From: Syntrophothermus lipocalidus DSM 12680
Lineage (GTDB): Bacteria > Bacillota > Syntrophomonadia > Syntrophomonadales > Syntrophothermaceae
Length of the DNA stretch: 64,000 bases
Assembly (NCBI RefSeq): GCF_000092405.1
Contig: NC_014220.1
Coordinates: forward strand, 1,240,001-1,304,000
Reading direction: 5' to 3'
In this document: positions 1 to 64,000 of the stretch, piece after piece
Layout of the letters: each line of letters opens with the position of its first letter
How positions within the stretch are numbered: the stretch's first letter is position 1
Position numbers and translations under genes: made by a program
The notes under the pieces: generated by a model
The model's input: the letters and a program-made list of their open reading frames with translations, nothing else
Told to the model about the DNA's origin: nothing
Database searches by the model: none

Positions 1-446
1 CCCTTCAGCATTCCCTCGAATTCAACCGCACTTACAACCCCGTTATATGTCCCGTAGCCATATTCTCCGTAAGCCGACAGGTCAAAGTAGTCAAAACCGG
101 TAGCTATCACGACCGCGTCTACGTTTACATCTGCAACCGTATCATCTGCGGTCTGTTTCAAACTTACTCTGAAGCCTTCACCGTCGCGCTGCCCCCCGAC
201 AACCGTTGTTCCGGTTTTGACCACGACTTTTCCGCTTTCCTCAATGAGCCTCAGGCTATTGGCCAACATGGCCGAAGTATCCTCGTTGCGTGGAAAGGTC
301 CCTGCCAGAAGATTCAGGCGTCCTCCCAAAACTGACTCCCTCTCCACCAAAATCACATCATGACCGGCTTGGCCAATTTTGACAGCTGCTTCTATACCTG
401 CCGGGCCTCCTCCAATTACTAGAGCCGTTTTGCCTGTGCTCTCCAT
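1..446 (-). CDS. HdrA-like FAD-dependent oxidoreductase (partial, C-terminal part outside window)
   Basis: Only the first ~148 codons are in the window; the gene runs off the left edge. The N-terminus (MESTGKTALVIGGGPAGIEA) has the dinucleotide-binding GxGxxG/A fold of heterodisulfide reductase subunit A and related FAD proteins, followed by a VERESVLGGRLN stretch and a VVIATGFDYFD segment typical of the HdrA flavin domain. ATG at 446 follows an AAAGGAG ribosome site and lies 3 bases after the hdrB stop, so it is the third gene of an hdrC-hdrB-hdrA operon. The product is expected to pass electrons between the iron-sulfur subunits and another carrier; which carrier cannot be told here. Confidence 0.85.
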   Translation of the reverse strand, partial: MESTGKTALVIGGGPAGIEAAVKIGQAGHDVILVERESVLGGRLNLLAGTFPRNEDTSAMLANSLRLIEESGKVVVKTGTTVVGGQRDGEGFRVSLKQTADDTVADVNVDAVVIATGFDYFDLSAYGEYGYGTYNGVVSAVEFEGMLK

Positions 447-449
447 AAA

Positions 450-1391
450 CTAGACTCCTTTCAGTCCAAGTTTTTCCAGTACCCCGTTAAGCGGTACAGT
501 ATTGGCTTTGAAACCGAGCTTTTCTACCGGTACTCCAAGCGCTAACGCTATGAGTTGACCTAGGTCGATAACCGGAATATTGATTTCTCCATGACCGTTC
601 CTGGCCAGGTTGGGTTGTTCCCTGTCTAGAGCCACGTTACACCCTGGACAAACCGTGGTTATGAGTTCTACGCCCGCTTCTTTAGCACTTCTCAGTTTCT
701 TGCCCAGGTGAGGCTGCACCACCTCTTCTCGGTGGGTAAATCCCCTTCCCACCGAATAGCCACAGCAGGTCCTTCCCTCCTTATACGTAACAGGGGTAGC
801 TCCCAAGATTTCAAACAATTCTTCGTGGAAAGTTGGTAGATCGCCGTCGTCAAGGATCCCGTACTGCTGGGCCAGGTAGTGACACCCGTAATGGGCGGCC
901 ACCCGCAGCCCATTCAAAGGGCGTACCACTTTTGAAGCAATCCGGTCTTTTAAACGGTAGTATAATTCCTGAACGTGAAAGATGTTTGTCCGTCCCTTAT
1001 ACTCGTAGCCCCACCGTCCAATAAGATCGTTCGCCATTTTGAGATAATCCGGATTATGCAGAAGAATATGTGAAAGCTCCTTATTATACCCGAAACACCC
1101 GTTACAAAAGACGTAGGTATCCAGCCCCTTGGCTTCTACTAAGGCCAAGTTTCGAGCGGTAGCCGCCAGTGACACTTCTGGCAAGTACCCAGAACAGGTC
1201 AGGAGATACCCGGAACAACATGTCTGGTCCGGATCCATTACTACTTCAATACCCAAAATCTTCATTATCTCTTTGATTGCATTTTCGGTACCGGGATACT
1301 CGAGACTTCCGGTACAACTGCGAAACAGGAATATCTTTTCTGGAATCTCGGGTATCCTTTTTTCTACCGGAATCACTCTAGCTTTATTCAT
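450..1391 (-). CDS. HdrB-like CoB-CoM heterodisulfide reductase subunit B (two CCG domains)
   Basis: A 313-residue protein with two complete cysteine-rich CCG domains: C26, C58-C59, C96/C99 and C170, C209-C210, C248/C251. In the HdrB family these bind unusual non-cubane 4Fe-4S clusters that carry out disulfide or related redox chemistry. Bacterial homologues work in electron-confurcating or membrane-linked complexes, not in methanogenesis. ATG at 1391 follows GGAAGGATAATTT and overlaps the end of hdrC by 8 bases, indicating translational coupling. It sits in the sigma-54-driven operon starting near 2041. The electron donor and acceptor are not visible in this window. Confidence 0.9.
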   Translation of the reverse strand: MNKARVIPVEKRIPEIPEKIFLFRSCTGSLEYPGTENAIKEIMKILGIEVVMDPDQTCCSGYLLTCSGYLPEVSLAATARNLALVEAKGLDTYVFCNGCFGYNKELSHILLHNPDYLKMANDLIGRWGYEYKGRTNIFHVQELYYRLKDRIASKVVRPLNGLRVAAHYGCHYLAQQYGILDDGDLPTFHEELFEILGATPVTYKEGRTCCGYSVGRGFTHREEVVQPHLGKKLRSAKEAGVELITTVCPGCNVALDREQPNLARNGHGEINIPVIDLGQLIALALGVPVEKLGFKANTVPLNGVLEKLGLKGV

Positions 1392-1983
1392 AAATTATCC
1401 TTCCTTCCCGGTACTTGAACTCCACAGGTTTTTCCTTGCTTTCGTCCAGAGCCTCGAGCCACTCTGTGGTACCGGTCAAATCGAAAAGAGCCTGGTACTC
1501 GCTTCTGGCTTTGTCCGAAACCTCCGGCCAGGGGGTCATTCCTGCTTCGCTACGAATCTTCATAACTCTTTCCTTGCCCTTAGCACCCGGAACAAAGGTC
1601 ATCGCGTCTTCGCGGGCTTTCAAAGCAAAACGCTTGAAAGGCAGCACGTATTTAAGCCCGAAGTTGTGTTCGATGGCCTTGTAGCGTATCTGCATCATCA
1701 GTAACGGGTAGTGTATGTCGCTCGGGCATACCCTGTAACAGTTAGCACACCAAAAGCAGCGCCATATCTCTTCACTCTGAACCAGGCGAGACAGATTGCC
1801 CATAAGGACATCCCGGATGATCTGTCTTGGGTTATAGGAAGGGGTGATAGCCGCCACCGGGCAGTTTCCCACGCACTTTCCACAGGTCAAGCAGGCATCG
1901 AGGTTGCCTACCAAGTTATACCTATCCACTATTCTGTCTAGTCCCTGCACCCACTGGGTGTCGCTTTCTCTGGGCACAGCCAT
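1384..1983 (-). CDS. HdrC-like ferredoxin subunit of heterodisulfide reductase
   Basis: A 199-residue soluble protein with two 4Fe-4S motifs, CLTCGKCVGNCP (C31-C41) and CFWCANCYRVCP (C76-C86), as in HdrC, which feeds electrons to HdrB. Start chosen at ATG 1983 because GAGGAG lies 5 bases upstream; a TTG in frame at 1986 is less likely. It is the first gene of the hdrCBA-like operon, about 58 nt downstream of the inferred transcription start of the sigma-54 promoter at 2053-2067. No membrane helix is seen, so the complex is probably cytoplasmic or peripherally attached. Confidence 0.9.
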   Translation of the reverse strand: MAVPRESDTQWVQGLDRIVDRYNLVGNLDACLTCGKCVGNCPVAAITPSYNPRQIIRDVLMGNLSRLVQSEEIWRCFWCANCYRVCPSDIHYPLLMMQIRYKAIEHNFGLKYVLPFKRFALKAREDAMTFVPGAKGKERVMKIRSEAGMTPWPEVSDKARSEYQALFDLTGTTEWLEALDESKEKPVEFKYREGRIIYE

Positions 1984-2052
1984 CAACGCTCCTCTGTCTT
2001 GAGTTCTTTAGGTTATGTATTTCACAATTACCACTTCCGTTATGTTAGCGTT

Positions 2053-2067
2053 GCAATATGCGTGCCA
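2053..2067 (-). promoter_or_regulatory. Sigma-54 (-24/-12) promoter of the hdrCBA-like operon
   Basis: The minus strand reads TGGCACGCATATTGC, matching the sigma-54 consensus TGGCACG-N4-TTGC at every defined position, with correct GG to GC spacing. The inferred transcription start is near 2041, in front of hdrC at 1983. The neighbouring upstream gene (2228-4021) encodes a sigma-54 activator, which supports the call. Confidence 0.85.
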
Positions 2068-2090
2068 ACCAAGACAAAAAAGAGCTGAGG

Positions 2091-2103
2091 TGGCACACTG
2101 CCA
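2091..2103. promoter_or_regulatory. Possible activator-binding dyad TGGCA-N3-TGCCA upstream of the sigma-54 promoter
   Basis: A 5-bp inverted repeat (TGGCACACTGCCA) lies about 50-60 bp upstream of the inferred start of the hdr transcript, inside a larger GCTGAG...CTCAGC dyad (about 2084-2122). It is a plausible enhancer site for the adjacent activator; placement and symmetry are the only evidence. Confidence 0.35.
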
Positions 2104-2160
2104 AACAGCCTGCCGTCTCAGCGTTGTGCAAAAAACCAAAACTCAACCTGTCAAAATAAA

Positions 2161-2200
2161 AGTGTCAGTTTATTGGACACCTGTCTAATAAACTGACACT
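2161..2200 (-). terminator. Intrinsic terminator of the sigma-54 activator gene
   Basis: A perfect 14-bp inverted repeat (AGTGTCAGTTTATT / AATAAACTGACACT) with a 12-nt loop starts 28 bp after the stop of the activator gene and is followed on the minus strand by TTTATTTTG. It separates the activator from the hdr operon promoter. Confidence 0.75.
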
Positions 2201-2227
2201 CGAATTGACATCGGTAGGCTCGATTTT

Positions 2228-4021
2228 CTAGTCGGAGATACTGGGTATCCCTAAAGTCCGCAGTTTATAATACAAAGTGCTACGGGGAATCCCCAGCATC
2301 TCTGCCGTTCTCGCCTTGTTGTAACCGCACTCCTCCAAAGCTCTCATGATGACGTCCCTCTCGGTCTTAGCCACCGCCTCTTCCAGGACCTCTCCCGCCA
2401 TCAATACTTCCTTATCCTTGGTTCTCGAACCGTTGTTCCCCGGCCTCAACATATCCATTACCCCCGCTTCCTCCAGCGAATGGAGGGTTATTAAGTTTCC
2501 TTCCATCAGTATTATTATACTCTCCAGAACGTTACGTAATTGACGGACATTACCCGGCCAATCATAATCGACTAAAACATCCAGTGCCTCATCATCTATG
2601 CCATCAACTTCCCGGTCATAGTCTGTCGCCAGTTCGTTTATAAACCTTGCCACCAGACCTGGTATATCCCCTTTTCGTTCTCGCAGGGGAGGGATCTCAA
2701 GGGTAACCACGTTAAGCCGATAGAATAAGTCCTCTCTGAACCGACCCTCCGACACCATTTCGTGTAAGTTGCGGTTAGTGGCCGCTATTAAACGCACATT
2801 GACCTCGATCGGATTAGTTCCGCCCACACGATAAAACCGGCCTTCCTGAATAACCCGCAACAGCTTGGCCTGCATCTCCAGAGGCAGCTCGCCAATCTCA
2901 TCCAGGAAAATAGTTCCGTCGTGGGCCAGCTCGAACTTCCCCGGCTTTCCCTCCCGCTTGGCCCCGGTAAATGATCCGGACTCGTACCCGAACATCTCGC
3001 TTTCAAAGAGAGTCTCCGGGATAGCACTGCAGTTGATTTCCACGAAAGGACGGTTAGAACGCTTACTGTTTTGGTAAATAACCCGGGCCAACAGCTCCTT
3101 GCCGGTCCCGCTTTCTCCTTGAATAAGAACAGTAGCATCAGTGGCTGCGACTTTGCGAGCCTGTTGCAAGACCCTCAAAGTAAACTTATCAGCAGTGTAA
3201 AAAACATCTTCCGAACTGGGCTCGCTTTGGCGAACCCTTTTTTCCAGCTTCTTCACCTTTGAATTAGCGTAGTGCAATCTATCCAGCAAACTCATGGTCT
3301 GGGTAACATCTTGAGTGGTACACACCACCCCGATGACATCCCCTGCCGGCGTAATAACGGGAACTGCATTCCTGATCGCATACTGCTGGGGTTTAAGTTC
3401 AGCAAGAACATTGCGCCGCGATTTGGCCTCTTTCAGAACGCTCTCTATTAAGCCGTCATCATATATCTCTTTAAGGCGTTTGCCAACTACATCGTCCGCC
3501 TTGAGCCCAAACATTCTTTCCGCTGCCTTGTTCCAGTAAGTTATTACACCGAAGCAGTCCACAACCTGAATCGCTTCAGTTATATTATCCATAACCGCCT
3601 GCATATGACGCCCAATTACCTCCAATTTGTCGGAAAAACCATTGCAGACGTCTTTGGCAGTCAATATACCGACTACAGTCCCTGTCTCATCAAGTACAGG
3701 CAACCGGCCTATATGGTGCTCCCTCATGACGTCACGGGCAAGAACCAGGTCTTCCGTAGTCGTAGTAGTGAAAACATTTCGGTGACATACGTCGATTATA
3801 GGTTTGTCTTGAGGCAAGCCGTCCGACAAAATGCGCACTAAGTGCTCTTTCGTTACCAATCCTAGCAGCTTGCCGTTACCTTCAACCACTACGACCTCTT
3901 CCCACCGGTTCTGCAGCATGGCAGCGATAACCTGCTCCAAGGTCTCGTCTGGAGATGCGGTGCCAAAGCGCTTTGTCATTGCTTCGCCTACCTGAAGCTC
4001 GCTGATTCTCAATACGGGCAT
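2228..4021 (-). CDS. Sigma-54-dependent transcriptional activator (CBS-CBS-PAS-AAA+-Fis HTH)
   Basis: 597 residues. Two CBS motifs (about 1-65 and 75-130) probably bind an adenine nucleotide or CoA-type ligand. A PAS domain (about 140-245) and coiled linker precede the AAA+ domain, with Walker A GESGTGKE at 302-309 and the sigma-54 contact loop as GSFTGA (349-354; usual form GAFTGA). The C-terminal Fis-type helix-turn-helix ([20 protein letters not shown]) binds enhancer DNA. ATG 4021 follows AAAGGAGG. It lies directly upstream of the sigma-54-promoted hdr operon in the same direction, so it very probably controls it. The signal sensed is unknown. Confidence 0.92.
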
Positions 4022-4180
4022 CGAACTCGCCTCCTTTCGCTCAGGCCTGCACCGGCATGATTATGATATAACGATTCTTGTAACATTACAACCGGTAAAA
4101 GCGACAGAAAATGAAATCTTTCACAAACCTTTGGCCCTCATTTATATATTTCGGCTGCGATTGATAGCTGAACACGGCAG

Positions 4181-4267
4181 CCCGGCACTCAGCTGACTGA
4201 AATTGTAACATGCCATTGGGTCCCGAAAACGCTCGCTGCTAATCAAAGACTTGAGCTGAGTGCCGGG
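4181..4267. repeat. Hairpin repeat element, copy A (14-bp inverted ends CCCGGCACTCAGCT / AGCTGAGTGCCGGG)
   Basis: An 87-bp unit with perfect 14-bp inverted ends. A second 88-bp copy lies at 11646-11733 in the same orientation. Both share an inner stretch like GAAATTGT...AAC.TGCCA and a right flank TCTGTGT(G/T)CATCTGTGGCTC. It looks like a non-autonomous dispersed element; no coding capacity. Confidence 0.8.
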
Positions 4268-4330
4268 TCTGTGTGCATCTGTGGCTCGTTTTCGGCGCAC
4301 AATAATAAGAAAAAGAAAGGGGTCAAGCTA

Positions 4331-4672
4331 ATGTCGAGAACAACGACCGAATGCATGGTTAATACTTGCGCGTACTGGGTGCCGGGCAACAGCTGCTCCG
4401 CTGACACCATCGAAGTAGTATCGTCTGGCCCCGATGCCAGTTGTTCTACCTTCACCCTGCGGTCCTCCGTGGAAGGACCAGAAATGAAGATCCTCCCCCA
4501 ACACACTACCAGCTCCCTCACCCAGGGTTCGGCCAATCCTGAAGTCCTATGTAGCGTGCGGCAATGCCGGCATAACCGAGACGGATACTGTGAGGCCGAC
4601 AATATCAAAATAATGGGTAGTACCGCTCAACGCCATTCTGATACTGAATGTGACATGTTCGAACCGGCCTAG
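4331..4672 (+). CDS. DUF1540 domain protein (two Cys-rich repeats)
   Basis: 113 residues with two DUF1540-type units: an N-terminal one beginning CMVNTCAYWVPGNSCSADTI and a C-terminal one, CSVRQCRHNRDGYCEADNI, ending SDTECDMFEPA. The spacing of cysteines suggests metal binding, but the function of the family is unknown. ATG 4331 is preceded by GAAAGGGG at good distance; upstream in-frame codons belong to the repeat element and are not likely translated. Its 5' region is copy A of the hairpin repeat, so its promoter may lie in or near the repeat. Confidence 0.8.
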   Translation: MSRTTTECMVNTCAYWVPGNSCSADTIEVVSSGPDASCSTFTLRSSVEGPEMKILPQHTTSSLTQGSANPEVLCSVRQCRHNRDGYCEADNIKIMGSTAQRHSDTECDMFEPA

Positions 4673-4690
4673 AAATGTTCGCATCAATAC

Positions 4691-4727
4691 TAAACCTGCA
4701 CCAACTCTACAGTCTGGTGCAGGTTTA
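4691..4727. terminator. Strong hairpin between convergent genes, possible terminator
   Basis: A perfect 13-bp stem (TAAACCTGCACCA / TGGTGCAGGTTTA) with an 11-nt loop, 18 bp after the DUF1540 stop and before the convergent HDAC-like gene. There is no clear T-run on either side, so it may be a weak bidirectional terminator or a transcript-end stabiliser. Confidence 0.5.
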
Positions 4728-4795
4728 GACCTCCAATTCGGTTTCCGTGCTGGCCTGCTGTTACCAGAACCTTTATAGTAGTTGCCCGGCCAACA

Positions 4796-5620
4796 TTATA
4801 AAAAGGTCTTAATAACCATGGGAATAACCGTTTTTGCAACCTCGGGGTTGGCTCCGCCCGATAGAATAAACAAGACCGGCTTGCCTGCCGCGAATTCCTT
4901 GATGGCCTCGGCCAAATGTTTGAACGATATCTCGGTAAGCGCAAATCCTCCGTAATCGAGAATATGAGAATCATGTCCGAATATGATCATCAAAATCTCG
5001 TAATCCCAAGATCTCGACAACACCCGGTTTAGAGCATCGATGAAATCGCTGTCTCCGCCACTTCCCAGCCCGATGTCGTAGTTGTTGAGCTCCGGATCTT
5101 CTACTATGCGCCAACTCCCGGAATGGAAGTTAACGTGAATGACGTCCGGATCAGCGCCGATCAAGTCCCTAGTACCATCGCCGAAGTGCGGGTCCACATC
5201 TATTATCATCACTCTCTTGATCCCGAGAGCCCGAAGCTTTTTTATCGCCATTACCGCGTCATTGTAATAGCAAAAGCCCCAAAACCTGTCGTACCCGGCG
5301 TGGTGACCCGCTGCCCCCACGAAGCAGAAAGCAAATTCCAAATCCCCGGTCGCCAAACGTTCTGCTGCTTCCACTACTCCCGCTGCCGACAAAAGAGCAA
5401 CATCATGATAGTGTTCAGCTTTGACCATAGCTATATGTCTTGCGCTGTGGCACTGGTTTAACAGTTCTTCTGTTTCTTGAGTAATCGCGGGGGTGAATAA
5501 CCCTATCTTGCCAGCTTCGATCAGGTCGGTCATGGCATTGAAGGCAGGCTCAACCCGATCCCGAAGCACCGAGTGCCCCCTCAGGGAAAAATCAGGATGA
5601 TACCAGACTCCAGCCTTCAT
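4796..5620 (-). CDS. Histone deacetylase-fold amidohydrolase (AcuC/arginase-deacetylase superfamily)
   Basis: 274 residues. The zinc deacetylase motifs are visible: GAAGHHAG with His106-His107, GFCYYND, DVDPHFGDGT with D141/D143/H145, and GHDSH..D..G. One difference from the usual DVDxHHGDGT is Phe146 in place of the second His. Bacterial relatives deacetylate acetylated lysines, polyamines or small amides. The protein is shorter than AcuC (~380 residues). ATG 5620 follows GAGGAGG. It precedes the EF-G-like gene's end by 39 bp and is independent of it in function as far as can be seen. Confidence 0.8.
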   Translation of the reverse strand: MKAGVWYHPDFSLRGHSVLRDRVEPAFNAMTDLIEAGKIGLFTPAITQETEELLNQCHSARHIAMVKAEHYHDVALLSAAGVVEAAERLATGDLEFAFCFVGAAGHHAGYDRFWGFCYYNDAVMAIKKLRALGIKRVMIIDVDPHFGDGTRDLIGADPDVIHVNFHSGSWRIVEDPELNNYDIGLGSGGDSDFIDALNRVLSRSWDYEILMIIFGHDSHILDYGGFALTEISFKHLAEAIKEFAAGKPVLFILSGGANPEVAKTVIPMVIKTFL

Positions 5621-5659
5621 TCCACAAGCCTCCTCTACCCGCCCCAGGGGCCAACCGTA

Positions 5660-7684
5660 CTATTTCTTGGCTATTTTTTCCGCTATGTTAGCGGGTACCT
5701 CTTCGTAATGAGAGAAAGACATCTGGAACTTGCCCCTGCCCTGGGTAATTGACTTCAGGTCAATGCTGTAGCGGGCCATCTCCGCCAGGGGCACCTGGGC
5801 TTTCACCAGCTGGTTCTTCCCTTGTGGCTCCATGCCCAGAACCCGGCCCCTCTTACTGTTCAAGTCACCTATGATGTCCCCCAGATACTGTTCCGGAATC
5901 AAAACCTCGACATTCATTATCGGTTCCAGCAGTACCGGCTTTGCCTGTTCCATGCCCTTGCGGAAAGCCAGAATAGCCGCCAGTTTGAACGACATTTCGG
6001 ACGAATCCACAGGGTGGTAAGAACCATCATAGAGCGTGACCTTAACGTTGGTAACCGGGTACCCTGCAAGAACCCCTTCGGTCATGGCCTCCCGCACGCC
6101 TTTTTCTACCGCCGGGAAGAAGTTACGCGGCACCGCTCCCCCAAAAACCGATTCCTCAAAGGCAAACTCGGCATCGGGCAGCGGCTCGAGTTTCAGCCAT
6201 ACATGCCCGTACTGACCGTGCCCGCCGGTTTGTTTCTTGTGCTTTCCTTCTACCTGAACCATTGCCCGTATGGTTTCGCGGTAGGGTATCTTCATCTCGG
6301 TGGTGCCGACATCCACGCCAAATTTGCTCTTTAATCGTTCTACGATTATATCTGTATGCGTTTCGCCCATAGTCTTCAGGATAGTCTGTCGGGTCTCGGT
6401 GTTCTTTTCCATAGTAATAGTAGGATCTTCTTCCATCAGCCGCTGTAAAGCACTGGAGAGCTTGTCTTCGTCCCCTTTGCTCTTCGGCTCTATCGCCATC
6501 GCCAGGGTAGGCTGTGGGAATTCAATTCCTTTGAGAATGACAGGTCGGGCCTTATCCGTGAGCGTGTCCCCGGTAGTGGTAACCGACAACTTGGCAACAG
6601 CGGCTATATCCCCCGCTTTCAGTTCGGGAACCGCGAACTGTTCCTTGCCGCGCATCACCAGAAGGTTGCCGATCCTCTCCTCTTTTTCCTTATTGGCGTT
6701 GTAAACCACGGAATCGGCCTTCATGGTTCCGGTGAAGACCCGGAAGAAATTGAGGCGCCCTATATAAGGGTCGGCGATAGTCTTGAACACCAAAGCGGCC
6801 AAGGGTTCTGCACTCACGTCTTTGCCCTTGACATCGGAATGATGGCTAGGATCAGGCATGCAATCGACTATGAAATCCATCATGGGCTGGATTCCCATGT
6901 TGTTCAAGGCCGAACCACAAAAAACGAACACAGCGGTACCGTTAGTCGCAGCGCCCTTTATCCCCCGCTGGATTTCCTCGTCGGTAAGTTCCTCCCCTTC
7001 CAGGTACTTGTTCAAAAGCTCATCATCGCCTTCAGCTGCAGCCTCGACGATCTGCTCCTTATAAGCTTCAACCTGGTCCGCAAGCTCCGCAGGTATCTCA
7101 GCTTCGGTCATCTTTCCGGTTCCGGGCTCAAACAACAAAGCCCTCATTTTGATCAGGTCCACTACACCCTTAAAATTGGCTTCAGCCCCAATCGGGATCT
7201 GAAGTGGCACTATGGGCTGGGAAAACTTTTCTCTCATCTCTTCCAGGGCTTTTTCAAAAGAAGCGTTCTCCCTGTCCATCTTATTGATAAACGCTATACG
7301 AGGTAAATCCCCACATTCTTCCCAGTAAATCTCGGTCTGAACCTCGACACCGGCAACAGCAGAAAGGACTACGATCACGCTGTCTGCTACCCGCAGCGCT
7401 CCTTTGACTTCACCGGCGAAATCGGCAAAACCTGGGGTGTCGAGCACGTTTATCTTTAAACCCCTGTATTCGCAGGGAACCAGGGTAGTATTAATAGTAA
7501 TTTTGCGCTTTATCTCCTCAGGATAAAAGTCTGCAGTGGTGTTTCCGTCATCCACCCGGCCGAGCCTCTTGATGGCTCCAGTCTGGTAAAGCATAGCCTC
7601 AGTCAGGGAGGTCTTTCCCGCCCCTCCGTGGGCGATGATGGCTACGTTTCGTATCTTTTCCGTGGGGTAAACATTCACAAACAT
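5660..7684 (-). CDS. Elongation factor G-like GTPase (EF-G paralogue)
   Basis: 674 residues with the full EF-G layout: GTPase domain with P-loop AHGGAGKTSL (not the usual AHIDAGKTT), DTPGFADF, NKMD; then domains II, III, IV (PYRETIRA, GQYGHVWL) and V ending near AEMARYSIDLKSITQGRG. The P-loop and the modified switch I (EEIKRKITI for ERERGITI) place it in the EF-G-like/EF-G2 branch and not the main translocase. No str-operon partners (rpsL, rpsG, tuf) are adjacent. ATG 7684 lies only 2-3 bases from AAGGAGG; a GTG at 7678 has better spacing. Its role may be a conditional or ribosome-protective one. Confidence 0.9.
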   Translation of the reverse strand: MFVNVYPTEKIRNVAIIAHGGAGKTSLTEAMLYQTGAIKRLGRVDDGNTTADFYPEEIKRKITINTTLVPCEYRGLKINVLDTPGFADFAGEVKGALRVADSVIVVLSAVAGVEVQTEIYWEECGDLPRIAFINKMDRENASFEKALEEMREKFSQPIVPLQIPIGAEANFKGVVDLIKMRALLFEPGTGKMTEAEIPAELADQVEAYKEQIVEAAAEGDDELLNKYLEGEELTDEEIQRGIKGAATNGTAVFVFCGSALNNMGIQPMMDFIVDCMPDPSHHSDVKGKDVSAEPLAALVFKTIADPYIGRLNFFRVFTGTMKADSVVYNANKEKEERIGNLLVMRGKEQFAVPELKAGDIAAVAKLSVTTTGDTLTDKARPVILKGIEFPQPTLAMAIEPKSKGDEDKLSSALQRLMEEDPTITMEKNTETRQTILKTMGETHTDIIVERLKSKFGVDVGTTEMKIPYRETIRAMVQVEGKHKKQTGGHGQYGHVWLKLEPLPDAEFAFEESVFGGAVPRNFFPAVEKGVREAMTEGVLAGYPVTNVKVTLYDGSYHPVDSSEMSFKLAAILAFRKGMEQAKPVLLEPIMNVEVLIPEQYLGDIIGDLNSKRGRVLGMEPQGKNQLVKAQVPLAEMARYSIDLKSITQGRGKFQMSFSHYEEVPANIAEKIAKK

Positions 7685-7738
7685 TCCCTCCTTGCCTATC
7701 TATAAGGAATTTCCAAAATCCCATTAATTATAACTGAT

Positions 7739-7996
7739 CTACTTGCGAGTGAAAATAGAAAAAACCCAGTATAGCACCACTGCTAGGAGTGCCAACACGG
7801 CCAACTGAACCAAAAACTGGATCCTCAGTACATCCAATAAAGTCAGGACAGTTCCAAGAATCACGGGGATAAACACCGACTTGGGTGAAGGTCCGCCGGC
7901 GTAGTCGGGGTTTTTCCTTTTCTCGAACAACCAGTTCAAATTGAATAAAAACAAGAAAACCAAAATATTCACTATCAACTGCAATCCAAATAACAC
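7739..7996 (-). CDS. Small membrane protein, unknown function
   Basis: 85 residues, start GTG 7996 after TAGGAGATG. It has an N-terminal helix (LIVNILVFLFLFNLNWLF), a basic/Pro-rich loop (KRKNPDYAGGPSPK) and two further hydrophobic segments. No family recognised. It lies between surE (upstream in the transcript) and the EF-G-like gene, 18 bp after surE, so it is probably cotranscribed with surE. Confidence 0.65.
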   Translation of the reverse strand: MLFGLQLIVNILVFLFLFNLNWLFEKRKNPDYAGGPSPKSVFIPVILGTVLTLLDVLRIQFLVQLAVLALLAVVLYWVFSIFTRK

Positions 7997-8014
7997 TACA
8001 ACATCTCCTATAGC

Positions 8015-8791
8015 TTAGCCGATATCGATGTAAGGTTGAAAGCGACGTCTAAAATCCTCGATAAGCTGATAATCCGTCAAATCGAAGTGAATGGGCGTAA
8101 TCGATATATACCCTTGGGTGACAGCCGCTACATCGCTGTCGGGATCCTGCTCTTCTCTTATAACTTCTCCCCCCAGCCAGTAATAAGAATTACCGCGGGG
8201 ATCCTTTCTCTCCTCAAAAAGGTTTTCGTAGCGCCTGACCCCTAGCTTGGTGATGCGTATACCCTTTATCTCGGAACGGGGAAGGCAAGGCACATTAATG
8301 TTGAGGATTATGTCCTTGCCGACACCTTCTCTGTGTAAAATCCGCAAGACCAGCCGGGTAAAGCGGGCAGCAAAAGAAAAATCCTCGTTGGGATTAAAAG
8401 AATCGAGTGACACCGCCACCGAAGGAAAACCCATAATGACCCCTTCTAAGGCGGCGGAAACAGTACCGGAGTACAGTACATCTGTACCCAGGTTTGCTCC
8501 CCGGTTAACTCCGGATACCACGTAATCCGGGGTTTTCGGGATTAAAGCGCTGATCCCCAGTTTGACACAGTCGGCCGGGGTGCCGTCGATAACCCAGGCC
8601 AAAGCGCTTGAACCTGGAACCTCGACCCTTTGCGCTTTGATAGGGCTAAAAACCGTTATAGAATGGCCTGTTCCGCTCCTTTCCCGGTCCGGGGCCACCA
8701 CATATACCTCGCCCATTTTTTCCAATTCGCGTAGCACAGCCAAAATTCCGGGAGAATCGATGCCGTCGTCATTGGTCAAAAGAATCCTCAC
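8015..8791 (-). CDS. surE: 5'/3'-nucleotidase SurE
   Basis: 258 residues. The SurE metal site is intact: N-terminal MRILLTNDDGIDSPG (Asp8-Asp9), the ERSGTGHS loop and GVNRGANLGTDVLYSGT. SurE enzymes dephosphorylate nucleoside 5'/3'-monophosphates and short polyphosphates with a divalent metal, in the cytoplasm. It starts with GTG 8791 inside the lepB stop (GTGA overlap), so the two are translationally coupled. Length is normal for the family. Confidence 0.95.
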   Translation of the reverse strand: MRILLTNDDGIDSPGILAVLRELEKMGEVYVVAPDRERSGTGHSITVFSPIKAQRVEVPGSSALAWVIDGTPADCVKLGISALIPKTPDYVVSGVNRGANLGTDVLYSGTVSAALEGVIMGFPSVAVSLDSFNPNEDFSFAARFTRLVLRILHREGVGKDIILNINVPCLPRSEIKGIRITKLGVRRYENLFEERKDPRGNSYYWLGGEVIREEQDPDSDVAAVTQGYISITPIHFDLTDYQLIEDFRRRFQPYIDIG

Positions 8792-9333
8792 TCGGCAGAT
8801 ACCCCCCGCGGTAGCAACATGATACGACTAGGTGGCCAGTAGATCATGAAAGCCTTTCCCATAAGATGATCCTCCCTCAGCCAAGCATTCCATCGGTGAC
8901 TGTCAAAGCTGCTGTTTCTGTTGTCTCCCATAACAAAAAGGCACCCTTCCGGAACAACCACCGGTCCATAATCGTACATCGGCGGTTCAGCCAGGTAAGG
9001 TTCTTTCAACGCCACTCCGTTAATAAACACCTTTCCATCCCTTACCTCCACGGTTTCCCCGGGAAGCCCTATAACCCGCTTGATAAACGGCCCTTCCTGC
9101 CCTAGTTCCTCTGGGGGCGTAAAAACCACTATATCCCCCCTGACCGGTTTTTTGAAGTGGTATATAAACTTGTTGAGCAACACCTTGTCCCCAATCTGCA
9201 GAGTAGGTATCATGGATCCGCTGGGTATTTCCCGACCTTCGATAACGAAGGCCCTCAGAACCATGGCCAACAAAAACGAAATTATAATTATGCTGACGAA
9301 TTCCCTAACAATGCCCCGCAATTCTCTCCCCAT
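8788..9333 (-). CDS. lepB: Signal peptidase I
   Basis: 181 residues. One N-terminal membrane helix (FVSIIIISFLLAMVLRAF) precedes the catalytic serine in the SGSM motif (Ser40); the catalytic lysine is in the FIKRVIGLPG motif and the C-terminal box is GDNRNSSFDSH. This is the prokaryotic Ser/Lys type, unlike the ER-type enzyme at 53846-55024. It removes Sec signal peptides outside the membrane. ATG 9333 follows ACAGGAGGAAG. It lies between the YpmA-like gene and surE in one transcript. Confidence 0.95.
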   Translation of the reverse strand: MGRELRGIVREFVSIIIISFLLAMVLRAFVIEGREIPSGSMIPTLQIGDKVLLNKFIYHFKKPVRGDIVVFTPPEELGQEGPFIKRVIGLPGETVEVRDGKVFINGVALKEPYLAEPPMYDYGPVVVPEGCLFVMGDNRNSSFDSHRWNAWLREDHLMGKAFMIYWPPSRIMLLPRGVSAE

Positions 9334-9350
9334 GAAATCTTCCTCCTGTT

Positions 9351-9536
9351 CTATATTTCGTAGATGTTGATAGTCATCTCTTGCCCGTCGCGGTCTTTGG
9401 TGAGGCCGAAAAGCACTTTCCTGTCTTTTAAGTGCTTGTTGAGAAAATCTACGACCTTAACTAGTTCATCGTTGGCCCGGAAAGTCTTGCGGGCTATAAG
9501 TTGGAGACCGTTTTGCTCCCCTTGATTATTATTCAC
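9351..9536 (-). CDS. YpmA-like DUF4264 protein
   Basis: 61 residues from GTG 9536, which has GCAGGAGG 8 bases upstream; the longer reading frame from GTG 9557 lacks a ribosome site. The core (ELVKVVDFLNKHLKDRKVLF, then GLTKDRD and MTINIYEI) matches the small Bacillus YpmA/DUF4264 family, whose function is unknown. It lies between folE and lepB on the same strand. Confidence 0.7.
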   Translation of the reverse strand: MNNNQGEQNGLQLIARKTFRANDELVKVVDFLNKHLKDRKVLFGLTKDRDGQEMTINIYEI

Positions 9537-9564
9537 TTCCCAATCCTCCTGCTCCACAATGGCG

Positions 9565-10131
9565 TTACCTAATCGGCCCCTTGATCAAAGCAAAAGCCTC
9601 GGCTCTGGAGGCCGGGTTAGTCTCGAATATCCCGCGTACCGCGGATGTGACCGTCATAGAACCGGGTTTGTTGACTCCTCGCATGGTCATGCACATGTGT
9701 TCGGCCTCGATTACGACCGCTACTCCCCATGGCTGTAATCTCTCCATGATGGAATCGGCAATCTGGCTGGTTAACCTCTCTTGCAGCTGGGGTCTTTTGG
9801 CAAAACCTTCTACCACCCTCACCAGCTTGCTTAGCCCGGTAATGCGGCCCTTCCGGGGTATATAAGCCACGTGAGCCTTGCCGTAAAAAGGCAATAGATG
9901 GTGCTCACACATAGAATACAAAGGGATGTCTTTGATAAGAACCAACTCATCATGGTGTTCCGTGAACAGCACCTGCAAATGTTTGCTCGGGTCCTCCTCA
10001 ATCCCGCTGAAAAGCTCAGCATACATACGAGCTACCCGCCGGGGAGTATCGCGCAACCCCTCTCGATCCTTGTCCTCCCCTATGGCTTCGATGATCATTC
10101 GAACTGCCTTTTCAATTTTTTCGATGTCCAT
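9565..10131 (-). CDS. folE: GTP cyclohydrolase I
   Basis: 188 residues with the zinc and substrate motifs of type I GTP cyclohydrolase: [10 protein letters not shown] (Cys and His ligands), [20 protein letters not shown] and the MCMTMRGV Cys motif. It converts GTP to dihydroneopterin triphosphate, the entry to folate and to the queuosine precursor preQ0. Placement after queE in a que operon suggests that it supplies the preQ0 route here. ATG 10131 follows GAAGGAAGATG. Confidence 0.95.
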
Positions 10132-10162
10132 GACTCATCTTCCTTCCCAAACGCTGCTTCAA

Positions 10163-10894
10163 TCAGGTAACCCTTAAATACTTATGTATTTGAGGAATAA
10201 CCCTCACGTCCTCTAGGTGCTTTAAAGCATCGAGCTGCAGGTCAAACAACTTCTCAGCTTGTACAGCTACCTGGCTGGTGACCAAGCTGACTGGCTGCAA
10301 GACCAAAGGTATAGTGGCGTCAACTCCGGCAATTATCCGGGCAACTTCTCCTATCTCCCAAGGTTCGGTTGAAGGAGTCACTACAACCTTGACGTAAACC
10401 GGGCGGCAAGCAGCAAGCTCCAAGAAACGCTTGTGAACCGGGAACAGATCGATGCCAATCGCACTGGGCAATTTGAAATCCATACTTATGACAGCGGTGA
10501 ATTCAAGGATATCGACCAGGTTTTCGACCAGGGTGCCATTTGTTTCCAGTAGCATCCTGTAACCCTTGCTCACCAATATAGGAGCTAACCTTTTTAAATA
10601 ATCGGCCCAAAGCAAGGGTTCTCCCCCGGTGAGACTAACCCACCGGGTATCAAAGTTCGCAGTAGCCTTCACAACATCAGAAATTGAAAGAGGATTGGCA
10701 TACTCACGAAAATCGTTTTTCGAGCCCGGCTTCAAAAAAATCTTGCAAGATGGGGTTTTAGATAAGCTCCCCACAGTATCACAATACGGACATCTAAGAT
10801 TACACCCGCAAAACCTTAAAAATATCTGCCTGCTTCCGGCCAGGGTGCCTTCTCCCTGTATGCTCTCCGTAATCTCTGACAAATAGGCTTTCAC
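10163..10894 (-). CDS. queE: 7-carboxy-7-deazaguanine synthase (radical SAM)
   Basis: 243 residues. The N-terminus (ITESIQGEGTLAG) and the CGCNLRCPYCD motif give the CxxxCxxC ligands of the radical SAM 4Fe-4S cluster, followed by SLTGGEPLLW. QueE rearranges 6-carboxytetrahydropterin into 7-carboxy-7-deazaguanine. GTG 10894 overlaps the stop of the DUF366 gene (CTGTGA), with AGAGGAG upstream. The insertion after the cluster (about residues 45-70) is longer than in short QueE forms. Confidence 0.93.
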   Translation of the reverse strand: MKAYLSEITESIQGEGTLAGSRQIFLRFCGCNLRCPYCDTVGSLSKTPSCKIFLKPGSKNDFREYANPLSISDVVKATANFDTRWVSLTGGEPLLWADYLKRLAPILVSKGYRMLLETNGTLVENLVDILEFTAVISMDFKLPSAIGIDLFPVHKRFLELAACRPVYVKVVVTPSTEPWEIGEVARIIAGVDATIPLVLQPVSLVTSQVAVQAEKLFDLQLDALKHLEDVRVIPQIHKYLRVT

Positions 10895-11451
10895 AGCCCG
10901 ACTCCTCTCACTTTACATCTTGCAAGATAAATCCCCATCATCTCTTCCCTAAACCGGCTCATCACGTCTTGGGCCATCTGCCTAGCATCTATTATACCAA
11001 GATCTTTCAAGCCCACGGTTTTAACCGGGGTACCCTCGGTATCAATGTTTAGGCCGACATGAATGAGAGTGGAAGCCAGCGAGACAGTAGCGATTGAAAC
11101 CGACAACTTGCCTTCCCCCACAAAAAGATCATCGCCTCGCCGTATCACCCTTGACGTAAGCCTCTCTTCCAACCACTCTTTGATTATAGTTATCAGCATT
11201 CTCTGCCGCAAAACCGCTCTTTCCAGATCCGTATCAAATTTTTCGACGATGAAATGCAGCATAAGAGGACTGTATATCCACTGGCCCGACTTCACATCGA
11301 CCAGATCCACCATATGCGACAACTCCACCCGGCACTCCCCAGTAAAGCTCACAACAGCATCGCCCAGAATAGAGAAATTCCGATAAATCCAGTGTGGTGA
11401 CAACTGGCTCCCATCGTATTTAATCCTCTCTTCGATAAACCTCGTCTCCAT
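10891..11451 (-). CDS. DUF366 family protein in the preQ0 operon
   Basis: 186 residues matching the DUF366 family (IKYDGSQLSPHWIYRNF near the start, then LSHMVDLVDV). Function is not established. Tight coupling to queE (4-base overlap) and position between queC and queE suggest a part in 7-deazaguanine metabolism; conserved His and Asp residues would suit an enzyme. ATG 11451 has GGGGAGG upstream. A repeat-rich 258-bp stretch separates it from queC. Confidence 0.75.
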   Translation of the reverse strand: METRFIEERIKYDGSQLSPHWIYRNFSILGDAVVSFTGECRVELSHMVDLVDVKSGQWIYSPLMLHFIVEKFDTDLERAVLRQRMLITIIKEWLEERLTSRVIRRGDDLFVGEGKLSVSIATVSLASTLIHVGLNIDTEGTPVKTVGLKDLGIIDARQMAQDVMSRFREEMMGIYLARCKVRGVGL

Positions 11452-11461
11452 TTTCCTCCCC

Positions 11462-11645
11462 GCTTTCTCCTTGTAGCCACAGATTCACACTGATGTTCAC
11501 AGATAAACACTGACATACAGAAAACGAGATAAAAATGAACATAATGTAGCTTCTTCACCTGAAGACGCTGTAACGCATTTCTCAGTATTAAAATCAGCCA
11601 AAATCAGCGTTAATCAGCGTCTAAAAACTAATCTGTGCTAATCAG
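11462..11645. repeat. Stretch of imperfect CACAGATT/AATCAGCG-type repeats
   Basis: Repeated variants of CACAGATT..CACTGAT and their complements (for example AGCCACAGATTCACACTGATG, then AAATCAGCCAAAATCAGCG and TTAATCAGCG) fill most of the gap between DUF366 and queC. Similar words recur at about 23440-23485 and beside both hairpin elements. Nothing here looks coding. Confidence 0.6.
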
Positions 11646-11733
11646 CCCGGCACTCAGCTGGCCGAAATTGTGCAACGTGCCAGCTTCTCTTGATAACAAT
11701 ATTCATCTATCAAGGCTTGAGCTGAGTGCCGGG
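11646..11733. repeat. Hairpin repeat element, copy B
   Basis: Second copy of the element at 4181-4267: the same perfect 14-bp inverted ends (CCCGGCACTCAGCT at 11646, AGCTGAGTGCCGGG at 11720) and the same right flank to 11753. The right end forms the last codons and stop of queC. Confidence 0.8.
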
Positions 11734-12363
11734 TCTGTGTTCATCTGTGGCTCTTAAATCGAGATTCTCCCTAGCCTTAGCCAGCAAGCGGCACGAAGCA
11801 CAAACCCCGCAAGGACTTGGCCCGTCCTCGTAACAACTCCAGGTGTAATGGAGGGGTATGCCGAGACGGATGGCTTCTCTTAACATCTCGGTCTTGTCCA
11901 TTTCCATGGTATAAGAGATGACCCGAACCTGATTGCGGGTCGAGTAAGAAAGGCTACGATTGACCGCAGACACGAAATCCGGGCTGTTGTCGGGAAAATC
12001 AACCGCTTCCTCACGGTTAAAACCGACCAGTACGGCTTCGGCTCCCATTTCCTCCGCATAGCAGGCGGCGATATTGATAAAAAGGCCGTTGCGGTTGGGA
12101 ACCCATACTTCACGGCTGCTCCTCGTGGACCTTTCCGCTCGGGTCAGCCCGGAAGCAAAAGTTCGCAAGAATCCCGCTTCGACCACCCTGTGGGGTATGT
12201 TGTAGAAAGCCGCTATACGACCGGCAGATTCGACCTCCCGAGTCCTCGCTTTTTGCCCGTAATCCACGGTCAGTGCTAAAATAACCTCCATATCCCTTAA
12301 AGCCAAAACCGTACACAAGGTAGAATCTAAACCGCCAGAAAGAAGAGTAATTGCCTTCATCAT
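11710..12363 (-). CDS. queC: 7-cyano-7-deazaguanine synthase, C-terminus encoded by a repeat element
   Basis: 217 residues from ATG 12363 (CAGGAGGG upstream; ATGATG overlaps the queD stop). The ATP-PPase motif LLSGGLDST and the zinc motif with CYEDGPSPCGVCASCRLLAK are intact. QueC makes preQ0 from 7-carboxy-7-deazaguanine, ammonia and ATP. After LAKARENLDLR the final 14 residues (ATDEHRPGTQLKP and stop) come from the repeat copy B and its flank. The usual C-terminal helix sequence after the Cys motif is therefore replaced, but all catalytic parts precede it, so the enzyme may still work. Confidence 0.92.
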   Translation of the reverse strand: MMKAITLLSGGLDSTLCTVLALRDMEVILALTVDYGQKARTREVESAGRIAAFYNIPHRVVEAGFLRTFASGLTRAERSTRSSREVWVPNRNGLFINIAACYAEEMGAEAVLVGFNREEAVDFPDNSPDFVSAVNRSLSYSTRNQVRVISYTMEMDKTEMLREAIRLGIPLHYTWSCYEDGPSPCGVCASCRLLAKARENLDLRATDEHRPGTQLKP

Positions 12364-12737
12364 TGTCCATCCCTCCTGAAAGTGGCCCACGCTCGCGGAG
12401 ACTCGCGCACGGTTACCTTTTCAAGAATTACTCCCGGAGCCTCTAACCGAGCCTCGATGTCCTCGAATATCTTCTTTGCCAAATTTTCGGCGGTGGGAGT
12501 GACCCGGTCAAAAGGGGGCACATCGTTTAACAATGAATGATCATAGCCGGCCACGACCAGATTAACAAGTTGTTTCAGTTTTCGAAAATCTATGAGCATC
12601 CCCTGCGGATCGAGATCGTTGCCCCTCACGGTAACCTCAATCTGCCAAGTGTGGCCGTGAACCCGGGCACATTCACCTTCGTAATCTCGCAACTGATGGG
12701 CTGCGGCGATCTCCACCTGTACTGTAACCTGATACAT
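12360..12737 (-). CDS. queD: 6-carboxytetrahydropterin synthase QueD
   Basis: 125 residues from ATG 12737, which has GGTGGAGGG upstream; an in-frame GTG at 12749 overlaps that site and is less likely. The zinc His ligands are present in FEIAAAHQL-like AAHQLRDYEGECARVHGHTW. QueD converts dihydroneopterin triphosphate to 6-carboxytetrahydropterin, linking FolE to QueE. First gene of the que operon, overlapping queC by 4 bases. No preQ1 riboswitch is recognisable upstream. Confidence 0.93.
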   Translation of the reverse strand: MYQVTVQVEIAAAHQLRDYEGECARVHGHTWQIEVTVRGNDLDPQGMLIDFRKLKQLVNLVVAGYDHSLLNDVPPFDRVTPTAENLAKKIFEDIEARLEAPGVILEKVTVRESPRAWATFRRDGQ

Positions 12738-12842
12738 GGTACCCTCCACCCTTAAGATGTTTAAATTCTATCATGTATCCCATACCAAACTCCAATAATA
12801 TCGTACCAAATTTAACCCGCGCCTACTTATGAAAAGGCCGTA

Positions 12843-13286
12843 TCACTTGTTAATCAAAACACGAGCGGCAACTGCCATAAGCGCCACGCCTATGATGTCC
12901 GTGTAAGCGAAAGGGGATTTTTTGACCCCCATCAAGCCTAAGTGGTCGATGAGGACTGCAGTCAGTGTCTGAGCAACAACGATTGCGGTAGTAGCGTTTG
13001 CTACCCCGACTTGCGGAATGCTGCGGGCCACGGCGTAGATTATAACGACATTCAGTAGTCCACCCATGTATACGTACCAAGGGGCTTGTCCCGCTTTAAC
13101 TAAACCGCCGAATCCTATGCCTCCCAGTAATATTACGGCTAAGACGGCTACAGTTCCAATAACGTGAACGATGAACGTAGACTCCCAAAGTCCCACTACC
13201 TTACCCAAGGCAGCGTTCATGGTACCCTGCACGGCCATCGCTGCTCCAGCCAATAAGGCTACTGCCATATACAACCACTTAATCAC
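12843..13286 (-). CDS. YdcZ/DUF606-type DMT family membrane protein
   Basis: 147 residues with five or so hydrophobic helices, starting MIKWLYMAVALLAGAAMAVQ, with the QGTMNAALGK motif typical of the YdcZ (DUF606) half-size drug/metabolite transporter group. Substrate unknown. Such proteins are thought to act as dimers. GTG 13286 follows AAAGGGAACGG. It stands between the que operon and the ZIP transporter gene. Confidence 0.85.
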   Translation of the reverse strand: MIKWLYMAVALLAGAAMAVQGTMNAALGKVVGLWESTFIVHVIGTVAVLAVILLGGIGFGGLVKAGQAPWYVYMGGLLNVVIIYAVARSIPQVGVANATTAIVVAQTLTAVLIDHLGLMGVKKSPFAYTDIIGVALMAVAARVLINK

Positions 13287-13362
13287 GTCGAGCCGTTCCC
13301 TTTCTTTTGCCTAATCGACTTAGGTTTTAAAAGTTTCACTTCCTAGTCTTTCACTGGAGGTA

Positions 13363-14070
13363 TCAGATATACGTAACAACCACAATCATTCCGACTCCCA
13401 GCCAAAAACCTAAATGGCTGGCTCTGGTTCGCAAACGTAAAGCACCGGGAATAAGATGATAAAAGACTAGGTACAACATAGCCCCAGCCGCAACTCCCAG
13501 CAAAAACGGAAGGAAAGCGGGAAAAAAGGCAATAGCGGCTTGCCCAGCGATGGTCCCCAAAGGTGTTATGGTGGCTACCAGCAATACCTGTAAAAGAACC
13601 CTGACCCGGCTTACCCCTCCATTAAGTAAGGGAACTGCCATTGCCATGCCCTCTGGGATGTTGTGGATTCCCACGCCCATAGCTATAGCCATTCCCGTTC
13701 TAACTTTAAGCCTTGTACCCAGAGCAATGGCTATTCCTTCGGGAAAATCGTGTAAGGCGATACCTAACATGACCAGGTATCCCAATGCTGCCCAGTTCGA
13801 CGACGATGCCTCACCCTGAAACAACGTATCGGCCCAGGCAAGGGAGAATCCTCCCGATGCCAGCCCCAGTAGCCCTTCCCGCCACGTGCCCCCTACTAGT
13901 ATTGAAGGCACGAGATCTAAGGCAACTACCGCCAACATCACCCCCGCGGCCAAACCCAAAAAGAAAGCAACTCCGCGGTCGCCCCACTCCTTTCGTACTA
14001 ATACCAGGATCGTCCCCAGCAGGGTGCCGGCGCCTGCCGCTACGCTCCATACCAGACAATTCGAATTCAC
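13363..14070 (-). CDS. ZIP family divalent metal transporter
   Basis: 235 residues, about seven to eight membrane helices. The two ZIP metal-site motifs, HDFPEGIAIALG and HNIPEGMAMAVP, are intact, so it should import zinc or a related divalent cation. GTG 14070 has AGGGG upstream. It ends 76 bp before the YdcZ gene start on the same strand; functional linkage is not evident. Confidence 0.93.
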   Translation of the reverse strand: MNSNCLVWSVAAGAGTLLGTILVLVRKEWGDRGVAFFLGLAAGVMLAVVALDLVPSILVGGTWREGLLGLASGGFSLAWADTLFQGEASSSNWAALGYLVMLGIALHDFPEGIAIALGTRLKVRTGMAIAMGVGIHNIPEGMAMAVPLLNGGVSRVRVLLQVLLVATITPLGTIAGQAAIAFFPAFLPFLLGVAAGAMLYLVFYHLIPGALRLRTRASHLGFWLGVGMIVVVTYI

Positions 14071-14201
14071 ACACCGAACCCCTGTCGTTTTCTTAATATC
14101 TATGGCTAAGAATAACGATTTAGTCCAGGTAAACCGGAACCGGTGCCACCAAAAGTGGTTGAATTACTTCCAAAAGAGCTGGCAAGTCTTCCCCGCTGTT
14201 T

Positions 14202-14207
14202 TATAAT
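14202..14207 (+). promoter_or_regulatory. Possible -10 box giving a long leader for the gene at 14521
   Basis: TATAAT at 14202-14207 with CTGGCA 17 bp upstream (14179-14184) as a moderate -35. Transcription from here would give a leader of about 300 nt containing the structured region at 14284-14374. Confidence 0.4.
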
Positions 14208-14283
14208 GAAAGTGAATAGAATCAAACTATCTTCATCCTGTTAAAGAGAGCTGGCGTAGCTAAAGTGGCACGCCACATGGAGC

Positions 14284-14374
14284 AATGTTGGGAAGGGAGG
14301 CGATGTTTGTGACGGGTATACGGGCCCGCCCCTAGAGGGAGAAATAGTTCCCGGCAACATTCGAAACACGAATG
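14284..14374 (+). ncRNA. Candidate structured leader RNA with alternative pairings
   Basis: AATGTTG (14284-14290) plus GGAA can pair with TTCC and CAACATT (14348-14361), closing a G+C-rich interior (GACGGGTATACGGGCCCGCCC). The 3' strand of that stem overlaps the perfect hairpin CATTCG-AAACA-CGAATG (14358-14374), so the two structures are mutually exclusive, as in riboswitch expression platforms. It matches no riboswitch class that I recognise. The rest of 14071-14520 shows no gene. Confidence 0.35.
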
Positions 14375-14520
14375 AAGACTGTTTTCCACTTGTCTATTAG
14401 CTCAACCACGCAGCTTTTATCCAGCGCACATCTTTCGATTCCTTTAACATTCTAGTTATTATTTCCTTTGGCATCCATGGCTTCATTTAAAACAGAAATA
14501 AGTTTAGGAGGTTCTTGTTT

Positions 14521-14910
14521 ATGGCGAGGGAGGGAAAAAACATGAAGTATTGGGAAACCGACTTTTATTCAGGGATCATGATGAGTTGCTACCTCAACCC
14601 CAGTTATCATCCTGGATGTCTGGGGTGCACTGACCGTCAGGATTGTTACGGTCCTGAGAACTATGAGAGGTTTAAACAGAAGGCATTAGCCCTTAGCAGG
14701 TTCTTGGGCGATATGGATGATATCCCGCCAGAAAACGCAGCACGTCTGGCCTGGATATTGAGAGCAAAGCACCTCGAAGAAGCTATCCACGAAATACTGT
14801 CAAGTAAGGCTTGTCTGGATGGAAAACTTAGCTCCATAATCAAGCTGGTTACGCAATATGAAGAAAGAAATGGAGTCGATAAACACGGACCAGTTAGACT
14901 CCCGGCCTAA
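14521..14910 (+). CDS. Hypothetical protein with Cys motif
   Basis: 129 residues from ATG 14521 (GGAGG 9 bases upstream); an ATG at 14542 with its own GAGGGAGGG site is an alternative. No family recognised. An N-terminal cysteine cluster, CYLNPSYHPGCLGCTDRQDC, could bind a metal or cluster; the rest is predicted helical (FKQKALALSRFLGDMDD). It follows a long, possibly structured leader and ends before a clear terminator, so it is a single-gene transcript. Confidence 0.7.
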   Translation: MAREGKNMKYWETDFYSGIMMSCYLNPSYHPGCLGCTDRQDCYGPENYERFKQKALALSRFLGDMDDIPPENAARLAWILRAKHLEEAIHEILSSKACLDGKLSSIIKLVTQYEERNGVDKHGPVRLPA

Positions 14911-14948
14911 GAAGCTTATCGTTCCCAAATCGTTGTCGTTAACGTTTG

Positions 14949-14976
14949 CTAACCCTGGACCTGAATCCAGGGTTAG
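14949..14976 (+). terminator. Intrinsic terminator after the hypothetical gene
   Basis: Perfect 11-bp stem CTAACCCTGGA / TCCAGGGTTAG with a 6-nt loop, followed by TTGCTTTCTTGTTCT. Confidence 0.75.
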
Positions 14977-15062
14977 TTGCTTTCTTGTTCTAGTAAACGT
15001 ATTATAGTAGAAACAAGATAGCAATTTGGCAAGCGACAAGGCGCTAAGGAGGGTAATCCGGA

Positions 15063-15422
15063 ATGGACATTATAATGTATGTAGCGCTGGGACTTGTAGC
15101 AGGGGTACTCAGTGGCTTGCTCGGCATAGCTGGCGGTATAGTAATTATTCCTTCGCTGGTTTTTCTTTTTGGTTTCTCCCAACAACAAGCGCAGGGCACT
15201 ACCCTCGCCCTTATGGTGCCACCAATCGGTATCCTCGCAGCCTGGACTTATTATCAAAAAGGATTTGTGGACTTGAAGGCTGCCGGTCTGATCTGTCTTG
15301 GGGTGTTCGTAGGCGGACTTTTCGGAGCCAGAATAGCAACCGCCCTGCCCGCTTCTGCCTTACAAAAGGTATTCGGAGTACTTGTGTTGCTGGTAGGGAT
15401 AAAGATGATCTTGAATCGGTAG
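15063..15422 (+). CDS. Half-size TauE/SafE family transporter
   Basis: 119 residues, four hydrophobic helices, with LGLVAGVLSGLLGIAGGIVI, the TauE/SafE (DUF81) motif, once only. Full-length members (~250 residues) carry two such halves, so this one probably works as a dimer. Family members export sulfite, sulfoacetate or similar anions. AAGGAGGG precedes ATG 15063. Convergent with the CopZ-like gene. Confidence 0.85.
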   Translation: MDIIMYVALGLVAGVLSGLLGIAGGIVIIPSLVFLFGFSQQQAQGTTLALMVPPIGILAAWTYYQKGFVDLKAAGLICLGVFVGGLFGARIATALPASALQKVFGVLVLLVGIKMILNR

Positions 15423-15449
15423 TTCGCGGGGTTGCGTCTAACCCATGTT

Positions 15450-15659
15450 TTAACCCTCGACTTCGTAACCGATTTCTTCGATCTCCTCCCGTATCTCCTC
15501 TAAGTCAACAACAGCGTCGTCAAAGGTGACGGATACTTCACCTTTTTGCAGGTGAACCTCTGCCTCCTTTACGCCTGACATTTGCATCAAGGCCTGCTCG
15601 ACGTTGGCCTTGCAGTGCATACAGGTCATTCCCCTAACCTTAAGCACCATGCTCTTCAT
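15450..15659 (-). CDS. Heavy-metal-associated domain protein (CopZ-like)
   Basis: 69 residues from ATG 15659 (AAAGGAGG upstream; the longer frame to 15767 has no good start). A single HMA domain with the copper-binding GMTCMHC motif at residues ~9-15 and the usual beta-alpha-beta-beta-alpha-beta length. Such proteins deliver Cu(I) to P-type ATPases or repressors, none of which is adjacent. Confidence 0.88.
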   Translation of the reverse strand: MKSMVLKVRGMTCMHCKANVEQALMQMSGVKEAEVHLQKGEVSVTFDDAVVDLEEIREEIEEIGYEVEG

Positions 15660-15819
15660 GTGGTCTTTCCTCCTTTCACAAATGCTGTCTCCCTCGACAT
15701 TTACCACTTTTACTGTGGCCTTTTGGCAGGCTTTGTATTCGCTCATTGAATACAGGTCCCAATTCACCTATAATCATATGTGTAAAAAAGCCTCAAAATA
15801 CTTAGGAGTGGAAACAGCC

Positions 15820-16035
15820 ATGAAACTGAAATTAGGGTATTTGTTGATTTTGTTAGGAACGGTACTAGTATTCATCAGCCATAAGATATTGAAGAGAAAT
15901 GTCAAGACAAAAAAGGATGACGATATAGTTGCCCATTATTTGGAGATGGCTTACAATCTGCCCGAGTTTCTTTACTTGGCTGTAGCTGGAATCATTTCCT
16001 TTCTCGTCGGCACGGTAATGCTGGTCCTGGCTTGA
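15820..16035 (+). CDS. Small two-helix membrane protein, unknown function
   Basis: 71 residues from ATG 15820 (TAGGAGTGG upstream). Two hydrophobic segments (LGYLLILLGTVLVFISH and LYLAVAGIISFLVGTVMLV) flank a basic/acidic linker (KRNVKTKKDDD). No family recognised. It stands alone between two minus-strand genes. Confidence 0.6.
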   Translation: MKLKLGYLLILLGTVLVFISHKILKRNVKTKKDDDIVAHYLEMAYNLPEFLYLAVAGIISFLVGTVMLVLA

Positions 16036-16049
16036 GCCTGACTGGTTTC

Positions 16050-16805
16050 CTATCCTTCTTTTCCCAAGAAATAAACTGCTCCGGCTCCCATGATGACCGC
16101 CATTCCCAAGAGAACACCTATGCTGAGGCTGGGATGAAACAAACCGTAACCGTTGATCGCCAGTCTCATCACGTCAACTCCGTAACTCACCGGGTTCCAG
16201 CGAGCGGCGACTTCTATCCATTTTGGAACGCCCTGCAGGGGAAACACAGCCCCGCTTAACAGAAACATAGGCATCACCACAAAGTTCATAACCAGCGAGT
16301 AGCTGTGAAACGTGCTGATCTTGACTCCAAACAGTACCCCAGCCGACGAAAGAGATAAAGCTAGCAGCAACATGGCGAGAAGTCCTTTGACAAAAAGCAC
16401 AGGGGTTAAACCTAATCCGATGAGCGGAGCCGATACGAGTATAAGAATTCCCTGCAGGATAGCGGTTGTGCTACCAGCCAGAATCTTACCCGTGGCGATG
16501 GCAGTACGGGACACTGGGGAAATAAGGATCTCCTTGAAAAAGCCGAACTCCCGGTCCCAGACCACTCCAAGTCCCGAGTTCACCGAAGCAAAGAGCACGG
16601 TCATGCTGACTATTCCCGGAAAAACATACCGCAAGTAGTCAAAACCGAGATTCCGAAAAGAGCTGCCGAGGCCAACCCCCATAATAAACAACCACATTAG
16701 CGGCTGGGCAATCGAAGTGATTATTCTGAGCTTTTCTCTCCAGAACTTTTTCACTTCACGCAACCATATGACGTACACAGCTACAAGGTCTGGCTTTAAC
16801 CCCAT
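16050..16805 (-). CDS. ABC-2 type transporter permease
   Basis: 251 residues with six hydrophobic helices; the ABC-2 family signature region is near PVSRTAIATGKILAGSTTAILQG. Paired with the upstream ATPase gene (10-bp gap) as a DrrAB-type exporter of drugs, lipids or polysaccharides; substrate unknown. ATG 16805 follows AAAGGATG. Confidence 0.9.
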   Translation of the reverse strand: MGLKPDLVAVYVIWLREVKKFWREKLRIITSIAQPLMWLFIMGVGLGSSFRNLGFDYLRYVFPGIVSMTVLFASVNSGLGVVWDREFGFFKEILISPVSRTAIATGKILAGSTTAILQGILILVSAPLIGLGLTPVLFVKGLLAMLLLALSLSSAGVLFGVKISTFHSYSLVMNFVVMPMFLLSGAVFPLQGVPKWIEVAARWNPVSYGVDVMRLAINGYGLFHPSLSIGVLLGMAVIMGAGAVYFLGKEG

Positions 16806-16815
16806 GTTCGAGTCA

Positions 16816-17793
16816 TCATCCTTTCCTGAGCCTCATTCCAATCCGGCGCCTGAACTCTCCTCGCGGATCCGCGTCCTCATCCCGCATGCTTTTACCGGTG
16901 AGTCGCAAGAATACATCATCTAAAGTCGGCTTAGCAAAATTTACTTTCTCAATCAACCCCGTCCCCGCTTGCTGCAAAAGAACCGGCAAAAGCTCGTCCG
17001 CACGCTGAACCTCGAACTTGAGCCCTTCCTGGATGAACTCCGGCTTCACCTCAAAACGTTCTTCCAAAAAGGCCGCCAGTTGGTGTACCTTGGAAGATGT
17101 GACTTCTACCACGTCCCCTTTGACCATTTGTTTGAGATTATCGGGGGTATCGCAGGCGATGATACGCCCGTGGTCTATAATCGCTATGCGGTCACAGTTC
17201 TCTGCTTCATCCATATAATGGGTGGTCATAAAGACCGTGGTCCCGGTCTCCTCCCGGGTACGTCTGATGTAATCCCATATATGTTTCCTAGTCTGGGGAT
17301 CCAGCCCCAGGGTCGGTTCGTCCAAGAACAGCACCTTCGGCAAATGGACCAGGCCACGAGCGATTTCCAGGCGTCGCTTCATTCCTCCGGAGAAGGTCTT
17401 GACCAAGTCGTTACGCCGTTCCCACAGCAGAGCCAGTTTCATCACTTCTTTGATACGCTCCTCGAGATACCTGCCGGTCAAACCGTAGATCATACCGTGA
17501 AAGACCAGGTTTTCTGTGGCCGTGAGATTTTCGTCCAAAGTGGGCTCTTGAAAAACCAACCCGATGTTCCGCCTCACCAGGGTCTGTTCGTGCTCGACAT
17601 TGTACCCAGCAACCCAGGCTTCCCCACCGCTGGGCTTCAGCAAAGTGCAGAGCATGTGAATGGTAGTGGTTTTGCCTGCGCCGTTGGGGCCTAGAAACCC
17701 AAATATCTCTCCCTCGTAAACTTCGAGGTCCACGCTGTCTACAGCGACCAGTCTACCGTACTTGCGGGTTAGCTTTTCAGTGGCAATTATCAT
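16816..17793 (-). CDS. ABC transporter ATP-binding protein (DrrA-type)
   Basis: 325 residues. Walker A GPNGAGKTTT, Q-loop VFQEPTLDENLT, signature FSGGMKRRLEIARGL, Walker B VLFLDEPTLGLD and switch His TTHYMDEAE are all intact. A ~90-residue C-terminal extension (from about residue 225) is typical of the DrrA daunorubicin-resistance group. It powers the permease encoded just downstream. Confidence 0.95.
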   Translation of the reverse strand: MIIATEKLTRKYGRLVAVDSVDLEVYEGEIFGFLGPNGAGKTTTIHMLCTLLKPSGGEAWVAGYNVEHEQTLVRRNIGLVFQEPTLDENLTATENLVFHGMIYGLTGRYLEERIKEVMKLALLWERRNDLVKTFSGGMKRRLEIARGLVHLPKVLFLDEPTLGLDPQTRKHIWDYIRRTREETGTTVFMTTHYMDEAENCDRIAIIDHGRIIACDTPDNLKQMVKGDVVEVTSSKVHQLAAFLEERFEVKPEFIQEGLKFEVQRADELLPVLLQQAGTGLIEKVNFAKPTLDDVFLRLTGKSMRDEDADPRGEFRRRIGMRLRKG

Positions 17794-17928
17794 TGCTCAA
17801 CCCCCGTGTCCTTCATGCAAATTAGGGACAACTCCTCTTTTGCGTTTCGGTCCCCTGCTTTTACTATCAATGGGCTCATGTAATAATTCCAACTCTCCTG
17901 CATATTGTTCATACTGGAGGTGAAAATC

Positions 17929-18297
17929 TTGGCAATCATGAAATCCGTAGAGTTAAAAGGGCTTCTTCTGACCTGTACCGTGGCTGCGGTACTAGGGGCC
18001 TTGGTAGCTGCCATAGTTTACTTCAGTCCTCTTAAGGAAACCACCCTTGCCCCCCTGGTTAACCTTGTCCTCATCATAGCCGTTTTTGTGGGTGGCAGTT
18101 ATGTAGCCAAAACTAGAGGCAGCCGCGGACTAATTGGAGGAATCACTCTCGGCATCATGTTTTTTGTAGTCATGTTCGTACTAACTCTAATTTTCAGCCC
18201 AAGTCTGCCAGGTTTCAAGTCCTTCTTACAACACCTGTGCATCTGCCTCATCGCTGGAGGCCTGGGCGGTATATTCGGTATCGGACTTTCTTCTTGA
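17929..18297 (+). CDS. TIGR04086 family membrane protein
   Basis: 122 residues from TTG 17929, 7 bases after GGAGGTG; ATG 17938 is an alternative with poorer spacing. Four hydrophobic helices with conserved Gly (GSRGLIGGITLGIMFF, LIAGGLGGIFGIGL) match the TIGR04086 (YrzE-like) family of spore-formers, function unknown. It stands alone upstream of the K+ channel gene. Confidence 0.75.
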   Translation: MAIMKSVELKGLLLTCTVAAVLGALVAAIVYFSPLKETTLAPLVNLVLIIAVFVGGSYVAKTRGSRGLIGGITLGIMFFVVMFVLTLIFSPSLPGFKSFLQHLCICLIAGGLGGIFGIGLSS

Positions 18298-18379
18298 GAA
18301 AACCTTTTATCTTACAAGACGACAAGTTAAAATAGAACTGGTATCTTTCGGATACACTCATCCATTATGGAGTGATAAC

Positions 18380-19387
18380 TTGTCCGAAGCAAGGCTTAAA
18401 TTAATTACGGCCCTCACCTACCTCATCATCGTGATCGTGGTAGGTGTGTTAGGGCTTATGTATTTTGAAAACTGGCCTTTGCTTACTGCCGTGTGGGCTA
18501 CAATCGTGAGCCTTAGCACCACCGGCTACGGGGACATTGTTCCGGTTACCATTGGCGGGCGGATCTTTATGATGATATTGATCGTAGCCGGAGTAGGGGT
18601 CGTAGCCTATTCGCTGGGAGCCATCGTCAGTATAACCATCGAAAGCCAGATCAACCGCATGATGGGGAGAAATACCATGGAAAAGACTATTCGAGCCCTC
18701 AACAACCACATCATTATTTGTGGAGCGGGACGAGTTGGCATGAGCGTTCTGGAAATCATTCGCGGTGAAAACATCCCGTACGTGCTCTTGGAGCAGAATC
18801 CCGAGACGGTAGCCCGCCTGCAAGTTGAAGGTATTGTAGCCATGGCCGGTGACGCGAGTGACGACGAGGTGTTGCTCCGAGCCGGCATCCAGCGGGCTCG
18901 AGACATAATTACCGCCCTGTCTCAGGACCCTTACAACGTTTTCGTTACTTTGAGTGCCCGAGCCTTAAATCCTAGTTTACATATCGTGGCCAGGGCCGAA
19001 CGCCAAGAAACCGTGGACAAGCTAAAAAGGGCAGGAGCCGATCGCGTGATTACTCCGGCCCAGCTGGCAGGTCAGCGCATGGCCACAGCCATGTTAAAAC
19101 CCGCGAGCGTTCAGCTGGTAGACACCTTGTTTGCCACCCACAATATCGAAGTACAGATTGAAGAAATAAATGTGGCCCCGGGTTCACCCCTGGTCAACAC
19201 CTCTATCCGTAATATCAACCGTGACGACTCCAATGTCATCATCGTTGCCGTCATTCGCGGCGACAACATAATCGTTAGTCCGCGGGCAAATACCAAAATC
19301 GAGGCAGGCGATATCTTAATTGCCATGGGTTCGCGTGAAGACCTGAGCAAGCTGGAATCCAGTATAACAACAGCTATCCCGGAATAA
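18380..19387 (+). CDS. Two-helix potassium channel with TrkA-N (RCK) and TrkA-C domains
   Basis: 335 residues. Two membrane helices flank a pore loop with the selectivity filter TTGYGD (about residues 48-53). A Rossmann TrkA-N domain (IIICGAGRVGMSVLEI from ~112) and a TrkA-C ligand domain (~250-330) follow. This is the MthK-like layout: a K+ channel gated by a cytoplasmic nucleotide- or ion-binding ring. TTG 18380 follows TGGAGTG. Confidence 0.93.
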   Translation: MSEARLKLITALTYLIIVIVVGVLGLMYFENWPLLTAVWATIVSLSTTGYGDIVPVTIGGRIFMMILIVAGVGVVAYSLGAIVSITIESQINRMMGRNTMEKTIRALNNHIIICGAGRVGMSVLEIIRGENIPYVLLEQNPETVARLQVEGIVAMAGDASDDEVLLRAGIQRARDIITALSQDPYNVFVTLSARALNPSLHIVARAERQETVDKLKRAGADRVITPAQLAGQRMATAMLKPASVQLVDTLFATHNIEVQIEEINVAPGSPLVNTSIRNINRDDSNVIIVAVIRGDNIIVSPRANTKIEAGDILIAMGSREDLSKLESSITTAIPE

Positions 19388-19654
19388 GTATTGACCGAAT
19401 ACTCGCCACTGTCCCTACAATGAAAGAATTATGACTGATTGTGGATTCGCAGTACACTGTGCACTCGTCTGACGGACCCATTTTTATATTGAAAGCTTCG
19501 TCCCCTTTCTTTTTTGGCCTCAAGCCTTATTATCCCCAGATCCTCAGCAATATCTTCCTCAAGAAGGCCGGCACCCTGAAATAAAACACCCGCAACCCCT
19601 TCACCCCTTCGTTCAACGATTCAGTCTATTATATGCTGCCTTCAGTCCAGAAGT

Positions 19655-19942
19655 TCATCCCTGAGGAAATATCTTTACCACGGCGGCCCTCTTGCCGTCC
19701 CTGGTAATGTGATAAACCCCTTCAATCAAGACCTGATTCTCAGCCAGAACCTGGCAGTACTCATCGGTTTTCTGGGGTCTAAATTTTACCGCTAAACCGC
19801 AGCTGGTGGAGATTTCCCTAGGCGTCGGCATCATCACAAACTCCGCCTCTACTGATTTGAGGACTTTTTCCGCCTTCATGGCTTGGGATGTCGACGGAAA
19901 AACAATAACACAGTAGTCGGATAGACTTATTATATCCCGCAC
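19655..19942 (-). CDS. DUF3343 family protein (putative Se/S carrier-like)
   Basis: 95 residues, start GTG 19942. The fold and the MMPTPREISTSCGLAVKF stretch with a single conserved Cys in SCGL match DUF3343, small proteins common in clostridia and often linked to sulfur or selenium handling. It lies 18 bp after the thioesterase gene on the same strand, so the two are probably cotranscribed. Confidence 0.8.
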   Translation of the reverse strand: MRDIISLSDYCVIVFPSTSQAMKAEKVLKSVEAEFVMMPTPREISTSCGLAVKFRPQKTDEYCQVLAENQVLIEGVYHITRDGKRAAVVKIFPQG

Positions 19943-19960
19943 TTGTCTCTATCCTTTCTG

Positions 19961-20413
19961 TCACTCGGAAAGGTTTTTCTGCAACTCGGCAACACCGGTT
20001 CTAAAGAAACTGCCCTGAGCGCAGGCCACTACATCCTCGCCGACGTAAACCGAAGCTTCGGCAAAAATAACGTTCCGCCCCGTCTTCACAACCCTGCCCT
20101 TGCCGACCAGAAGGGCCCCGGCGGGAGGAGCTGACAGGAAACTTATGCTGCAGTCAATAGTAACACCTCTCACGCCCAGTGAGCGGATAGCGTTGCCCAT
20201 GGCCGCGTCGGCCAGAGACGCTATCAATCCCCCATGGACCCTACCTAAAGGATTGGTGTGACGCTCGTCGATTTCAACCACCAGTTCCGCCGAACCGGGA
20301 GCCAGAGCCTGGGTTCTTATCCCAACCAACCGGTAGTAAGGAGTTTGTTCGTTTGCTTCAATAATATGGTGAAAAAGCAGCTCGTCGATCCCCATGTTCT
20401 TAGGTTCTATCAT
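19961..20413 (-). CDS. Hotdog-fold thioesterase (PaaI family)
   Basis: 150 residues from ATG 20413 (GAGGTGG upstream); the longer frame to 20467 lacks a start site. The hotdog motif NPLGRVHGGLIASLADAAMG is intact, with the Asp nucleophile region of PaaI/YdiI thioesterases. It should hydrolyse acyl-CoA thioesters, fitting the acyl-CoA metabolism of this genome. 285 bp upstream to ahcY hold no gene. Confidence 0.88.
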   Translation of the reverse strand: MIEPKNMGIDELLFHHIIEANEQTPYYRLVGIRTQALAPGSAELVVEIDERHTNPLGRVHGGLIASLADAAMGNAIRSLGVRGVTIDCSISFLSAPPAGALLVGKGRVVKTGRNVIFAEASVYVGEDVVACAQGSFFRTGVAELQKNLSE

Positions 20414-20698
20414 CGTATCCACCTCGCAACAGGATAAAATAAGCCACAGACTAACACAAACCCTCATTTGTCGTGGGGGCTAGGGCTCATCCTTGTCTAA
20501 GCATCAGAACGGCTAAGTTTACTATAATCTTTAGGCGAGCTGAGCTGCAACCGCTTTTCTCGTATCAATCGTTGCCAAAAAGCTTGACGGCCGGGGGAGT
20601 AACGAGCCACAACACGCGATATTCCTGCTGTGCGTGGCAAAAAACGGCGCGCTGTTGTACAATGGATGCAAAGCTGGCTAGAGGAGGTTACCTAGATA

Positions 20699-21976
20699 AT
20701 GAAGCTTACTGCCGTCGACCAAACATCCCGCCCATCTATGATCCGGGATATAACCTTAGCTCCCAGCGGGCACCGCAAGATCGAATGGGCAAGCCGGCAC
20801 ATGCCGGTATTGAATATCCTGAAGACCGAGTTCGAAAAAGACCAGCCGTTAGCGGGAAAAAGAATCGCAATGTGCTTGCATCTGGAAGCCAAGACGGCTT
20901 ACCTCGCCCTAACTTTGCGAGCAGCCGGCGCCGAAGTGGTAGTCTGCGCCAGCAACCCGCTTTCCACGCAGGATGATGTGGTCGCGGCTTTGGTCGAAAA
21001 AGGCGTGACTGCCTTCGCCTGGCACGGGGCCACTCCTGAAGAATACGACATGCACATCGCCAAGGCCCTGGACTGCGAGCCTGATGCCCTCATAGATGAC
21101 GGTGGTGATCTAGTAGGTATGCTCCACAGGGAACGGCCTGCACAAGCGCGGAAGATTATCGGGGGTTGCGAAGAAACCACTACCGGGATCCTGCGGCTGA
21201 AGGCTATGGAAAGGGAAGGATCATTGTTGTTTCCGATGATGGCCGTCAATGACGCGTTTATGAAGTACTTGTTCGACAACCGTTATGGGACCGGCCAGTC
21301 GGTGTGGGACGGAATAATGAGGACTACCAACCTAGTGGTGGCAGGCAAAACCGTTGTCGTAGCAGGTTACGGATGGTGTGGCAAAGGTGTTTCTATGAGA
21401 GCCAAAGGATTAGGAGCACGGGTAATAGTCACCGAAATCGATCCCATAAAAGCGAACGAAGCCCTGCTAGACGGGTTTGAGGTCATGCCTATGCAGCAAG
21501 CAGCGATCGAAGGCGATGTCTTTATCACGGTGACCGGCAACGTAAACGTCATCCGAAGAGAGCACATGGCGGTAATGAAAGATAACGCTATTCTAGCCAA
21601 TGCCGGTCACTTCGACGTAGAAGTGTCAAAACCTGACCTAGAAGCCTCGGCGGTATCACGCCGTACGCTTAAAAACAACATAGAAGAGTATTTGTTGCCG
21701 GACGGGCGCAGGTTGTACCTCCTGGCTGAAGGTCGGCTAGTCAACCTGGCAGCAGGCGATGGTCATCCGGCTGAAGTCATGGATCTCAGTTTTTCCCTGC
21801 AGGCCCTTTCCCTGTTGTATATGTTAGACAACCAAGAGCGGCTGCTACCCAGGGTTTACAACGTACCCGAGGAAATCGACCGCAAAGTAGCCGAGCTTAG
21901 GCTGCGTTCTCTGGGAGTAGAAATAGACCGGCTGACGCAGGAACAGGAAAGGTACCTCGCTAGCTGGCAATTATAA
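20699..21976 (+). CDS. ahcY: Adenosylhomocysteinase
   Basis: 425 residues. NAD-binding motif [21 protein letters not shown], substrate motifs [32 protein letters not shown] and C-terminal [10 protein letters not shown] identify S-adenosylhomocysteine hydrolase, of the shorter archaeal/Thermotoga-type form. It recycles SAH to adenosine and homocysteine in the cytoplasm. ATG 20699 follows GAGGAGG at 10-12 bases. A TATAAT at 20523 suggests a leader of ~165 nt, but I see no known SAH riboswitch in it. Confidence 0.95.
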
Positions 21977-22084
21977 GCGGTCGTAGAACGGGGACGGGAT
22001 CGCAGCACAACGAACACCAGGCGAGAATAATTGGCAAGCATATATCAAAGAATATGAACAGGTCAATGACGAGGAGGACTTTTT

Positions 22085-23035
22085 GTGCTGCGGCAGCGTA
22101 CTTTGTTGATTTTTTTTGGTATTCTGGCCCTCATCATCGTTTCTGCGTATTTGCTGATGCGCTGGACCGGTCCCCCGACCCGTAAACCTCTTATCCGTAC
22201 CACCGAAGCTTCCAAAGGTAATTATTATACCGTGCGCGATAAACAAGGTCAGGTCTTGCTTCAAACCGGATTTCCCATAAACATCGGCGATGTGTTTATC
22301 AACGAAGATAACCGGGTTTTCGAGATCTGTGAAATGAAGGGCTGGGACGCAGTTGCCAGGCCGACGTCCCTATCAGTTTTCAACCAAGACCGGAATTCCA
22401 GTAGCATCGATATCAAAGAACATTGGGCTGTAAAGGAGGCGATCCCTGCCCAGGCTGCAGGTATCCACGTGGCCATATACCACTCACATTCAGACGAATC
22501 TTATCCCATATCTGACGGAACCTCCAGTATACCTGGCAATGGCACTATTTTCGAAGTCGGTGAGAATATGGCTAACAGTCTTAGGGCTTCCGGCATCAGC
22601 GTGACCCACAGTTACAATACTCACGGACCCCACGACAGTGGTGCATATTACCGTTCACGCCGGACAGTCTTTCAACTTCTTAAAGAAGGTCCCGACGCCA
22701 TCTTTGATGTCCACCGGGACTCGGCCCCGCCTGAAGCTTATTACACTTTGATCAACGGTCTGCCCACAGCCCGAACTATGATTGTAGTGGGACGCCAGAA
22801 CCCTAATCTAGGATCTAACCTGGATTTCGCCCAGCGAATAAAAAACCATGCCGACACAGTGTACCCCGGGCTTGTCAGGGGCATCTTCATCGGTCATGGC
22901 GATTACAATCAGGACCTGTATCCCACCACTCTCTTGTTCGAGATAGGCACTGACCAGTTGTCGCGGGAGAGTGCCCAACGCGGTGCTCAACACATGGGAG
23001 ACGTGGTAGCAGAGGTTCTGCGAGCTCGAACTTAG
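22085..23035 (+). CDS. spoIIP: Stage II sporulation protein P (SpoIIP)-like amidase/endopeptidase
   Basis: 316 residues. One N-terminal membrane anchor (LLIFFGILALIIVSAYLLM) then a SpoIIP catalytic domain with IYHSHSDESYP, FDVHRDSAPPE and LLFEIGTDQLSRESAQ, which hold the zinc ligands (His, Glu, His). SpoIIP cleaves peptidoglycan with SpoIID during engulfment, so the organism is a spore-former. GTG 22085 follows ACGAGGAGG. The N-terminal part is shorter than in Bacillus. Confidence 0.88.
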   Translation: MLRQRTLLIFFGILALIIVSAYLLMRWTGPPTRKPLIRTTEASKGNYYTVRDKQGQVLLQTGFPINIGDVFINEDNRVFEICEMKGWDAVARPTSLSVFNQDRNSSSIDIKEHWAVKEAIPAQAAGIHVAIYHSHSDESYPISDGTSSIPGNGTIFEVGENMANSLRASGISVTHSYNTHGPHDSGAYYRSRRTVFQLLKEGPDAIFDVHRDSAPPEAYYTLINGLPTARTMIVVGRQNPNLGSNLDFAQRIKNHADTVYPGLVRGIFIGHGDYNQDLYPTTLLFEIGTDQLSRESAQRGAQHMGDVVAEVLRART

Positions 23036-23187
23036 ACCTCCCCGGCCCGAACCTCGATAAGAGCCTCGCGCAGCTGTACTATCGCCCCGGTCAGATCTTC
23101 AAGCTTCTTATCGATCCTGACCAAAAGGTATATGCACACAACTGCTGGGAAACCGTAGTTGCCGATTTGAACCAAAAGGTCTGACAT
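23032..23187 (-). CDS. YvrJ family small membrane protein
   Basis: 51 residues from ATG 23187 (TGGAGGTGAGCTA upstream). The IGNYGFPAVVCIYLLVRIDKKLEDL core matches YvrJ. One membrane helix then an amphipathic helix. It overlaps the convergent spoIIP stop by 4 bases. In many clostridia YvrJ sits beside DUF2922 and DUF1659 genes, as here. Function unknown. Confidence 0.82.
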   Translation of the reverse strand: MSDLLVQIGNYGFPAVVCIYLLVRIDKKLEDLTGAIVQLREALIEVRAGEV

Positions 23188-23434
23188 TAGCTCACCTCCA
23201 AATCCAGGGATTATCACTGCCTGAGACGCACTCTCTGGTTCTCCCCGCTACAACGAGGAAACGGTTGCATCAAAGTTTCTTCGGGGAGTGTTGAGTGTTA
23301 CAAACTTAACGTACCTCGGGGACATTAAATGCCGCGTCCCCGGTTAACGCTTTCCTGTGGTACTAATAGAATCATCACTAAAGAACAGAAACAAGCCGGC
23401 AATAAGGACCTGTAGCTTGTAAGTTCTCCAGATA

Positions 23435-23485
23435 ATTGGTTTTAATCAGTGGTAATCTGAGGTAATCTGTGTTTATCAGTGGCTG
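23435..23485. repeat. AATCTG/ATCAGTGG-type short repeats
   Basis: Words TTAATCAGTGGTAATCTG, GGTAATCTGTG and TTTATCAGTGGCTG resemble the repeats at 11462-11645. The gap 23188-23495 otherwise shows nothing coding. Confidence 0.5.
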
Positions 23486-23495
23486 TTTCCAATGA

Positions 23496-23522
23496 AAGAA
23501 GCCCGGGAATCCCGGGCTTCTT
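23496..23522 (-). terminator. Intrinsic terminator after DUF2922 gene
   Basis: Perfect 12-bp stem AAGAAGCCCGGG / CCCGGGCTTCTT with a 3-nt loop, 3 bp after the DUF2922 stop, followed on the minus strand by TTTC. Confidence 0.8.
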
Positions 23523-23524
23523 AT

Positions 23525-23746
23525 CTAAAGCTCGAGTTCTACCGTATCCTGGGTTACGACCCGAGCCCCCAGCTGACCCACCAGGTCACCGCCGGAGGAA
23601 GTAAATATCCCCTTGCTGATTATTTGCTGCATTGCTGCGTCTACTTCGGCCGCAGTAAGGTCTGCTCTGGCATCGGGCACCCTGATGGTGACCCTACGAC
23701 CGGCAGCGTTGGCAAAAGTCATTTCCAAGGTCCGTTCTTGAGCCAT
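23525..23746 (-). CDS. DUF2922 family protein
   Basis: 73 residues from ATG 23746 (GAAAGGAGGTG upstream). TLEMTFANAAGRRVTIRVPD and AEVDAAMQQIISKGIF are typical of DUF2922. Function unknown; cotranscribed with the DUF1659 gene 40 bp upstream and ended by a strong terminator. Confidence 0.85.
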   Translation of the reverse strand: MAQERTLEMTFANAAGRRVTIRVPDARADLTAAEVDAAMQQIISKGIFTSSGGDLVGQLGARVVTQDTVELEL

Positions 23747-23786
23747 TCCGTTCACCTCCTTTCTAATCTAAACCTTTCTCAGGGCA

Positions 23787-24011
23787 TTATACGTTCTCCA
23801 AGTCTGCTACATCCCGCCGCTGAATTCCAGCCACCGGCTTCTCCTGTAACCCTGCCAGGGTTTGCCCGACCGCGTAAACGTCGTCTGACGTCGCTGAAGG
23901 CTTAACGTTTCTGTAACGTCGGGCTGCCAAGATTGGGTTACCTTGAGCGTTGACCCCGTTTTCTACGTTCACGATGAGCTCGCTCGTAACCGTAACAGCT
24001 TGTACCGCCAT
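23787..24011 (-). CDS. DUF1659 family protein
   Basis: 74 residues from ATG 24011 (GAAAGGAGGTG upstream). The pattern ELIVNVENGVNAQGNPILA, then RRYRNVKPSATSDDVYAVGQ and LAGLQ matches DUF1659. Function unknown; it forms the usual pair with DUF2922. Confidence 0.85.
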   Translation of the reverse strand: MAVQAVTVTSELIVNVENGVNAQGNPILAARRYRNVKPSATSDDVYAVGQTLAGLQEKPVAGIQRRDVADLENV

Positions 24012-24457
24012 GGTGTTCACCTCCTTTCTGCTGCCATTGTAAACCGGCCCCTTCTATTTCCTCGAATTACGGGAGATGGCAAGGTCAACAAGGCAGAAAG
24101 GCGGAAAAAGACACTCTCGGCCAAGTTAGGGTTGACTTCTCTGAAACCATGCACGCTGGTTTGTCAGAAAGGCAAAACTACCATTAATAAGCAAAGCCAA
24201 TAGACATGATTGTTGGATCATCCAGCCGATTTCCAGCTTGGTTTTGACGCACAGACAAGATGCAGATATAATAAAATATGGATGATTATAAAGTCCGGTA
24301 GTGACAATCACTGCCATTAATGGTTCTTCTTGGGTTCTCGCTGTGCTCATACCATTCGGCCGCGCAACTTCTCTGACACGGACCCCTACAACACTTGAAA
24401 GTGTCACCTCGTATTGTCCCCTGCAACCGCAAAGTTGGGATGGGAGGAGAATCCTCA
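24012..24457. other. 446-bp intergenic region, divergent between DUF1659 and the activator gene
   Basis: No supported gene. Reading frames here are short and lack ribosome sites. It must hold the divergent promoters of both neighbours; I do not see a convincing sigma-54 site. Confidence 0.5.
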
Positions 24458-25861
24458 ATGGAGCCATTGGATACAGGTCTTGGTGTAATCGAGTTGTTAA
24501 CAGAAAATCCCTCTATATGTGCGATAGTCGTAGATCAGAAAGGTACTGTGGTTTCGGTTAACTCTACTTATTTGCGGGTTTTACAGAAGTCAAAGGAAGA
24601 AGTAGTCGGAAAATACATCGGCGATGTTACTCCAAATACGAGGACTCTAGTGGTATTGCGTACCGGTAAGGGTGTTGTCGGGTACGATTGGTCAATCAAC
24701 GGATACAACATGATAGCTTGTGCTTTACCTCTTATAAGCAACCAAACAGTCGTGGGTTGTTTTGCTTTTAGCCTCTTCATGGATATCTGGGACGCGAAAG
24801 ACCTGGTAGAAAATCTCATGTTCGAACTTAACAGCTACCGGAATGAGGTTCGCAACCTGTATTCGGCCCATTACACTTTTGCCAGTATAATCGGCTCTTC
24901 CCCCAAGATGCAAAACGTCAAGTTCCTCGCGCAGCAGGCAGCATTGCATTCATCGACTACCGTGCTCATAACCGGCGAAAGCGGTACTGGCAAAGAGCTT
25001 TTTGCCCACGCCATACACAACTGCAGTCAACGCTCGCGTTTACCCTTTGTCCGAGTCAACTGCGCTGCAATTCCCGAGAGCCTCTTGGAAGCGGAGCTGT
25101 TTGGCTATGTAGAAGGAGCATACACCGGAGCGCGTAAAGGGGGTAACCTAGGCAAGTTCGAACTCGCCAACGGCGGTACGGTCTTCTTGGACGAGATCGG
25201 CGAAATGCCTCTATCCATGCAGAGCAAACTACTGGTAGTGTTGCAAGAGAAAGAATTTGAAAAACTGGGCGGCAGCAGACCGGTCAGGGTTAACGTTCGC
25301 GTTACAGCCGCTACCAACTGTGACCTGGAAGCCAAGGTTAAGCAGAATGGGTTTAGAGAAGACCTCTATTATCGTTTAAATGTGTTACGTCTCGAGATAC
25401 CGCCTTTACGGGAGAGACGGGAGGACATCCCTGAACTGGTTTACCATTTCATTGATAAGCTTAACGCGCGGTTGAAAACTAAAGTCAACGAAATAAGCAC
25501 CCGAGCAATGCAGATGCTTTCCAATTACCACTGGCCTGGTAATGTGAGAGAGTTAGAAAATACCCTGGAGCGCGCCATGATACTGGCTGATATGCAAGGG
25601 GGCAACATCCTGGAACCGAGCCACCTTCCGTTGCCTCACGATAATAGGAATGGAACCTTCCCAAACGGCAATGCTTTCCAGGATGGCGATGCTCACAGGA
25701 CTCTGAAAACCGCTCTGGAGGAGTTTGAAAAAGAATACATAGCTAATACGCTGAAGAACACCGGTTATGATAAAGAAAAGGCCGCCAAGGCCCTGGGTAT
25801 TGATGTTTCCTGGCTCTACAAGAAGTTGAAGAAACATAACATCACCGCCCGTGCCAACTGA
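24458..25861 (+). CDS. Sigma-54-dependent transcriptional activator (PAS-AAA+-Fis HTH)
   Basis: 467 residues from ATG 24458 (GGGAGGAG upstream). A PAS domain (about 15-110) is followed by the AAA+ domain with Walker A GESGTGKE (173-180), the sigma-54 contact loop as GAYTGA (220-225; Tyr in place of the usual Phe) and Walker [13 protein letters not shown] Fis-like HTH ([20 protein letters not shown]) ends the protein. It converges with the beta-oxidation operon, whose promoter is sigma-54 type, so it is one of two candidate regulators of that operon. Confidence 0.92.
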
Positions 25862-25978
25862 CGGCGACAAAAGAAGACCGGGCTGCCGCACAGATTACTC
25901 TATTGGGTTCTCACTTTGGTGCGAACCGAATAAGCCCTTGCCCAGCCCGGATAGGTTACGCATTCCGATCTACCGGTG

Positions 25979-26758
25979 CTATTCCCCAATAAAATTCGGT
26001 TTTCGCTTCTCCATAAACGCCCTCATGCCTTCTTTCTGATCCCTAGTTGAAAAGAGTATTGCCACCTTCTCCAGTTCTTGTTCCAGTCCGGTGTTCAAAT
26101 CAGTGTTCAAGCCGGCATGGATGGAGGCTTTCAGATAGCGCAAAGCTAGGGGTGCTCTTGTGCTCAGTTTTTGGGCAAATTCCTTAGCCTTAGTAATGAC
26201 TTCGGAGTCCGGAACTACTCGGTTGACCAGCCCTAAACCGAGAGCGGTCTTGGCGTCGATGATGTCGCCGCTAAACATAAGCTCCTTGGCCTTGCCTACG
26301 CCGATAAGCCTGGGTATCCGTTGGCTACCTCCGGCCGCTGGGAATATTCCTAGAGTGACCTCAGGGAATCCAAAACGAGCCCCCTCTCCTGCAAAACGAA
26401 AGTCGCAACAGGCCGCTAATTCCAGGCCCCCGCCTAGAGCATATCCGCATATTGCTGCAATGGTCGGTATGGATATCTCTGCTAGGCGATTAAAAACCGT
26501 ATGGATTGAGGCCACGTATTTTTTCGCAGCGAGAGGTGTACATTCCATCATGGCTTTTATGTCTCCCCCGGCAGCAAAAACCTTTTCTCCGCCAGTTACT
26601 ATCAAGCCCCGAATCTGGTTGTCGGCAGCTATGACCTCGAGAGCCCGTCCTATCTCCGCAACCAGGGTCGAATTCAAGGCGTTCAAAGTCGCGGGATTGT
26701 TCAAGGTCAAAACCCCTACCGCTCCCTCTTTATCCAGGGTTACCACAGTATATTCCAC
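25979..26758 (-). CDS. Enoyl-CoA hydratase/isomerase (crotonase family)
   Basis: 259 residues from GTG 26758 (AAGGCGG upstream). Oxyanion-hole loops FAAGGDIKAM and GYALGGGLELAACCDF and the Glu-containing PEVTLGIFPAAGGSQRIPR segment (both catalytic Glu positions present) indicate a true hydratase, adding water to trans-2-enoyl-CoA. Last gene of the minus-strand beta-oxidation operon. Confidence 0.93.
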   Translation of the reverse strand: MEYTVVTLDKEGAVGVLTLNNPATLNALNSTLVAEIGRALEVIAADNQIRGLIVTGGEKVFAAGGDIKAMMECTPLAAKKYVASIHTVFNRLAEISIPTIAAICGYALGGGLELAACCDFRFAGEGARFGFPEVTLGIFPAAGGSQRIPRLIGVGKAKELMFSGDIIDAKTALGLGLVNRVVPDSEVITKAKEFAQKLSTRAPLALRYLKASIHAGLNTDLNTGLEQELEKVAILFSTRDQKEGMRAFMEKRKPNFIGE

Positions 26759-26842
26759 GAGACAGATCACCGCCTTCCCTACCTGGTTAAAACAACGCCA
26801 ACTATCCTACGTTCTTCAATTGCATCACGTTGGTTGACTAAG

Positions 26843-27067
26843 CTACCTGCCCGCCAAAAGGGTAGTTATCAAGTTATTACCATATACCAGGCATTCCATA
26901 CGGTTATGCCTTGCTTTACACGCCTCTGCCTCCAGGCATTCGACAGCAACTGGTTCTACTGACACTGGACACATCCTGCTATAATCTACCTGGTAAACAA
27001 CCCTAACAGAGACTTCCCTTCCCATTGCCGGGCACAGTTCAGATACGACCTGCTCGGTACTACTCAT
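26843..27067 (-). CDS. Small Cys-containing protein within the beta-oxidation operon
   Basis: 74 residues, ATG 27067, 3 bp after the thiolase stop. Five cysteines (C12, C33, C44, C49, C59) suggest a metal site. No family recognised. The ribosome site (GGAACTGGG) is weak, but spacing between two operon genes and lack of any competing frame support it. Confidence 0.55.
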   Translation of the reverse strand: MSSTEQVVSELCPAMGREVSVRVVYQVDYSRMCPVSVEPVAVECLEAEACKARHNRMECLVYGNNLITTLLAGR

Positions 27068-27070
27068 AGT

Positions 27071-28252
27071 CTATCCCAGTTCCTTGCCGACCACAGCCAC
27101 TCCCACCACGCACTGGTAAGGCTGCCCTCCCAGGTTATGAGCCAGTCCTATCTTCGGGTTTTCCAGTTGGCGCTTTCCGGCCTTACCGTGAAACTGCAGC
27201 CACGACTCGTACAACATGCGAATCCCGCTAGCTCCTATGGGATGACCGAATGATTTCAAGCCACCGTCCGGGTTGACCGGCAACTTGCCATCTAAGTCAA
27301 AAAAGCCATCCAACGCGTCTCTCCACCCCTGTCCTCTAGCGCTGAACTGGAGATCCTCATAGATAATCAACTCCGTGGGAGTGAAGCAGTCGTGAACCTC
27401 AGCCAAGTCAATCTGCTCCCGAGGGTTGGTTATACCGGCCTCGCGGTACGCTGCCTGTCCGGCGTAGTACGTTTCCCAAGCAGTGGTGAAGTCGTAACTC
27501 TGGTGCTTCTCGCTGTGCCCCGGCCCGGCTGCAATCTGAATACCTTTGACGTACATCGGATCCGGGCGATACTTTTTAGCATCCTCACTGCGGACTATGA
27601 TGGCGCAAGCAGCCCCATCCGATACCCCAGAACAGTCCATTATCCCCAACGGACTACAGATCATGGGGGACTTAAGTATATTCTCAATCGGAACTTCTGC
27701 TTGGAATTGCGCCTTCGGGTTTAAGGATCCGTTCTTGTGATTCTTCCAGGCAATACGGGCCATAACTTCCTTCATCTGCTGCATGGACAGGCCATATTTG
27801 TGAGCGTAGGCGGGCGCAATCACCGCAAAACGTGCCGGCGCAGTGAGGTCAGGCATGGTACGGTCTGAGTCCTCGGCAGGAACTTCCAGACCGCTGTAAC
27901 CGCCGTCTTTCAGTTTTTCCGCACCAATGGCCATGACTACGTCGTAGGCTCCGGACACCACCGCGTAACACGCGTTGCGAAAAGCGTCCAGCCCCGTACA
28001 GCACATGTTTTCGATGCGCGTCACTGGCTTGTACTGTGATTTCATGCGATTGGAAAAGGCTAACCCGGCCATTCCCGAGGTAAAAGTTCCAAACCAGAAA
28101 GCGTCGATATCGTTGAACTCAAGTCCCGAATCGGCCAGGGCTTCTTCTATTGCCTCCAACATCAAGTCCTCCAGGTTACAGTCGAATCTTTCGCCAAACT
28201 TGGTGCATCCCATCCCTATAACTGCAGCCTTATCCTTGATTCCCGCAGCCAT
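27071..28252 (-). CDS. SCP2-type thiolase (acetyl-CoA acetyltransferase family)
   Basis: 393 residues. Nucleophilic Cys in RIENMCCTGLDAFRNA (about residue 85-86), the EVHDCFTPTEL motif and the GHPIGASG His motif follow the SCP-x/archaeal-type thiolase branch and not the classical AtoB/FadA one. Archaeal relatives form a complex with DUF35 and HMG-CoA synthase; here the gene follows an HMGS-fold/DUF35 fusion 13 bp upstream, so a similar complex is likely. Expected reaction: CoA-dependent cleavage of 3-oxoacyl-CoA. ATG 28252 follows GAGGGGAG. Confidence 0.92.
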   Translation of the reverse strand: MAAGIKDKAAVIGMGCTKFGERFDCNLEDLMLEAIEEALADSGLEFNDIDAFWFGTFTSGMAGLAFSNRMKSQYKPVTRIENMCCTGLDAFRNACYAVVSGAYDVVMAIGAEKLKDGGYSGLEVPAEDSDRTMPDLTAPARFAVIAPAYAHKYGLSMQQMKEVMARIAWKNHKNGSLNPKAQFQAEVPIENILKSPMICSPLGIMDCSGVSDGAACAIIVRSEDAKKYRPDPMYVKGIQIAAGPGHSEKHQSYDFTTAWETYYAGQAAYREAGITNPREQIDLAEVHDCFTPTELIIYEDLQFSARGQGWRDALDGFFDLDGKLPVNPDGGLKSFGHPIGASGIRMLYESWLQFHGKAGKRQLENPKIGLAHNLGGQPYQCVVGVAVVGKELG

Positions 28253-28265
28253 TTTCTCCCCTCCT

Positions 28266-29678
28266 CTACCCTATTTTGGGCGTTGCTTTCCAGAAGTAGG
28301 TGTGAATCCCGTCTGCCACAAACAGCCTCCTAAACGACATTTCGACCTCCATGCCGACATTGACGGCATCCGGGTCACAGTCCACCAGGTAACAGAACAT
28401 CCGCCCGCCACCTTCAAAGTCCACTACCGCTACGACTGTTGGCGGGTCTAGAGATTCTGCCAGGTAATCGACAGTATAGGTAGCTACCCGAGCTGTTCTG
28501 CCATAGAAACGGTAGTCTTTCATCTGGTCGACTGCCTGGCACTGGATGCATATGCGGCTCGGGGGAAATTGGGGAGTACCGCAGGCCATGCACTGGCACC
28601 CGTAAAAAGCCAGGTTTTTCTTGTAGTTGCGGTAATAGTCCGGTAGGGAGGAACGCTTCTGTAAAGGTCTCCTCGCCGGTTCCGTGGTTATCAACTCGCG
28701 CCACCGCAGGTATTTTTCGTAGTTCATGGTCACTTTCTTGCGATCCAGATAGCCCTTGACTCCTCGCGGACCCGTGAAACCCTTAATGTTTTCAGTTACC
28801 TGAAAGACAATGGCGTCACTACCTTCGCCATAAGAAACAAACAGAATCTTATCCCCTGGCTGAGCCTCTTCCAAAGCCGCAGCCAGCATCATCGGAGCAC
28901 AAGCCACTCCGGTATTGCCTATCTTTTCAAACAAGCTGTCTTGCACCTGTTCGGCATTGAAACCGAGTCTGCGAGCTATATCCAGCTGGTTGCGGGGGAT
29001 GTGACCATAAATCACGGCTTTGGCAAAGTCTTTAGGGGCCAACCCTGTCTTCGCCATAACCCCGTTGGCGGCCTGGGAAACAAACTTGTTATAGCCCTGG
29101 GTTACACAAAACCGTTCTTCCCAGCTCCGAACAAACTTGTCGTCTTGGGAGCGCCACAGATCGTGGAAATCAACGCTCACGCTGTAACTGCCCAACACCT
29201 CCGCTATAACGTTTTCGCTCCCCATAACAAAAGCACAGGCCCCATCTCCAAAGTTAGCCTCTTGTGCTCCGGCCGCTGCCCCTAACCTGCAGTCTCCCAT
29301 AGTTACCATTACCTGGCTGCCGTTTCGAGCTGCATCTATTGCTGCCAGCATGGCCGCCGAACCGGCTCGCAAAGAATCGGTAAAATCCGCTACCCGTACG
29401 TCGCGGCGCAGGTCTAACACCCCCGCGATCGTACTTGCCCCCTGCTTCTCTCGGTAGGGTGAGGTAGTGGTGGCAAAGTACAGAACATCTATAGTCTTTG
29501 GGTCCAAGGGAGTAACACAGTCCAGGGCAGCCTGCGCTGCCATAGTCAAGCTGTCTTCGTCGTAGTTAGCCACGGCCTTTTCCCCTTTAGGTACCGAACC
29601 ACCGAAGGCGGCCTTGAGGTGTTTCCTGTCCAGTCTATTGTACGGAATATATGCCCCGAAGGCGGTAATTCCCACCAT
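28266..29678 (-). CDS. HMG-CoA synthase-fold protein fused to DUF35 (zinc ribbon/OB), apparent loss of catalytic Cys
   Basis: 470 residues. Residues ~1-320 have the HMG-CoA synthase/KAS III fold: IPYNRL, the GNTGVACAPM and SYGEGSDA motifs, and His in YGHIPRNQ. At the nucleophile site archaeal HMGS reads ADFEFACKAGT; here ADFTDSLRAGS, so the Cys aligns with Leu103, and the upstream catalytic Glu aligns with Thr. Residues ~345-470 are a DUF35 domain: zinc ribbon with CMAC and CIQC pairs, then an OB fold. It probably acts as a structural or substrate-binding partner of the adjacent thiolase, not as HMGS. ATG 29678 follows AAAAGGAGG. Confidence 0.82.
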   Translation of the reverse strand: MVGITAFGAYIPYNRLDRKHLKAAFGGSVPKGEKAVANYDEDSLTMAAQAALDCVTPLDPKTIDVLYFATTTSPYREKQGASTIAGVLDLRRDVRVADFTDSLRAGSAAMLAAIDAARNGSQVMVTMGDCRLGAAAGAQEANFGDGACAFVMGSENVIAEVLGSYSVSVDFHDLWRSQDDKFVRSWEERFCVTQGYNKFVSQAANGVMAKTGLAPKDFAKAVIYGHIPRNQLDIARRLGFNAEQVQDSLFEKIGNTGVACAPMMLAAALEEAQPGDKILFVSYGEGSDAIVFQVTENIKGFTGPRGVKGYLDRKKVTMNYEKYLRWRELITTEPARRPLQKRSSLPDYYRNYKKNLAFYGCQCMACGTPQFPPSRICIQCQAVDQMKDYRFYGRTARVATYTVDYLAESLDPPTVVAVVDFEGGGRMFCYLVDCDPDAVNVGMEVEMSFRRLFVADGIHTYFWKATPKIG

Positions 29679-29723
29679 GCTGTCAAAACCTCCTTTTGCC
29701 GTAAGGCCTTTTTCATGTTAACC

Positions 29724-29759
29724 GCTTCGGTGGCTGCAACTCAGCGCAGCCACCGAAGC
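29724..29759. promoter_or_regulatory. Hairpin inside the operon (possible attenuator or processing site)
   Basis: Perfect 14-bp stem GCTTCGGTGGCTGC / GCAGCCACCGAAGC in the 191-bp gap between the dehydrogenase and HMGS-fold genes. No T-run, so it is not a standard terminator. Confidence 0.5.
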
Positions 29760-29869
29760 CCTCAGCATTGCGCGAACCTGTCGTTCATGACATTGAAGCC
29801 AGCCATGAGGCTGTGGCCGATTCCTGTATTAAGCGGTTCTTCAGGACTCAAGGTTTCCTCCATCGCCGA

Positions 29870-30727
29870 TTATTTCTTGGTGTAGTCAAAAAAGCCTTTG
29901 CCCGTCTTGACCCCAAAGTGCCCTGCCCTAACCTTCTGCTTCAAGGCTAATGCCGGCCGGAACTTGGGATCACCGAACTCTTTGTAGAAGTGCTCGACAA
30001 CCATGAGGAGAACGTCTATGCCTACTAAATCACACAGTGCCAAAGGTCCGATAGGCATATTCGCTCCCAGCTTCATAGCCAGGTCGATGTCCTCGGCTGA
30101 AGCTACGCCTTCCTGATAAGCATGGGCCGCGTCGTTGAGGTAAGGAACCAGAAGACGATTGACTATGAAGCCAGGTGCTTCTTTGGCTCGGATCGGCGTT
30201 TTGCCGATTATCCGCGACACTTCCATCGCCAACTCTACCGTTTCTTCGGTCGTCTCTTCTCCCGGTATTACCTCCACCAAACGCATCACCGGCACAGGAT
30301 TGAAAAAGTGCATCCCCACGACCCGATCAGGCCGTCCGCTGGCAGCACCGATTTCAGTTATGCTTAGGCCTGACGTGTTCGTAGCCAGCACCGTTGATGG
30401 TGAACAGATCTCCCCTAACTCACGAAACGCCTGTTTCTTGATGTCTATGTTCTCGATAATGGCTTCGATTACCAATTCACAATCCTTCAATGCGCTTTTA
30501 TCCAGGCTGGTTTGAATATTGCCTAAGAACCTTTCCTTATCTTCCTGGGTTATCTTGCCCTTGCTCGCGTCCTTTTCCCAATTCTTGTTCATAGTCTGGA
30601 GGCCTCGGTCTACAAACTTTTGGTCAATGTCTACTAGAACCACTTTGAGTCCTGCCTGGGCACTGATCTGGGCGATGCCTGCCCCCATGGCCCCGGCCCC
30701 CAAGACTCCGAGCTTACTGATGGCCAT
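29870..30727 (-). CDS. 3-hydroxyacyl-CoA (3-hydroxybutyryl-CoA) dehydrogenase
   Basis: 285 residues. NAD-binding GVLGAGAMGAGIAQISAQAG, then catalytic HFFNPVPVMRLVEVI and the C-terminal domain (GFIVNRLLVPYLNDA) of the PaaH/Hbd family. It oxidises 3-hydroxyacyl-CoA to 3-oxoacyl-CoA. ATG 30727 follows GCGAGGGGG. Fourth gene of the operon. Confidence 0.95.
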   Translation of the reverse strand: MAISKLGVLGAGAMGAGIAQISAQAGLKVVLVDIDQKFVDRGLQTMNKNWEKDASKGKITQEDKERFLGNIQTSLDKSALKDCELVIEAIIENIDIKKQAFRELGEICSPSTVLATNTSGLSITEIGAASGRPDRVVGMHFFNPVPVMRLVEVIPGEETTEETVELAMEVSRIIGKTPIRAKEAPGFIVNRLLVPYLNDAAHAYQEGVASAEDIDLAMKLGANMPIGPLALCDLVGIDVLLMVVEHFYKEFGDPKFRPALALKQKVRAGHFGVKTGKGFFDYTKK

Positions 30728-30751
30728 TTTGATTCCCCCTCGCCATGCTGC

Positions 30752-31624
30752 TCATATCATTCCTTTTTTCTTCAAAAGCTCTGTCATCACCGGGTAGCTG
30801 TCCTCAAACATCTTAATGAACCTTTCGAAATCCCCGGCTAATACGTCCCGCCCATTACCCAGATAGACCATGACCGGGTCCAAAGTACGCATCACCAGCA
30901 CCTGTTCTTCGGTCGGCGGCTCTGTTACTTCTAAGTTAGGCGAAACCGCCAGATCCCACTGCACCGACGCCTTGATGTCTTCCAGCTTGACCCCAGGGTG
31001 AATCTTCTCCAGGTACATTTCCTTGGTTTCTTCATCAAACCGAAAGACTCCCATGGTGGTTATCACCGCAGCCGGGCCCCCTCCGGGTAGCCCTGCCTTT
31101 TCACGAGCACCGGGACCGTCCAAGTATCCTGGAGAGGTGATGTAGTCGCATTTGTTAACAAAGCGCCTCCCCTCTTGCCGCATCATAATGACTGTCCTCT
31201 TAGCCGAAGACGCCAGGTCATTAGCGCCGCCGCTACCAGCTAGCCGAACTTTTGGTTTGTAGTAATCGCCTATACAGGTAGAATTCAAATTACCATACTT
31301 ATCGATCTGTGCTCCGCTTATGCACGCCACATCCACGAACCCCGCCTGCTGGGCGCTCATGACATCGCGTAAAGTTCCAGTCCAGTACGCTCTTTCACAA
31401 TTGACAGCACAGTCAACGCACAGAGGCAATCGCCGGGGTGAATACGCAAACGCGCCGAACTCCACCATTATATTGAAGTTGGGAGCGTGGGTGAACTTCG
31501 CTACCGATGCTGCTATCAGGGGCATACCCACACCAATGAACGCTATTTCTCCGTCCTTGAATTCGCGGGCCACAGTAGCCGCCATTAGTTCAGGCAAAGT
31601 ATAGTCTTTTGCGTACTCCGCCAT
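30752..31624 (-). CDS. CoA-transferase beta subunit (glutaconate CoA-transferase-like)
   Basis: 290 residues from ATG 31624 (GAGGTGG upstream), overlapping nothing and 2 bp after the alpha stop. Class I CoA-transferase beta fold with the active-site Glu in NIMVEFGAF (Glu55) and the GGGPAAVITTMGVFRF stretch. With the alpha subunit it swaps CoA between acyl-CoA and a free acid, activating substrates without ATP. A decayed paralogue is present at 50206-50945. Confidence 0.92.
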   Translation of the reverse strand: MAEYAKDYTLPELMAATVAREFKDGEIAFIGVGMPLIAASVAKFTHAPNFNIMVEFGAFAYSPRRLPLCVDCAVNCERAYWTGTLRDVMSAQQAGFVDVACISGAQIDKYGNLNSTCIGDYYKPKVRLAGSGGANDLASSAKRTVIMMRQEGRRFVNKCDYITSPGYLDGPGAREKAGLPGGGPAAVITTMGVFRFDEETKEMYLEKIHPGVKLEDIKASVQWDLAVSPNLEVTEPPTEEQVLVMRTLDPVMVYLGNGRDVLAGDFERFIKMFEDSYPVMTELLKKKGMI

Positions 31625-31626
31625 CT

Positions 31627-32580
31627 TTACCACCTCACTTCCCCGTACTTCTGGAACCGGTGCTCGCTCTGCATCAACCGGTACAGCCGGTCATAGCCTA
31701 CCATCTTACAGTATTCGTCCCAATCTTTGGTACCGTAGATGTACTTTTCCACCCAGGCGTCAAACCCTTCTTTGGTAGCCCACTGTTTGTAGACCTCTAA
31801 CCCGTATGCTAGATCGTGATGATAATAGTAATTGGACTCACGCCAGTGGGCGCCGAAAGGAGCATGCACTATCGCGTCGACGTAAATATACGGGATAGTA
31901 GTCAGGTTTGGCATTCTTCGGATTTCCCCTTGGGTAACAATTTCTTCAACCGATACGATTACATGGCGTGCCGCTCGGGCCAAAACATCGCTGTTCCCAT
32001 ATAATCCTAGACACTGGACGTTTCCGATCTCATCTGCCCTCTGCGCGTGGATTATGGCGACATCAGGGTTAGAAGCAGGAACCAGCGCAATCGGTTCGCC
32101 GTTGTACGGGTCTTCGATGACCTTTATTTTAGGATTGTACTTGATGATATCTGTCCCCAACTGAGACTTCGTCGGCATGAACGGAACTCCCATGGCTCCC
32201 GCCTGCCACCTCAAAGCCGCGCCGAAATTGCTGTATTCCTCTAACTCTACAGGCCGCGGGACTCCATGTTCCGCCGCCCTCCTAAAAACCCGGTCTTCCC
32301 CTTCTATTCCTCCCCAGTTGTATGCCATTTCCAGCTTTGATACCAGCCCACACCCTAGAAGCACGGAAGACATGCCTATCTGGCTGGTAATGACAACTCG
32401 GAGGTTCCCGATGCGCTGACGAACTATCTCCCAGATTAGAGCAGCCGGGGCAGCGCTCACGTTAATTCCTAAATAGCATCCTTCCTTTATGAAAGTCGAT
32501 ACGGCCTCCTTGGCAGTCATAACCTTGTTGGCCAGCGGTTTTGCTTTGCCCTTGTCGCCAGTTACAGGTTCGAACTTCAT
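31627..32580 (-). CDS. CoA-transferase alpha subunit (glutaconate CoA-transferase-like)
   Basis: 317 residues. Class I alpha fold: KVMTAKEAVSTFIKEGCYLG at the N-terminus, DVAIIHAQRADEIGNVQ and a C-terminal region with AHWRESNYYYHHDLAY. Partner of the beta subunit directly downstream. ATG 32580 follows GGAGGGGTG. Second gene of the operon. Confidence 0.92.
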   Translation of the reverse strand: MKFEPVTGDKGKAKPLANKVMTAKEAVSTFIKEGCYLGINVSAAPAALIWEIVRQRIGNLRVVITSQIGMSSVLLGCGLVSKLEMAYNWGGIEGEDRVFRRAAEHGVPRPVELEEYSNFGAALRWQAGAMGVPFMPTKSQLGTDIIKYNPKIKVIEDPYNGEPIALVPASNPDVAIIHAQRADEIGNVQCLGLYGNSDVLARAARHVIVSVEEIVTQGEIRRMPNLTTIPYIYVDAIVHAPFGAHWRESNYYYHHDLAYGLEVYKQWATKEGFDAWVEKYIYGTKDWDEYCKMVGYDRLYRLMQSEHRFQKYGEVRW

Positions 32581-32643
32581 TAATTCACCCCTCCTCCATC
32601 GCCCAAAACACCATACTCCAACACCTACATCACGTTTATATGT

Positions 32644-33792
32644 CTAACCAAGCAGGTTTCGAGCTATTATGATCCTCTGTATCTGAGAAGTTCCTTCAAA
32701 TATCTGGAGAATTTTGGCATCCCTCATCATCTTTTCTGCCGGATAGTCGCGGCAGAAACCGTAGCCTCCGAGGATCTGCACCGCGTCGGTCGCAATCTTC
32801 ATCGCAATATCCGCGGCGTAGCACTTGCTAATAGCCGACAGTTGTGCGGCTTCCAGCGGGTGTTTGTTGTCGAGTTGCCAGGCCGCCTTTTGCCATAAGA
32901 GACGAGCTGCTTCTATTTCCATCGCCATATCCGCCAACATAAATTGAATGGCTTGAAAATCGGCAATAGGCCTTCCGAAAGCCACCCTTTGTTTGGCGTA
33001 ATCCCTGGCAACCTCGAAAGCACCCGTGGCAACACCCACTGAGGCTGCTGCTATGAAGGGGCGTGAAGAGTTGAATGCAGTCATAGCGATCTTAAAACCA
33101 TCGCCTTCTTCACCTACCCTGTATTTCTTATGCACTTTAACGTTGTCCAGGATAAGCTCCGATGTGTCTGAACACCGCATCCCCATCTTTTTCTCGCTTT
33201 TACCGATCGATATTCCTTCCCAGTCGCGGTCCAGCAAGAAAAAGCACTGCCCGCGGTGCTTCTTACTCTTATCCAAGGTCGCCAAAACCGCGTATTTACT
33301 GGCATAGCGAGCGTTAGTGATAAAGCATTTAGTCCCGTTCAGAATGTAGTAATCGCCGTCCTTTTTAGCGCTGGTAGATATATTGGCTACGTCCGATCCG
33401 GCACCAGGTTCGGTCACCGCATAGGAAGCCAGTTGGCCCTCGTTGCATATCCCGGTGAACCACCATTCTTTTTGTTCCTCGGTCCCGGCATACACCACCG
33501 GCTCAGAAGCCAACATATTGGCCAAAGGAGTTATGGCAATGCCCAGACAACCTTTACAGATCTCCTCGACTACCATACAGAGGGTAACGTTGTCAAAAGC
33601 CATCCCATTGTACTTTTCTGGCGCATTCATGCACCCTATCCCGAGCTCCTGCATTTTCTTGACTACCGGCCACGGAAACTCCTCGGTCTCGTCGTAATAC
33701 TGCCTCACCGGAACGATTTCATTCTCCGTGAATTTTCTGACTGTTCTCTGCAAAGCCAGTTGATCTTCGTTATAATCGAACCCTAAAGCCAA
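32644..33792 (-). CDS. Acyl-CoA dehydrogenase
   Basis: 382 residues, TTG start after GGGGAGGAGAGC. FAD and substrate motifs YAVTEPGAGSDVA, NGTKCFITNA, RVAFGRPIADFQAIQ and the C-terminal QIFEGTSQIQRI with the catalytic Glu (at the position used in butyryl- and medium-chain enzymes). It forms the trans-2,3 double bond and hands electrons to an electron-transfer flavoprotein (etf genes are not in the window). First gene of the operon, directly downstream of the sigma-54 promoter. Confidence 0.95.
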   Translation of the reverse strand: MALGFDYNEDQLALQRTVRKFTENEIVPVRQYYDETEEFPWPVVKKMQELGIGCMNAPEKYNGMAFDNVTLCMVVEEICKGCLGIAITPLANMLASEPVVYAGTEEQKEWWFTGICNEGQLASYAVTEPGAGSDVANISTSAKKDGDYYILNGTKCFITNARYASKYAVLATLDKSKKHRGQCFFLLDRDWEGISIGKSEKKMGMRCSDTSELILDNVKVHKKYRVGEEGDGFKIAMTAFNSSRPFIAAASVGVATGAFEVARDYAKQRVAFGRPIADFQAIQFMLADMAMEIEAARLLWQKAAWQLDNKHPLEAAQLSAISKCYAADIAMKIATDAVQILGGYGFCRDYPAEKMMRDAKILQIFEGTSQIQRIIIARNLLG

Positions 33793-33890
33793 ACCGCTCT
33801 CCTCCCCCCTCTAAAGATCAGCCGCTATTTCTGGCAAGCCCCTGATTCCAGCCTTTCACCCCCTTGCAGGTTTCTTACCTTATGTGCTCA

Positions 33891-33905
33891 GCAACACCCG
33901 TGCCA
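33891..33905 (-). promoter_or_regulatory. Sigma-54 promoter of the beta-oxidation operon
   Basis: The minus strand reads TGGCACGGGTGTTGC, matching the -24/-12 consensus in all defined positions. The inferred start is near 33879, giving an ~87-nt leader to the acyl-CoA dehydrogenase. Upstream words CGGCGATTCTGG and GGCCGATTCCACC (about 33965-34065) could be activator sites. Confidence 0.85.
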
Positions 33906-34087
33906 AGATTGTCCTGTTTACAACCCTTTTAAATTTGGGGTTCAGACTTGCTCTTAACAAACACGATCGGCGATTCTGGCCAATAATCCGATTTCGATTT
34001 CTCTTTCTTTGAATAGAGGAGGCATATCGGATCTGCTAGATCATCCAAAACCCGTGGCCGATTCCACCATATTAGCTAAAAAGTAAA

Positions 34088-34120
34088 GGCGCCTCCATTG
34101 TTTCGGACAGTGGAAGCGCC
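34088..34120. terminator. Bidirectional terminator-like hairpin
   Basis: GGCGCCTCCA / TGGAAGCGCC (one mismatch), 13-nt loop, followed by AATTTTTCTT on the plus strand and TTTACTTTTT on the minus strand. It separates the tRNA from the operon promoter. Confidence 0.6.
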
Positions 34121-34144
34121 AATTTTTCTTGCCCGTCAAAGCTA

Positions 34145-34173
34145 TTTACCTGTCAATGCTACTCTGCTATAAT
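34145..34173 (+). promoter_or_regulatory. Sigma-70-type promoter of tRNA-Arg
   Basis: TTTACC (34145-34150), 17-bp spacer, TATAAT (34168-34173); the tRNA begins 9 bp later. Confidence 0.65.
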
Positions 34174-34182
34174 ATCAGTGAC

Positions 34183-34257
34183 GCGCCCGTAGCTCAGGGG
34201 ATAGAGCGCTGGCCTCCGGAGCCAGGTGCACAGGTTCGATTCCTGTCGGGCGCACCA
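34183..34257 (+). tRNA. tRNA-Arg (anticodon CCG)
   Basis: 75 nt including encoded CCA. Acceptor stem GCGCCCG/CGGGCGC, D arm with GCTC..GAGC, anticodon stem CTGGC/GCCAG around loop CTCCGGA (anticodon CCG), T arm CAGG-TTCGATT-CCTG. All stems pair fully. Confidence 0.97.
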
Positions 34258-34403
34258 TTTTCATGTATGATTATGATTTAGATGCTCATTTACGCAGATT
34301 TTTCAAAACAATAATCATAGGCTATTTTACTGCGAAAAAGTCACCAAAAGAGTTTTGACCTTACATATTGCAGCCGTTTCCAGTTCTAACGGTAAGTACG
34401 GAA

Positions 34404-34465
34404 ACCAAGGGGACGGTTCCCGTGGTTTATTTTTAAAAATAAACCACGGGAACCGTCCCCTTGGT
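34404..34465. repeat. Perfect 62-bp palindrome of the GGGGACGGTTCCC type
   Basis: Two 31-bp arms with no loop, beginning ACCAAGGGGACGGTTCCCGT. It ends 11 bp from the 3' end of the CoA-transferase gene and could act as a terminator for it. Words like GGGACGGTTC are found in REP-type palindromes; a diverged relative lies at 50955-51010. Confidence 0.85.
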
Positions 34466-34475
34466 CCTCAAATAA

Positions 34476-35663
34476 CTATACCACCTTATCTTCCCTGAAC
34501 TTTCGAATCTGCTCCCGACTGTAGCCAACCGAGCTAAGAACCTCGTCGTTGTGTTCTCCTAAAGCGGGAAAGCTCGGCTTCACCTCCCCGGGGGTTGTTG
34601 ACAGCTTGATCGGGATCCCGGGAAGGATCACGTCTTTGCCCGATTCCTTAAAATTCGCCAGTTTGATTATCATTTCTCGCGCCTTTACTTGGGGATGTTC
34701 TGATACCTCTTCGAGGTTCAAAACCGGCGTAAAGCAGATGTCGTCCTCTGCAAAAAAGTCGACCCATTCCTGCTTGGTCTTGGTCCGCATGATATTTCTC
34801 AGATCAGCTATCATTTCCGACTGCATTTCGGGACGGTACTGTTGCTCGATATACTGCGGACGGCCGACCTTTTGGCAGAACTGGGCCCAGAACTTCTCTT
34901 CTATCGCCCCCACACTCACATACTGCCCGTCTTTGGTCTCGTAAACGTTGTAGCAGGCATAGCCACCAGTCAGCAATCCATCACCACGGCGGGGTACCTC
35001 TCCTTCTCCCGCCCACTCGCCGAAGGTATAAGCCAGAAGACTGACGGATCCATCCAGCATGGCTATATCGCAAAGTTGGCCTTCTCCTGTCTTCTGTCTG
35101 TGGATAAGAGCCATAAGGATACCTATTACTGCATATAAGGTGCCACCTGCAATATCGGCAATCTGAACCCCACAAAGGGCAGGTAGGCTGTCTTTCGTCC
35201 CGTTCAGAAGGGTTACCCCGGCTAAGTTCAGGTAATTCAGGTCATGTCCAGCCATGTCTCGCCAGGGACCACTAAGACCGTATCCGGTGATAGCGCAATA
35301 TATCAGCTTCGGGTTAATCTTTTTTAGCTCCTCGTAACCTAAACCTAGTCTATCCATAACCCCAGGGCGGAACTGGTCCACCACAACATCGGACACAGCC
35401 GTCAGTTTCTTAAATATCTCTTTAGCTTCCTCTTTCCTAAGGTCCAATGTGATGCTCTTCTTATTGCGGTTGACCGTGTAGAAACGCGCACTTTCTCCAG
35501 CTATGAGCGGTGGCAAATGCCTCCCTAAATCCCCGGTCCCAGGGTCCTCGACTTTAATGACTTCTGCCCCGAAATCAGCCAGTATTTGGGTACAAAACGG
35601 TCCAGGCAGGTACCGAGAAAGATCCAACACCCGAATACCTGCCAAAGGTAAATTCTTATTCAC
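34476..35663 (-). CDS. CaiB/BaiF class III CoA-transferase
   Basis: 395 residues. N-terminal GIRVLDLSRYLPGPFCTQILADFGAEVIKVE-type start (read in pieces), NRNKKSI, VVDQFRPGVMDRLGLGYEEL and the active-site Asp in GHDLNYLNLAG are typical. It transfers CoA between carboxylic acids by a ternary-complex mechanism. GTG 35663 follows GGGGGGGATT. It lies 63 bp after the sigma-54 activator gene on the same strand, so both may be read from the promoter at 37936. Confidence 0.93.
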   Translation of the reverse strand: MNKNLPLAGIRVLDLSRYLPGPFCTQILADFGAEVIKVEDPGTGDLGRHLPPLIAGESARFYTVNRNKKSITLDLRKEEAKEIFKKLTAVSDVVVDQFRPGVMDRLGLGYEELKKINPKLIYCAITGYGLSGPWRDMAGHDLNYLNLAGVTLLNGTKDSLPALCGVQIADIAGGTLYAVIGILMALIHRQKTGEGQLCDIAMLDGSVSLLAYTFGEWAGEGEVPRRGDGLLTGGYACYNVYETKDGQYVSVGAIEEKFWAQFCQKVGRPQYIEQQYRPEMQSEMIADLRNIMRTKTKQEWVDFFAEDDICFTPVLNLEEVSEHPQVKAREMIIKLANFKESGKDVILPGIPIKLSTTPGEVKPSFPALGEHNDEVLSSVGYSREQIRKFREDKVV

Positions 35664-35726
35664 CAGTAATCCCCCCCCACCTACAAATTATCTGCCAATT
35701 TGCGGTAGAAGACAATCCCTCTCCGC

Positions 35727-37835
35727 CTACAGCCAGACCGCTTGCTTTCCTCCTATCCCGTACTTGGCAGCCTTGCGAACAACCGTTGATGCGTCAACCT
35801 TCAGCGCCCTGGCCATCTGGCGCGTCGTGCGGAACTGAACATAGGCTTTCTCTAATATCTGTTTCTCGACGCTTTCTACCGCCTCTCGTAAAGGAACTAT
35901 ATCTAAGACATGTACTTTATTCGACCAGTCCTTGGCCAAATTTCCGAAATGTGAAGGTAAATCCTGGACCGTTATGGTATCGCTAGGTGTTATTACCACC
36001 AGGCGCTCCATCAGGTTTTCCAACTCGCGAACGTTTCCCGGCCAGTCATATTCCATAAAAAGGTCAATTACTTCCGGAGAAATCCTTTTCACTTGCTTGT
36101 ACTTGCGGTTAAACACCTGAAGGAAATGGACTACCAGAGACGGAATCTCTTCCTTCCTCTGTCGCAACGGCGGCACATTTACTGGGACCACGTTCAGACG
36201 GTAGTACAAGTCTTCTCTAAACTCTTTTCTCCGCACCATATCTACCAGGTTACGGTTGGTCGCAGCCACGATACGGATGTCTACCTTGAGCGGCTTAATC
36301 CCTCCTACCCGCACGATTTCCCGGCTCTGTATTACCCGAAGCAGCTTTACTTGAAGGTTCAAAGGAAGATCTCCGATCTCATCCAAGAACAAAGTCCCGC
36401 CATTGGCTAATTCGAAATACCCAGCCTTCCCTTCCTTTCTCGCCCCAGTGAAAGCTCCGGCATCATAACCAAAAAGCTCCGATTCCAGCAAACTCTCAGG
36501 GATTGCCCCGCAGTTAACTTTGATGAAAGGCCCGTCTTTCCGAGCGCTGTTAGCGTGAATGGTTTCAGCTAGTAGTTCCTTCCCGGTACCTGACTCCCCC
36601 GTTATCAGTACTGTAGAATCGACTTGTGCTACTCTGATGATGGTTTCCATAAGATCCCTCATCCGCGGTGATCTCACGACCATCTTGCCCGATCCCGCAT
36701 ACTGCAAGCGGAGGGTTCGTAATTGCTTTTCATAGTGTTCACTCAAGCCCTCGACCTGCTCCAGCCTTTGTTTCAACATGTTCAATTCAGTTACGTCTCT
36801 GACATTACAGACCACCCTAAAAATATTGCCTTTCTTGTCGAAGACCGGCGTTCCCGTCGCTAGGGTTGTCTTGCCTGTCTTGGCATAAAGCTGAATAATA
36901 GTAACCGGTTGCCTTTGCTTTAAAACCTGAGCTGTAACCGACTCCGAAACGATTCCTTCTTCAACTATATCTTCAACATTCCGGTTCAAAAACTCACGCC
37001 CGTTGATTCCGGTTATCCGTTCAAATGCCTTATTAAGCCTTAAGGTTATTCCGTTCCCATCAGCGATGTAAAGGCCATCAAACGATGATTCGAAGACAGC
37101 ATTCAATTCTTCGTTCAGCTCTTTTACATATTTCAGTTCTTTGGATATCTCCTCTATCTCCGACATGTCCTGAAGAACAGCCACGGCTCCGATTATCTTG
37201 CCGTCCTTAATAATCGGGGTTCGGTTAGACACGAGAGTCCTCCCGTTCAACTCAACTTTCTGTAGGGTTTCCGGTCTTCCGCTCTTGACTACCTCGCCCA
37301 ACCCTGAGGAAGGAATTACGTCCGTGATTTTTTTCCCTCTTACCTCTCCCGCTTTCACTCCCAAGACTTCTTCGGCTGCCCGGTTAAAAACCTCGATCCG
37401 TTCATATTCGTCTATAGAAATAATCAAGTTGTGGGTTGAGTTTAGAATAGTCTCGAATTCAGTGCTCAGTTTGTGGTATGAATCGAAAAACACCCGCAAT
37501 AAGTTGGTACGAGTAACCATACCTACTACCTTATCCCCATCAACAACAGGGTATCTGCCTCTATCCGGATATATGATGCTGTCCAGCTCATCTTCGGGCG
37601 AACAGGTTTGAACATGGCGCGTCATAATCTGCTCGACTAATATTTCCGGGGACAAGCCTTGCCCCAGAACCCTCAACAAGTGGCTCTTAGTCAACAAGCC
37701 TACCAATCGCTGGTTCTGGTCGACCACCGGCGCGCTGTCGATCCTGTGTTCGGAAAAAACCCTGGCCGCCTCCCGGGCAGTCATACAAGGAGAAAGCATT
37801 ATCGGATCCGGAGTCATAATCTCGGCAAGTTTCAC
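35727..37835 (-). CDS. Sigma-54-dependent transcriptional activator (CBS-CBS-PAS-PAS-AAA+-HTH)
   Basis: 702 residues. CBS pair (1-120), two PAS domains (about 125-230 and 245-350), coiled coil (350-375), AAA+ domain with Walker A GESGTGKE (413-420) and an intact GAFTGA loop, and a TyrR/PrpR-type C-terminal HTH (TRQMARALKVDASTVVRKAAKYG). The GTG start follows GGAGGTGG. It has its own sigma-54 promoter and upstream dyads, suggesting autoactivation, and is a candidate regulator of the CaiB gene and of the beta-oxidation operon. The CBS/PAS input suggests energy or CoA-ester sensing. Confidence 0.93.
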   Translation of the reverse strand: MKLAEIMTPDPIMLSPCMTAREAARVFSEHRIDSAPVVDQNQRLVGLLTKSHLLRVLGQGLSPEILVEQIMTRHVQTCSPEDELDSIIYPDRGRYPVVDGDKVVGMVTRTNLLRVFFDSYHKLSTEFETILNSTHNLIISIDEYERIEVFNRAAEEVLGVKAGEVRGKKITDVIPSSGLGEVVKSGRPETLQKVELNGRTLVSNRTPIIKDGKIIGAVAVLQDMSEIEEISKELKYVKELNEELNAVFESSFDGLYIADGNGITLRLNKAFERITGINGREFLNRNVEDIVEEGIVSESVTAQVLKQRQPVTIIQLYAKTGKTTLATGTPVFDKKGNIFRVVCNVRDVTELNMLKQRLEQVEGLSEHYEKQLRTLRLQYAGSGKMVVRSPRMRDLMETIIRVAQVDSTVLITGESGTGKELLAETIHANSARKDGPFIKVNCGAIPESLLESELFGYDAGAFTGARKEGKAGYFELANGGTLFLDEIGDLPLNLQVKLLRVIQSREIVRVGGIKPLKVDIRIVAATNRNLVDMVRRKEFREDLYYRLNVVPVNVPPLRQRKEEIPSLVVHFLQVFNRKYKQVKRISPEVIDLFMEYDWPGNVRELENLMERLVVITPSDTITVQDLPSHFGNLAKDWSNKVHVLDIVPLREAVESVEKQILEKAYVQFRTTRQMARALKVDASTVVRKAAKYGIGGKQAVWL

Positions 37836-37935
37836 GGGTTAACCACCTCCATAACCAAATACCGCATGCAACACTCCTCGAGCGCCTCACGATGTGCCGA
37901 ACTCATTTTTGAAAGCTCTTCTTGTCTCTTACAGT

Positions 37936-37950
37936 GCAAATATCGTGCCA
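37936..37950 (-). promoter_or_regulatory. Sigma-54 promoter of the 702-residue activator gene
   Basis: The minus strand reads TGGCACGATATTTGC, a full match to the -24/-12 consensus. Inferred start near 37924, ~90 nt before the GTG start codon. Confidence 0.85.
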
Positions 37951-38129
37951 CCTAAGCCTAGTTTCACTTCTTGTTCCACTCAATAGCCAAGCCATCCAGC
38001 CCAGATCCCGTTTCGCAAATCATTAAATAGCCGCTTCCTCAATACTCGCGGTTGCGTGTTTTTTCCCTCCTAAAACGATACCATTCCCGGACTCACAACC
38101 CCTTATTCTGTTGCACCGCAGTTAACTTG

Positions 38130-38147
38130 TGTTGCTAATCTGCAACA
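38130..38147. promoter_or_regulatory. TGTTGC-N6-GCAACA dyad, possible activator (enhancer) site
   Basis: Perfect 6-bp arms around TAATCT, about 206-223 bp upstream of the inferred start of the activator transcript, the usual range for sigma-54 enhancers. A TGTTGCA half-site lies ~22 bp away. Confidence 0.45.
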
Positions 38148-38365
38148 ACCAACTCCTTCCGAACACGTTTAAGCGCCATGCCATCTCAATCCATCACCAA
38201 CTGCCAACCGGCTTATTCTCAAAAGCAGGTATCTCTTCGATGTCCTGAGCATACAGTACCGCACCCATTTTTGAGAACTGTACCAAAAGACGCGATTAAT
38301 CAAGGAGTTCGCCTATGTCCTTACCCGTGTCCGGGGCTTAAAGGGAAAGTTTACGACAACCTCTA

Positions 38366-38384
38366 GTTGCTGTAGTATTGCAAC
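38366..38384. promoter_or_regulatory. Second GTTGC...GCAAC dyad
   Basis: GTTGC-N9-GCAAC, resembling the dyad at 38130-38147 but with longer spacing. Confidence 0.3.
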
Positions 38385-38680
38385 AGCTCTTGATCTAATT
38401 ATGCATCAACTAACTGAATAAAAGAATACTGAACGACTGGAGAGTTTTATGGTTGCGAGTAGACATGTTATACGGCAAGAATTGTGTGACAAGTTGCATG
38501 TTGCTATCAATACCAATATGCATCATGCCTGGTATCATATGCCACTACTATTAAACAGTTTATCTCATTATCCTAATCAAGCCAAGCGGCAAACGACGTG
38601 CAAAAGTGCCAGTAACCCGATTATATCGAAGCCAAATCAGTGCAAATTTGAGTTTTTTGTCCCTTCTCTGATAAAAAATT

Positions 38681-38716
38681 AACCCTGCCTCCCCGCTGCT
38701 GCGGGGAGGCAGGGTT
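38681..38716 (-). terminator. Strong intrinsic terminator of the zinc-ribbon/kinase operon
   Basis: Perfect 16-bp stem AACCCTGCCTCCCCGC / GCGGGGAGGCAGGGTT with a 4-nt loop, followed on the minus strand by TTAATTTTTTATC. About 190 bp after the stop of the lipoprotein gene. Confidence 0.85.
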
Positions 38717-38903
38717 GACCTTGCGTTACTTTCCGAACGAGCGCGACCCGCAAAACCTTATAGTTGACTTGTGATCTGTAGCCAGGAGCCCAGGCTCAGA
38801 GGCTTGTTGAAGCCCGGCTCCTAACTCTCAAACCTTCGTCACTACACAACATAGTTTTTCAATCGCTATTAGTCAGATAACTTCCGCGTCTCATCACTTA
38901 CCT

Positions 38904-40394
38904 CTAATGTTCAGCATCATCTTCCGCTGCAGCCACCATCTGGCCTGTCTCAGAAGACAACAGGGAACCGTCAGCCTGTTCTAGTGCTTCTACTAATCGC
39001 GTACCACAGGCATAACAGAACTTGTCCCCCGGCTTGTTAGGAAGCCCGCACTGAGGACAGCGATTGCCTATATCCGCCCCGCATTTACTGCAGAACTTGT
39101 CACCGGGGTTGAAGGGAGTTCCGCAGGAAGGACAAGCGTAAGGACTCTTGGGGCCTGCCACTTGCCCAAGGACGCCCTGAGCATAACCCTTGACTTTCTC
39201 CGGGTTCCTCCTGTAGTAGATAACCAGAACAATTACTATTCCCAAGACAAGTAACACCAGAACAGCCAGCGCTGCCAGGCCTACCCATGACAGTTCTTTC
39301 ACGTAAGCCTCCGCGTTCACGTACCCACTCGGCGCCTCCATCTTCAGTTCTTTGGCACCGCCGTTGACTTCCGTTCCCATAGCATCGACCATAGGCCCGT
39401 TGAACCTGGCCACGTATTTGAGGGGTTCTTCGATAGAGGCTCCCAGCCAGCTTGTGAAATCATACCTGTCCGCAAAATGATAGCGGTTATAAAGCCGGAA
39501 GAATGAACTAGGCTCCACCGGATCATACGTAAAAGCTCCTGCCCCAAAAATGGCGTCACATTTCTTCGCCAGTTCAGCCGGAGAATTGCCTTCCAGAGTA
39601 AAAGTATACCGTACAGTCCCGTTCTGCTGCTCCGTCTTAATCTTCGTTACTTTGGTCTTTTCTTTCAGAAACCGTGGAATGAGATTCTTTTCCTCTTGGT
39701 CTATGGCTTTAACTGTGTCCTGGTTAACCACCACGGTTACGGTCCTCGCAGGAGAGCTTTCCGATACCGCCGTCTCAACTTCAACCCGTTTCACGGGGTT
39801 TGACTTGGTCGAAGCAGCGCTCCACGCCGAGGTGTTTGTACTAGAAAAATCGCTCCACCCTGGCAACAGCACCTTGTTACTAACGGTTTCCACCATGCTG
39901 CTTTGGTTTTCCGAACTCACCAGGGGTTTCGCTGCGTCAATCGCCCACTGGAAGTAAGCGTTCATATCCGTATCTTCCTCGAGCACGTATTCGCGAGCAA
40001 AGGGACTCCCTTGCCTCGTAAAACGGATCTGGGGCTCGAAACCCAGTATCTGGGCTGATTTCTGTTTCAGCTCGTCTATGTTTTTGAAATCCATGGTAAA
40101 GGTGTATTGAACTCCAGATTCATCGGCACTTGAACTCATGGTCAGCACCTGAGGCATAGCCGCTTTTAAGGCCTGAGTTAACGCCGGTTCCCCGCCACTG
40201 ACCTGCTCTAAGTCCGACTGACTCACGTAAATGTGAAACGCCCTTTGCCCAGCCCCCTTTTCATTAACCGAAGTATCGACCGTGAGATCGGCCCCACAAC
40301 CTGTTAATAATAGCGTAATTACCAAAAGGACTGGTAGTAGCAAGACAACGGATTTTTTTCTACTTATCTTTGGTCCAAGGTTACTTATGCTCAT
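38904..40394 (-). CDS. Membrane lipoprotein with C-terminal double zinc ribbon
   Basis: 496 residues. The signal peptide ends in a lipobox (LLLTGC, Cys ~33), so it is lipidated outside the membrane. A long extracellular region (~35-370) with no named domain is followed by a membrane helix (LAALAVLVLLVLGIVIVLVI, ~372-392) and a cytoplasmic tail with two zinc ribbons (CPSCGTPFNPGDKFCSKCG and CPQCGLPNKPGDKFCYACG). The topology fits a sensor that joins the outside to zinc-ribbon partners. Last gene of the zinc-ribbon block; ATG 40394 follows AGGAGGAG. Confidence 0.8.
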   Translation of the reverse strand: MSISNLGPKISRKKSVVLLLPVLLVITLLLTGCGADLTVDTSVNEKGAGQRAFHIYVSQSDLEQVSGGEPALTQALKAAMPQVLTMSSSADESGVQYTFTMDFKNIDELKQKSAQILGFEPQIRFTRQGSPFAREYVLEEDTDMNAYFQWAIDAAKPLVSSENQSSMVETVSNKVLLPGWSDFSSTNTSAWSAASTKSNPVKRVEVETAVSESSPARTVTVVVNQDTVKAIDQEEKNLIPRFLKEKTKVTKIKTEQQNGTVRYTFTLEGNSPAELAKKCDAIFGAGAFTYDPVEPSSFFRLYNRYHFADRYDFTSWLGASIEEPLKYVARFNGPMVDAMGTEVNGGAKELKMEAPSGYVNAEAYVKELSWVGLAALAVLVLLVLGIVIVLVIYYRRNPEKVKGYAQGVLGQVAGPKSPYACPSCGTPFNPGDKFCSKCGADIGNRCPQCGLPNKPGDKFCYACGTRLVEALEQADGSLLSSETGQMVAAAEDDAEH

Positions 40395-40511
40395 TTTAAT
40401 CTCCTCCTGATTACTGTGATAAGTTCCTGGATGTCACAGATTTCCTGACATAAACCTACCTTCCCGCAACTTCAGGATCACGGGAAGGTAGTTCCTTTCA
40501 TATATCACGAA

Positions 40512-41522
40512 TTATGGTTGGTCAAAAGTGTACTCTATGTTTGCTAACCGTATCTTATCTTTGAAACTCAAGGGATACGGAACATTGCTGGAAAGCCTTT
40601 CGCCGTTAAGATATGTTCCGTTTTTGGATTCAAGATCGACGATATAATAAGCTCCGTCCTGGCGGATTATTTTGGCATGAACCCGCCCGATGCTCGGGTT
40701 ATCGGCTTCCCAGTAATCTACTGCCTCCCGGTTCCTTCCGATATAAAATTCGGGCTTATTGATAGGTATTATTTCTTCCTCTTCTGCCCGCTTTATCCTC
40801 AGGACCGGAAAAGGTTCTCCTTCTTCTACCTGTTCCAACAGACGGGTATCCCCTGAATCATCCAGAACTGTAGTCACTTCGTCTTCACCCGGGCCATACG
40901 CTTCTCCCCCCACATTGGCCGGTGAGGAAAACGGCGCAGATGTTCTCGCACTCCCGCCATATCCACCCGGCTCTAGCCTGGCGCCACATTGGGTGCAAAA
41001 AGCATTTCCACCCTCGTTTCTGGCACCGCACTGGATGCAGAACCTAGGGCCGGATCTTGCAAGCCCCGGCGCGGGAAGCGCTCCCCGGTTACGAACCATG
41101 AGATAGAGATTGAGCCCTGCCCCAGCCAGAAACAAAAGTAGGGTCAAATAATACCCGGCTCCCCACTGAGTAGTCAGGCCCTGGCTTACAGCCTCCTCGT
41201 CAAAACTGGATTTAAAAAGGTACATCGTAATTGGCCCAACTAAGCCAGCGGCAAAGGCAGCCACATTACTCAAACGGTTCTTCCAGAACCCGACTCCAAC
41301 ACCTACTAATGCAAGCACAAAGACCACGATAACCATCGGAAAAGGCCCTACAGACTCAGTCTCGCCAGTAGGTAACTGCACCATCTTGCCAAAAACCATG
41401 TTTACTCCGCTCAAAGTAACTATTTCCTGTCCACTACACGAAATGCTGACGAACGGCATTAGAAAACAAATGATGATAAGAGCAAATAACGCCGGTGAGA
41501 TTTTTTTCCCCAGGTTCTCCAT
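40512..41522 (-). CDS. Membrane protein with zinc ribbon and C-terminal FHA domain
   Basis: 336 residues. N-terminal membrane helix and three more up to ~150, then a zinc ribbon (CIQCGARNEGGNAFCTQCG, ~163-181), a disordered linker and an FHA domain (~235-335) with the phosphothreonine-binding elements FYIGRN, SIGRVHA and SKNGTYLNG. FHA domains read Thr-phosphorylation, so the kinase encoded two genes upstream is the natural partner. ATG 41522 follows AAGGAGG. Confidence 0.85.
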   Translation of the reverse strand: MENLGKKISPALFALIIICFLMPFVSISCSGQEIVTLSGVNMVFGKMVQLPTGETESVGPFPMVIVVFVLALVGVGVGFWKNRLSNVAAFAAGLVGPITMYLFKSSFDEEAVSQGLTTQWGAGYYLTLLLFLAGAGLNLYLMVRNRGALPAPGLARSGPRFCIQCGARNEGGNAFCTQCGARLEPGGYGGSARTSAPFSSPANVGGEAYGPGEDEVTTVLDDSGDTRLLEQVEEGEPFPVLRIKRAEEEEIIPINKPEFYIGRNREAVDYWEADNPSIGRVHAKIIRQDGAYYIVDLESKNGTYLNGERLSSNVPYPLSFKDKIRLANIEYTFDQP

Positions 41523-41645
41523 AGCCCTTCCTCCTTAACATGTAACTCCGGTTCTACCAAGTAATAATAGAAAACCAAACGCCAACAAACAATAACATAG
41601 TACTGATTTCTCTGTCACGCGATGATAACAGATGGTCTCCAGAGC

Positions 41646-42044
41646 TTATGATTGCTCTACTTTTCTTCCGCACTTAGCACAGAAACGCGCTCCCTGGCTA
41701 ACCGGCGCTCCGCATTCGCAGGTCCCGACCGTCACCGGTTTTCCCAACGCAGCTTGAGCCTCGGCCCTCAACCTCTGCATCTCTTCTTCTTTTACCTTTA
41801 TCTGTTGGTCTATTCCGGCAATCTCCTGGTATTTGCTCATTACTCTGGATTGGTCAAAGTTATCGCGGGATAGCATGACATAGACTATGTTGCCCAGCTC
41901 CTCGATGGAATCCTTCTTCTTTCGCTGCAAAGAATCTATTTCAGCCTTCAACTTCGTTACTTCGACCAGCTCTTTCGACCGAACACTTACCGTACTGACT
42001 CCCTTATTGATACCGTCCTTTACCTTGTCAAAAAAGTCCGCCAT
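41646..42044 (-). CDS. Coiled-coil protein with C-terminal zinc ribbon
   Basis: 132 residues from ATG 42044 (AAAGGAGGGG upstream). An amphipathic N-terminus (MADFFDKVKDGINKGVSTV), long coiled coil (~20-95; ELVEVTKLKAEIDSLQRKK) and zinc ribbon (CECGAPVSQGARFCAKCG). No named family beyond the ribbon. Probably an adaptor between kinase and membrane proteins of this block. Confidence 0.75.
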   Translation of the reverse strand: MADFFDKVKDGINKGVSTVSVRSKELVEVTKLKAEIDSLQRKKKDSIEELGNIVYVMLSRDNFDQSRVMSKYQEIAGIDQQIKVKEEEMQRLRAEAQAALGKPVTVGTCECGAPVSQGARFCAKCGRKVEQS

Positions 42045-42251
42045 CGCACCCCTCCTTTCCCAGCGTGACAAGAGAACACAAGAGACTAGCCCCCCTCCAG
42101 TAGCAAGCCCATGGTCAAGAATCAACCCCATCCACGAACAAGCCTTGAACAATGCGTCCCAACTGCCATGCTCCGTATGTTGTCCAGACCGCCTTTTGAT
42201 CTGCCAAGTCAGGACTTCAGCTGCTCTTTGCGGTTTCCTTTGCGTATCATA

Positions 42252-44207
42252 CTAGATATACCCATAGGCATATGCTAGTTCCCGAACGCTGCTGTGCGGC
42301 GGTACGCCGTTGGGAAAGCAGGCTTTTCCTCCATAAAACTCGATACTACTTCGCTCGGTGGTCATTTCGCTTATTACCGGATAGCAGACCCTGTTGTTGT
42401 TATCTGTGAGATAAGGCTTTCCTAGAACAATATCTCCCTCCACCACTACAGCTTTCGGTATCTGCACCCAATACGCGTCTTTTTGGTAAAGGACCACATC
42501 TATGGTGCTACCGTGCCCTCCCTGTATAATACCTGCTGCCTCCAATTCAGGAATATCCACCACGCAGCTCGGTTGAGACGGCACAGCTGGCTGTGATTGC
42601 TGCTGGCCGGTTTGAGGCTGGGGAAGACTGATCACGCTGTTTTGTTGAAGTTGTGAGGATGATTGGGATTGTTGCTGTGGTTTATTAGGTTGCTGCTCGG
42701 ATTTCGCTTGAGGCTCTGTTTGTTTCTGGGATTCCCCCTGTAGTTCCAGTTGTTGATCTGACAGGTTGGTCTCTTGTTGATTCGTTCCCTGCTGCTTTTG
42801 AAATCCCTTACTTTGGATGTCCCCCATTCCAGCCTTGCTAGTTACTTTTGACCTATCAAATCCATCATTCAAAACAGCGTGGTTTCGGCTCTGAAAGTAG
42901 CTGACGGAGCCAAATATGGCCAGTATCAGAAGAACAACGGCAACAACTGGTGCTACAAATCGGGTATTTCTCGAGGTGTCTTTGACCGCTAATTCTGAAT
43001 ACCCAGTTTGAGGGACAAAATTTCTATCTTTGTTCATTACAGTTGAGGAAAAGTTTGCAGCTCCCTCACCCATGGGCGCGGTCTCCACAGTACTCTGGTC
43101 TGGAGGTACCGTAGGAGTATCCACTTCGATCCCGACTGTCAAGCCTTCTACCGCTTTTAAAGGCAAAGATTTGCCCACGGGAAAGTCACTCGTTTCACCT
43201 GTCTCCCCCGAAGCAGTCACCTTTACCTCCTTCTTTTCGTCAACGAGCGAAGAAAGCTCCGTACCGTGCTTCTCCGACTGTACAATCGCGGGATTATGAA
43301 CCTCAACTTCGCCACCCGGCAAAAGGGCCATCATCTCCCGGGCGCTAGCGGGCCGATCCTCAACCCTCAGTTGGAGGGCTTTCATTACTGCTGATTCCAT
43401 ACGACCAGAAACCTTCACGAATTGGCTTGGGGGCTGAAAGTTAAAGGGATTCCGTGATGGATCGCGTCCGGTAAGCAAGTAATGCAAGGTGGCGCCCAGA
43501 GCATAAATGTCCGACTGAGGAACGGTCTGGTGCTCGCCATACTGTTCGGGAGGAGCAAACCCGGTTGACCCGTAGGCCAAGGTATCTGCATAGCTATCTC
43601 GACGAAAGTGCCTGGCAATACCGAAATCTATCAGTTTAATCCGAGCATCTGGTGTCAGCATGATGTTGGCCGGTTTCAGGTCTCGAAATATAATTGGGGG
43701 ATCCTGGCTGTGGAGGTAATCCAGAATCTCGCAGAGCTGTCTCGCCCAGTTTACTACTTCTGTTTCCGGTATGGGGCCCCGCTTTTCCACCAGAGTCTTG
43801 AGGGTTTGCCCTTCAATACAATCCATCACTAGATACCAACGGTCCTTTCCACAGCTGAAGAAGTCCGTTATTCTTGGTAGGGCCGGATGTCGCAAGCTGA
43901 TTAATATTGAAGCCTCTTTCTTGAAAGCCTCTATCGCTGCCTGAATATTCCCAGGACTGACAGCACTGGTACTCATTTCTTTTATGGCCACTGGGATGTT
44001 ATTAAGCCTGGTATCCAACGCCTGGTAAACTGCTCCCATTCCACCCCGGCCAAGAGTCTTGACTATTACGTACCGTCCTTCAAGAACCGAGTCGGGTTTG
44101 AGCCACCCGGTTCTGGAAAAATCGTCGGTAAGACTCTGCCCACATTCGCTGCAAAAGTTTTTGCCATCAGGATTCTCTGTTTGGCAAGATGGACACTTTC
44201 TCGACAT
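42252..44207 (-). CDS. Serine/threonine protein kinase with N-terminal zinc ribbon
   Basis: 651 residues. Zinc ribbon (CPSCQTENPDGKNFCSECG, 5-23), then a Hanks-type kinase domain (~43-310): GRGGMGAVYQA, Lys in VAIKEM, catalytic loop IIFRDLKPANIML (FRD in place of HRD, Asp kept), DFG and the P+1 APPEQYG. A membrane helix (VAPVVAVVLLILAIFGSVSY) near 415-435, a Gln-rich linker (~470-545) and an extracellular C-terminal domain of ~100 residues follow. It likely senses an outside signal and phosphorylates the FHA proteins on each side. ATG 44207 follows TTGGGGG. Confidence 0.9.
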   Translation of the reverse strand: MSRKCPSCQTENPDGKNFCSECGQSLTDDFSRTGWLKPDSVLEGRYVIVKTLGRGGMGAVYQALDTRLNNIPVAIKEMSTSAVSPGNIQAAIEAFKKEASILISLRHPALPRITDFFSCGKDRWYLVMDCIEGQTLKTLVEKRGPIPETEVVNWARQLCEILDYLHSQDPPIIFRDLKPANIMLTPDARIKLIDFGIARHFRRDSYADTLAYGSTGFAPPEQYGEHQTVPQSDIYALGATLHYLLTGRDPSRNPFNFQPPSQFVKVSGRMESAVMKALQLRVEDRPASAREMMALLPGGEVEVHNPAIVQSEKHGTELSSLVDEKKEVKVTASGETGETSDFPVGKSLPLKAVEGLTVGIEVDTPTVPPDQSTVETAPMGEGAANFSSTVMNKDRNFVPQTGYSELAVKDTSRNTRFVAPVVAVVLLILAIFGSVSYFQSRNHAVLNDGFDRSKVTSKAGMGDIQSKGFQKQQGTNQQETNLSDQQLELQGESQKQTEPQAKSEQQPNKPQQQSQSSSQLQQNSVISLPQPQTGQQQSQPAVPSQPSCVVDIPELEAAGIIQGGHGSTIDVVLYQKDAYWVQIPKAVVVEGDIVLGKPYLTDNNNRVCYPVISEMTTERSSIEFYGGKACFPNGVPPHSSVRELAYAYGYI

Positions 44208-44348
44208 CTCGCACCCCCAATTGAGCTATTACGAAAGCAAGAGAGCCATCCAAGTTGAAAGTGTAAAACCCAGCAAACCAAGTACACTTTCTACGTTCTT
44301 CTCCATTTTTCCTTCCCAGAAAAATATCTCACGCCCCAAAAAATGTGG

Positions 44349-44374
44349 TATAATCTCTCCGAGCGAATGCTCGG
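44349..44374 (+). promoter_or_regulatory. Extended -10 promoter with operator-like dyad for the FHA-winged-helix gene
   Basis: TGGTATAAT (TATAAT 44349-44354) is an extended -10; directly after it, at the expected start of transcription, lies the perfect dyad CCGAGC-GAAT-GCTCGG (44359-44374). The region is shared with the divergent kinase gene, so the dyad may be the regulator's own operator. Confidence 0.5.
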
Positions 44375-44392
44375 ATATTGGTAGGTGCAGGT

Positions 44393-45085
44393 ATGGTTGA
44401 TTCGGGGGCTGTTTTAATAGTCGAACAAGGCGAACCTCATGATAAAAGAACCGCTATCAAATTGGCGCCGGGTGAGGCATTGATCGGTCGGCCATGGAAA
44501 ACCCACCATCCTGATATTCCGTTTACCAGCCTCTACATTTCCAAAAAGCATGCCGTGCTTTCGTTCCAAGATAACCAGGCTACCATTACCGACCTAGCGA
44601 GCAGACACGGGACTCAGGTTAACGGAAACCAGCTCGTGCCCTATGAACCATACCCCCTCAAACATGGCGATATCATAAGCCTAGCTGGAGGAATAGTGTT
44701 GCTTACGTTTCACAATATGTACGAAACCGAATTCGAGCAAACACTTGATCTAACACAGCCTCCCGCCAATAGGTCAATACTTCCTCAGTCCCTGGTAGTT
44801 AACGGCGACCGGAGAGAAGTCCTGTTGAATGGGAAACCCTTACGCCTATCAGGAAAAGATGCAGAACTTCTGATTGTTCTTTATGAAAACCGTGGCAAGG
44901 CTATCAGCTACGATGAAATTAGACGCAGGGTGTGGCCTGAGCGTCCCCCGAGTCCACAGACTAATGTACCTGATGTCGGTAACGATGAAATCACGTCCCT
45001 GGTATACCGTCTGCGTAAACGCCTCGGCCAACACGGAAACCTCATTGTCACTATCCCTCGCTACGGATATATGCTTGATCTCTGA
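44393..45085 (+). CDS. FHA domain protein with C-terminal OmpR-type winged helix
   Basis: 230 residues from ATG 44393 (TAGGTGCAGG upstream). N-terminal FHA domain (~10-115: ALIGRPW, YISKKHAVLSF, SRHGTQVNGNQL) and C-terminal winged helix (~140-230: LRLSGKDAELLIVLYENRGK, SLVYRLRKRLG, IPRYGYML). This is the reverse of EmbR (winged helix first, FHA last). Divergent from the Ser/Thr kinase gene, it is likely the DNA-binding output of that kinase. Confidence 0.88.
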   Translation: MVDSGAVLIVEQGEPHDKRTAIKLAPGEALIGRPWKTHHPDIPFTSLYISKKHAVLSFQDNQATITDLASRHGTQVNGNQLVPYEPYPLKHGDIISLAGGIVLLTFHNMYETEFEQTLDLTQPPANRSILPQSLVVNGDRREVLLNGKPLRLSGKDAELLIVLYENRGKAISYDEIRRRVWPERPPSPQTNVPDVGNDEITSLVYRLRKRLGQHGNLIVTIPRYGYMLDL

Positions 45086-45138
45086 AGTCATCACCGTCCT
45101 AGCAATACCATATGAATATCAAAGTCAAGTCAAATCGG

Positions 45139-45173
45139 TATAATAATAAATATTGCGGTTGAACTCAGAGTTC
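45139..45173 (+). promoter_or_regulatory. TATAAT box and palindrome GAACTCAGAGTTC upstream of the amidohydrolase
   Basis: TATAAT at 45139-45144 and a perfect 13-nt palindrome at 45161-45173, followed by a repeated word TCCGCAAA (45171 and near 45206). Looks like an operator; no -35 is clear. Confidence 0.35.
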
Positions 45174-45260
45174 CGCAAAAACTATGTACTTAGTGGATAT
45201 GGAACTCCGCAAACAAACGTGGCCCTGCTAACATAACACCTGACTAGTGTTCAACCGTGT

Positions 45261-45266
45261 TATAAT
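45261..45266 (+). promoter_or_regulatory. -10 box placed for a leaderless transcript
   Basis: TATAAT ends 6 nt before the ATG of the amidohydrolase gene, so transcription would start at or within 1-2 nt of the start codon. No ribosome site precedes the ATG. The -35 is weak. Confidence 0.5.
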
Positions 45267-45272
45267 TCAACT

Positions 45273-46379
45273 ATGAACACAAGAGGTTTCCTTGACGCCC
45301 ATATTCATCTTTGGGAATTCTGTTTGTTTAGTTCTTTTGCCAACCTGGCCGGGGTTTCTTGTCAGGAAGAGCTCATTTCGATCTTAAAGGCAAGACCTAT
45401 TGAGAGCTGGCTTGTGGGAGTACGCTTCAATCAAGAATCCACAAAAGAAAAGTCCATGCCCGACCGGTGCTTTCTCGACAAAGCCTTCGGGCAAGTTCCG
45501 GTTGTCATTTTTCGCACATGCCTGCACCTGGTCGTCGCCAACACGACAGCCATGGAAAAGCTGGGACGCCGGTCGGAAAACGGTTTTTTCTATGAAGCTG
45601 ATGTCTTTGCGATACTAAACCAGCTCCCAGCACTACTGCGGATTCAGCCTGAAATCATTGTCAGAAACGGAATGGCTAAATTGGAAAGGTTGGAAATAAA
45701 GAAGGCTATCGACATGGGGATGGACTTTAACAGGCGGAGTTTTTTTGATGAGGTGCTCTTTTACACCACGGACATGAGGCTTCTCAATGAAGCTTTGGGA
45801 TTCAAGCTTTTCCTCGATGGAAGCCTGGGAGCCCGCACCGCTGCCTTGATTGACGAATACTCAGACGATCCAGGCAATTACGGGTTCTTAAACTACTCGG
45901 ATGACGAGCTTTTGGCCATAGTAAAGAAGGTGCATAGAGTCGGGAAACCCGTAGCCTGCCATGCTATTGGTGACCGGGCTGTAGACCAATTTATCAGAGT
46001 GATTAAGAAATCCCGCCACCCTCAAGACAGACTGGAACACGTCCAATACCTGCGGCCTGACCAGATCGACACCCTGGCAGAAGCAGGTATAGCAGTCTGC
46101 ATCCAGCCCATTTTCTCCCGTGAACTGACCTGGGCCCGCGCTCGCCTAGGGCCTGAAAGGATAAAAACGGCCTACGCATGGGGCTTGCTGCGGGATCGAG
46201 GAGTGCGGCTACTTGCGGGATCAGACGCCCCGGTAGATGAAGCCAGTCCTTACGAAGCCGCTAGGACAGTAGCTTCTCTTGACTATGAACACCGCTTGTC
46301 CTACGACGAAGTGCTAAATCTCTACGCCCAGGCCAACTGGGAGTTTTACGGGTGGCAACCGTCCTGGTTCCTTGAATAA
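45273..46379 (+). CDS. Amidohydrolase family protein (YtcJ-like)
   Basis: 368 residues. Metal motifs DAHIHL (9-14), KLFLDGSLGARTAAL, CHAIGDRAVDQ, RLEHVQYL and GSDAPVDEASP match the YtcJ/amidohydrolase-3 group, which hydrolyse amide or similar bonds with one or two metals. It is shorter than YtcJ (~530) because the N-terminal beta-sandwich is missing, so the metal barrel starts almost at once. No ribosome site; see the promoter at 45261. Confidence 0.82.
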   Translation: MNTRGFLDAHIHLWEFCLFSSFANLAGVSCQEELISILKARPIESWLVGVRFNQESTKEKSMPDRCFLDKAFGQVPVVIFRTCLHLVVANTTAMEKLGRRSENGFFYEADVFAILNQLPALLRIQPEIIVRNGMAKLERLEIKKAIDMGMDFNRRSFFDEVLFYTTDMRLLNEALGFKLFLDGSLGARTAALIDEYSDDPGNYGFLNYSDDELLAIVKKVHRVGKPVACHAIGDRAVDQFIRVIKKSRHPQDRLEHVQYLRPDQIDTLAEAGIAVCIQPIFSRELTWARARLGPERIKTAYAWGLLRDRGVRLLAGSDAPVDEASPYEAARTVASLDYEHRLSYDEVLNLYAQANWEFYGWQPSWFLE

Positions 46380-46892
46380 CTGCTCGTTGCTGTTCCAAAA
46401 CCAACTCTAATTCTTCGTAAGTGTTCACAGGGCGGGTACTCTGGCCGAATCGGTACTTGACCTGCCATGGTTAGATTTGCTAATAATAACATGAGAGGTT
46501 TGAGTTTAGGGTACTTATTGGAACATTGGCTTGAAAGCAGCTAAGTTGACTGCCGATGCGGACATTCAGAATCGCGAACCGGGCTTAATCTGCGTGCTGC
46601 AGGTCAAAAGTACACCTACCTAAAAATTCTTGCCATTCAAAGTAGTGCAAGCCTTTAGTAGCTGGCACTACCAACGCCTCACTCCAAAACAACCCTGGGG
46701 CGACACCACCATGAATGGTGCTAAGTTAAATATGGCCTTCTTTCACGCGTGTCATTTTGGAAGTCCAGCCATGATCATCTCCGTCAGACCGGATAAACGT
46801 GGAACCGTTTTGGTATGGCGTTTTAGTGCGCTTATGGTTTTTGGATGACGGCATACGGATTTGACATCGTCCGAGAAAGGGTGTGTTAGTCG
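46380..46892. other. 513-bp intergenic region without a supported gene
   Basis: A 72-codon plus-strand frame (46630-46848) has no ribosome site or protein-like features. The chemoreceptor promoter must be here; I see no clear sigma-28 or sigma-54 site. Confidence 0.5.
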
Positions 46893-48872
46893 ATGAACTT
46901 ATTACGGAAAAGCCTTAGGGGTAAAGTGCTTGTCAGTTTGTGCTCACTGGTCGTCTTGGCATTCGGTTTGAGCGGGGTTATTAACTATTGGCAAACCAAG
47001 AAGGCCGTAGACGCCTCTGTCCAGGAACGAGTAACCGATATGGCTAAAGCGCAGGCAGACAAAATCGATACTTGGCTTGTCAGCCAGAAAAACCAAGTGG
47101 TACTCCTCAGCATGCTTCCGGGCTTGGGTGATGGCCCAATCTCAGAAGATGTTGAGTTGATAAAAACTTTTGCGGCGAAAATGCCGGAGTTTGATTCGTT
47201 TTTCATCGCAGACCAGCAGGCCAATTATTACGCTACCAGCGGTGCTACCGGTAGTATTGCGGACCGACCTTACTTTAAGCCCGCGATCACCGGTCAGACT
47301 GTTTTCTCCGACCCTCTCATCGCCAGGGCTACCGGCAATGCTGTGGTAGTTATCGCGACCCCGATTAGGGATACCTCCGGCAACATCACCCGCATCTTGG
47401 GAGGCAACCTGAAGTTGGGCAGCCTATCCCAAGAAATAGTAGAAATGAAGGCTAGTCCCAACGGGTATGGAGTACTAGTGCACAAAGATGGGTTGGTCAT
47501 CGCCCATCCCAATGAGAAACTTGTGATGAAGGCCAACTTCTTGACCGAGCCTGAGCACGGACTTCAATCGCTCATGCATTTGGTTAGCCAGAGCGATTCC
47601 GGTCACCAAGACTATACCATCAACGAGGAAGCCAAGACCGCCGGCTTTTCCAAGGTCAAGTCTACGGGGTGGTACTTGCTGGCTACGGTACCATACTCCG
47701 ATTTTGCACGCACTCTTCACCAGATCGGCCGAAGTACCTTAATAGTCTTCGCTTTAGCCCTGGTTATACTGCTGGCCAATGTATCATTACTGTTGGGACA
47801 ACTGTTGAAACCATTAGCCCTGGTTGTAAAGGGAGGCCAGCTGATGGCCACCGGCGATTTAACCAATACAGTAACCGTACACAGCCAAGATGAAGCCGGA
47901 CAGTTGGCAGAAATATTCAATCAAGTCGCCGGTAACATGCGGAACATAATACGTAAAATCGGCCAGACAAGCGAACAACTAACGGAACTATCAAGAAAGC
48001 TTAACGATTCGGCGGCAAATATGGAAGCAAGCAGTGACCAGCTAGCCACCACCATTGCTCAATTAGCTGATAAAGTTGCTCAAGACGCTGAGAACGCTCA
48101 AAAGGCTGAACAAGCGGTTGAACAGGCCAATCGCTCCGTGGCCGAGGTCTCAAGGGCCAGTTCCTTGGTGGCCGAACGAGCCGGCAAGAGCAGCGAGTCA
48201 GTGGGTAAAGGTCTAGATGCGGTGCAGTTACTAATAAGCAAAATCGAAGAAAACTCGGCGGTAAACCAGCAGGCTTCAGAGGCGGTCATGGATATGGCTA
48301 ACCAGTCCAGACAAGTCTCGGACATAGTTAACGCCATCGCCACTATCGCCAGCCAGACCAACCTCCTGGCCCTCAATGCGGCCATTGAGGCGGCACGGGC
48401 GGGTGAATACGGCCGCGGTTTCGCGGTTGTCGCCGATGAGGTACGAAAGCTGGCAGAACAGTCCGCTGACGAAGCGACTAAGATCAGCAAGATAATAGAC
48501 CAGATGAACACGGCTATCAAAGTTTCCGTGGACCAAATGTTGAAGGCCCGTGAAACCTCGGAACAGCAGGTACGTTTTGCCGATGACGTGCTCCAGGCCT
48601 TTACGGAAATAGAAGATCAGGTTAAACAGGTAGTGGACCTTAGTGCCAGACAGGCAGGATTGTCTCGTGAACTAGTGGAGTATTCAAACACGATTGTGAC
48701 CAGCGTCGGGGAAATTGCTGCCAGCGCCCAAGAAGAAGCGGCCAGCGCCGAAGAAGTCAGTGCCGCGACCGAGGAGCAATCCGCTGCAGCTACCCAGCTT
48801 TCCGAAATGTCTAGACAGCTAACCGAGCTGGCAACCGAACTGGAAGTTCAAATGGGCTATTTCAAAGTGTAG
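46893..48872 (+). CDS. Methyl-accepting chemotaxis protein
   Basis: 659 residues. Membrane helix (~10-30), extracellular dCache-type sensor (~35-285), second helix ([19 protein letters not shown]), HAMP (~305-360) and a signalling domain with the conserved hairpin tip around [20 protein letters not shown]. Ends in [10 protein letters not shown], without a CheR-tethering pentapeptide. It controls flagellar or pilus motility via CheA. ATG 46893 follows AAAGGGTG. Confidence 0.95.
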
Positions 48873-48888
48873 TCAATGAACGACGCAA

Positions 48889-48934
48889 CAGGGGTGCGTT
48901 TTCCGTCCCACAAACAAAAGAAACCGCACCCCTG
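48889..48934. terminator. Bidirectional terminator between chemoreceptor and GGDEF genes
   Basis: 10-bp stem CAGGGGTGCG / CGCACCCCTG around a loop that itself begins TTTT and ends AAAAGAAAC, between convergent stops at 48872 and 48936. Confidence 0.6.
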
Positions 48935-48935
48935 T

Positions 48936-49919
48936 CTACCTGTGCAAATACTTGGTCTCATACAAGCGCCTGTCGGCAATGCACAGGAGGTCTTCCTTGG
49001 TAACCGCATCATCGGGAGTCGTAGCTAACCCCGACGACACGCCTAGGGTGATGCCGTATTCCGCTCCTACTGCATCTATAACCTGGCTTATACTTTCGGC
49101 TATTTCCTGACTCCTTTCTTTGCCGTTTTCGGCAATTACTGCAAACTCGTCTCCGCCGTACCGCGCCACCTTGCCTTCCCCATTCACGACTCCTACCATC
49201 TTCTCTGCTATGGTCTTCAAAACCTCATCCCCGAACAGGTGCCCTTTCTGGTCGTTTGCCGCCTTAAAACCATCTAAGTCCAATAAAATCAGGGTAAAGG
49301 GAACTCCACTACCAAGCAAACGGTCCATCTCTAGAAAAAGAGCACGGCGGTTCAGTAATCCAGTCAAAGGGTCATACCAGGCCAGCTGAGCCAATTCTTC
49401 GCTCTGAGATGTGATATAACGGACAATATAGTCGATGGCATACGCTTCGATCCACATCAGACCTATTACAGTGCCTACAGCCAAACCATCAGAGAGGACA
49501 AGTGATGACCAGTCCACCGCCAGCAAAGCGAGTAAAGCCAAGCTGTTGATAAGTGCAGACGAATAAGCCGCTGCCCCGCCGAGTCTGAAACCGTAGGTGA
49601 AAACAGGAAACAAGTAAAGAAATACTAAAGTCCCCTTAGCCCCTCCTCCCGCTACGACCAAGGAAGTGTTCAAGCCCAGTCCGAACAACATAGATATCGC
49701 TTCGATTAACGGGCGGCGCTCCTTGGGACACTTCTGGGCAATCAAATTCACTGCGACAAAGCCTGCCGTACAAAAGCCTAACACCACCATGAGCTCGAGC
49801 CGAGCGTTGGGCGCAAGAAACAAAGCCAGCAAGCAAATGCCAGCAACCAACACCAACCTGAGCCGCCCCAGCTCAGGCCACAACTCCTCCGGCAGTCTAT
49901 GAACGTCGTAAATCTCCAC
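48936..49919 (-). CDS. Membrane-bound diguanylate cyclase (GGDEF)
   Basis: 327 residues from GTG 49919 (GGGGAAGGA upstream); ATG 49979 is an alternative without a good site. About five or six membrane helices (~15-170), then a GGDEF domain (DPLTGLLNRRALF, LDGFKAANDQKGHLFGDEVL, active site RYGGDEFAVI). It should make c-di-GMP, the ligand of the riboswitch at ~61.5 kb. No EAL domain. Confidence 0.9.
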   Translation of the reverse strand: MEIYDVHRLPEELWPELGRLRLVLVAGICLLALFLAPNARLELMVVLGFCTAGFVAVNLIAQKCPKERRPLIEAISMLFGLGLNTSLVVAGGGAKGTLVFLYLFPVFTYGFRLGGAAAYSSALINSLALLALLAVDWSSLVLSDGLAVGTVIGLMWIEAYAIDYIVRYITSQSEELAQLAWYDPLTGLLNRRALFLEMDRLLGSGVPFTLILLDLDGFKAANDQKGHLFGDEVLKTIAEKMVGVVNGEGKVARYGGDEFAVIAENGKERSQEIAESISQVIDAVGAEYGITLGVSSGLATTPDDAVTKEDLLCIADRRLYETKYLHR

Positions 49920-50053
49920 CGGCAATCCTTCCCCGCAGCGAAAGCTCCTGTTCAATGCACGCTCGACCTTCCTACACATCTGTATGCCCGAGCTTCCAAC
50001 TCTATCCCTCCCTACGTTTACGGCCGTGTAAGCCCGGGCTGCTCCCTTGTGAG

Positions 50054-50062
50054 ATTATAACA
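50054..50062 (-). promoter_or_regulatory. Extended -10 promoter of the GGDEF gene
   Basis: Minus strand TGTTATAAT (TGnTATAAT). Start expected near 50047. Confidence 0.5.
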
Positions 50063-50205
50063 CAGTAAAGTTGGCGCGACCACGCTGCTTTTGTCTGGTG
50101 AATTCTTTAGGGCAAGCCCTGACGACATCTATCATATCACCTCCAAGCTGACACCAATGCGTTCAGTTTCCTGCCAGTTTGCCAAAAACCTGCTTTCGTG
50201 TCATT

Positions 50206-50945
50206 TGATAGCTGACAATTGCGGTGGAAGGGGGGGGCGATAGGGTGTTCGGCCCGGCGCCTGTTGACCTGCATTGCAGACACTACGATATGTGAGAGGG
50301 CGTATGCCTGTGGCACCATGTGGCGGAATTTCGGTGACCAGCAGAGAGGATTCTATGACGTCGGAGTGATTGGTGGCGCTCAGATAGGCAAGTACGGCAA
50401 CATTAACGCCACGGCCTTGGGAGATTACTAACGACCGTCGGTAAGAGTAGCAGGTAATGGAGGAGCTAACGACATCGGATCTTCGGCAGGACGCTATTGC
50501 GTAATGATGAGGCAAGAAAAACGGCGTTTCATCGAACGAGTAGACTACATGACGGTGCCGGGATACATTGATGGCCGGGATTCCCGCCGCAAAGCCGGCC
50601 TTGTCGGAGGGGGGGCCAGCGGGGGTCATAACTACCATGGGGGTCTTCCGTTTCGACGATAAGACCAAGGAAATGTACCTGGAAAAGTGTCACCCCGGTA
50701 TTACCCCGGAAAAAGTAAGAGAAAATGTGAGTTGGGATTTGAAGATTTCTCCGACGGTGAGTAGTACCCAACCTCCTACCCGCGAGCAGGTCGAAATAAT
50801 GCACATACTCGATCCCTACGGGCTATACTTGGGAATAGGACGACAAGGTATGGGAGACCCTGAAAAGGGCTTCGACTTCTATATGGAAGTGCTGGACAAA
50901 AGTAACGACGTCATGTCCGAACTCCTTCGACGCAAAGGCCTTTAG
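50206..50945 (+). pseudogene. Decayed CoA-transferase beta subunit
   Basis: The plus strand encodes a disrupted paralogue of the beta subunit at 30752-31624. Recognisable blocks in order are TIAVE (active-site Glu region), CSARRL, CERAYACGT, GAQIGKYGNINATALGDY, then a TAA stop, VRVAGNGGANDIGSSAGRY, MTVPGYIDG, a frameshift in a poly-G run, GPAGVITTMGVFRFDDKT and the intact C-terminus to TAG 50945. A second frameshift lies in another G-run near 50230. About 50 N-terminal codons are lost and there is no alpha gene beside it. Confidence 0.88.
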
Positions 50946-50954
50946 ATGAGGTAT

Positions 50955-51010
50955 CAAGGGGGCGGTTCCTCAGGTTTACCTCCGATGCAAAATGAGAACC
51001 GTCCCTGGCA
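50955..51010. repeat. Imperfect palindrome of the GGG(A/C)CGGTTC type
   Basis: AAGGGGGCGGTTCCTCA and TGAGAACCGTCCCTGG form an imperfect hairpin just after the pseudogene and before the sortase stop. Related to the 62-bp palindrome at 34404. Confidence 0.55.
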
Positions 51011-51015
51011 ATCCG

Positions 51016-51600
51016 TTACGTTGATTGTTTAGGTGAGATACCAATCAACCTGGCTCGCACCGCCAGACGCTTTTCGGATTTCTGCAACCCGTTGCACGTC
51101 ATCAAGGTTAACGCAGGATAGCCGCAGGGACCGATGATGCTCGAGTCGTTGTCGAGAACCGTAAACACCCGCTCAACCTCGTAACGGTAGGTCGCCCCTT
51201 TAAGCTTGAGTAATATACTGTCACCCGGTTTCAGCCGGTAGAGATTTCTAAACCAGCCACCATACATGGTCCGATGTCCGGCGATCGCGGTGTTTCCTTC
51301 GCCGGGAAACGCTGATTCCAGAAACCTTCCTGGACCTTTCGAAAGCTCTTCAGCCCCAGTTCCCTCTACTACAACCGCTGATAAACCGATGCTCGGTATC
51401 TCCAGCAGGCTGTAGTCGGGGCTGTTTACCTGCGAGACGTCAGCACCGGCTGCCCGGGCTTGGACAGAGGGTTCTCCCGTTGCCACAACCGCCCTCAGCC
51501 GACTCTGAACCAGCCAGGAACGGACATCAGTAAACGCGGGGTAAAAGGCGATCCCGACACCTATAAGGATGAAGAAAAACCCTAAGACTCTTATCCGCAT
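51016..51600 (-). CDS. Sortase
   Basis: 194 residues. N-terminal membrane helix (RVLGFFFILIGVGIAFYPAF), then the sortase barrel with catalytic His in GNTAIAGHRTMYGG, Cys in LTLMTCNG and Arg in KRLAVRARL. The sequence type resembles clostridial class D-like sortases. It should attach the LPYTG protein encoded just upstream (51730-52674) to the cell wall or to fibres. GAGGTC lies upstream of ATG 51600 at longer distance than usual. Confidence 0.92.
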   Translation of the reverse strand: MRIRVLGFFFILIGVGIAFYPAFTDVRSWLVQSRLRAVVATGEPSVQARAAGADVSQVNSPDYSLLEIPSIGLSAVVVEGTGAEELSKGPGRFLESAFPGEGNTAIAGHRTMYGGWFRNLYRLKPGDSILLKLKGATYRYEVERVFTVLDNDSSIIGPCGYPALTLMTCNGLQKSEKRLAVRARLIGISPKQST

Positions 51601-51729
51601 ATATCGTTTGACCTCTTTCGAACTGTATCCACGGGCGCTTCCCTACGCACACACCTTCGTGCCAGCACGTGTGCCTTTCTCAGCGCTACTACACAAGTAG
51701 CGATTTCCGTGACCGCAACGGATAGACGC

Positions 51730-52674
51730 TTAGGAACGCCTTACAACCAGTATTCCGGTTCCCGCAAGGGCAAGGCCCAATACTATATACGGTATGGGAT
51801 TACCTCCCGTATAAGGTAGCCTGGGGAGTGCCCTCCCTGCTATCACCAGTCTTTCTGGCGTGGGACCGGTGGTGCCTGGAGCTGTAGCTGGAGCTTGAAC
51901 CTGTGGCGCACTCGGTACTATGACGGTTTCGGGAACCGATACGGGTTCACCGCCCCCGGACTCACCGCCGCTTGTACCATTGTCCCCACCGTTGTTTCCT
52001 CCGTTGCCCCCGCCGTTGCCCCCACCGCCGTCTCCTTCCTGACTGGTGTCTAACGCCACTTGAATTTTCCCGTTGGCGTTCTGCGGCATGGGGTCTTCTT
52101 CAGAACTTTTGAAGTAATACCTGAGTTCGGCAGTCACTACCTCGCCCGGCTTGAGCTCGATATTCTTTAGGGTTTCTGCAAAATCAGACCAGCTAGTACC
52201 AGATGCAATAACCGTCTGGTCGTCAGCGAAGATGCTGAACGAGTGGATTGAAACATACTCTTTGAAGTCTTGGCTCCCTATCCACGCTAAAACCACGTTG
52301 TCGATCTGACAAGGAACCCGCCCCCCGTTGGCGATCTCCATAATACAGCCTGTCTCGTAGCCAGGATAGGCGCCGGTTACCCGTTGAGAAATGGTGTCGA
52401 AATACTTAATTCCATTCAGTTCGAAAACCGGAGACCCGTTGGCTTCAAAAGCAGTCGCAGCCACATCTTTCTTTTCTGGATCTGGATTTCCTCCCTGATA
52501 GTACTGCGGATCTGGCCCTTGGTCGACGGTCCCGACGTTCCTGATACCGATGCGGAGATAGTCCGTACCCGCAGTTGGTACTCCCGAATCGTCAGAAGAT
52601 GGCTGTGCGTATGCGATGCCCATCACCATCAGCGAGAGCATCAGGATACCGAGAATAAACCCCTTCTTGCTCAC
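51730..52674 (-). CDS. LPxTG-anchored surface protein with TasA-like domain
   Basis: 314 residues from GTG 52674 (GGAAGGAGGG upstream; GTGA overlap with the DUF5305 stop). Signal peptide (GFILGILMLSLMVMGIAYAQ), mature domain with DQGPDPQYYQGGNPDPEKKDVA, resembling the proteins at 56871 and 58394, then a Gly/Asn-rich linker (GGGNGGGNGGNNGGDNG), a Pro/Thr-rich stretch and the sorting signal LPYTGG-helix-RRS. It is the likely wall anchor of the fibre system. Confidence 0.88.
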   Translation of the reverse strand: MSKKGFILGILMLSLMVMGIAYAQPSSDDSGVPTAGTDYLRIGIRNVGTVDQGPDPQYYQGGNPDPEKKDVAATAFEANGSPVFELNGIKYFDTISQRVTGAYPGYETGCIMEIANGGRVPCQIDNVVLAWIGSQDFKEYVSIHSFSIFADDQTVIASGTSWSDFAETLKNIELKPGEVVTAELRYYFKSSEEDPMPQNANGKIQVALDTSQEGDGGGGNGGGNGGNNGGDNGTSGGESGGGEPVSVPETVIVPSAPQVQAPATAPGTTGPTPERLVIAGRALPRLPYTGGNPIPYIVLGLALAGTGILVVRRS

Positions 52675-53801
52675 AGGGTTCCCTCCTTCCAACTGGTGGT
52701 CTTTCCACTCAAGACAGTATTAGGTACTTGCTTTTTCAAAGGCTCGCTCAGTTGGTGGGGGACCGCCTTTTCGCTGGCAACCACCCGGTAAGTGTAAGCC
52801 ACGCGTCCATCGATGAGACAAAAAACGTATACTCCCTTATAATCAAAACCGAAAATTACGGGCTTGGATATCTCATCGGCTACGGCCTCCAGCTCTTTGA
52901 CCGAACTTAAAGCAATCTCAGTCACACCTTGGGGCAACACTAACACGTCCTCCCGTTTGATTAACCGGTCACTGAATTTCTTTATTATCATCTGGACTGA
53001 CCGCGTGACCTCGTCTACCGGTTTTATCCGGCTCGAAGTCAACAAAACCGTCCCTAGAAGTACTAACACTAGGAATCCTAGCGCTATCACGGAAATTTTT
53101 CTCGCCACCAGTGCACCCTGGTCGATAACCCGTTCCTTTATTTTGAGGGTTCCTGGCTTTGAGTCTGTCAGGCTCCCGCTGATCTGAAAATCACCGGAGG
53201 TGAGGGGAATGACCATCCTAGGGTTAACACTTCCATTTATGATGCCCTCAGAAGAAACGGCTTTCATCAAGACTTCGCCCTTCAAAACCAGCCTGGGCTC
53301 TCGCGCACTCACCCCCAGCTCTTGGTTCACTGATTTAAGAAACTGGTTGTAGGTATCCAGGTTCAGGTCTATAGTCTTGACAAAGGACAATTCCTTCCCT
53401 TCTGCTTGCACCTTAGTAGGCGGGATCAAAACGAATTCTTTGCTCCACATCTTAGGAGCGTCGACCACCGCCACCATACTGTAGGTAGCCTCCATAGAAG
53501 CCGGTTTATCACCAGTAAAGCGATACGAATAAACCACGGGTATAGATTGAACCAATTTGGCAAAGTACGTTTTTCCCGGTCCCATTACAGTTGTGGGAAA
53601 AACTGAATTCGCTTTCAAGATGACGTTGTAGCTTAGCTTGCCTTCCTGGCTGTAACTGTACACGGGCCGAGGTTCCACTACATGGTCCGGACGGTTCCAA
53701 GCGAAAATACAGTAAACTCCTGCGCCGACGACCAGCAAACTGAGGGTGAAAATGATAACACGCCTCATTTTACTCTCTATTTCAATCTTGTTAATTCTCA
53801 T
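52671..53801 (-). CDS. DUF5305 family membrane protein
   Basis: 376 residues. N-terminal helix (VIIFTLSLLVVGAGVYCIFAW), large extracellular part (~35-240) with YSYSQEGKLSYNVILK and the YSYRFTGDKPASMEATYSM block typical of DUF5305, a second helix (ISVIALGFLVLVLLGTVLL, ~250-270) and a ~110-residue cytoplasmic tail. DUF5305 genes often sit beside ER-type signal peptidases of the SipW kind, as here. Role unknown; perhaps assembly or export. ATG 53801 follows AAAGGATGAG. Confidence 0.82.
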   Translation of the reverse strand: MRINKIEIESKMRRVIIFTLSLLVVGAGVYCIFAWNRPDHVVEPRPVYSYSQEGKLSYNVILKANSVFPTTVMGPGKTYFAKLVQSIPVVYSYRFTGDKPASMEATYSMVAVVDAPKMWSKEFVLIPPTKVQAEGKELSFVKTIDLNLDTYNQFLKSVNQELGVSAREPRLVLKGEVLMKAVSSEGIINGSVNPRMVIPLTSGDFQISGSLTDSKPGTLKIKERVIDQGALVARKISVIALGFLVLVLLGTVLLTSSRIKPVDEVTRSVQMIIKKFSDRLIKREDVLVLPQGVTEIALSSVKELEAVADEISKPVIFGFDYKGVYVFCLIDGRVAYTYRVVASEKAVPHQLSEPLKKQVPNTVLSGKTTSWKEGTL

Positions 53802-53845
53802 TAAGACTCATCCTTTACCAAGAAAGTAACTGTAGCACACCCAAG

Positions 53846-55024
53846 TCAGACAAAAAGCTCCCGCAGCGCTATAGAAGCCCACCCTGCCTTGGGGATAACC
53901 AGAACTACTTTGCCTATAACGTTGTCCCCCAGCGCTTGGCCGCTATCCGGATTGGCGTTCGCATCCCCCTTAGTAGTAAACAACCGGTCGCTGCCTTCTG
54001 TTCGCGCAGCCAGAATTCGGTGTACAGTCGGAACTGGTGAATCCGGAACCCGAAACGCTATAACTTCGCCCGCATGCAGCAAGCGCGGATTACGCTTGGC
54101 TACGATGACTACGTCCCCGACATCGATGGTCGGTCGCATACTCCCGCTGTAAATGACCAAAGGCCTAATCGGGAAAACCCCGATGGCAAACCAAACAAGG
54201 ATTACTGCAAGGGCACTCGTTATTGCCCAGTTCACGGCCTGGCCAGGCTTTATCTTTTTCTGCCGGCCCGGAATCCCTTTCATGTTCATACTGCAGGACT
54301 CATACACAAATACCGCTCCAACCGTGGGCACCAAGGTGCCGGTAAGTGTTTTTAACGCCCAGTTGAGATTCGGGAGAACCGGACAAAACCAGTTAAACGC
54401 TGCCAGGGTTCCGCGATAAGCGATGGCTGGCCACGCCCCACCCCACATGCATAAAAACGAAGCCAACAGGTTCTCAGCCATTACCGGGAAGAGGGTAGAA
54501 CCGCTGAACCTTGCCCAGGTCTCAAGCCCGGAATCTAAAGCCGGAAACTGCTTCCACGGCAGGAGCAGGCCTGTGAACAATACTGCGATAGCTATCGCCA
54601 CTGAGTTCGACGGCCGCCGTAGTGAGTTCGCCATAAGGTAGTTGCGGCTGAATTCTACAGCCAACAACCCTGACGTCACAAAGATAAGGTTAATTATTAT
54701 ACCTGAAAGCTTAAAGGAATTAGGACTCCTGCCAAACTTATCCAGAAGCCCGGCCACAACCATCAAATAAATCTGGCACAAAGCCAAAGCCGCCGCGATC
54801 TTGAGGAGTTTTACACGCAGGCTTCTTTTTCCTAGACCAGGGCGCGGGAACCGGCGATAAACATACACGAACAAGAGCATCCAGGCTATGGGCTGGGCGA
54901 CATACGCTGCAACAAACCCGCTGAACAGGCGCGGTGCTAACAAGTTACAGAACCCAACACAACCAACGGTTAATGCTAACACCAGTAGCCAGCCTCTGGA
55001 CAACCTCAACCTGTTCCTGCTCAT
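53846..55024 (-). CDS. ER-type (SipW-like) signal peptidase with large membrane N-domain
   Basis: 392 residues. About eight to ten hydrophobic helices (1-285) precede the peptidase part. The catalytic Ser is in YSGSMRPTIDVGDVV (~300), and the basic partner is the His of PTVHRI, not a Lys, which marks the archaeal/ER type like Bacillus SipW; GDANANPDS is the third box. SipW-type enzymes process TasA/CalY-like fibre proteins. The N-terminal domain is much larger than in SipW (~190 residues in all). ATG 55024 follows GGTGAGGG. Confidence 0.88.
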   Translation of the reverse strand: MSRNRLRLSRGWLLVLALTVGCVGFCNLLAPRLFSGFVAAYVAQPIAWMLLFVYVYRRFPRPGLGKRSLRVKLLKIAAALALCQIYLMVVAGLLDKFGRSPNSFKLSGIIINLIFVTSGLLAVEFSRNYLMANSLRRPSNSVAIAIAVLFTGLLLPWKQFPALDSGLETWARFSGSTLFPVMAENLLASFLCMWGGAWPAIAYRGTLAAFNWFCPVLPNLNWALKTLTGTLVPTVGAVFVYESCSMNMKGIPGRQKKIKPGQAVNWAITSALAVILVWFAIGVFPIRPLVIYSGSMRPTIDVGDVVIVAKRNPRLLHAGEVIAFRVPDSPVPTVHRILAARTEGSDRLFTTKGDANANPDSGQALGDNVIGKVVLVIPKAGWASIALRELFV

Positions 55025-55150
55025 TACGATCCCTCACCTGCGGCGCAGTGGCATCTGAACAGCCACTCCTAGCTCTTACTAACTAATGACGTTTATGCCG
55101 CTCAAAGGGGACGAGGCCCACGTCCTCGTCCCTTGCCGGCTGGATTCACC

Positions 55151-56761
55151 CTAGAGTGATACAGTGAAGCTGTAGTCGCCTGGAGGTGTTCCGTCATTTA
55201 CCCTAAAGTCTATCCCTATTGCCTTCCGGTATTTAGGCTGAATAGTGCTGCTCGAGCTCTCCAACAGCCTGATGGTCAAAGAATCGTTGCCCGATATCTT
55301 TACCTGCCCCATCGAAATCGGAGTAGTGCCTATATTCTGAACGTCCAATACGATGGAGTTGTAATAACCGGGAAACGCGTTCTTTACCGTAACCTCTGCC
55401 CGGTCCTTCTTCCCGTCGGCATTGGTGTCACTCAGCGTTATAACGGTCTGTGCTGTATCAGAACTTAGCTGAGTTACCCCAGTAAAGTTCTGGTTACATG
55501 TCCAGTCATTTCCGGTATCTTTTTGCTTCGAAGCATAGATATACCACTTTCCGGTCATGATGACGTAGGTTTCAGTCGAAACCGGTGACTGGTTGCCAGC
55601 GTTGTCCACCGCCATAAACTTCAGCACCGACGAGGCCGGGATATCTATCGGTCCAGTGTATTTGGGGCTTGATGTAGTAGGCGTGGTATTGTCAAGGGTG
55701 TAGTAGATACCTTCTACCCCCGACACGTCGTCACTAGCGGTCAAGGTAACCGTGCGGGGTGAGGAATAACTGCCGCCAGGGACATCGGCGCTCACACTCG
55801 GAGGTGTTTTATCGATCTGTATCGCCACTTCCCTGGTAGCTTCGACGTTCCCCGCTTTGTCTATTGAACGGTAATAGACGGTAGTGCTGCCCTCGTTCGC
55901 CACTGTAAACGGCCCGCCATAGGTCGACCAGTTCACGCCATCGAAGCTGTATTCCGTCCTGTCAACCCCCGAAACAACGTTTTCCGGTCCCGGAAGGTCC
56001 TGCGCGCTCAGGGTAACCTGGACGTCTGAAACGTACCAGCTGTTATTCCCTGCTGTACCGTTGAGAGTTATGGTGGTCACCGGAGGAGTCACGTCAGGAA
56101 TGGGAACCGGGGCGTTCGGCGAGGTAAACTTGAAGACAAACCCGGACTCGACCGTGTGTCGCTCGGCAAAGAAAATGTCTATACGGTGCGGGCCTTTGGT
56201 CAAATAAACACTGCCGTTAGTGTACTGAATTGGATGGATATTGCCCAATTCGAGTACCAGGTTGCCGTCGATGAACAGCCATGAGTCATCGTCCGAACCC
56301 ATCTGGAAATTATAAGTCCCGGTCGCCGGAGCGTTCAGCATTGCCTCCCAATGAACCGCGAAATACTGCGGGTCGCCGGGAAGCTGATTGGGAATAGGCC
56401 ACCACTTAGATGCCTTGGTGGCACTGCCTGGGGAACCGTCAATCTTGGTATCGACTCGGGAAAAAACCTTGTATTGGTCGTCGTACCAGTCGAACTGGTG
56501 GATGCAAGTGCTTCCCAGCGCTGTCAGCCGCAGGGGCAAGGTGCTTTCTACCAGGCCCTGATACGGCCCGTTATGGTCGTTCTGCTCCATATCAGGGTGG
56601 TTCCTGGGCAGGTTGTAGTAGGTCCCATAGTACCCGGTAGTTGGAGCTGCCTGCACTGGCACGCTGTCGACAACCATTATCAGAGTCGCAACCATGAAGA
56701 TGGCCATAAGCAGTGCTAACGGAAATCTCCTTCTTCTGCCCGTCTTTACAGAACTACTCAA
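55151..56761 (-). CDS. Secreted PA14-domain protein with chitobiase-type repeats and TasA-like C-terminus
   Basis: 536 residues, TTG start after GGAGGGGG. Sec signal peptide (~10-40). Residues ~42-215 form a PA14/fibro-slime domain (FQMGSDDDSWLFIDGNLVLELG, GPHRIDIFFAERH) that may bind sugar. Residues ~225-405 hold Ig-like units (TEYSFDGVNWSTYGGPFTV) and a CHB_HEX_C-type repeat (YYTLDNTTPTTSSPKYTGP). Residues ~405-536 resemble the mature part of the TasA-like proteins (DKAEVTVKNAFPGYYN-like EVTVKNAFPGYYNSIVLDV). Likely a tip or adhesive subunit of the fibre. Confidence 0.85.
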   Translation of the reverse strand: MSSSVKTGRRRRFPLALLMAIFMVATLIMVVDSVPVQAAPTTGYYGTYYNLPRNHPDMEQNDHNGPYQGLVESTLPLRLTALGSTCIHQFDWYDDQYKVFSRVDTKIDGSPGSATKASKWWPIPNQLPGDPQYFAVHWEAMLNAPATGTYNFQMGSDDDSWLFIDGNLVLELGNIHPIQYTNGSVYLTKGPHRIDIFFAERHTVESGFVFKFTSPNAPVPIPDVTPPVTTITLNGTAGNNSWYVSDVQVTLSAQDLPGPENVVSGVDRTEYSFDGVNWSTYGGPFTVANEGSTTVYYRSIDKAGNVEATREVAIQIDKTPPSVSADVPGGSYSSPRTVTLTASDDVSGVEGIYYTLDNTTPTTSSPKYTGPIDIPASSVLKFMAVDNAGNQSPVSTETYVIMTGKWYIYASKQKDTGNDWTCNQNFTGVTQLSSDTAQTVITLSDTNADGKKDRAEVTVKNAFPGYYNSIVLDVQNIGTTPISMGQVKISGNDSLTIRLLESSSSTIQPKYRKAIGIDFRVNDGTPPGDYSFTVSL

Positions 56762-56870
56762 AATCTCGACCCCCTCCTCACTACCTCAATTAAGGTCCGT
56801 CTTGAAAACGGTGAATCTTTTCCCCGTGGCTTTGCCACTATTCTTCATAGAAGTTCTAAACTGCCATTAC

Positions 56871-57581
56871 TTAATCAGAAGCGCTATTGGCGGCTATTGG
56901 GCTCTCGTTCCACTGCACGCCCTCTATGCTGAGTGTGAAATTGTAGGTCGTCGATTGCTCGGCTGGCTGCAAAACGTGAAACGCCAGGCTTTCACTCAAA
57001 GTCTGATTCGGATGTTGCTGGGCGCTGATATTGTCCTGGAAACACAGTTCTATCACCGCGTCTTGCGGAGCCCCGTCCTCAGTCAATTCTACGCCGTCCA
57101 AGTCCAGTTCGCTGCGAACCTCGCCGTTTTTGAACAAGTAATAAACTATCCCACTCTCCAGCGTCTGGTTCGTGTTACCCCAAGTTAACTGGGGATGCTG
57201 AATAATGAGGGGAATAGTACCAAAGTTTCTGACATCAAAGTTAATCTCATTGAAGTAACAAGGATACGCGTTTTCGACCTCTACATTGAGGGCGTCTTTG
57301 GCGCCGTCATTGTCTTGATCGAGTAATGACCATTGAGTCTGTCCCACATTCTTCCCTTCCGGATCGGGGTAGACATCAAGCATACCGCCGCCCATTTCGG
57401 AATGATAGTCAGGACCGTTATCCATCTGGAAAACCGAATTTTCAAGAATGCCCCATTTCAATTCGCCACTTTGGGCTTGAGTATTGATGACGACTGTGTC
57501 TGACCATTTCGCAAAACCGAAGCCAGCCAGGGTCAGAATCAAGACGGCCGCCACACAAAGTACCATGATCTTCCTCGTCAC
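56871..57581 (-). CDS. TasA/CalY-like secreted protein 3 (SipW-type signal peptide)
   Basis: 236 residues, GTG 57581 after GGGAGGTGG. Signal peptide with the SipW-substrate pattern VLILTLAGFGFAKWSDTV; the AKWSD box is shared with the proteins at 57733 and 58394. The mature domain has DALNVEVENAYPCYFNEINF and NFGTIPLIIQHPQ, the beta-sandwich elements of TasA-like fibre proteins. Expected to be cleaved by the ER-type peptidase encoded downstream and to polymerise outside the cell. Confidence 0.85.
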   Translation of the reverse strand: MTRKIMVLCVAAVLILTLAGFGFAKWSDTVVINTQAQSGELKWGILENSVFQMDNGPDYHSEMGGGMLDVYPDPEGKNVGQTQWSLLDQDNDGAKDALNVEVENAYPCYFNEINFDVRNFGTIPLIIQHPQLTWGNTNQTLESGIVYYLFKNGEVRSELDLDGVELTEDGAPQDAVIELCFQDNISAQQHPNQTLSESLAFHVLQPAEQSTTYNFTLSIEGVQWNESPIAANSASD

Positions 57582-57718
57582 CTACTCTCCACCTCCCTGG
57601 AAACTCCATCTATATCCGCCTGTAATTCTTCGCTAGTACCCGCAGTACCCGCGGTCTTTCGCCTTAAACGCTGCCGAAGCCCCGATATGAGTGCGAACAG
57701 TCGACCGTACTCACCGAC
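57578..57718 (-). CDS. Possible small Arg-rich protein, translationally coupled
   Basis: A 46-codon frame from GTG 57718 fills the gap between two TasA-like genes and its TGA overlaps the next GTG start. It is Arg/Gly/Ala-rich with a basic stretch (GLRQRLRRK). No family and weak ribosome site; the frame could also be chance. Confidence 0.25.
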   Translation of the reverse strand, partial: VGEYGRLFALISGLRQRLRRKTAGTAGTSEELQADIDGVSREVESR

Positions 57719-57732
57719 ACGTGCGCTGGCTC

Positions 57733-58344
57733 CTATTCCAGCGGTTTGTTCCAGCGCACATAATCGGGTCTGACGGTCAGTATTCCGTTGGCCGTATCGC
57801 TCATGCATCTCGTGCTGAACTCGAGAGACACAGCCTGGCCGGGGTCAAGAACACAGTCTTCAAGCGCTCGGTTGAGCGAACCGAGATTGACTCCGCAAGC
57901 AGTCTGCCCATCGGGGAGGATCAACGTCCACCTGAACACGGTGACCCAACCAGGAGTATCACCGCTTGACCACTCGAGATTAAGGCCTTTGAGCCTGGCA
58001 GGAATCGTGCCTCCATTTCCTATCTCTACTCTGCACACGGGGGAATAGTGGGGACACCCGGCGTTTACCAAGAGATCCCCGCTCTCGTACGCCGGTTCCC
58101 CATCAAAGTCGCAGGAGTAAAACCCGTCCACCCAGGCCACGTTGCTGGAGCCACACTCTTTGTTGCAGTGTCCCTGATAGCCGTCACGAACCTCTTCACA
58201 CCTAATGCCCACCGCTAGGATACCGGTTTCACCGCGCATCCGCACTTTGAGTACGTCACTCCACCGGGCATAACCCGGGCCCATAGCGGTCAAGGTAGCC
58301 ACCAGAATCGCAAATACACACAAGGTTCTCTTAACAGCCGTCAC
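57733..58344 (-). CDS. TasA/CalY-like secreted protein 2 (SipW-type signal peptide)
   Basis: 203 residues, GTG 58344 after AAGGGGG. Signal peptide LVATLTAMGPGYARWSDVL with the ARWSD box. The mature part has several cysteines (CEEVRDGYQGHCNKECG, then FYSCDFDGE) not seen in its paralogues, suggesting disulfides or a metal site, and the VEIGNGGTIPARLKGLNL core. Second of three tandem paralogues. Confidence 0.82.
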   Translation of the reverse strand: MTAVKRTLCVFAILVATLTAMGPGYARWSDVLKVRMRGETGILAVGIRCEEVRDGYQGHCNKECGSSNVAWVDGFYSCDFDGEPAYESGDLLVNAGCPHYSPVCRVEIGNGGTIPARLKGLNLEWSSGDTPGWVTVFRWTLILPDGQTACGVNLGSLNRALEDCVLDPGQAVSLEFSTRCMSDTANGILTVRPDYVRWNKPLE

Positions 58345-58393
58345 GAGGTGTCCCCCTTCCTAGGTTCCCTGCGGTGGAGCACGGTCTTAACAC

Positions 58394-59086
58394 TTACTCG
58401 ACCGTTTCAGCAGTCCCAACCTCGTTCCACTGCGAGGACTTGATGGTAATGGTTCCGGTCGCCGAGGCGTTCATCGGGCAAAGGTTGCCGTCTTCTTGTC
58501 CATTGTCGGTTTCGTCTATATAGAACTCCAGATTCACGGTCAAGGTGCCGTTTTGGTGTAACTGCTGGTGTCCGATAGCTTCGACCAAACCTTCCCAAGT
58601 GGAGTTCGTCTCATCAGACTCGACAGTGAATTCTTGTGCCGGTAACCCATAAGCTGCGGGGTTGTCCACGGTAAACGACCAGCCGGCTATCTTAATGTAG
58701 TCTGCCAAGTCCCCTTGCCAGTTCGGCCCTTGAATATCTTCGATCTTAACCGGAACCGTGCCGGTGCTGGTGATTACGAAGGTAAAACCGGGCTTGTAGA
58801 ACGGGTAGCCGTTATTGATGGTTACATTCAGAGAATGGTCAGCGTTCTCGCCTTCGCCCTGGACACACTCGATTGAAGCAACGTCCTTGCCTTCCTCGTT
58901 GTGCCCTGGGCCGTACTGCGGGTCTGCACCCCGATCGTTTACTCCGCCAGGCGCAATAGTCGTTTGCAGGTTACCGGTTTCCACGTCGGAGCTGATGGTA
59001 ACGGTATCGGACCATTTCGCAAAGCCGAAACCGACCAAGGTCAAAGTCATGACCGCCATGACACATATAACCAACATTTTTCTCAT
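58394..59086 (-). CDS. TasA/CalY-like secreted protein 1 (SipW-type signal peptide)
   Basis: 230 residues, ATG 59086 after AAGGGGG. Signal peptide VMTLTLVGFGFAKWSDTVTI with the AKWSD box. The mature domain includes DRGADPQYGPGHNEEGKDVA and VTINNGYPFYKPGFTF, and the ITSTGTVPVKIEDIQ strand. First gene of the fibre cluster and likely the major subunit. It ends 49 bp before the next gene's start. Confidence 0.85.
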   Translation of the reverse strand: MRKMLVICVMAVMTLTLVGFGFAKWSDTVTISSDVETGNLQTTIAPGGVNDRGADPQYGPGHNEEGKDVASIECVQGEGENADHSLNVTINNGYPFYKPGFTFVITSTGTVPVKIEDIQGPNWQGDLADYIKIAGWSFTVDNPAAYGLPAQEFTVESDETNSTWEGLVEAIGHQQLHQNGTLTVNLEFYIDETDNGQEDGNLCPMNASATGTITIKSSQWNEVGTAETVE

Positions 59087-59354
59087 TTGTTAAAAACCCC
59101 CTTACCATTCCTACAGTGATCTATTCTCTCATCCATTCTGAATCGAACTCTAACCTCTGGCGTCAATCACCCCTTTCAACACCTAATAGTTGCCGGACAA
59201 TCCTCTTCTGGTCTACGTTTCCATACTAGCAACTCCTTGTCCTAACCTTCTATTGACCGAAAAGACAAAAAAAAAGACGGCGAGTTAAACCCAGATTGCG
59301 ATTCGGGCTAGTCCCCTTCCCCCGGATGTAAGACGGGAAAAAAGGCAACAAAAA
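59087..59354. other. Promoter region of the fibre cluster
   Basis: About 270 bp between the LuxR-gene terminator and the first TasA-like gene. TTGACG (minus strand, near 59160) is a possible -35 without a good -10. A T9 run on the minus strand at ~59268-59276 follows a G+C-rich stretch. No gene seen. Confidence 0.4.
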
Positions 59355-59389
59355 AGGCCGGAAGCAACCTTCAAGCTCCTACCCGGCCT
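59355..59389 (-). terminator. Intrinsic terminator of the LuxR-type gene
   Basis: Stem AGGCCGG / CCGGCCT followed on the minus strand by TTTTTTG; 113 bp after the stop of the regulator gene. Confidence 0.7.
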
Positions 59390-59501
59390 CAAGTCTTTGC
59401 TAATTAGCTTTGCTTCTTTCTTTTAACTTTTTAATACCTATTACGTACAAATACTATACAAAGACAACCACTCCGCTGCGACCTGTTCCTTCTCGTAACG
59501 G

Positions 59502-60149
59502 CTATCCCATGGTCATGTTCCCGTTTTTGACCAACCCGAGCTGATAAGCAGCGGCTACTGCTTCTGTCCGGTTACGTACTCCGAGCTTACGGAAAATGTT
59601 GCGTAAATGGGTCTTAACCGTCGATTCCGATAAATAAAGGCTGGCTGCAATTTCCTGGGTCGACAGTTTGTTCGCCAGCATTGCCAGCACTTCCTCCTCA
59701 CGCCGAGACAGGATTGAAAACGTCCCCTTGCTTTCACCAGTCTCCGTACCCAAACTGGTTTTCAGGTCAGGACGAGGTAGGCACAAAAGTCCAGCCCCTA
59801 CCACCAACTCCACCGCGCTCACGATTTGCTGCGGCAAGAGTCGTAAGGGCAGACAGCCCATCACCCCGGTTCTCACTAGTTCCAAAAGATTGAAGCGGTT
59901 AGGATTGCCAACCATTACCACGGTCACGGTGAACGGACAGCAGGCTTTTAACTCCGTTAACATGTACAACAAATCTTCTTTCAGCTCCCACAGTACTACC
60001 TCTGGTTGCAGCTGCTCCGCCGTCTGAATCATTTGGTCGAGATCAACCGACCCAGCTACTTCAAACCTGCCGCTGGCTGCGAAAGCCGCTGCCAGCCCGT
60101 CCCTCCACTGGCTCGAGTTACTCGATAACAGGATGCGGAATGCTCCCAT
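59502..60149 (-). CDS. LuxR/NarL-type regulator with degenerate receiver domain
   Basis: 215 residues from ATG 60149 (AAGGTG upstream). Receiver-like domain (~1-125) followed by a LuxR HTH (LSRREEEVLAMLANKLSTQE, STVKTHLRNIFRKLGVRNR). The usual phosphoacceptor in VVLxDL reads VVLWEL, so Asp is replaced by Glu, and the conserved Lys of the GYLLK motif is missing (GCLPLRL). It may be active without phosphorylation. Its place just upstream of the fibre cluster makes it a candidate regulator. Confidence 0.85.
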   Translation of the reverse strand: MGAFRILLSSNSSQWRDGLAAAFAASGRFEVAGSVDLDQMIQTAEQLQPEVVLWELKEDLLYMLTELKACCPFTVTVVMVGNPNRFNLLELVRTGVMGCLPLRLLPQQIVSAVELVVGAGLLCLPRPDLKTSLGTETGESKGTFSILSRREEEVLAMLANKLSTQEIAASLYLSESTVKTHLRNIFRKLGVRNRTEAVAAAYQLGLVKNGNMTMG

Positions 60150-60320
60150 AAGCATCACCTTATTATAACCCTTCTCATCATCCGCTCACGTCCCCATGGC
60201 TCATGTCCTTCACCCTGAAGCTCGGCTGAAAATTCGGATTGCATCACCAAAAACTGAGGATTAGGCTTTGTGGTATTTCTATTCGCCATGTGCTGTTAAG
60301 TTCCTCCTCAACAACAAAAA

Positions 60321-60346
60321 AATACCACCGTATGAACGATGGTATT
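60321..60346 (-). terminator. Intrinsic terminator of the transglutaminase gene
   Basis: Stem AATACCATCG / CGGTGGTATT (one G-U pair) with a 6-nt loop and a following TTTTTTTGTTG on the minus strand. Confidence 0.75.
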
Positions 60347-60455
60347 AATCCCCCTCTGTTTCTTGGCTACTTCCCACAGCGGTTTGTCATCCCTTCTTTA
60401 CAAAGAAGTCGCTTACTTTTCTTATTCCTGGCGGGTGAAGCGACCGGGATCAGGA

Positions 60456-61349
60456 TTAATCCAGGGTTACTTCTAGAGGATGATGAGTCTTCCGCCAAAG
60501 TGACTCGTCTGGGTTGAAATAGGTGGTAGAAGGTTTACGAATAAACCTGCCGTCTTTGATGTAACCAGCATCCCACGTGGCATCCACCGGTACCCACTTG
60601 CCATCCACTAGTATCTCATTCCAGGCATGGAGTTGGGGCAAAAACCCGTCATTTTCCGCCCCTGCCTGGCCATACACTACCTTAGCGGGTAAACCAACCG
60701 CTCGCGCCAAAGCCGCGGTGACTAGCGCGTAGTTGAGGCAAATCCCTTTGCGAAGCGTAACGGTTTGACTGGCAGGTACCATGGAGCTATCCGTGTTCGA
60801 ATCCGCAGCACAATCGTAGGCAATGTTCTGCGTCACCCATGCATGAATGCTCCTCACCTTGTCCATGTCTGAGGCCCCAGAATCCACCAAGGATTCGGCT
60901 AGCGACTTGATAACCGCACTATCACTGTCAACGTAAGCCGAGGGAGAAATATAGCGCAAATCTTCATCCTCAAGGCTGTTTACCGTGAACCGGATGCTCC
61001 CGTCGAAGCGGCGTGGGTTGTCGCCCGCCCACACCGTGTAAATCCCAGGACCGAAACGAAGGTCCACGGTACGGGAGAACCTTCCTTCCTTGACAGGAAC
61101 CGAGTACGTCTCCAGCTCCTTTTCCGGCCCGCGCAAGCATATCCACACCTGAGTAAGGGTAGATGTCCCTTCAATAAGCAGTTTTCCAGAACATTCAGCG
61201 TTGTTTCTAGAAGGCGCGGTAATAGTTATTGAGGGTGAGGCGAAACTGACACTGTATTCGGCCCACGCCTTACCGACATATCCATACGCAGTGCCTAAAG
61301 AAAACATTAACGCCAATGCTACGGCAAGAACCCGCTTGCTGGCTAACAC
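60456..61349 (-). CDS. Secreted transglutaminase-like protein under riboswitch control
   Basis: 297 residues from GTG 61349 (GGGAGGGG upstream). The longer frame to 61424 would run through the terminator hairpin, so the later start is right. Signal peptide (VLAVALALMFSLGTAYGYVG), an Ig-like or bacterial domain (~35-135) and a transglutaminase core with Cys (RKGICLNYALV), His (LHAWNEILV) and Asp (VDATWD). It may cross-link, cleave or only bind protein chains at the surface. Regulated by c-di-GMP through the leader at 61374-61525. Confidence 0.88.
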   Translation of the reverse strand: MLASKRVLAVALALMFSLGTAYGYVGKAWAEYSVSFASPSITITAPSRNNAECSGKLLIEGTSTLTQVWICLRGPEKELETYSVPVKEGRFSRTVDLRFGPGIYTVWAGDNPRRFDGSIRFTVNSLEDEDLRYISPSAYVDSDSAVIKSLAESLVDSGASDMDKVRSIHAWVTQNIAYDCAADSNTDSSMVPASQTVTLRKGICLNYALVTAALARAVGLPAKVVYGQAGAENDGFLPQLHAWNEILVDGKWVPVDATWDAGYIKDGRFIRKPSTTYFNPDESLWRKTHHPLEVTLD

Positions 61350-61373
61350 TGCTACCCCTCCCCAAACAAAAAA

Positions 61374-61408
61374 CCAGGACCGCCTGCCATGCTGACACGC
61401 GGCCCTGG
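61374..61408 (-). terminator. Riboswitch expression platform (intrinsic terminator)
   Basis: On the minus strand CCAGGGCCGC pairs with GCGGTCCTGG (one G-U) and is followed by TTTTTTGTTT. It lies between the c-di-GMP aptamer and the start codon at 61349. Confidence 0.8.
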
Positions 61409-61439
61409 TGAACTCCTTCCTCAAAATAGCCCAGATCCG

Positions 61440-61525
61440 ACTCCCGGCAGCTGGCTGGCATAGCGAATGTTCGCTTTAGCCCCTATAGCTTTGCGTCACC
61501 ATCTTTGGATGGTTTTGCCTTTATC
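61440..61525 (-). promoter_or_regulatory. c-di-GMP-I (GEMM) riboswitch
   Basis: The minus strand has the conserved aptamer parts in order: GGCAAAACC, a hairpin CCATC-CAAA-GATGG, TGACGCAAAGCTATAGGGGC, TAAAGCG-AACATT-CGCT, and ATGCCAGCCAGCTGCC, whose TGCC pairs with the first GGCA. This fits GEMM-I (Vc2-like); which of c-di-GMP or 3',3'-cGAMP is bound cannot be told by eye. It precedes a terminator and a surface-protein gene. Confidence 0.85.
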
Positions 61526-61671
61526 AGGAAACAGAGTTTATCCTCTTGTCTTCGCATCTCCTGTAGTGTTTTCTACAAAAATATTACCATAGTCATATAA
61601 TACTGCCAATAACTTTGTACCAAATTTGGACTGTTAGTCCCATTTATTTTGCACCCCGGGCCTACTGACCT

Positions 61672-61857
61672 TCACATCTCCACGTCTTCCCGTAGGTACT
61701 CGCGTCCCTGCCGGTCAACGTCCACCGTTACCCCGGCTATGTTCCCCTTTTTAACTTCTGCCATTACCTCGTCCATGCTGACAACACGCCCGTCATCGAG
61801 AACAGCACCTATTACCTGGCCCTCTTCGTTCCGCACAATATCCGCTATCCTGGGCAT
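61672..61857 (-). CDS. DUF3892 family protein
   Basis: 61 residues, ATG 61857 after TGAAGGAGG. VIGAVLDDGRVVSMDEVMAE and IAGVTVDVDRQGREYL fit DUF3892, small proteins of unknown function common in clostridia. It stands alone next to the first 104-bp repeat. Confidence 0.75.
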   Translation of the reverse strand: MPRIADIVRNEEGQVIGAVLDDGRVVSMDEVMAEVKKGNIAGVTVDVDRQGREYLREDVEM

Positions 61858-61873
61858 AGCACGACCTCCTTCA

Positions 61874-61977
61874 GCCTTTTCCCTAGTTTTCCCTGCCCAG
61901 AATCAGGTATGTGTAGTTCTGGCACCAACAGAGCCAACTTATCTATTAGAAGCGCAAACCGAGAACGGAGGTAGGAG
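61874..61977. repeat. 104-bp direct repeat, left copy
   Basis: Begins GCCTTTTCCCTAGTTTTCCC and ends near GGAGGTAGGAG. About 94% identical to 62818-62921 in the same orientation. The two copies bracket the toxin-antitoxin pair. Confidence 0.9.
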
Positions 61978-62059
61978 TAGGAGGTAGTACGGTTATCTAA
62001 ATCTGTAAGTTTCTAGTGTTGGAAATCATGGTAGAATAGTAACCAGGAGGGTGGTGTTT

Positions 62060-62299
62060 GTGAAGCTTGACCGCATAACTGTAAACCCCCAAATATGCAT
62101 GGGCCAGCCCACCATACGCGATACGCGTTTTACAGTCGCTTTTATTTTGAAGCTTCTGGCTTCCGGTATGGATATTCCTGCCATTATTAACGCTTATCCG
62201 GAACTGGAGAAAGAAGACATTCAGCAGAGCCTGATGTACGGTGCCTGGCTTGCTGCAGAGCAGACAAGACCTATACCTTGGGAGGCCCAGGGGTCTTGA
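62060..62299 (+). CDS. DUF433 antitoxin
   Basis: 79 residues from GTG 62060 (CAGGAGGG upstream). NPQICMGQPTIRDTRFTV, GMDIPAIINAYPELEKEDIQ and the C-terminal AWLAAEQ fit DUF433 (VapB-like, winged HTH). It should neutralise the toxin and repress the pair. Its TGA stop overlaps the toxin TTG start. Confidence 0.9.
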   Translation: MKLDRITVNPQICMGQPTIRDTRFTVAFILKLLASGMDIPAIINAYPELEKEDIQQSLMYGAWLAAEQTRPIPWEAQGS

Positions 62300-62670
62300 A
62301 AACTTTACGGTATCTGGCGGACCTTCATATTTCGCCTCTCACGTGTGAATTGCTACGCGAAGCGGGTTATTTCGTAGTCAGAGTAAGCGACGTTCTTTGT
62401 CCCGCAGCTTCAGACGAAGAAATTCTACGTTACGCACGCAAGCACCAGATGATCATTATAACCCAAGACTTAGATTTTTCAGCCCTTCTCGCCATTACTA
62501 ATGCTTCACAGCCGAGTGTTATAACCCTCCGCTTAGCCATACCTCACCCACACTCCGTAGCCAAGATTCTTTGCCAGGTACTACCAGGAGTCGAACCCGA
62601 TCTGGTAAGAGGAGCTATAATTTCTGTGACCGAAGACAAAGTTAAGGTAAGGACACTCCCTGTCCACTGA
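62296..62670 (+). CDS. DUF5615 PIN-like toxin
   Basis: 124 residues from TTG 62296. YLADLHISPLTCELLREAGY, SDEEILRYARKHQMIIITQD and LDFS hold the conserved acidic residues of the DUF5615/PIN-like group, expected to be metal-dependent ribonucleases. Translationally coupled to the DUF433 antitoxin. Confidence 0.88.
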   Translation: MKTLRYLADLHISPLTCELLREAGYFVVRVSDVLCPAASDEEILRYARKHQMIIITQDLDFSALLAITNASQPSVITLRLAIPHPHSVAKILCQVLPGVEPDLVRGAIISVTEDKVKVRTLPVH

Positions 62671-62779
62671 AGACGGGCTAGGGAAAGAATTGGCCACTGC
62701 TGAAGAATTTTTGGAAAATGAAAGTGGCTGAATTAGGAAAGAAATTGGGAAATAAGCTGGCGGCGGAAACTTATACCAG

Positions 62780-62810
62780 ACCCTCCACCAGTAAGGTGAA
62801 GGGTTTTTTG
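62780..62810 (+). terminator. Intrinsic terminator after the toxin gene
   Basis: CCCTCCACC / GGTGAAGGG (one mismatch) with a 5-nt loop and a following TTTTTTG; directly before the right-hand 104-bp repeat. Confidence 0.75.
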
Positions 62811-62817
62811 TCTCGCC

Positions 62818-62921
62818 GCCTTTTCCCTAGTTTTCCCTGCCCAGGATCAGGTATGTGTGGTTCTGGCACCAACAGAGCCAACATATCTATTAGAAGCATG
62901 AACCGAGAACGGAGGTAGGAG
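62818..62921. repeat. 104-bp direct repeat, right copy
   Basis: Second copy of 61874-61977. Its 3' end (ACGGAGGTAGGAGG) supplies the ribosome site of the truncated ATPase gene at 62925. Confidence 0.9.
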
Positions 62922-62924
62922 GTT

Positions 62925-63251
62925 GTGACGCGAATTCGACATTTGTTTCCAGGAGGCAACACCTGCAACGGGTTTCATTCCTTCTACGAGTTCATCGTGC
63001 CGAACCAGGCCCGGTTGAAACTGGTCTTGAAAGGCGGCCCGGGAGTTGGCAAGTCGACCCTGATGAAAAAACTAGGCGAAGAGTTTATCGACCTGGGTTA
63101 TCGTGTGGAGTTTCACTGGTGTTCATCTGACAACGAATCCCTGGACGCCATCGCACTGCCGGACTACGATATCGCGGTCGTCGACGCCGCACAGGGTCGT
63201 GTTTACCATAGAAATGGTGGACAAGCCTTCAAAGTAGTGGTTTTTAAATGA
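62925..63251 (+). pseudogene. Truncated PRK06851-type ATPase
   Basis: 108 residues, GTG 62925. The N-terminal part is well preserved: HLFPGGNTCNGFHSFYEFIV, P-loop LKGGPGVGKSTLMKKLGEEF and HWCSSDNESLDAIALP. After VVDAA it loses similarity to what is expected (GTAPH...) and stops, whereas family members have ~350 residues. The end is followed by hairpins. Probably a remnant of an inactivated gene. Confidence 0.75.
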
Positions 63252-63274
63252 GCTTTACGGCGGTTCCTCATTAC

Positions 63275-63307
63275 CGGCATGTTTCAGCCGTTGGCTGAAA
63301 GATGCCG
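63275..63307 (+). terminator. Hairpin after the truncated ATPase
   Basis: CGGCAT-G-TTTCAGCC / GGCTGAAA-G-ATGCCG with a 3-nt loop, followed by CTTTTCCCCC. Confidence 0.6.
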
Positions 63308-63313
63308 CTTTTC

Positions 63314-63360
63314 CCCCGCCGGGGTCGCTGCGTAGGCGCGACGATCTGGCGGCCTTTTTT
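63314..63360 (+). terminator. Second hairpin with T-run
   Basis: GCCGGGGTCGC ... GCGCGACGATCTGGCGGC, an imperfect stem followed by CCTTTTTTCG. Confidence 0.55.
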
Positions 63361-63457
63361 CGTACCACTCAACAGGGGAACTCCTCGTCGTAAAAAGCTG
63401 AGCGAGCAGCCTCCGCTATAGGCTACTCGCTCCCCTAGGACAAACCCATAAACGCTG

Positions 63458-63757
63458 TTAACCATAATGATAACCCCTACGCCCGAATTCCCGCTGACAG
63501 AACTCATAGAGTTCTTCAGTAGAATTGAATTCTGGAACAGGTCCTACCAAATACGGGCGCACTTTTTTGTTATATTCTTCAAGTGTAAGAGCCTTAAACT
63601 CTATGAGCCCGAAGTCCTCGAGCCCTTCCTCAAAGGTGTCTTCCACGCGATGCCAGATAAAACCGTCCTTAGTCTCCTTCACAAGCTTCCCAAAGAATTG
63701 GTGCCCGCGGTTGGTGTCGTGAAAGCCGACCCAGTCATCGTGAACTTCCACCCCCAA
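63458..63757 (-). CDS. Hypothetical protein
   Basis: 99 residues, TTG 63757 or GTG 63751 as start; the ribosome site is not clear. Its acidic/Lys-rich composition (LVKETKDGFIWHRVEDTFEE, ALTLEEYNKKVRPYLVG) looks like a real soluble protein. No family recognised. It follows the hsdR remnant on the same strand. Confidence 0.5.
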   Translation of the reverse strand: MGVEVHDDWVGFHDTNRGHQFFGKLVKETKDGFIWHRVEDTFEEGLEDFGLIEFKALTLEEYNKKVRPYLVGPVPEFNSTEELYEFCQREFGRRGYHYG

Positions 63758-63822
63758 TGACCAGCATTAAAGGAGGCCACACTCCAAATGAACTGTCTTT
63801 TACAAGATACAACACCTTATCG

Positions 63823-64000
63823 CTAATCATTCATATCAACTCCTGCGTTCGGTAGGCGGTTTCTGTTTTCGAAATTCTCGTTATGCTCGATCGGCGTCTC
63901 GGTAAAGGCAATAAAGGAATCGTTGGGCAGGACGTCACGCATGTAACGGACAAAGCGTTCCATGCAGCATTGCTGGCTACGCTGGACCTCATGGTTAATC
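63823..64000 (-). pseudogene. Remnant of a type I restriction enzyme R subunit (hsdR), partial
   Basis: The minus strand reads RYMRDVLPNDSFIAFTETPI before stopping at TAG 63823. This resembles the HsdR helicase motif (ALPNAxFIGFTGTPI) with changes at the key Gly residues, and the ~30 residues after it are not HsdR-like. It therefore looks like a decayed piece; the rest is outside the window. Confidence 0.5.

Follow-up and report, generated by a model that had tools for sequence, protein, structure and literature searches.

The analyzed window is a 64,000-nucleotide stretch of the genome of the butyrate degrader Syntrophothermus lipocalidus DSM 12680, and positions below are counted from its first letter unless stated otherwise. 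All five genes of the region 38904–45085 are present, and the domains they encode score above the Pfam cut-offs. As originally predicted, four adjacent genes on the minus strand each carry a zinc ribbon, and a divergent gene on the plus strand encodes a protein in which an FHA domain is combined with an OmpR-type winged helix (here referred to as FHA-wHTH). The features of the region are as follows.

38904–40394, minus strand: putative LppM-like lipoprotein (Pfam DZR, 41.7 bits; AF2 model and Foldseek; homologues in L091 and L092)
40512–41522, minus strand: membrane zinc-ribbon protein with a C-terminal FHA domain (Pfam FHA, 57.3 bits; Zn_Ribbon_1, 27.3 bits)
41646–42044 (ORF open to 42152), minus strand: coiled-coil protein with a C-terminal zinc ribbon (Pfam Zn_Ribbon_1, 25.9 bits)
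42252–44207, minus strand: transmembrane Ser/Thr kinase with an N-terminal zinc ribbon, here referred to as ZR-kinase (Pfam Pkinase, 145 bits)
44208–44392, no strand: divergent intergenic region with two dyads, candidate operators
44393–45085 (ORF from 44378), plus strand: FHA-wHTH, predicted DNA-binding protein (Pfam FHA, 63.7 bits; Trans_reg_C, 44.5 bits)

For the coiled-coil gene, the probable start is the ATG at 42044, which has GGAGG just before it and corresponds to the start of the homologue in L092, while alignment of homologues makes the ATG at 44393 the likely start of FHA-wHTH. Gaps of about 207, 123 and 117 bp separate the four minus-strand genes, and between the FHA membrane gene and the lipoprotein gene there is a hairpin resembling a terminator (40456–40491, minus strand); a single transcript for the four genes is therefore uncertain. 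The minus strand also has, at 38670–38720, a strong GC-rich hairpin with a run of T after it, a likely terminator 3' of the lipoprotein gene. At 35727–37835 a CBS-PAS sigma-54 activator adjoins the cluster, and ORFs resembling it by size alone occur in L092 (1917–4040) and L051 (527–2620), several kb from the related genes.

The divergent region of 185 bp contains a 9-bp dyad, GAAAGTGTA-N17-TACACTTTC, at 44257–44291 (0.03 expected per window) and a second short palindrome, TCCGAGC-N4-GCTCGGA, at 44358–44375. Autoregulation at the divergent promoter would be plausible. An operator conserved 5' of FHA-wHTH genes was also considered and rejected, as neither S. lipocalidus dyad was found upstream of the homologues.

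The lipoprotein possesses the lipobox LLTGC, and its predicted topology consists of an extracytoplasmic region with a putative LppM fold, a single transmembrane helix at about residues 370–396 and a double zinc ribbon (residues 421–467) on the cytoplasmic side. Its AF2 model is of moderate confidence (mean pLDDT 68.7), and in Foldseek this model matched LppM of Mycobacterium tuberculosis (2nc8) with a probability of 1.00 and a TM-score of 0.55 over the target, but with an E-value of 4e-3 and 12% identity. By sequence, its only matches among solved structures were zinc fingers. That the LppM-like protein acts as a sensor is our guess from the topology and the weak fold match. The coiled-coil protein has its zinc ribbon at residues 146–164, with a score close to the cut-off of 25 bits, and is 58% identical to the protein of L092:8482–8883, which is encoded near the lipoprotein homologue.

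In the membrane protein, the zinc ribbon (residues 161–183) is followed by the FHA domain (residues 260–326), and the acidic Thr motif EVTTVLDDSGDTRLL is located upstream of the latter. This FHA domain keeps the Arg of the phosphate site, but the Ser of SxxH is replaced by Gly, as it also is in the YukD-FHA fusion described below and in a DUF6382-FHA protein of genome G119. The gene of the G119 protein (L094:2634–4196) adjoins a PP2C gene and apparent Tad pilus genes, with an FHA-wHTH gene about 10 kb off.

ZR-kinase comprises the zinc ribbon (residues 4–26), the Pkinase domain (residues 46–253) with intact catalytic motifs (VAIK, FRDLKPAN and DFG), a membrane-spanning segment around residue 430 and, at the C-terminus, an extracytoplasmic part. 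Its kinase region shares 57–74% identity with proteins of G230, G329 and G431 (74% over 291 aa in G329, where the protein is short with 360 aa, and 67% over 345 aa in G230). A defence system was rejected, since PADLOC matched no gene of the cluster but the kinase, for the most part with PD-T4-6 and further kinase models. FHA-wHTH was modelled by AF2 with a pLDDT of 81.5, and Foldseek gave FHA matches. We searched the whole S. lipocalidus genome (2,405,559 bases, one contig) and found only two FHA domains, those of the membrane protein and FHA-wHTH, along with three kinases over the cut-off and two PP2C.

We then surveyed 398 sampled genomes of the phylum. Relatives of FHA-wHTH with more than 40% identity are present in 7 other genomes and relatives of ZR-kinase in 3; FHA-wHTH is 55–56% identical to its relatives in two Bacillota genomes with genes of the type VII secretion system (T7SS). 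Among the order's other 62 genomes, no relative of either protein was found (E 1e-10). Genome contigs were also scanned with a profile built from an alignment of five FHA-wHTH sequences, and outside Bacillota the matches spanned the FHA domain alone or the winged helix alone, with no full FHA-wHTH among them. The family is widespread in Bacillota and apparently uncharacterised.

Most FHA-wHTH homologues have no adjoining kinase (G119, G243, G267, Fictibacillus, Paenibacillus and Tumebacillus), and this, like the 117–207 bp gaps and the terminator-like hairpin, favors a chance neighbourhood in which envelope genes, kinase and regulator are independent. However, ZR-kinase adjoins FHA-wHTH in G329 (L033), both are present in G230 on different contigs, and other kinases adjoin FHA-wHTH in G205 (together with PP2C) and in G404. 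ZR-kinase and FHA-wHTH overlap in 2 of 397 other sampled genomes (hypergeometric P about 8e-4, without correction for kinship). We consider a chance neighbourhood unlikely. A link between kinase and transcription factor, as had been predicted, is supported by these genomes at the level of gene linkage, but not the further idea that the whole cluster forms one module.

The kinase and FHA parts have relatives in T7SS loci. The G329 locus encodes WXG100 (79.6 bits), an EssC-type ATPase, a YukD-FHA fusion, a second membrane FHA protein, a TPR-kinase and PP2C, and in G230 these T7SS genes lie together on contig L041, with FHA-wHTH on a separate contig, L035. EssC from these T7SS genes scores 1328 bits to TIGR03928. 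The two genomes belong to different families, and their EssC proteins are 94% identical versus 60% for FHA-wHTH, a contrast suggesting that the secretion genes moved horizontally; therefore G230 and G329 are not two independent witnesses. The loci L033, L034 and L052 of G329 and L041 of G230, with YukD-FHA fusion, TPR-kinase and PP2C, possibly represent an unlisted T7SS arrangement, and the zinc-ribbon kinase of L041 carries a SecDF P1 domain.

In S. lipocalidus, the membrane FHA domain is 76% identical to YukD-FHA of G329, and Pfam gave no YukD match in either FHA protein of the genome. Moreover, a second locus, L031 (genome positions 1,362,000–1,374,000), encodes a TPR-kinase, PP2C, a TPR protein and two zinc-ribbon proteins, all within L031:1–8011 (genome positions 1,362,000–1,370,010). 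Compared with the relatives in T7SS loci, its TPR-kinase is 61–64% identical over the full length and its PP2C 49–53%. The same stretch also encodes a protein homologous to the T7SS membrane FHA protein but without the FHA domain, and this protein retains a TT motif. Accessory kinase, PP2C and FHA of T7SS-locus type are therefore present in S. lipocalidus, and such accessory parts are not universal in T7SS. No WXG100 protein exceeded the cut-off in the genome (best score 15.1 bits against 27.3), and the EssC of G329 as query found only a 33% partial match in a 728-aa ORF, presumably FtsK/SpoIIIE.

These two absences, together with the lack of FHA in the membrane protein of L031, could be taken to mean that a T7SS locus was lost and that the region is what remains of it, in decay and with its regulatory role gone. 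Yet the ORFs of ZR-kinase, FHA-wHTH, TPR-kinase and PP2C are unbroken and keep conserved active or binding residues, and the T7SS-type FHA domain is still present, fused to a different membrane protein. We regard such decay as quite improbable.

The envelope genes recur on their own. G291 (L091) has the lipoprotein with zinc ribbon, the membrane zinc-ribbon protein and a further zinc-ribbon protein that has a relative in L031; G096 (L092) has the lipoprotein, the membrane part and the coiled-coil zinc-ribbon protein, as well as the same further zinc-ribbon protein as G291. No kinase or FHA was found in the stretches read around these two clusters, and in both genomes the homologues of the membrane protein stop before the FHA domain, the G096 copy being short. 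We infer from these sequences that a T7SS-type FHA domain was joined to an envelope protein, leaving aside the direction and order of events. In turn, the T7SS loci related to the kinase and FHA parts have no such lipoprotein. A single conserved module is not supported by this distribution. A single envelope-sensing path from lipoprotein through kinase to FHA-wHTH, bound by contacts between zinc ribbons, is suggested by the adjacency of the four zinc-ribbon genes but is very unlikely, because FHA-wHTH and the lipoprotein homologue of G096 have no zinc ribbon and because the lipoprotein and kinase parts occur apart; zinc-ribbon contacts as the glue of the cluster, also part of the original prediction, are likewise not supported.

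The best reading of the cluster is that of two neighbouring modules, namely kinase and FHA parts of T7SS type and a separate envelope cluster. We give about an even chance to the idea that it signals through phosphothreonine and that T7SS-type parts have here been joined to an envelope cluster, in a genome where T7SS ATPase and WXG100 were not found.

We further focused on the regulator. The phosphate site of its FHA domain contains Arg, Ser and His, with R38 and S55 invariant in 16 of 16 aligned sequences, and most of them have His at the Asn position of NGT. Loss of the phosphothreonine-binding Arg or Ser, which the original prediction had named as evidence against itself, is thus seen in one of the two S. 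lipocalidus FHA domains, that of the membrane protein with its Ser-to-Gly change. In the linker between FHA and winged helix, the single invariant column is a Thr (16 of 16 sequences), which in S. lipocalidus is residue 117 from the ATG at 44393 and 122 in the ORF numbering. After merging of close relatives, the 16 sequences gave 12 clade representatives. All 12 have [DEG]xT 18–24 residues past the FHA anchor (shuffle mean 2.8) and all 12 have [DEG]xTxx(hydrophobic) (shuffle mean 0.98, maximum 6 in 20,000 shuffles), figures that overstate the case because the motif was defined after the alignment was seen and the sequences are related. The linker around the Thr is poorly modelled, with pLDDT below 50 at residues 116–118, 120–122 and 126–136. 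Judged from this conservation, the invariant Thr is a good candidate for a phospho-switch of FHA-wHTH, and we propose it as such; it could be structural instead.

Four known systems were compared. First, the T7SS variants T7SSc–T7SSj are described (PMC11217815) as Bacillota loci that encode a transmembrane Ser/Thr kinase, a PP2C-type (PPM) phosphatase and FHA proteins together, and relatives of the S. lipocalidus genes sit in a locus with EssC and WXG100; the difference is that neither EssC nor WXG100 was found in S. lipocalidus. The original prediction had known of no named system of this composition, and the described T7SS loci correct it in this respect. In the passages of that paper compared, however, an FHA-wHTH regulator, a zinc-ribbon kinase and a YukD-FHA fusion are not named, and the word "zinc" has no occurrence in its main text. 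Second, EmbR of M. tuberculosis, which is controlled by the Ser/Thr kinase PknH, likewise combines FHA and an OmpR-type winged helix in one regulator, but in the order winged helix, BTA and C-terminal FHA, whereas in FHA-wHTH the FHA domain comes first and there is no BTA match (PMC4601284). EmbR-PknH is a precedent for the proposed signalling, and the invariant linker Thr is suggestive, no more, of kinase control of FHA-wHTH. Third, GarA/OdhI with PknG have an acidic Thr motif beside the FHA domain as phosphorylation site, and the acidic TT motifs of the T7SS-type FHA proteins and of the FHA-less L031 protein resemble their ETTS site, a second precedent; unlike FHA-wHTH, GarA/OdhI regulate metabolic enzymes, have no DNA-binding domain and carry the motif N-terminal to FHA (PMC8546545). 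Fourth, ArnA-ArnB of Sulfolobus unite zinc finger and FHA in one protein and act on gene expression with Ser/Thr kinases, but the zinc finger is of RanBP2 type, the partner is a vWA protein, and the system is archaeal and regulates motility (PMC6509490). That T7SS loci can encode kinases, phosphatases and FHA proteins is already known (PMC11217815), as is, from EmbR, the union of FHA with winged helix in the other order (PMC4601284). Within the T7SS and FHA literature compared, we found no description of an FHA-first regulator family with an invariant linker Thr, nor of T7SS-type regulatory parts in a genome that yielded neither EssC nor WXG100.

Tentatively, we suggest that a T7SS-type phosphothreonine relay has been freed from the secretion machine and joined to an LppM/zinc-ribbon envelope cluster, reaching transcription through FHA-wHTH with its linker-Thr switch, a possible but doubtful course of events. 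The working that we propose belongs already to the signalling cluster given about an even chance above. In it, an envelope signal would activate the transmembrane ZR-kinase, and this kinase or the TPR-kinase of the second locus would phosphorylate acidic Thr motifs: TTxL(L) in the membrane proteins and, in FHA-wHTH, the invariant Thr of the linker. The FHA domain of the regulator would bind phosphothreonine, its most likely ligand being the linker Thr of the same chain in cis or of the partner in a dimer, and this binding would alter DNA binding by the winged helix and transcription at its presumed targets. PP2C would reverse the phosphorylation.

If this is true, the FHA-wHTH regulator family would have a concrete single-residue switch across Bacillota, and regulatory parts of T7SS loci could persist without secretion. 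It would also mean that, in Gram-positive lineages, Ser/Thr kinases have a direct path to promoters.
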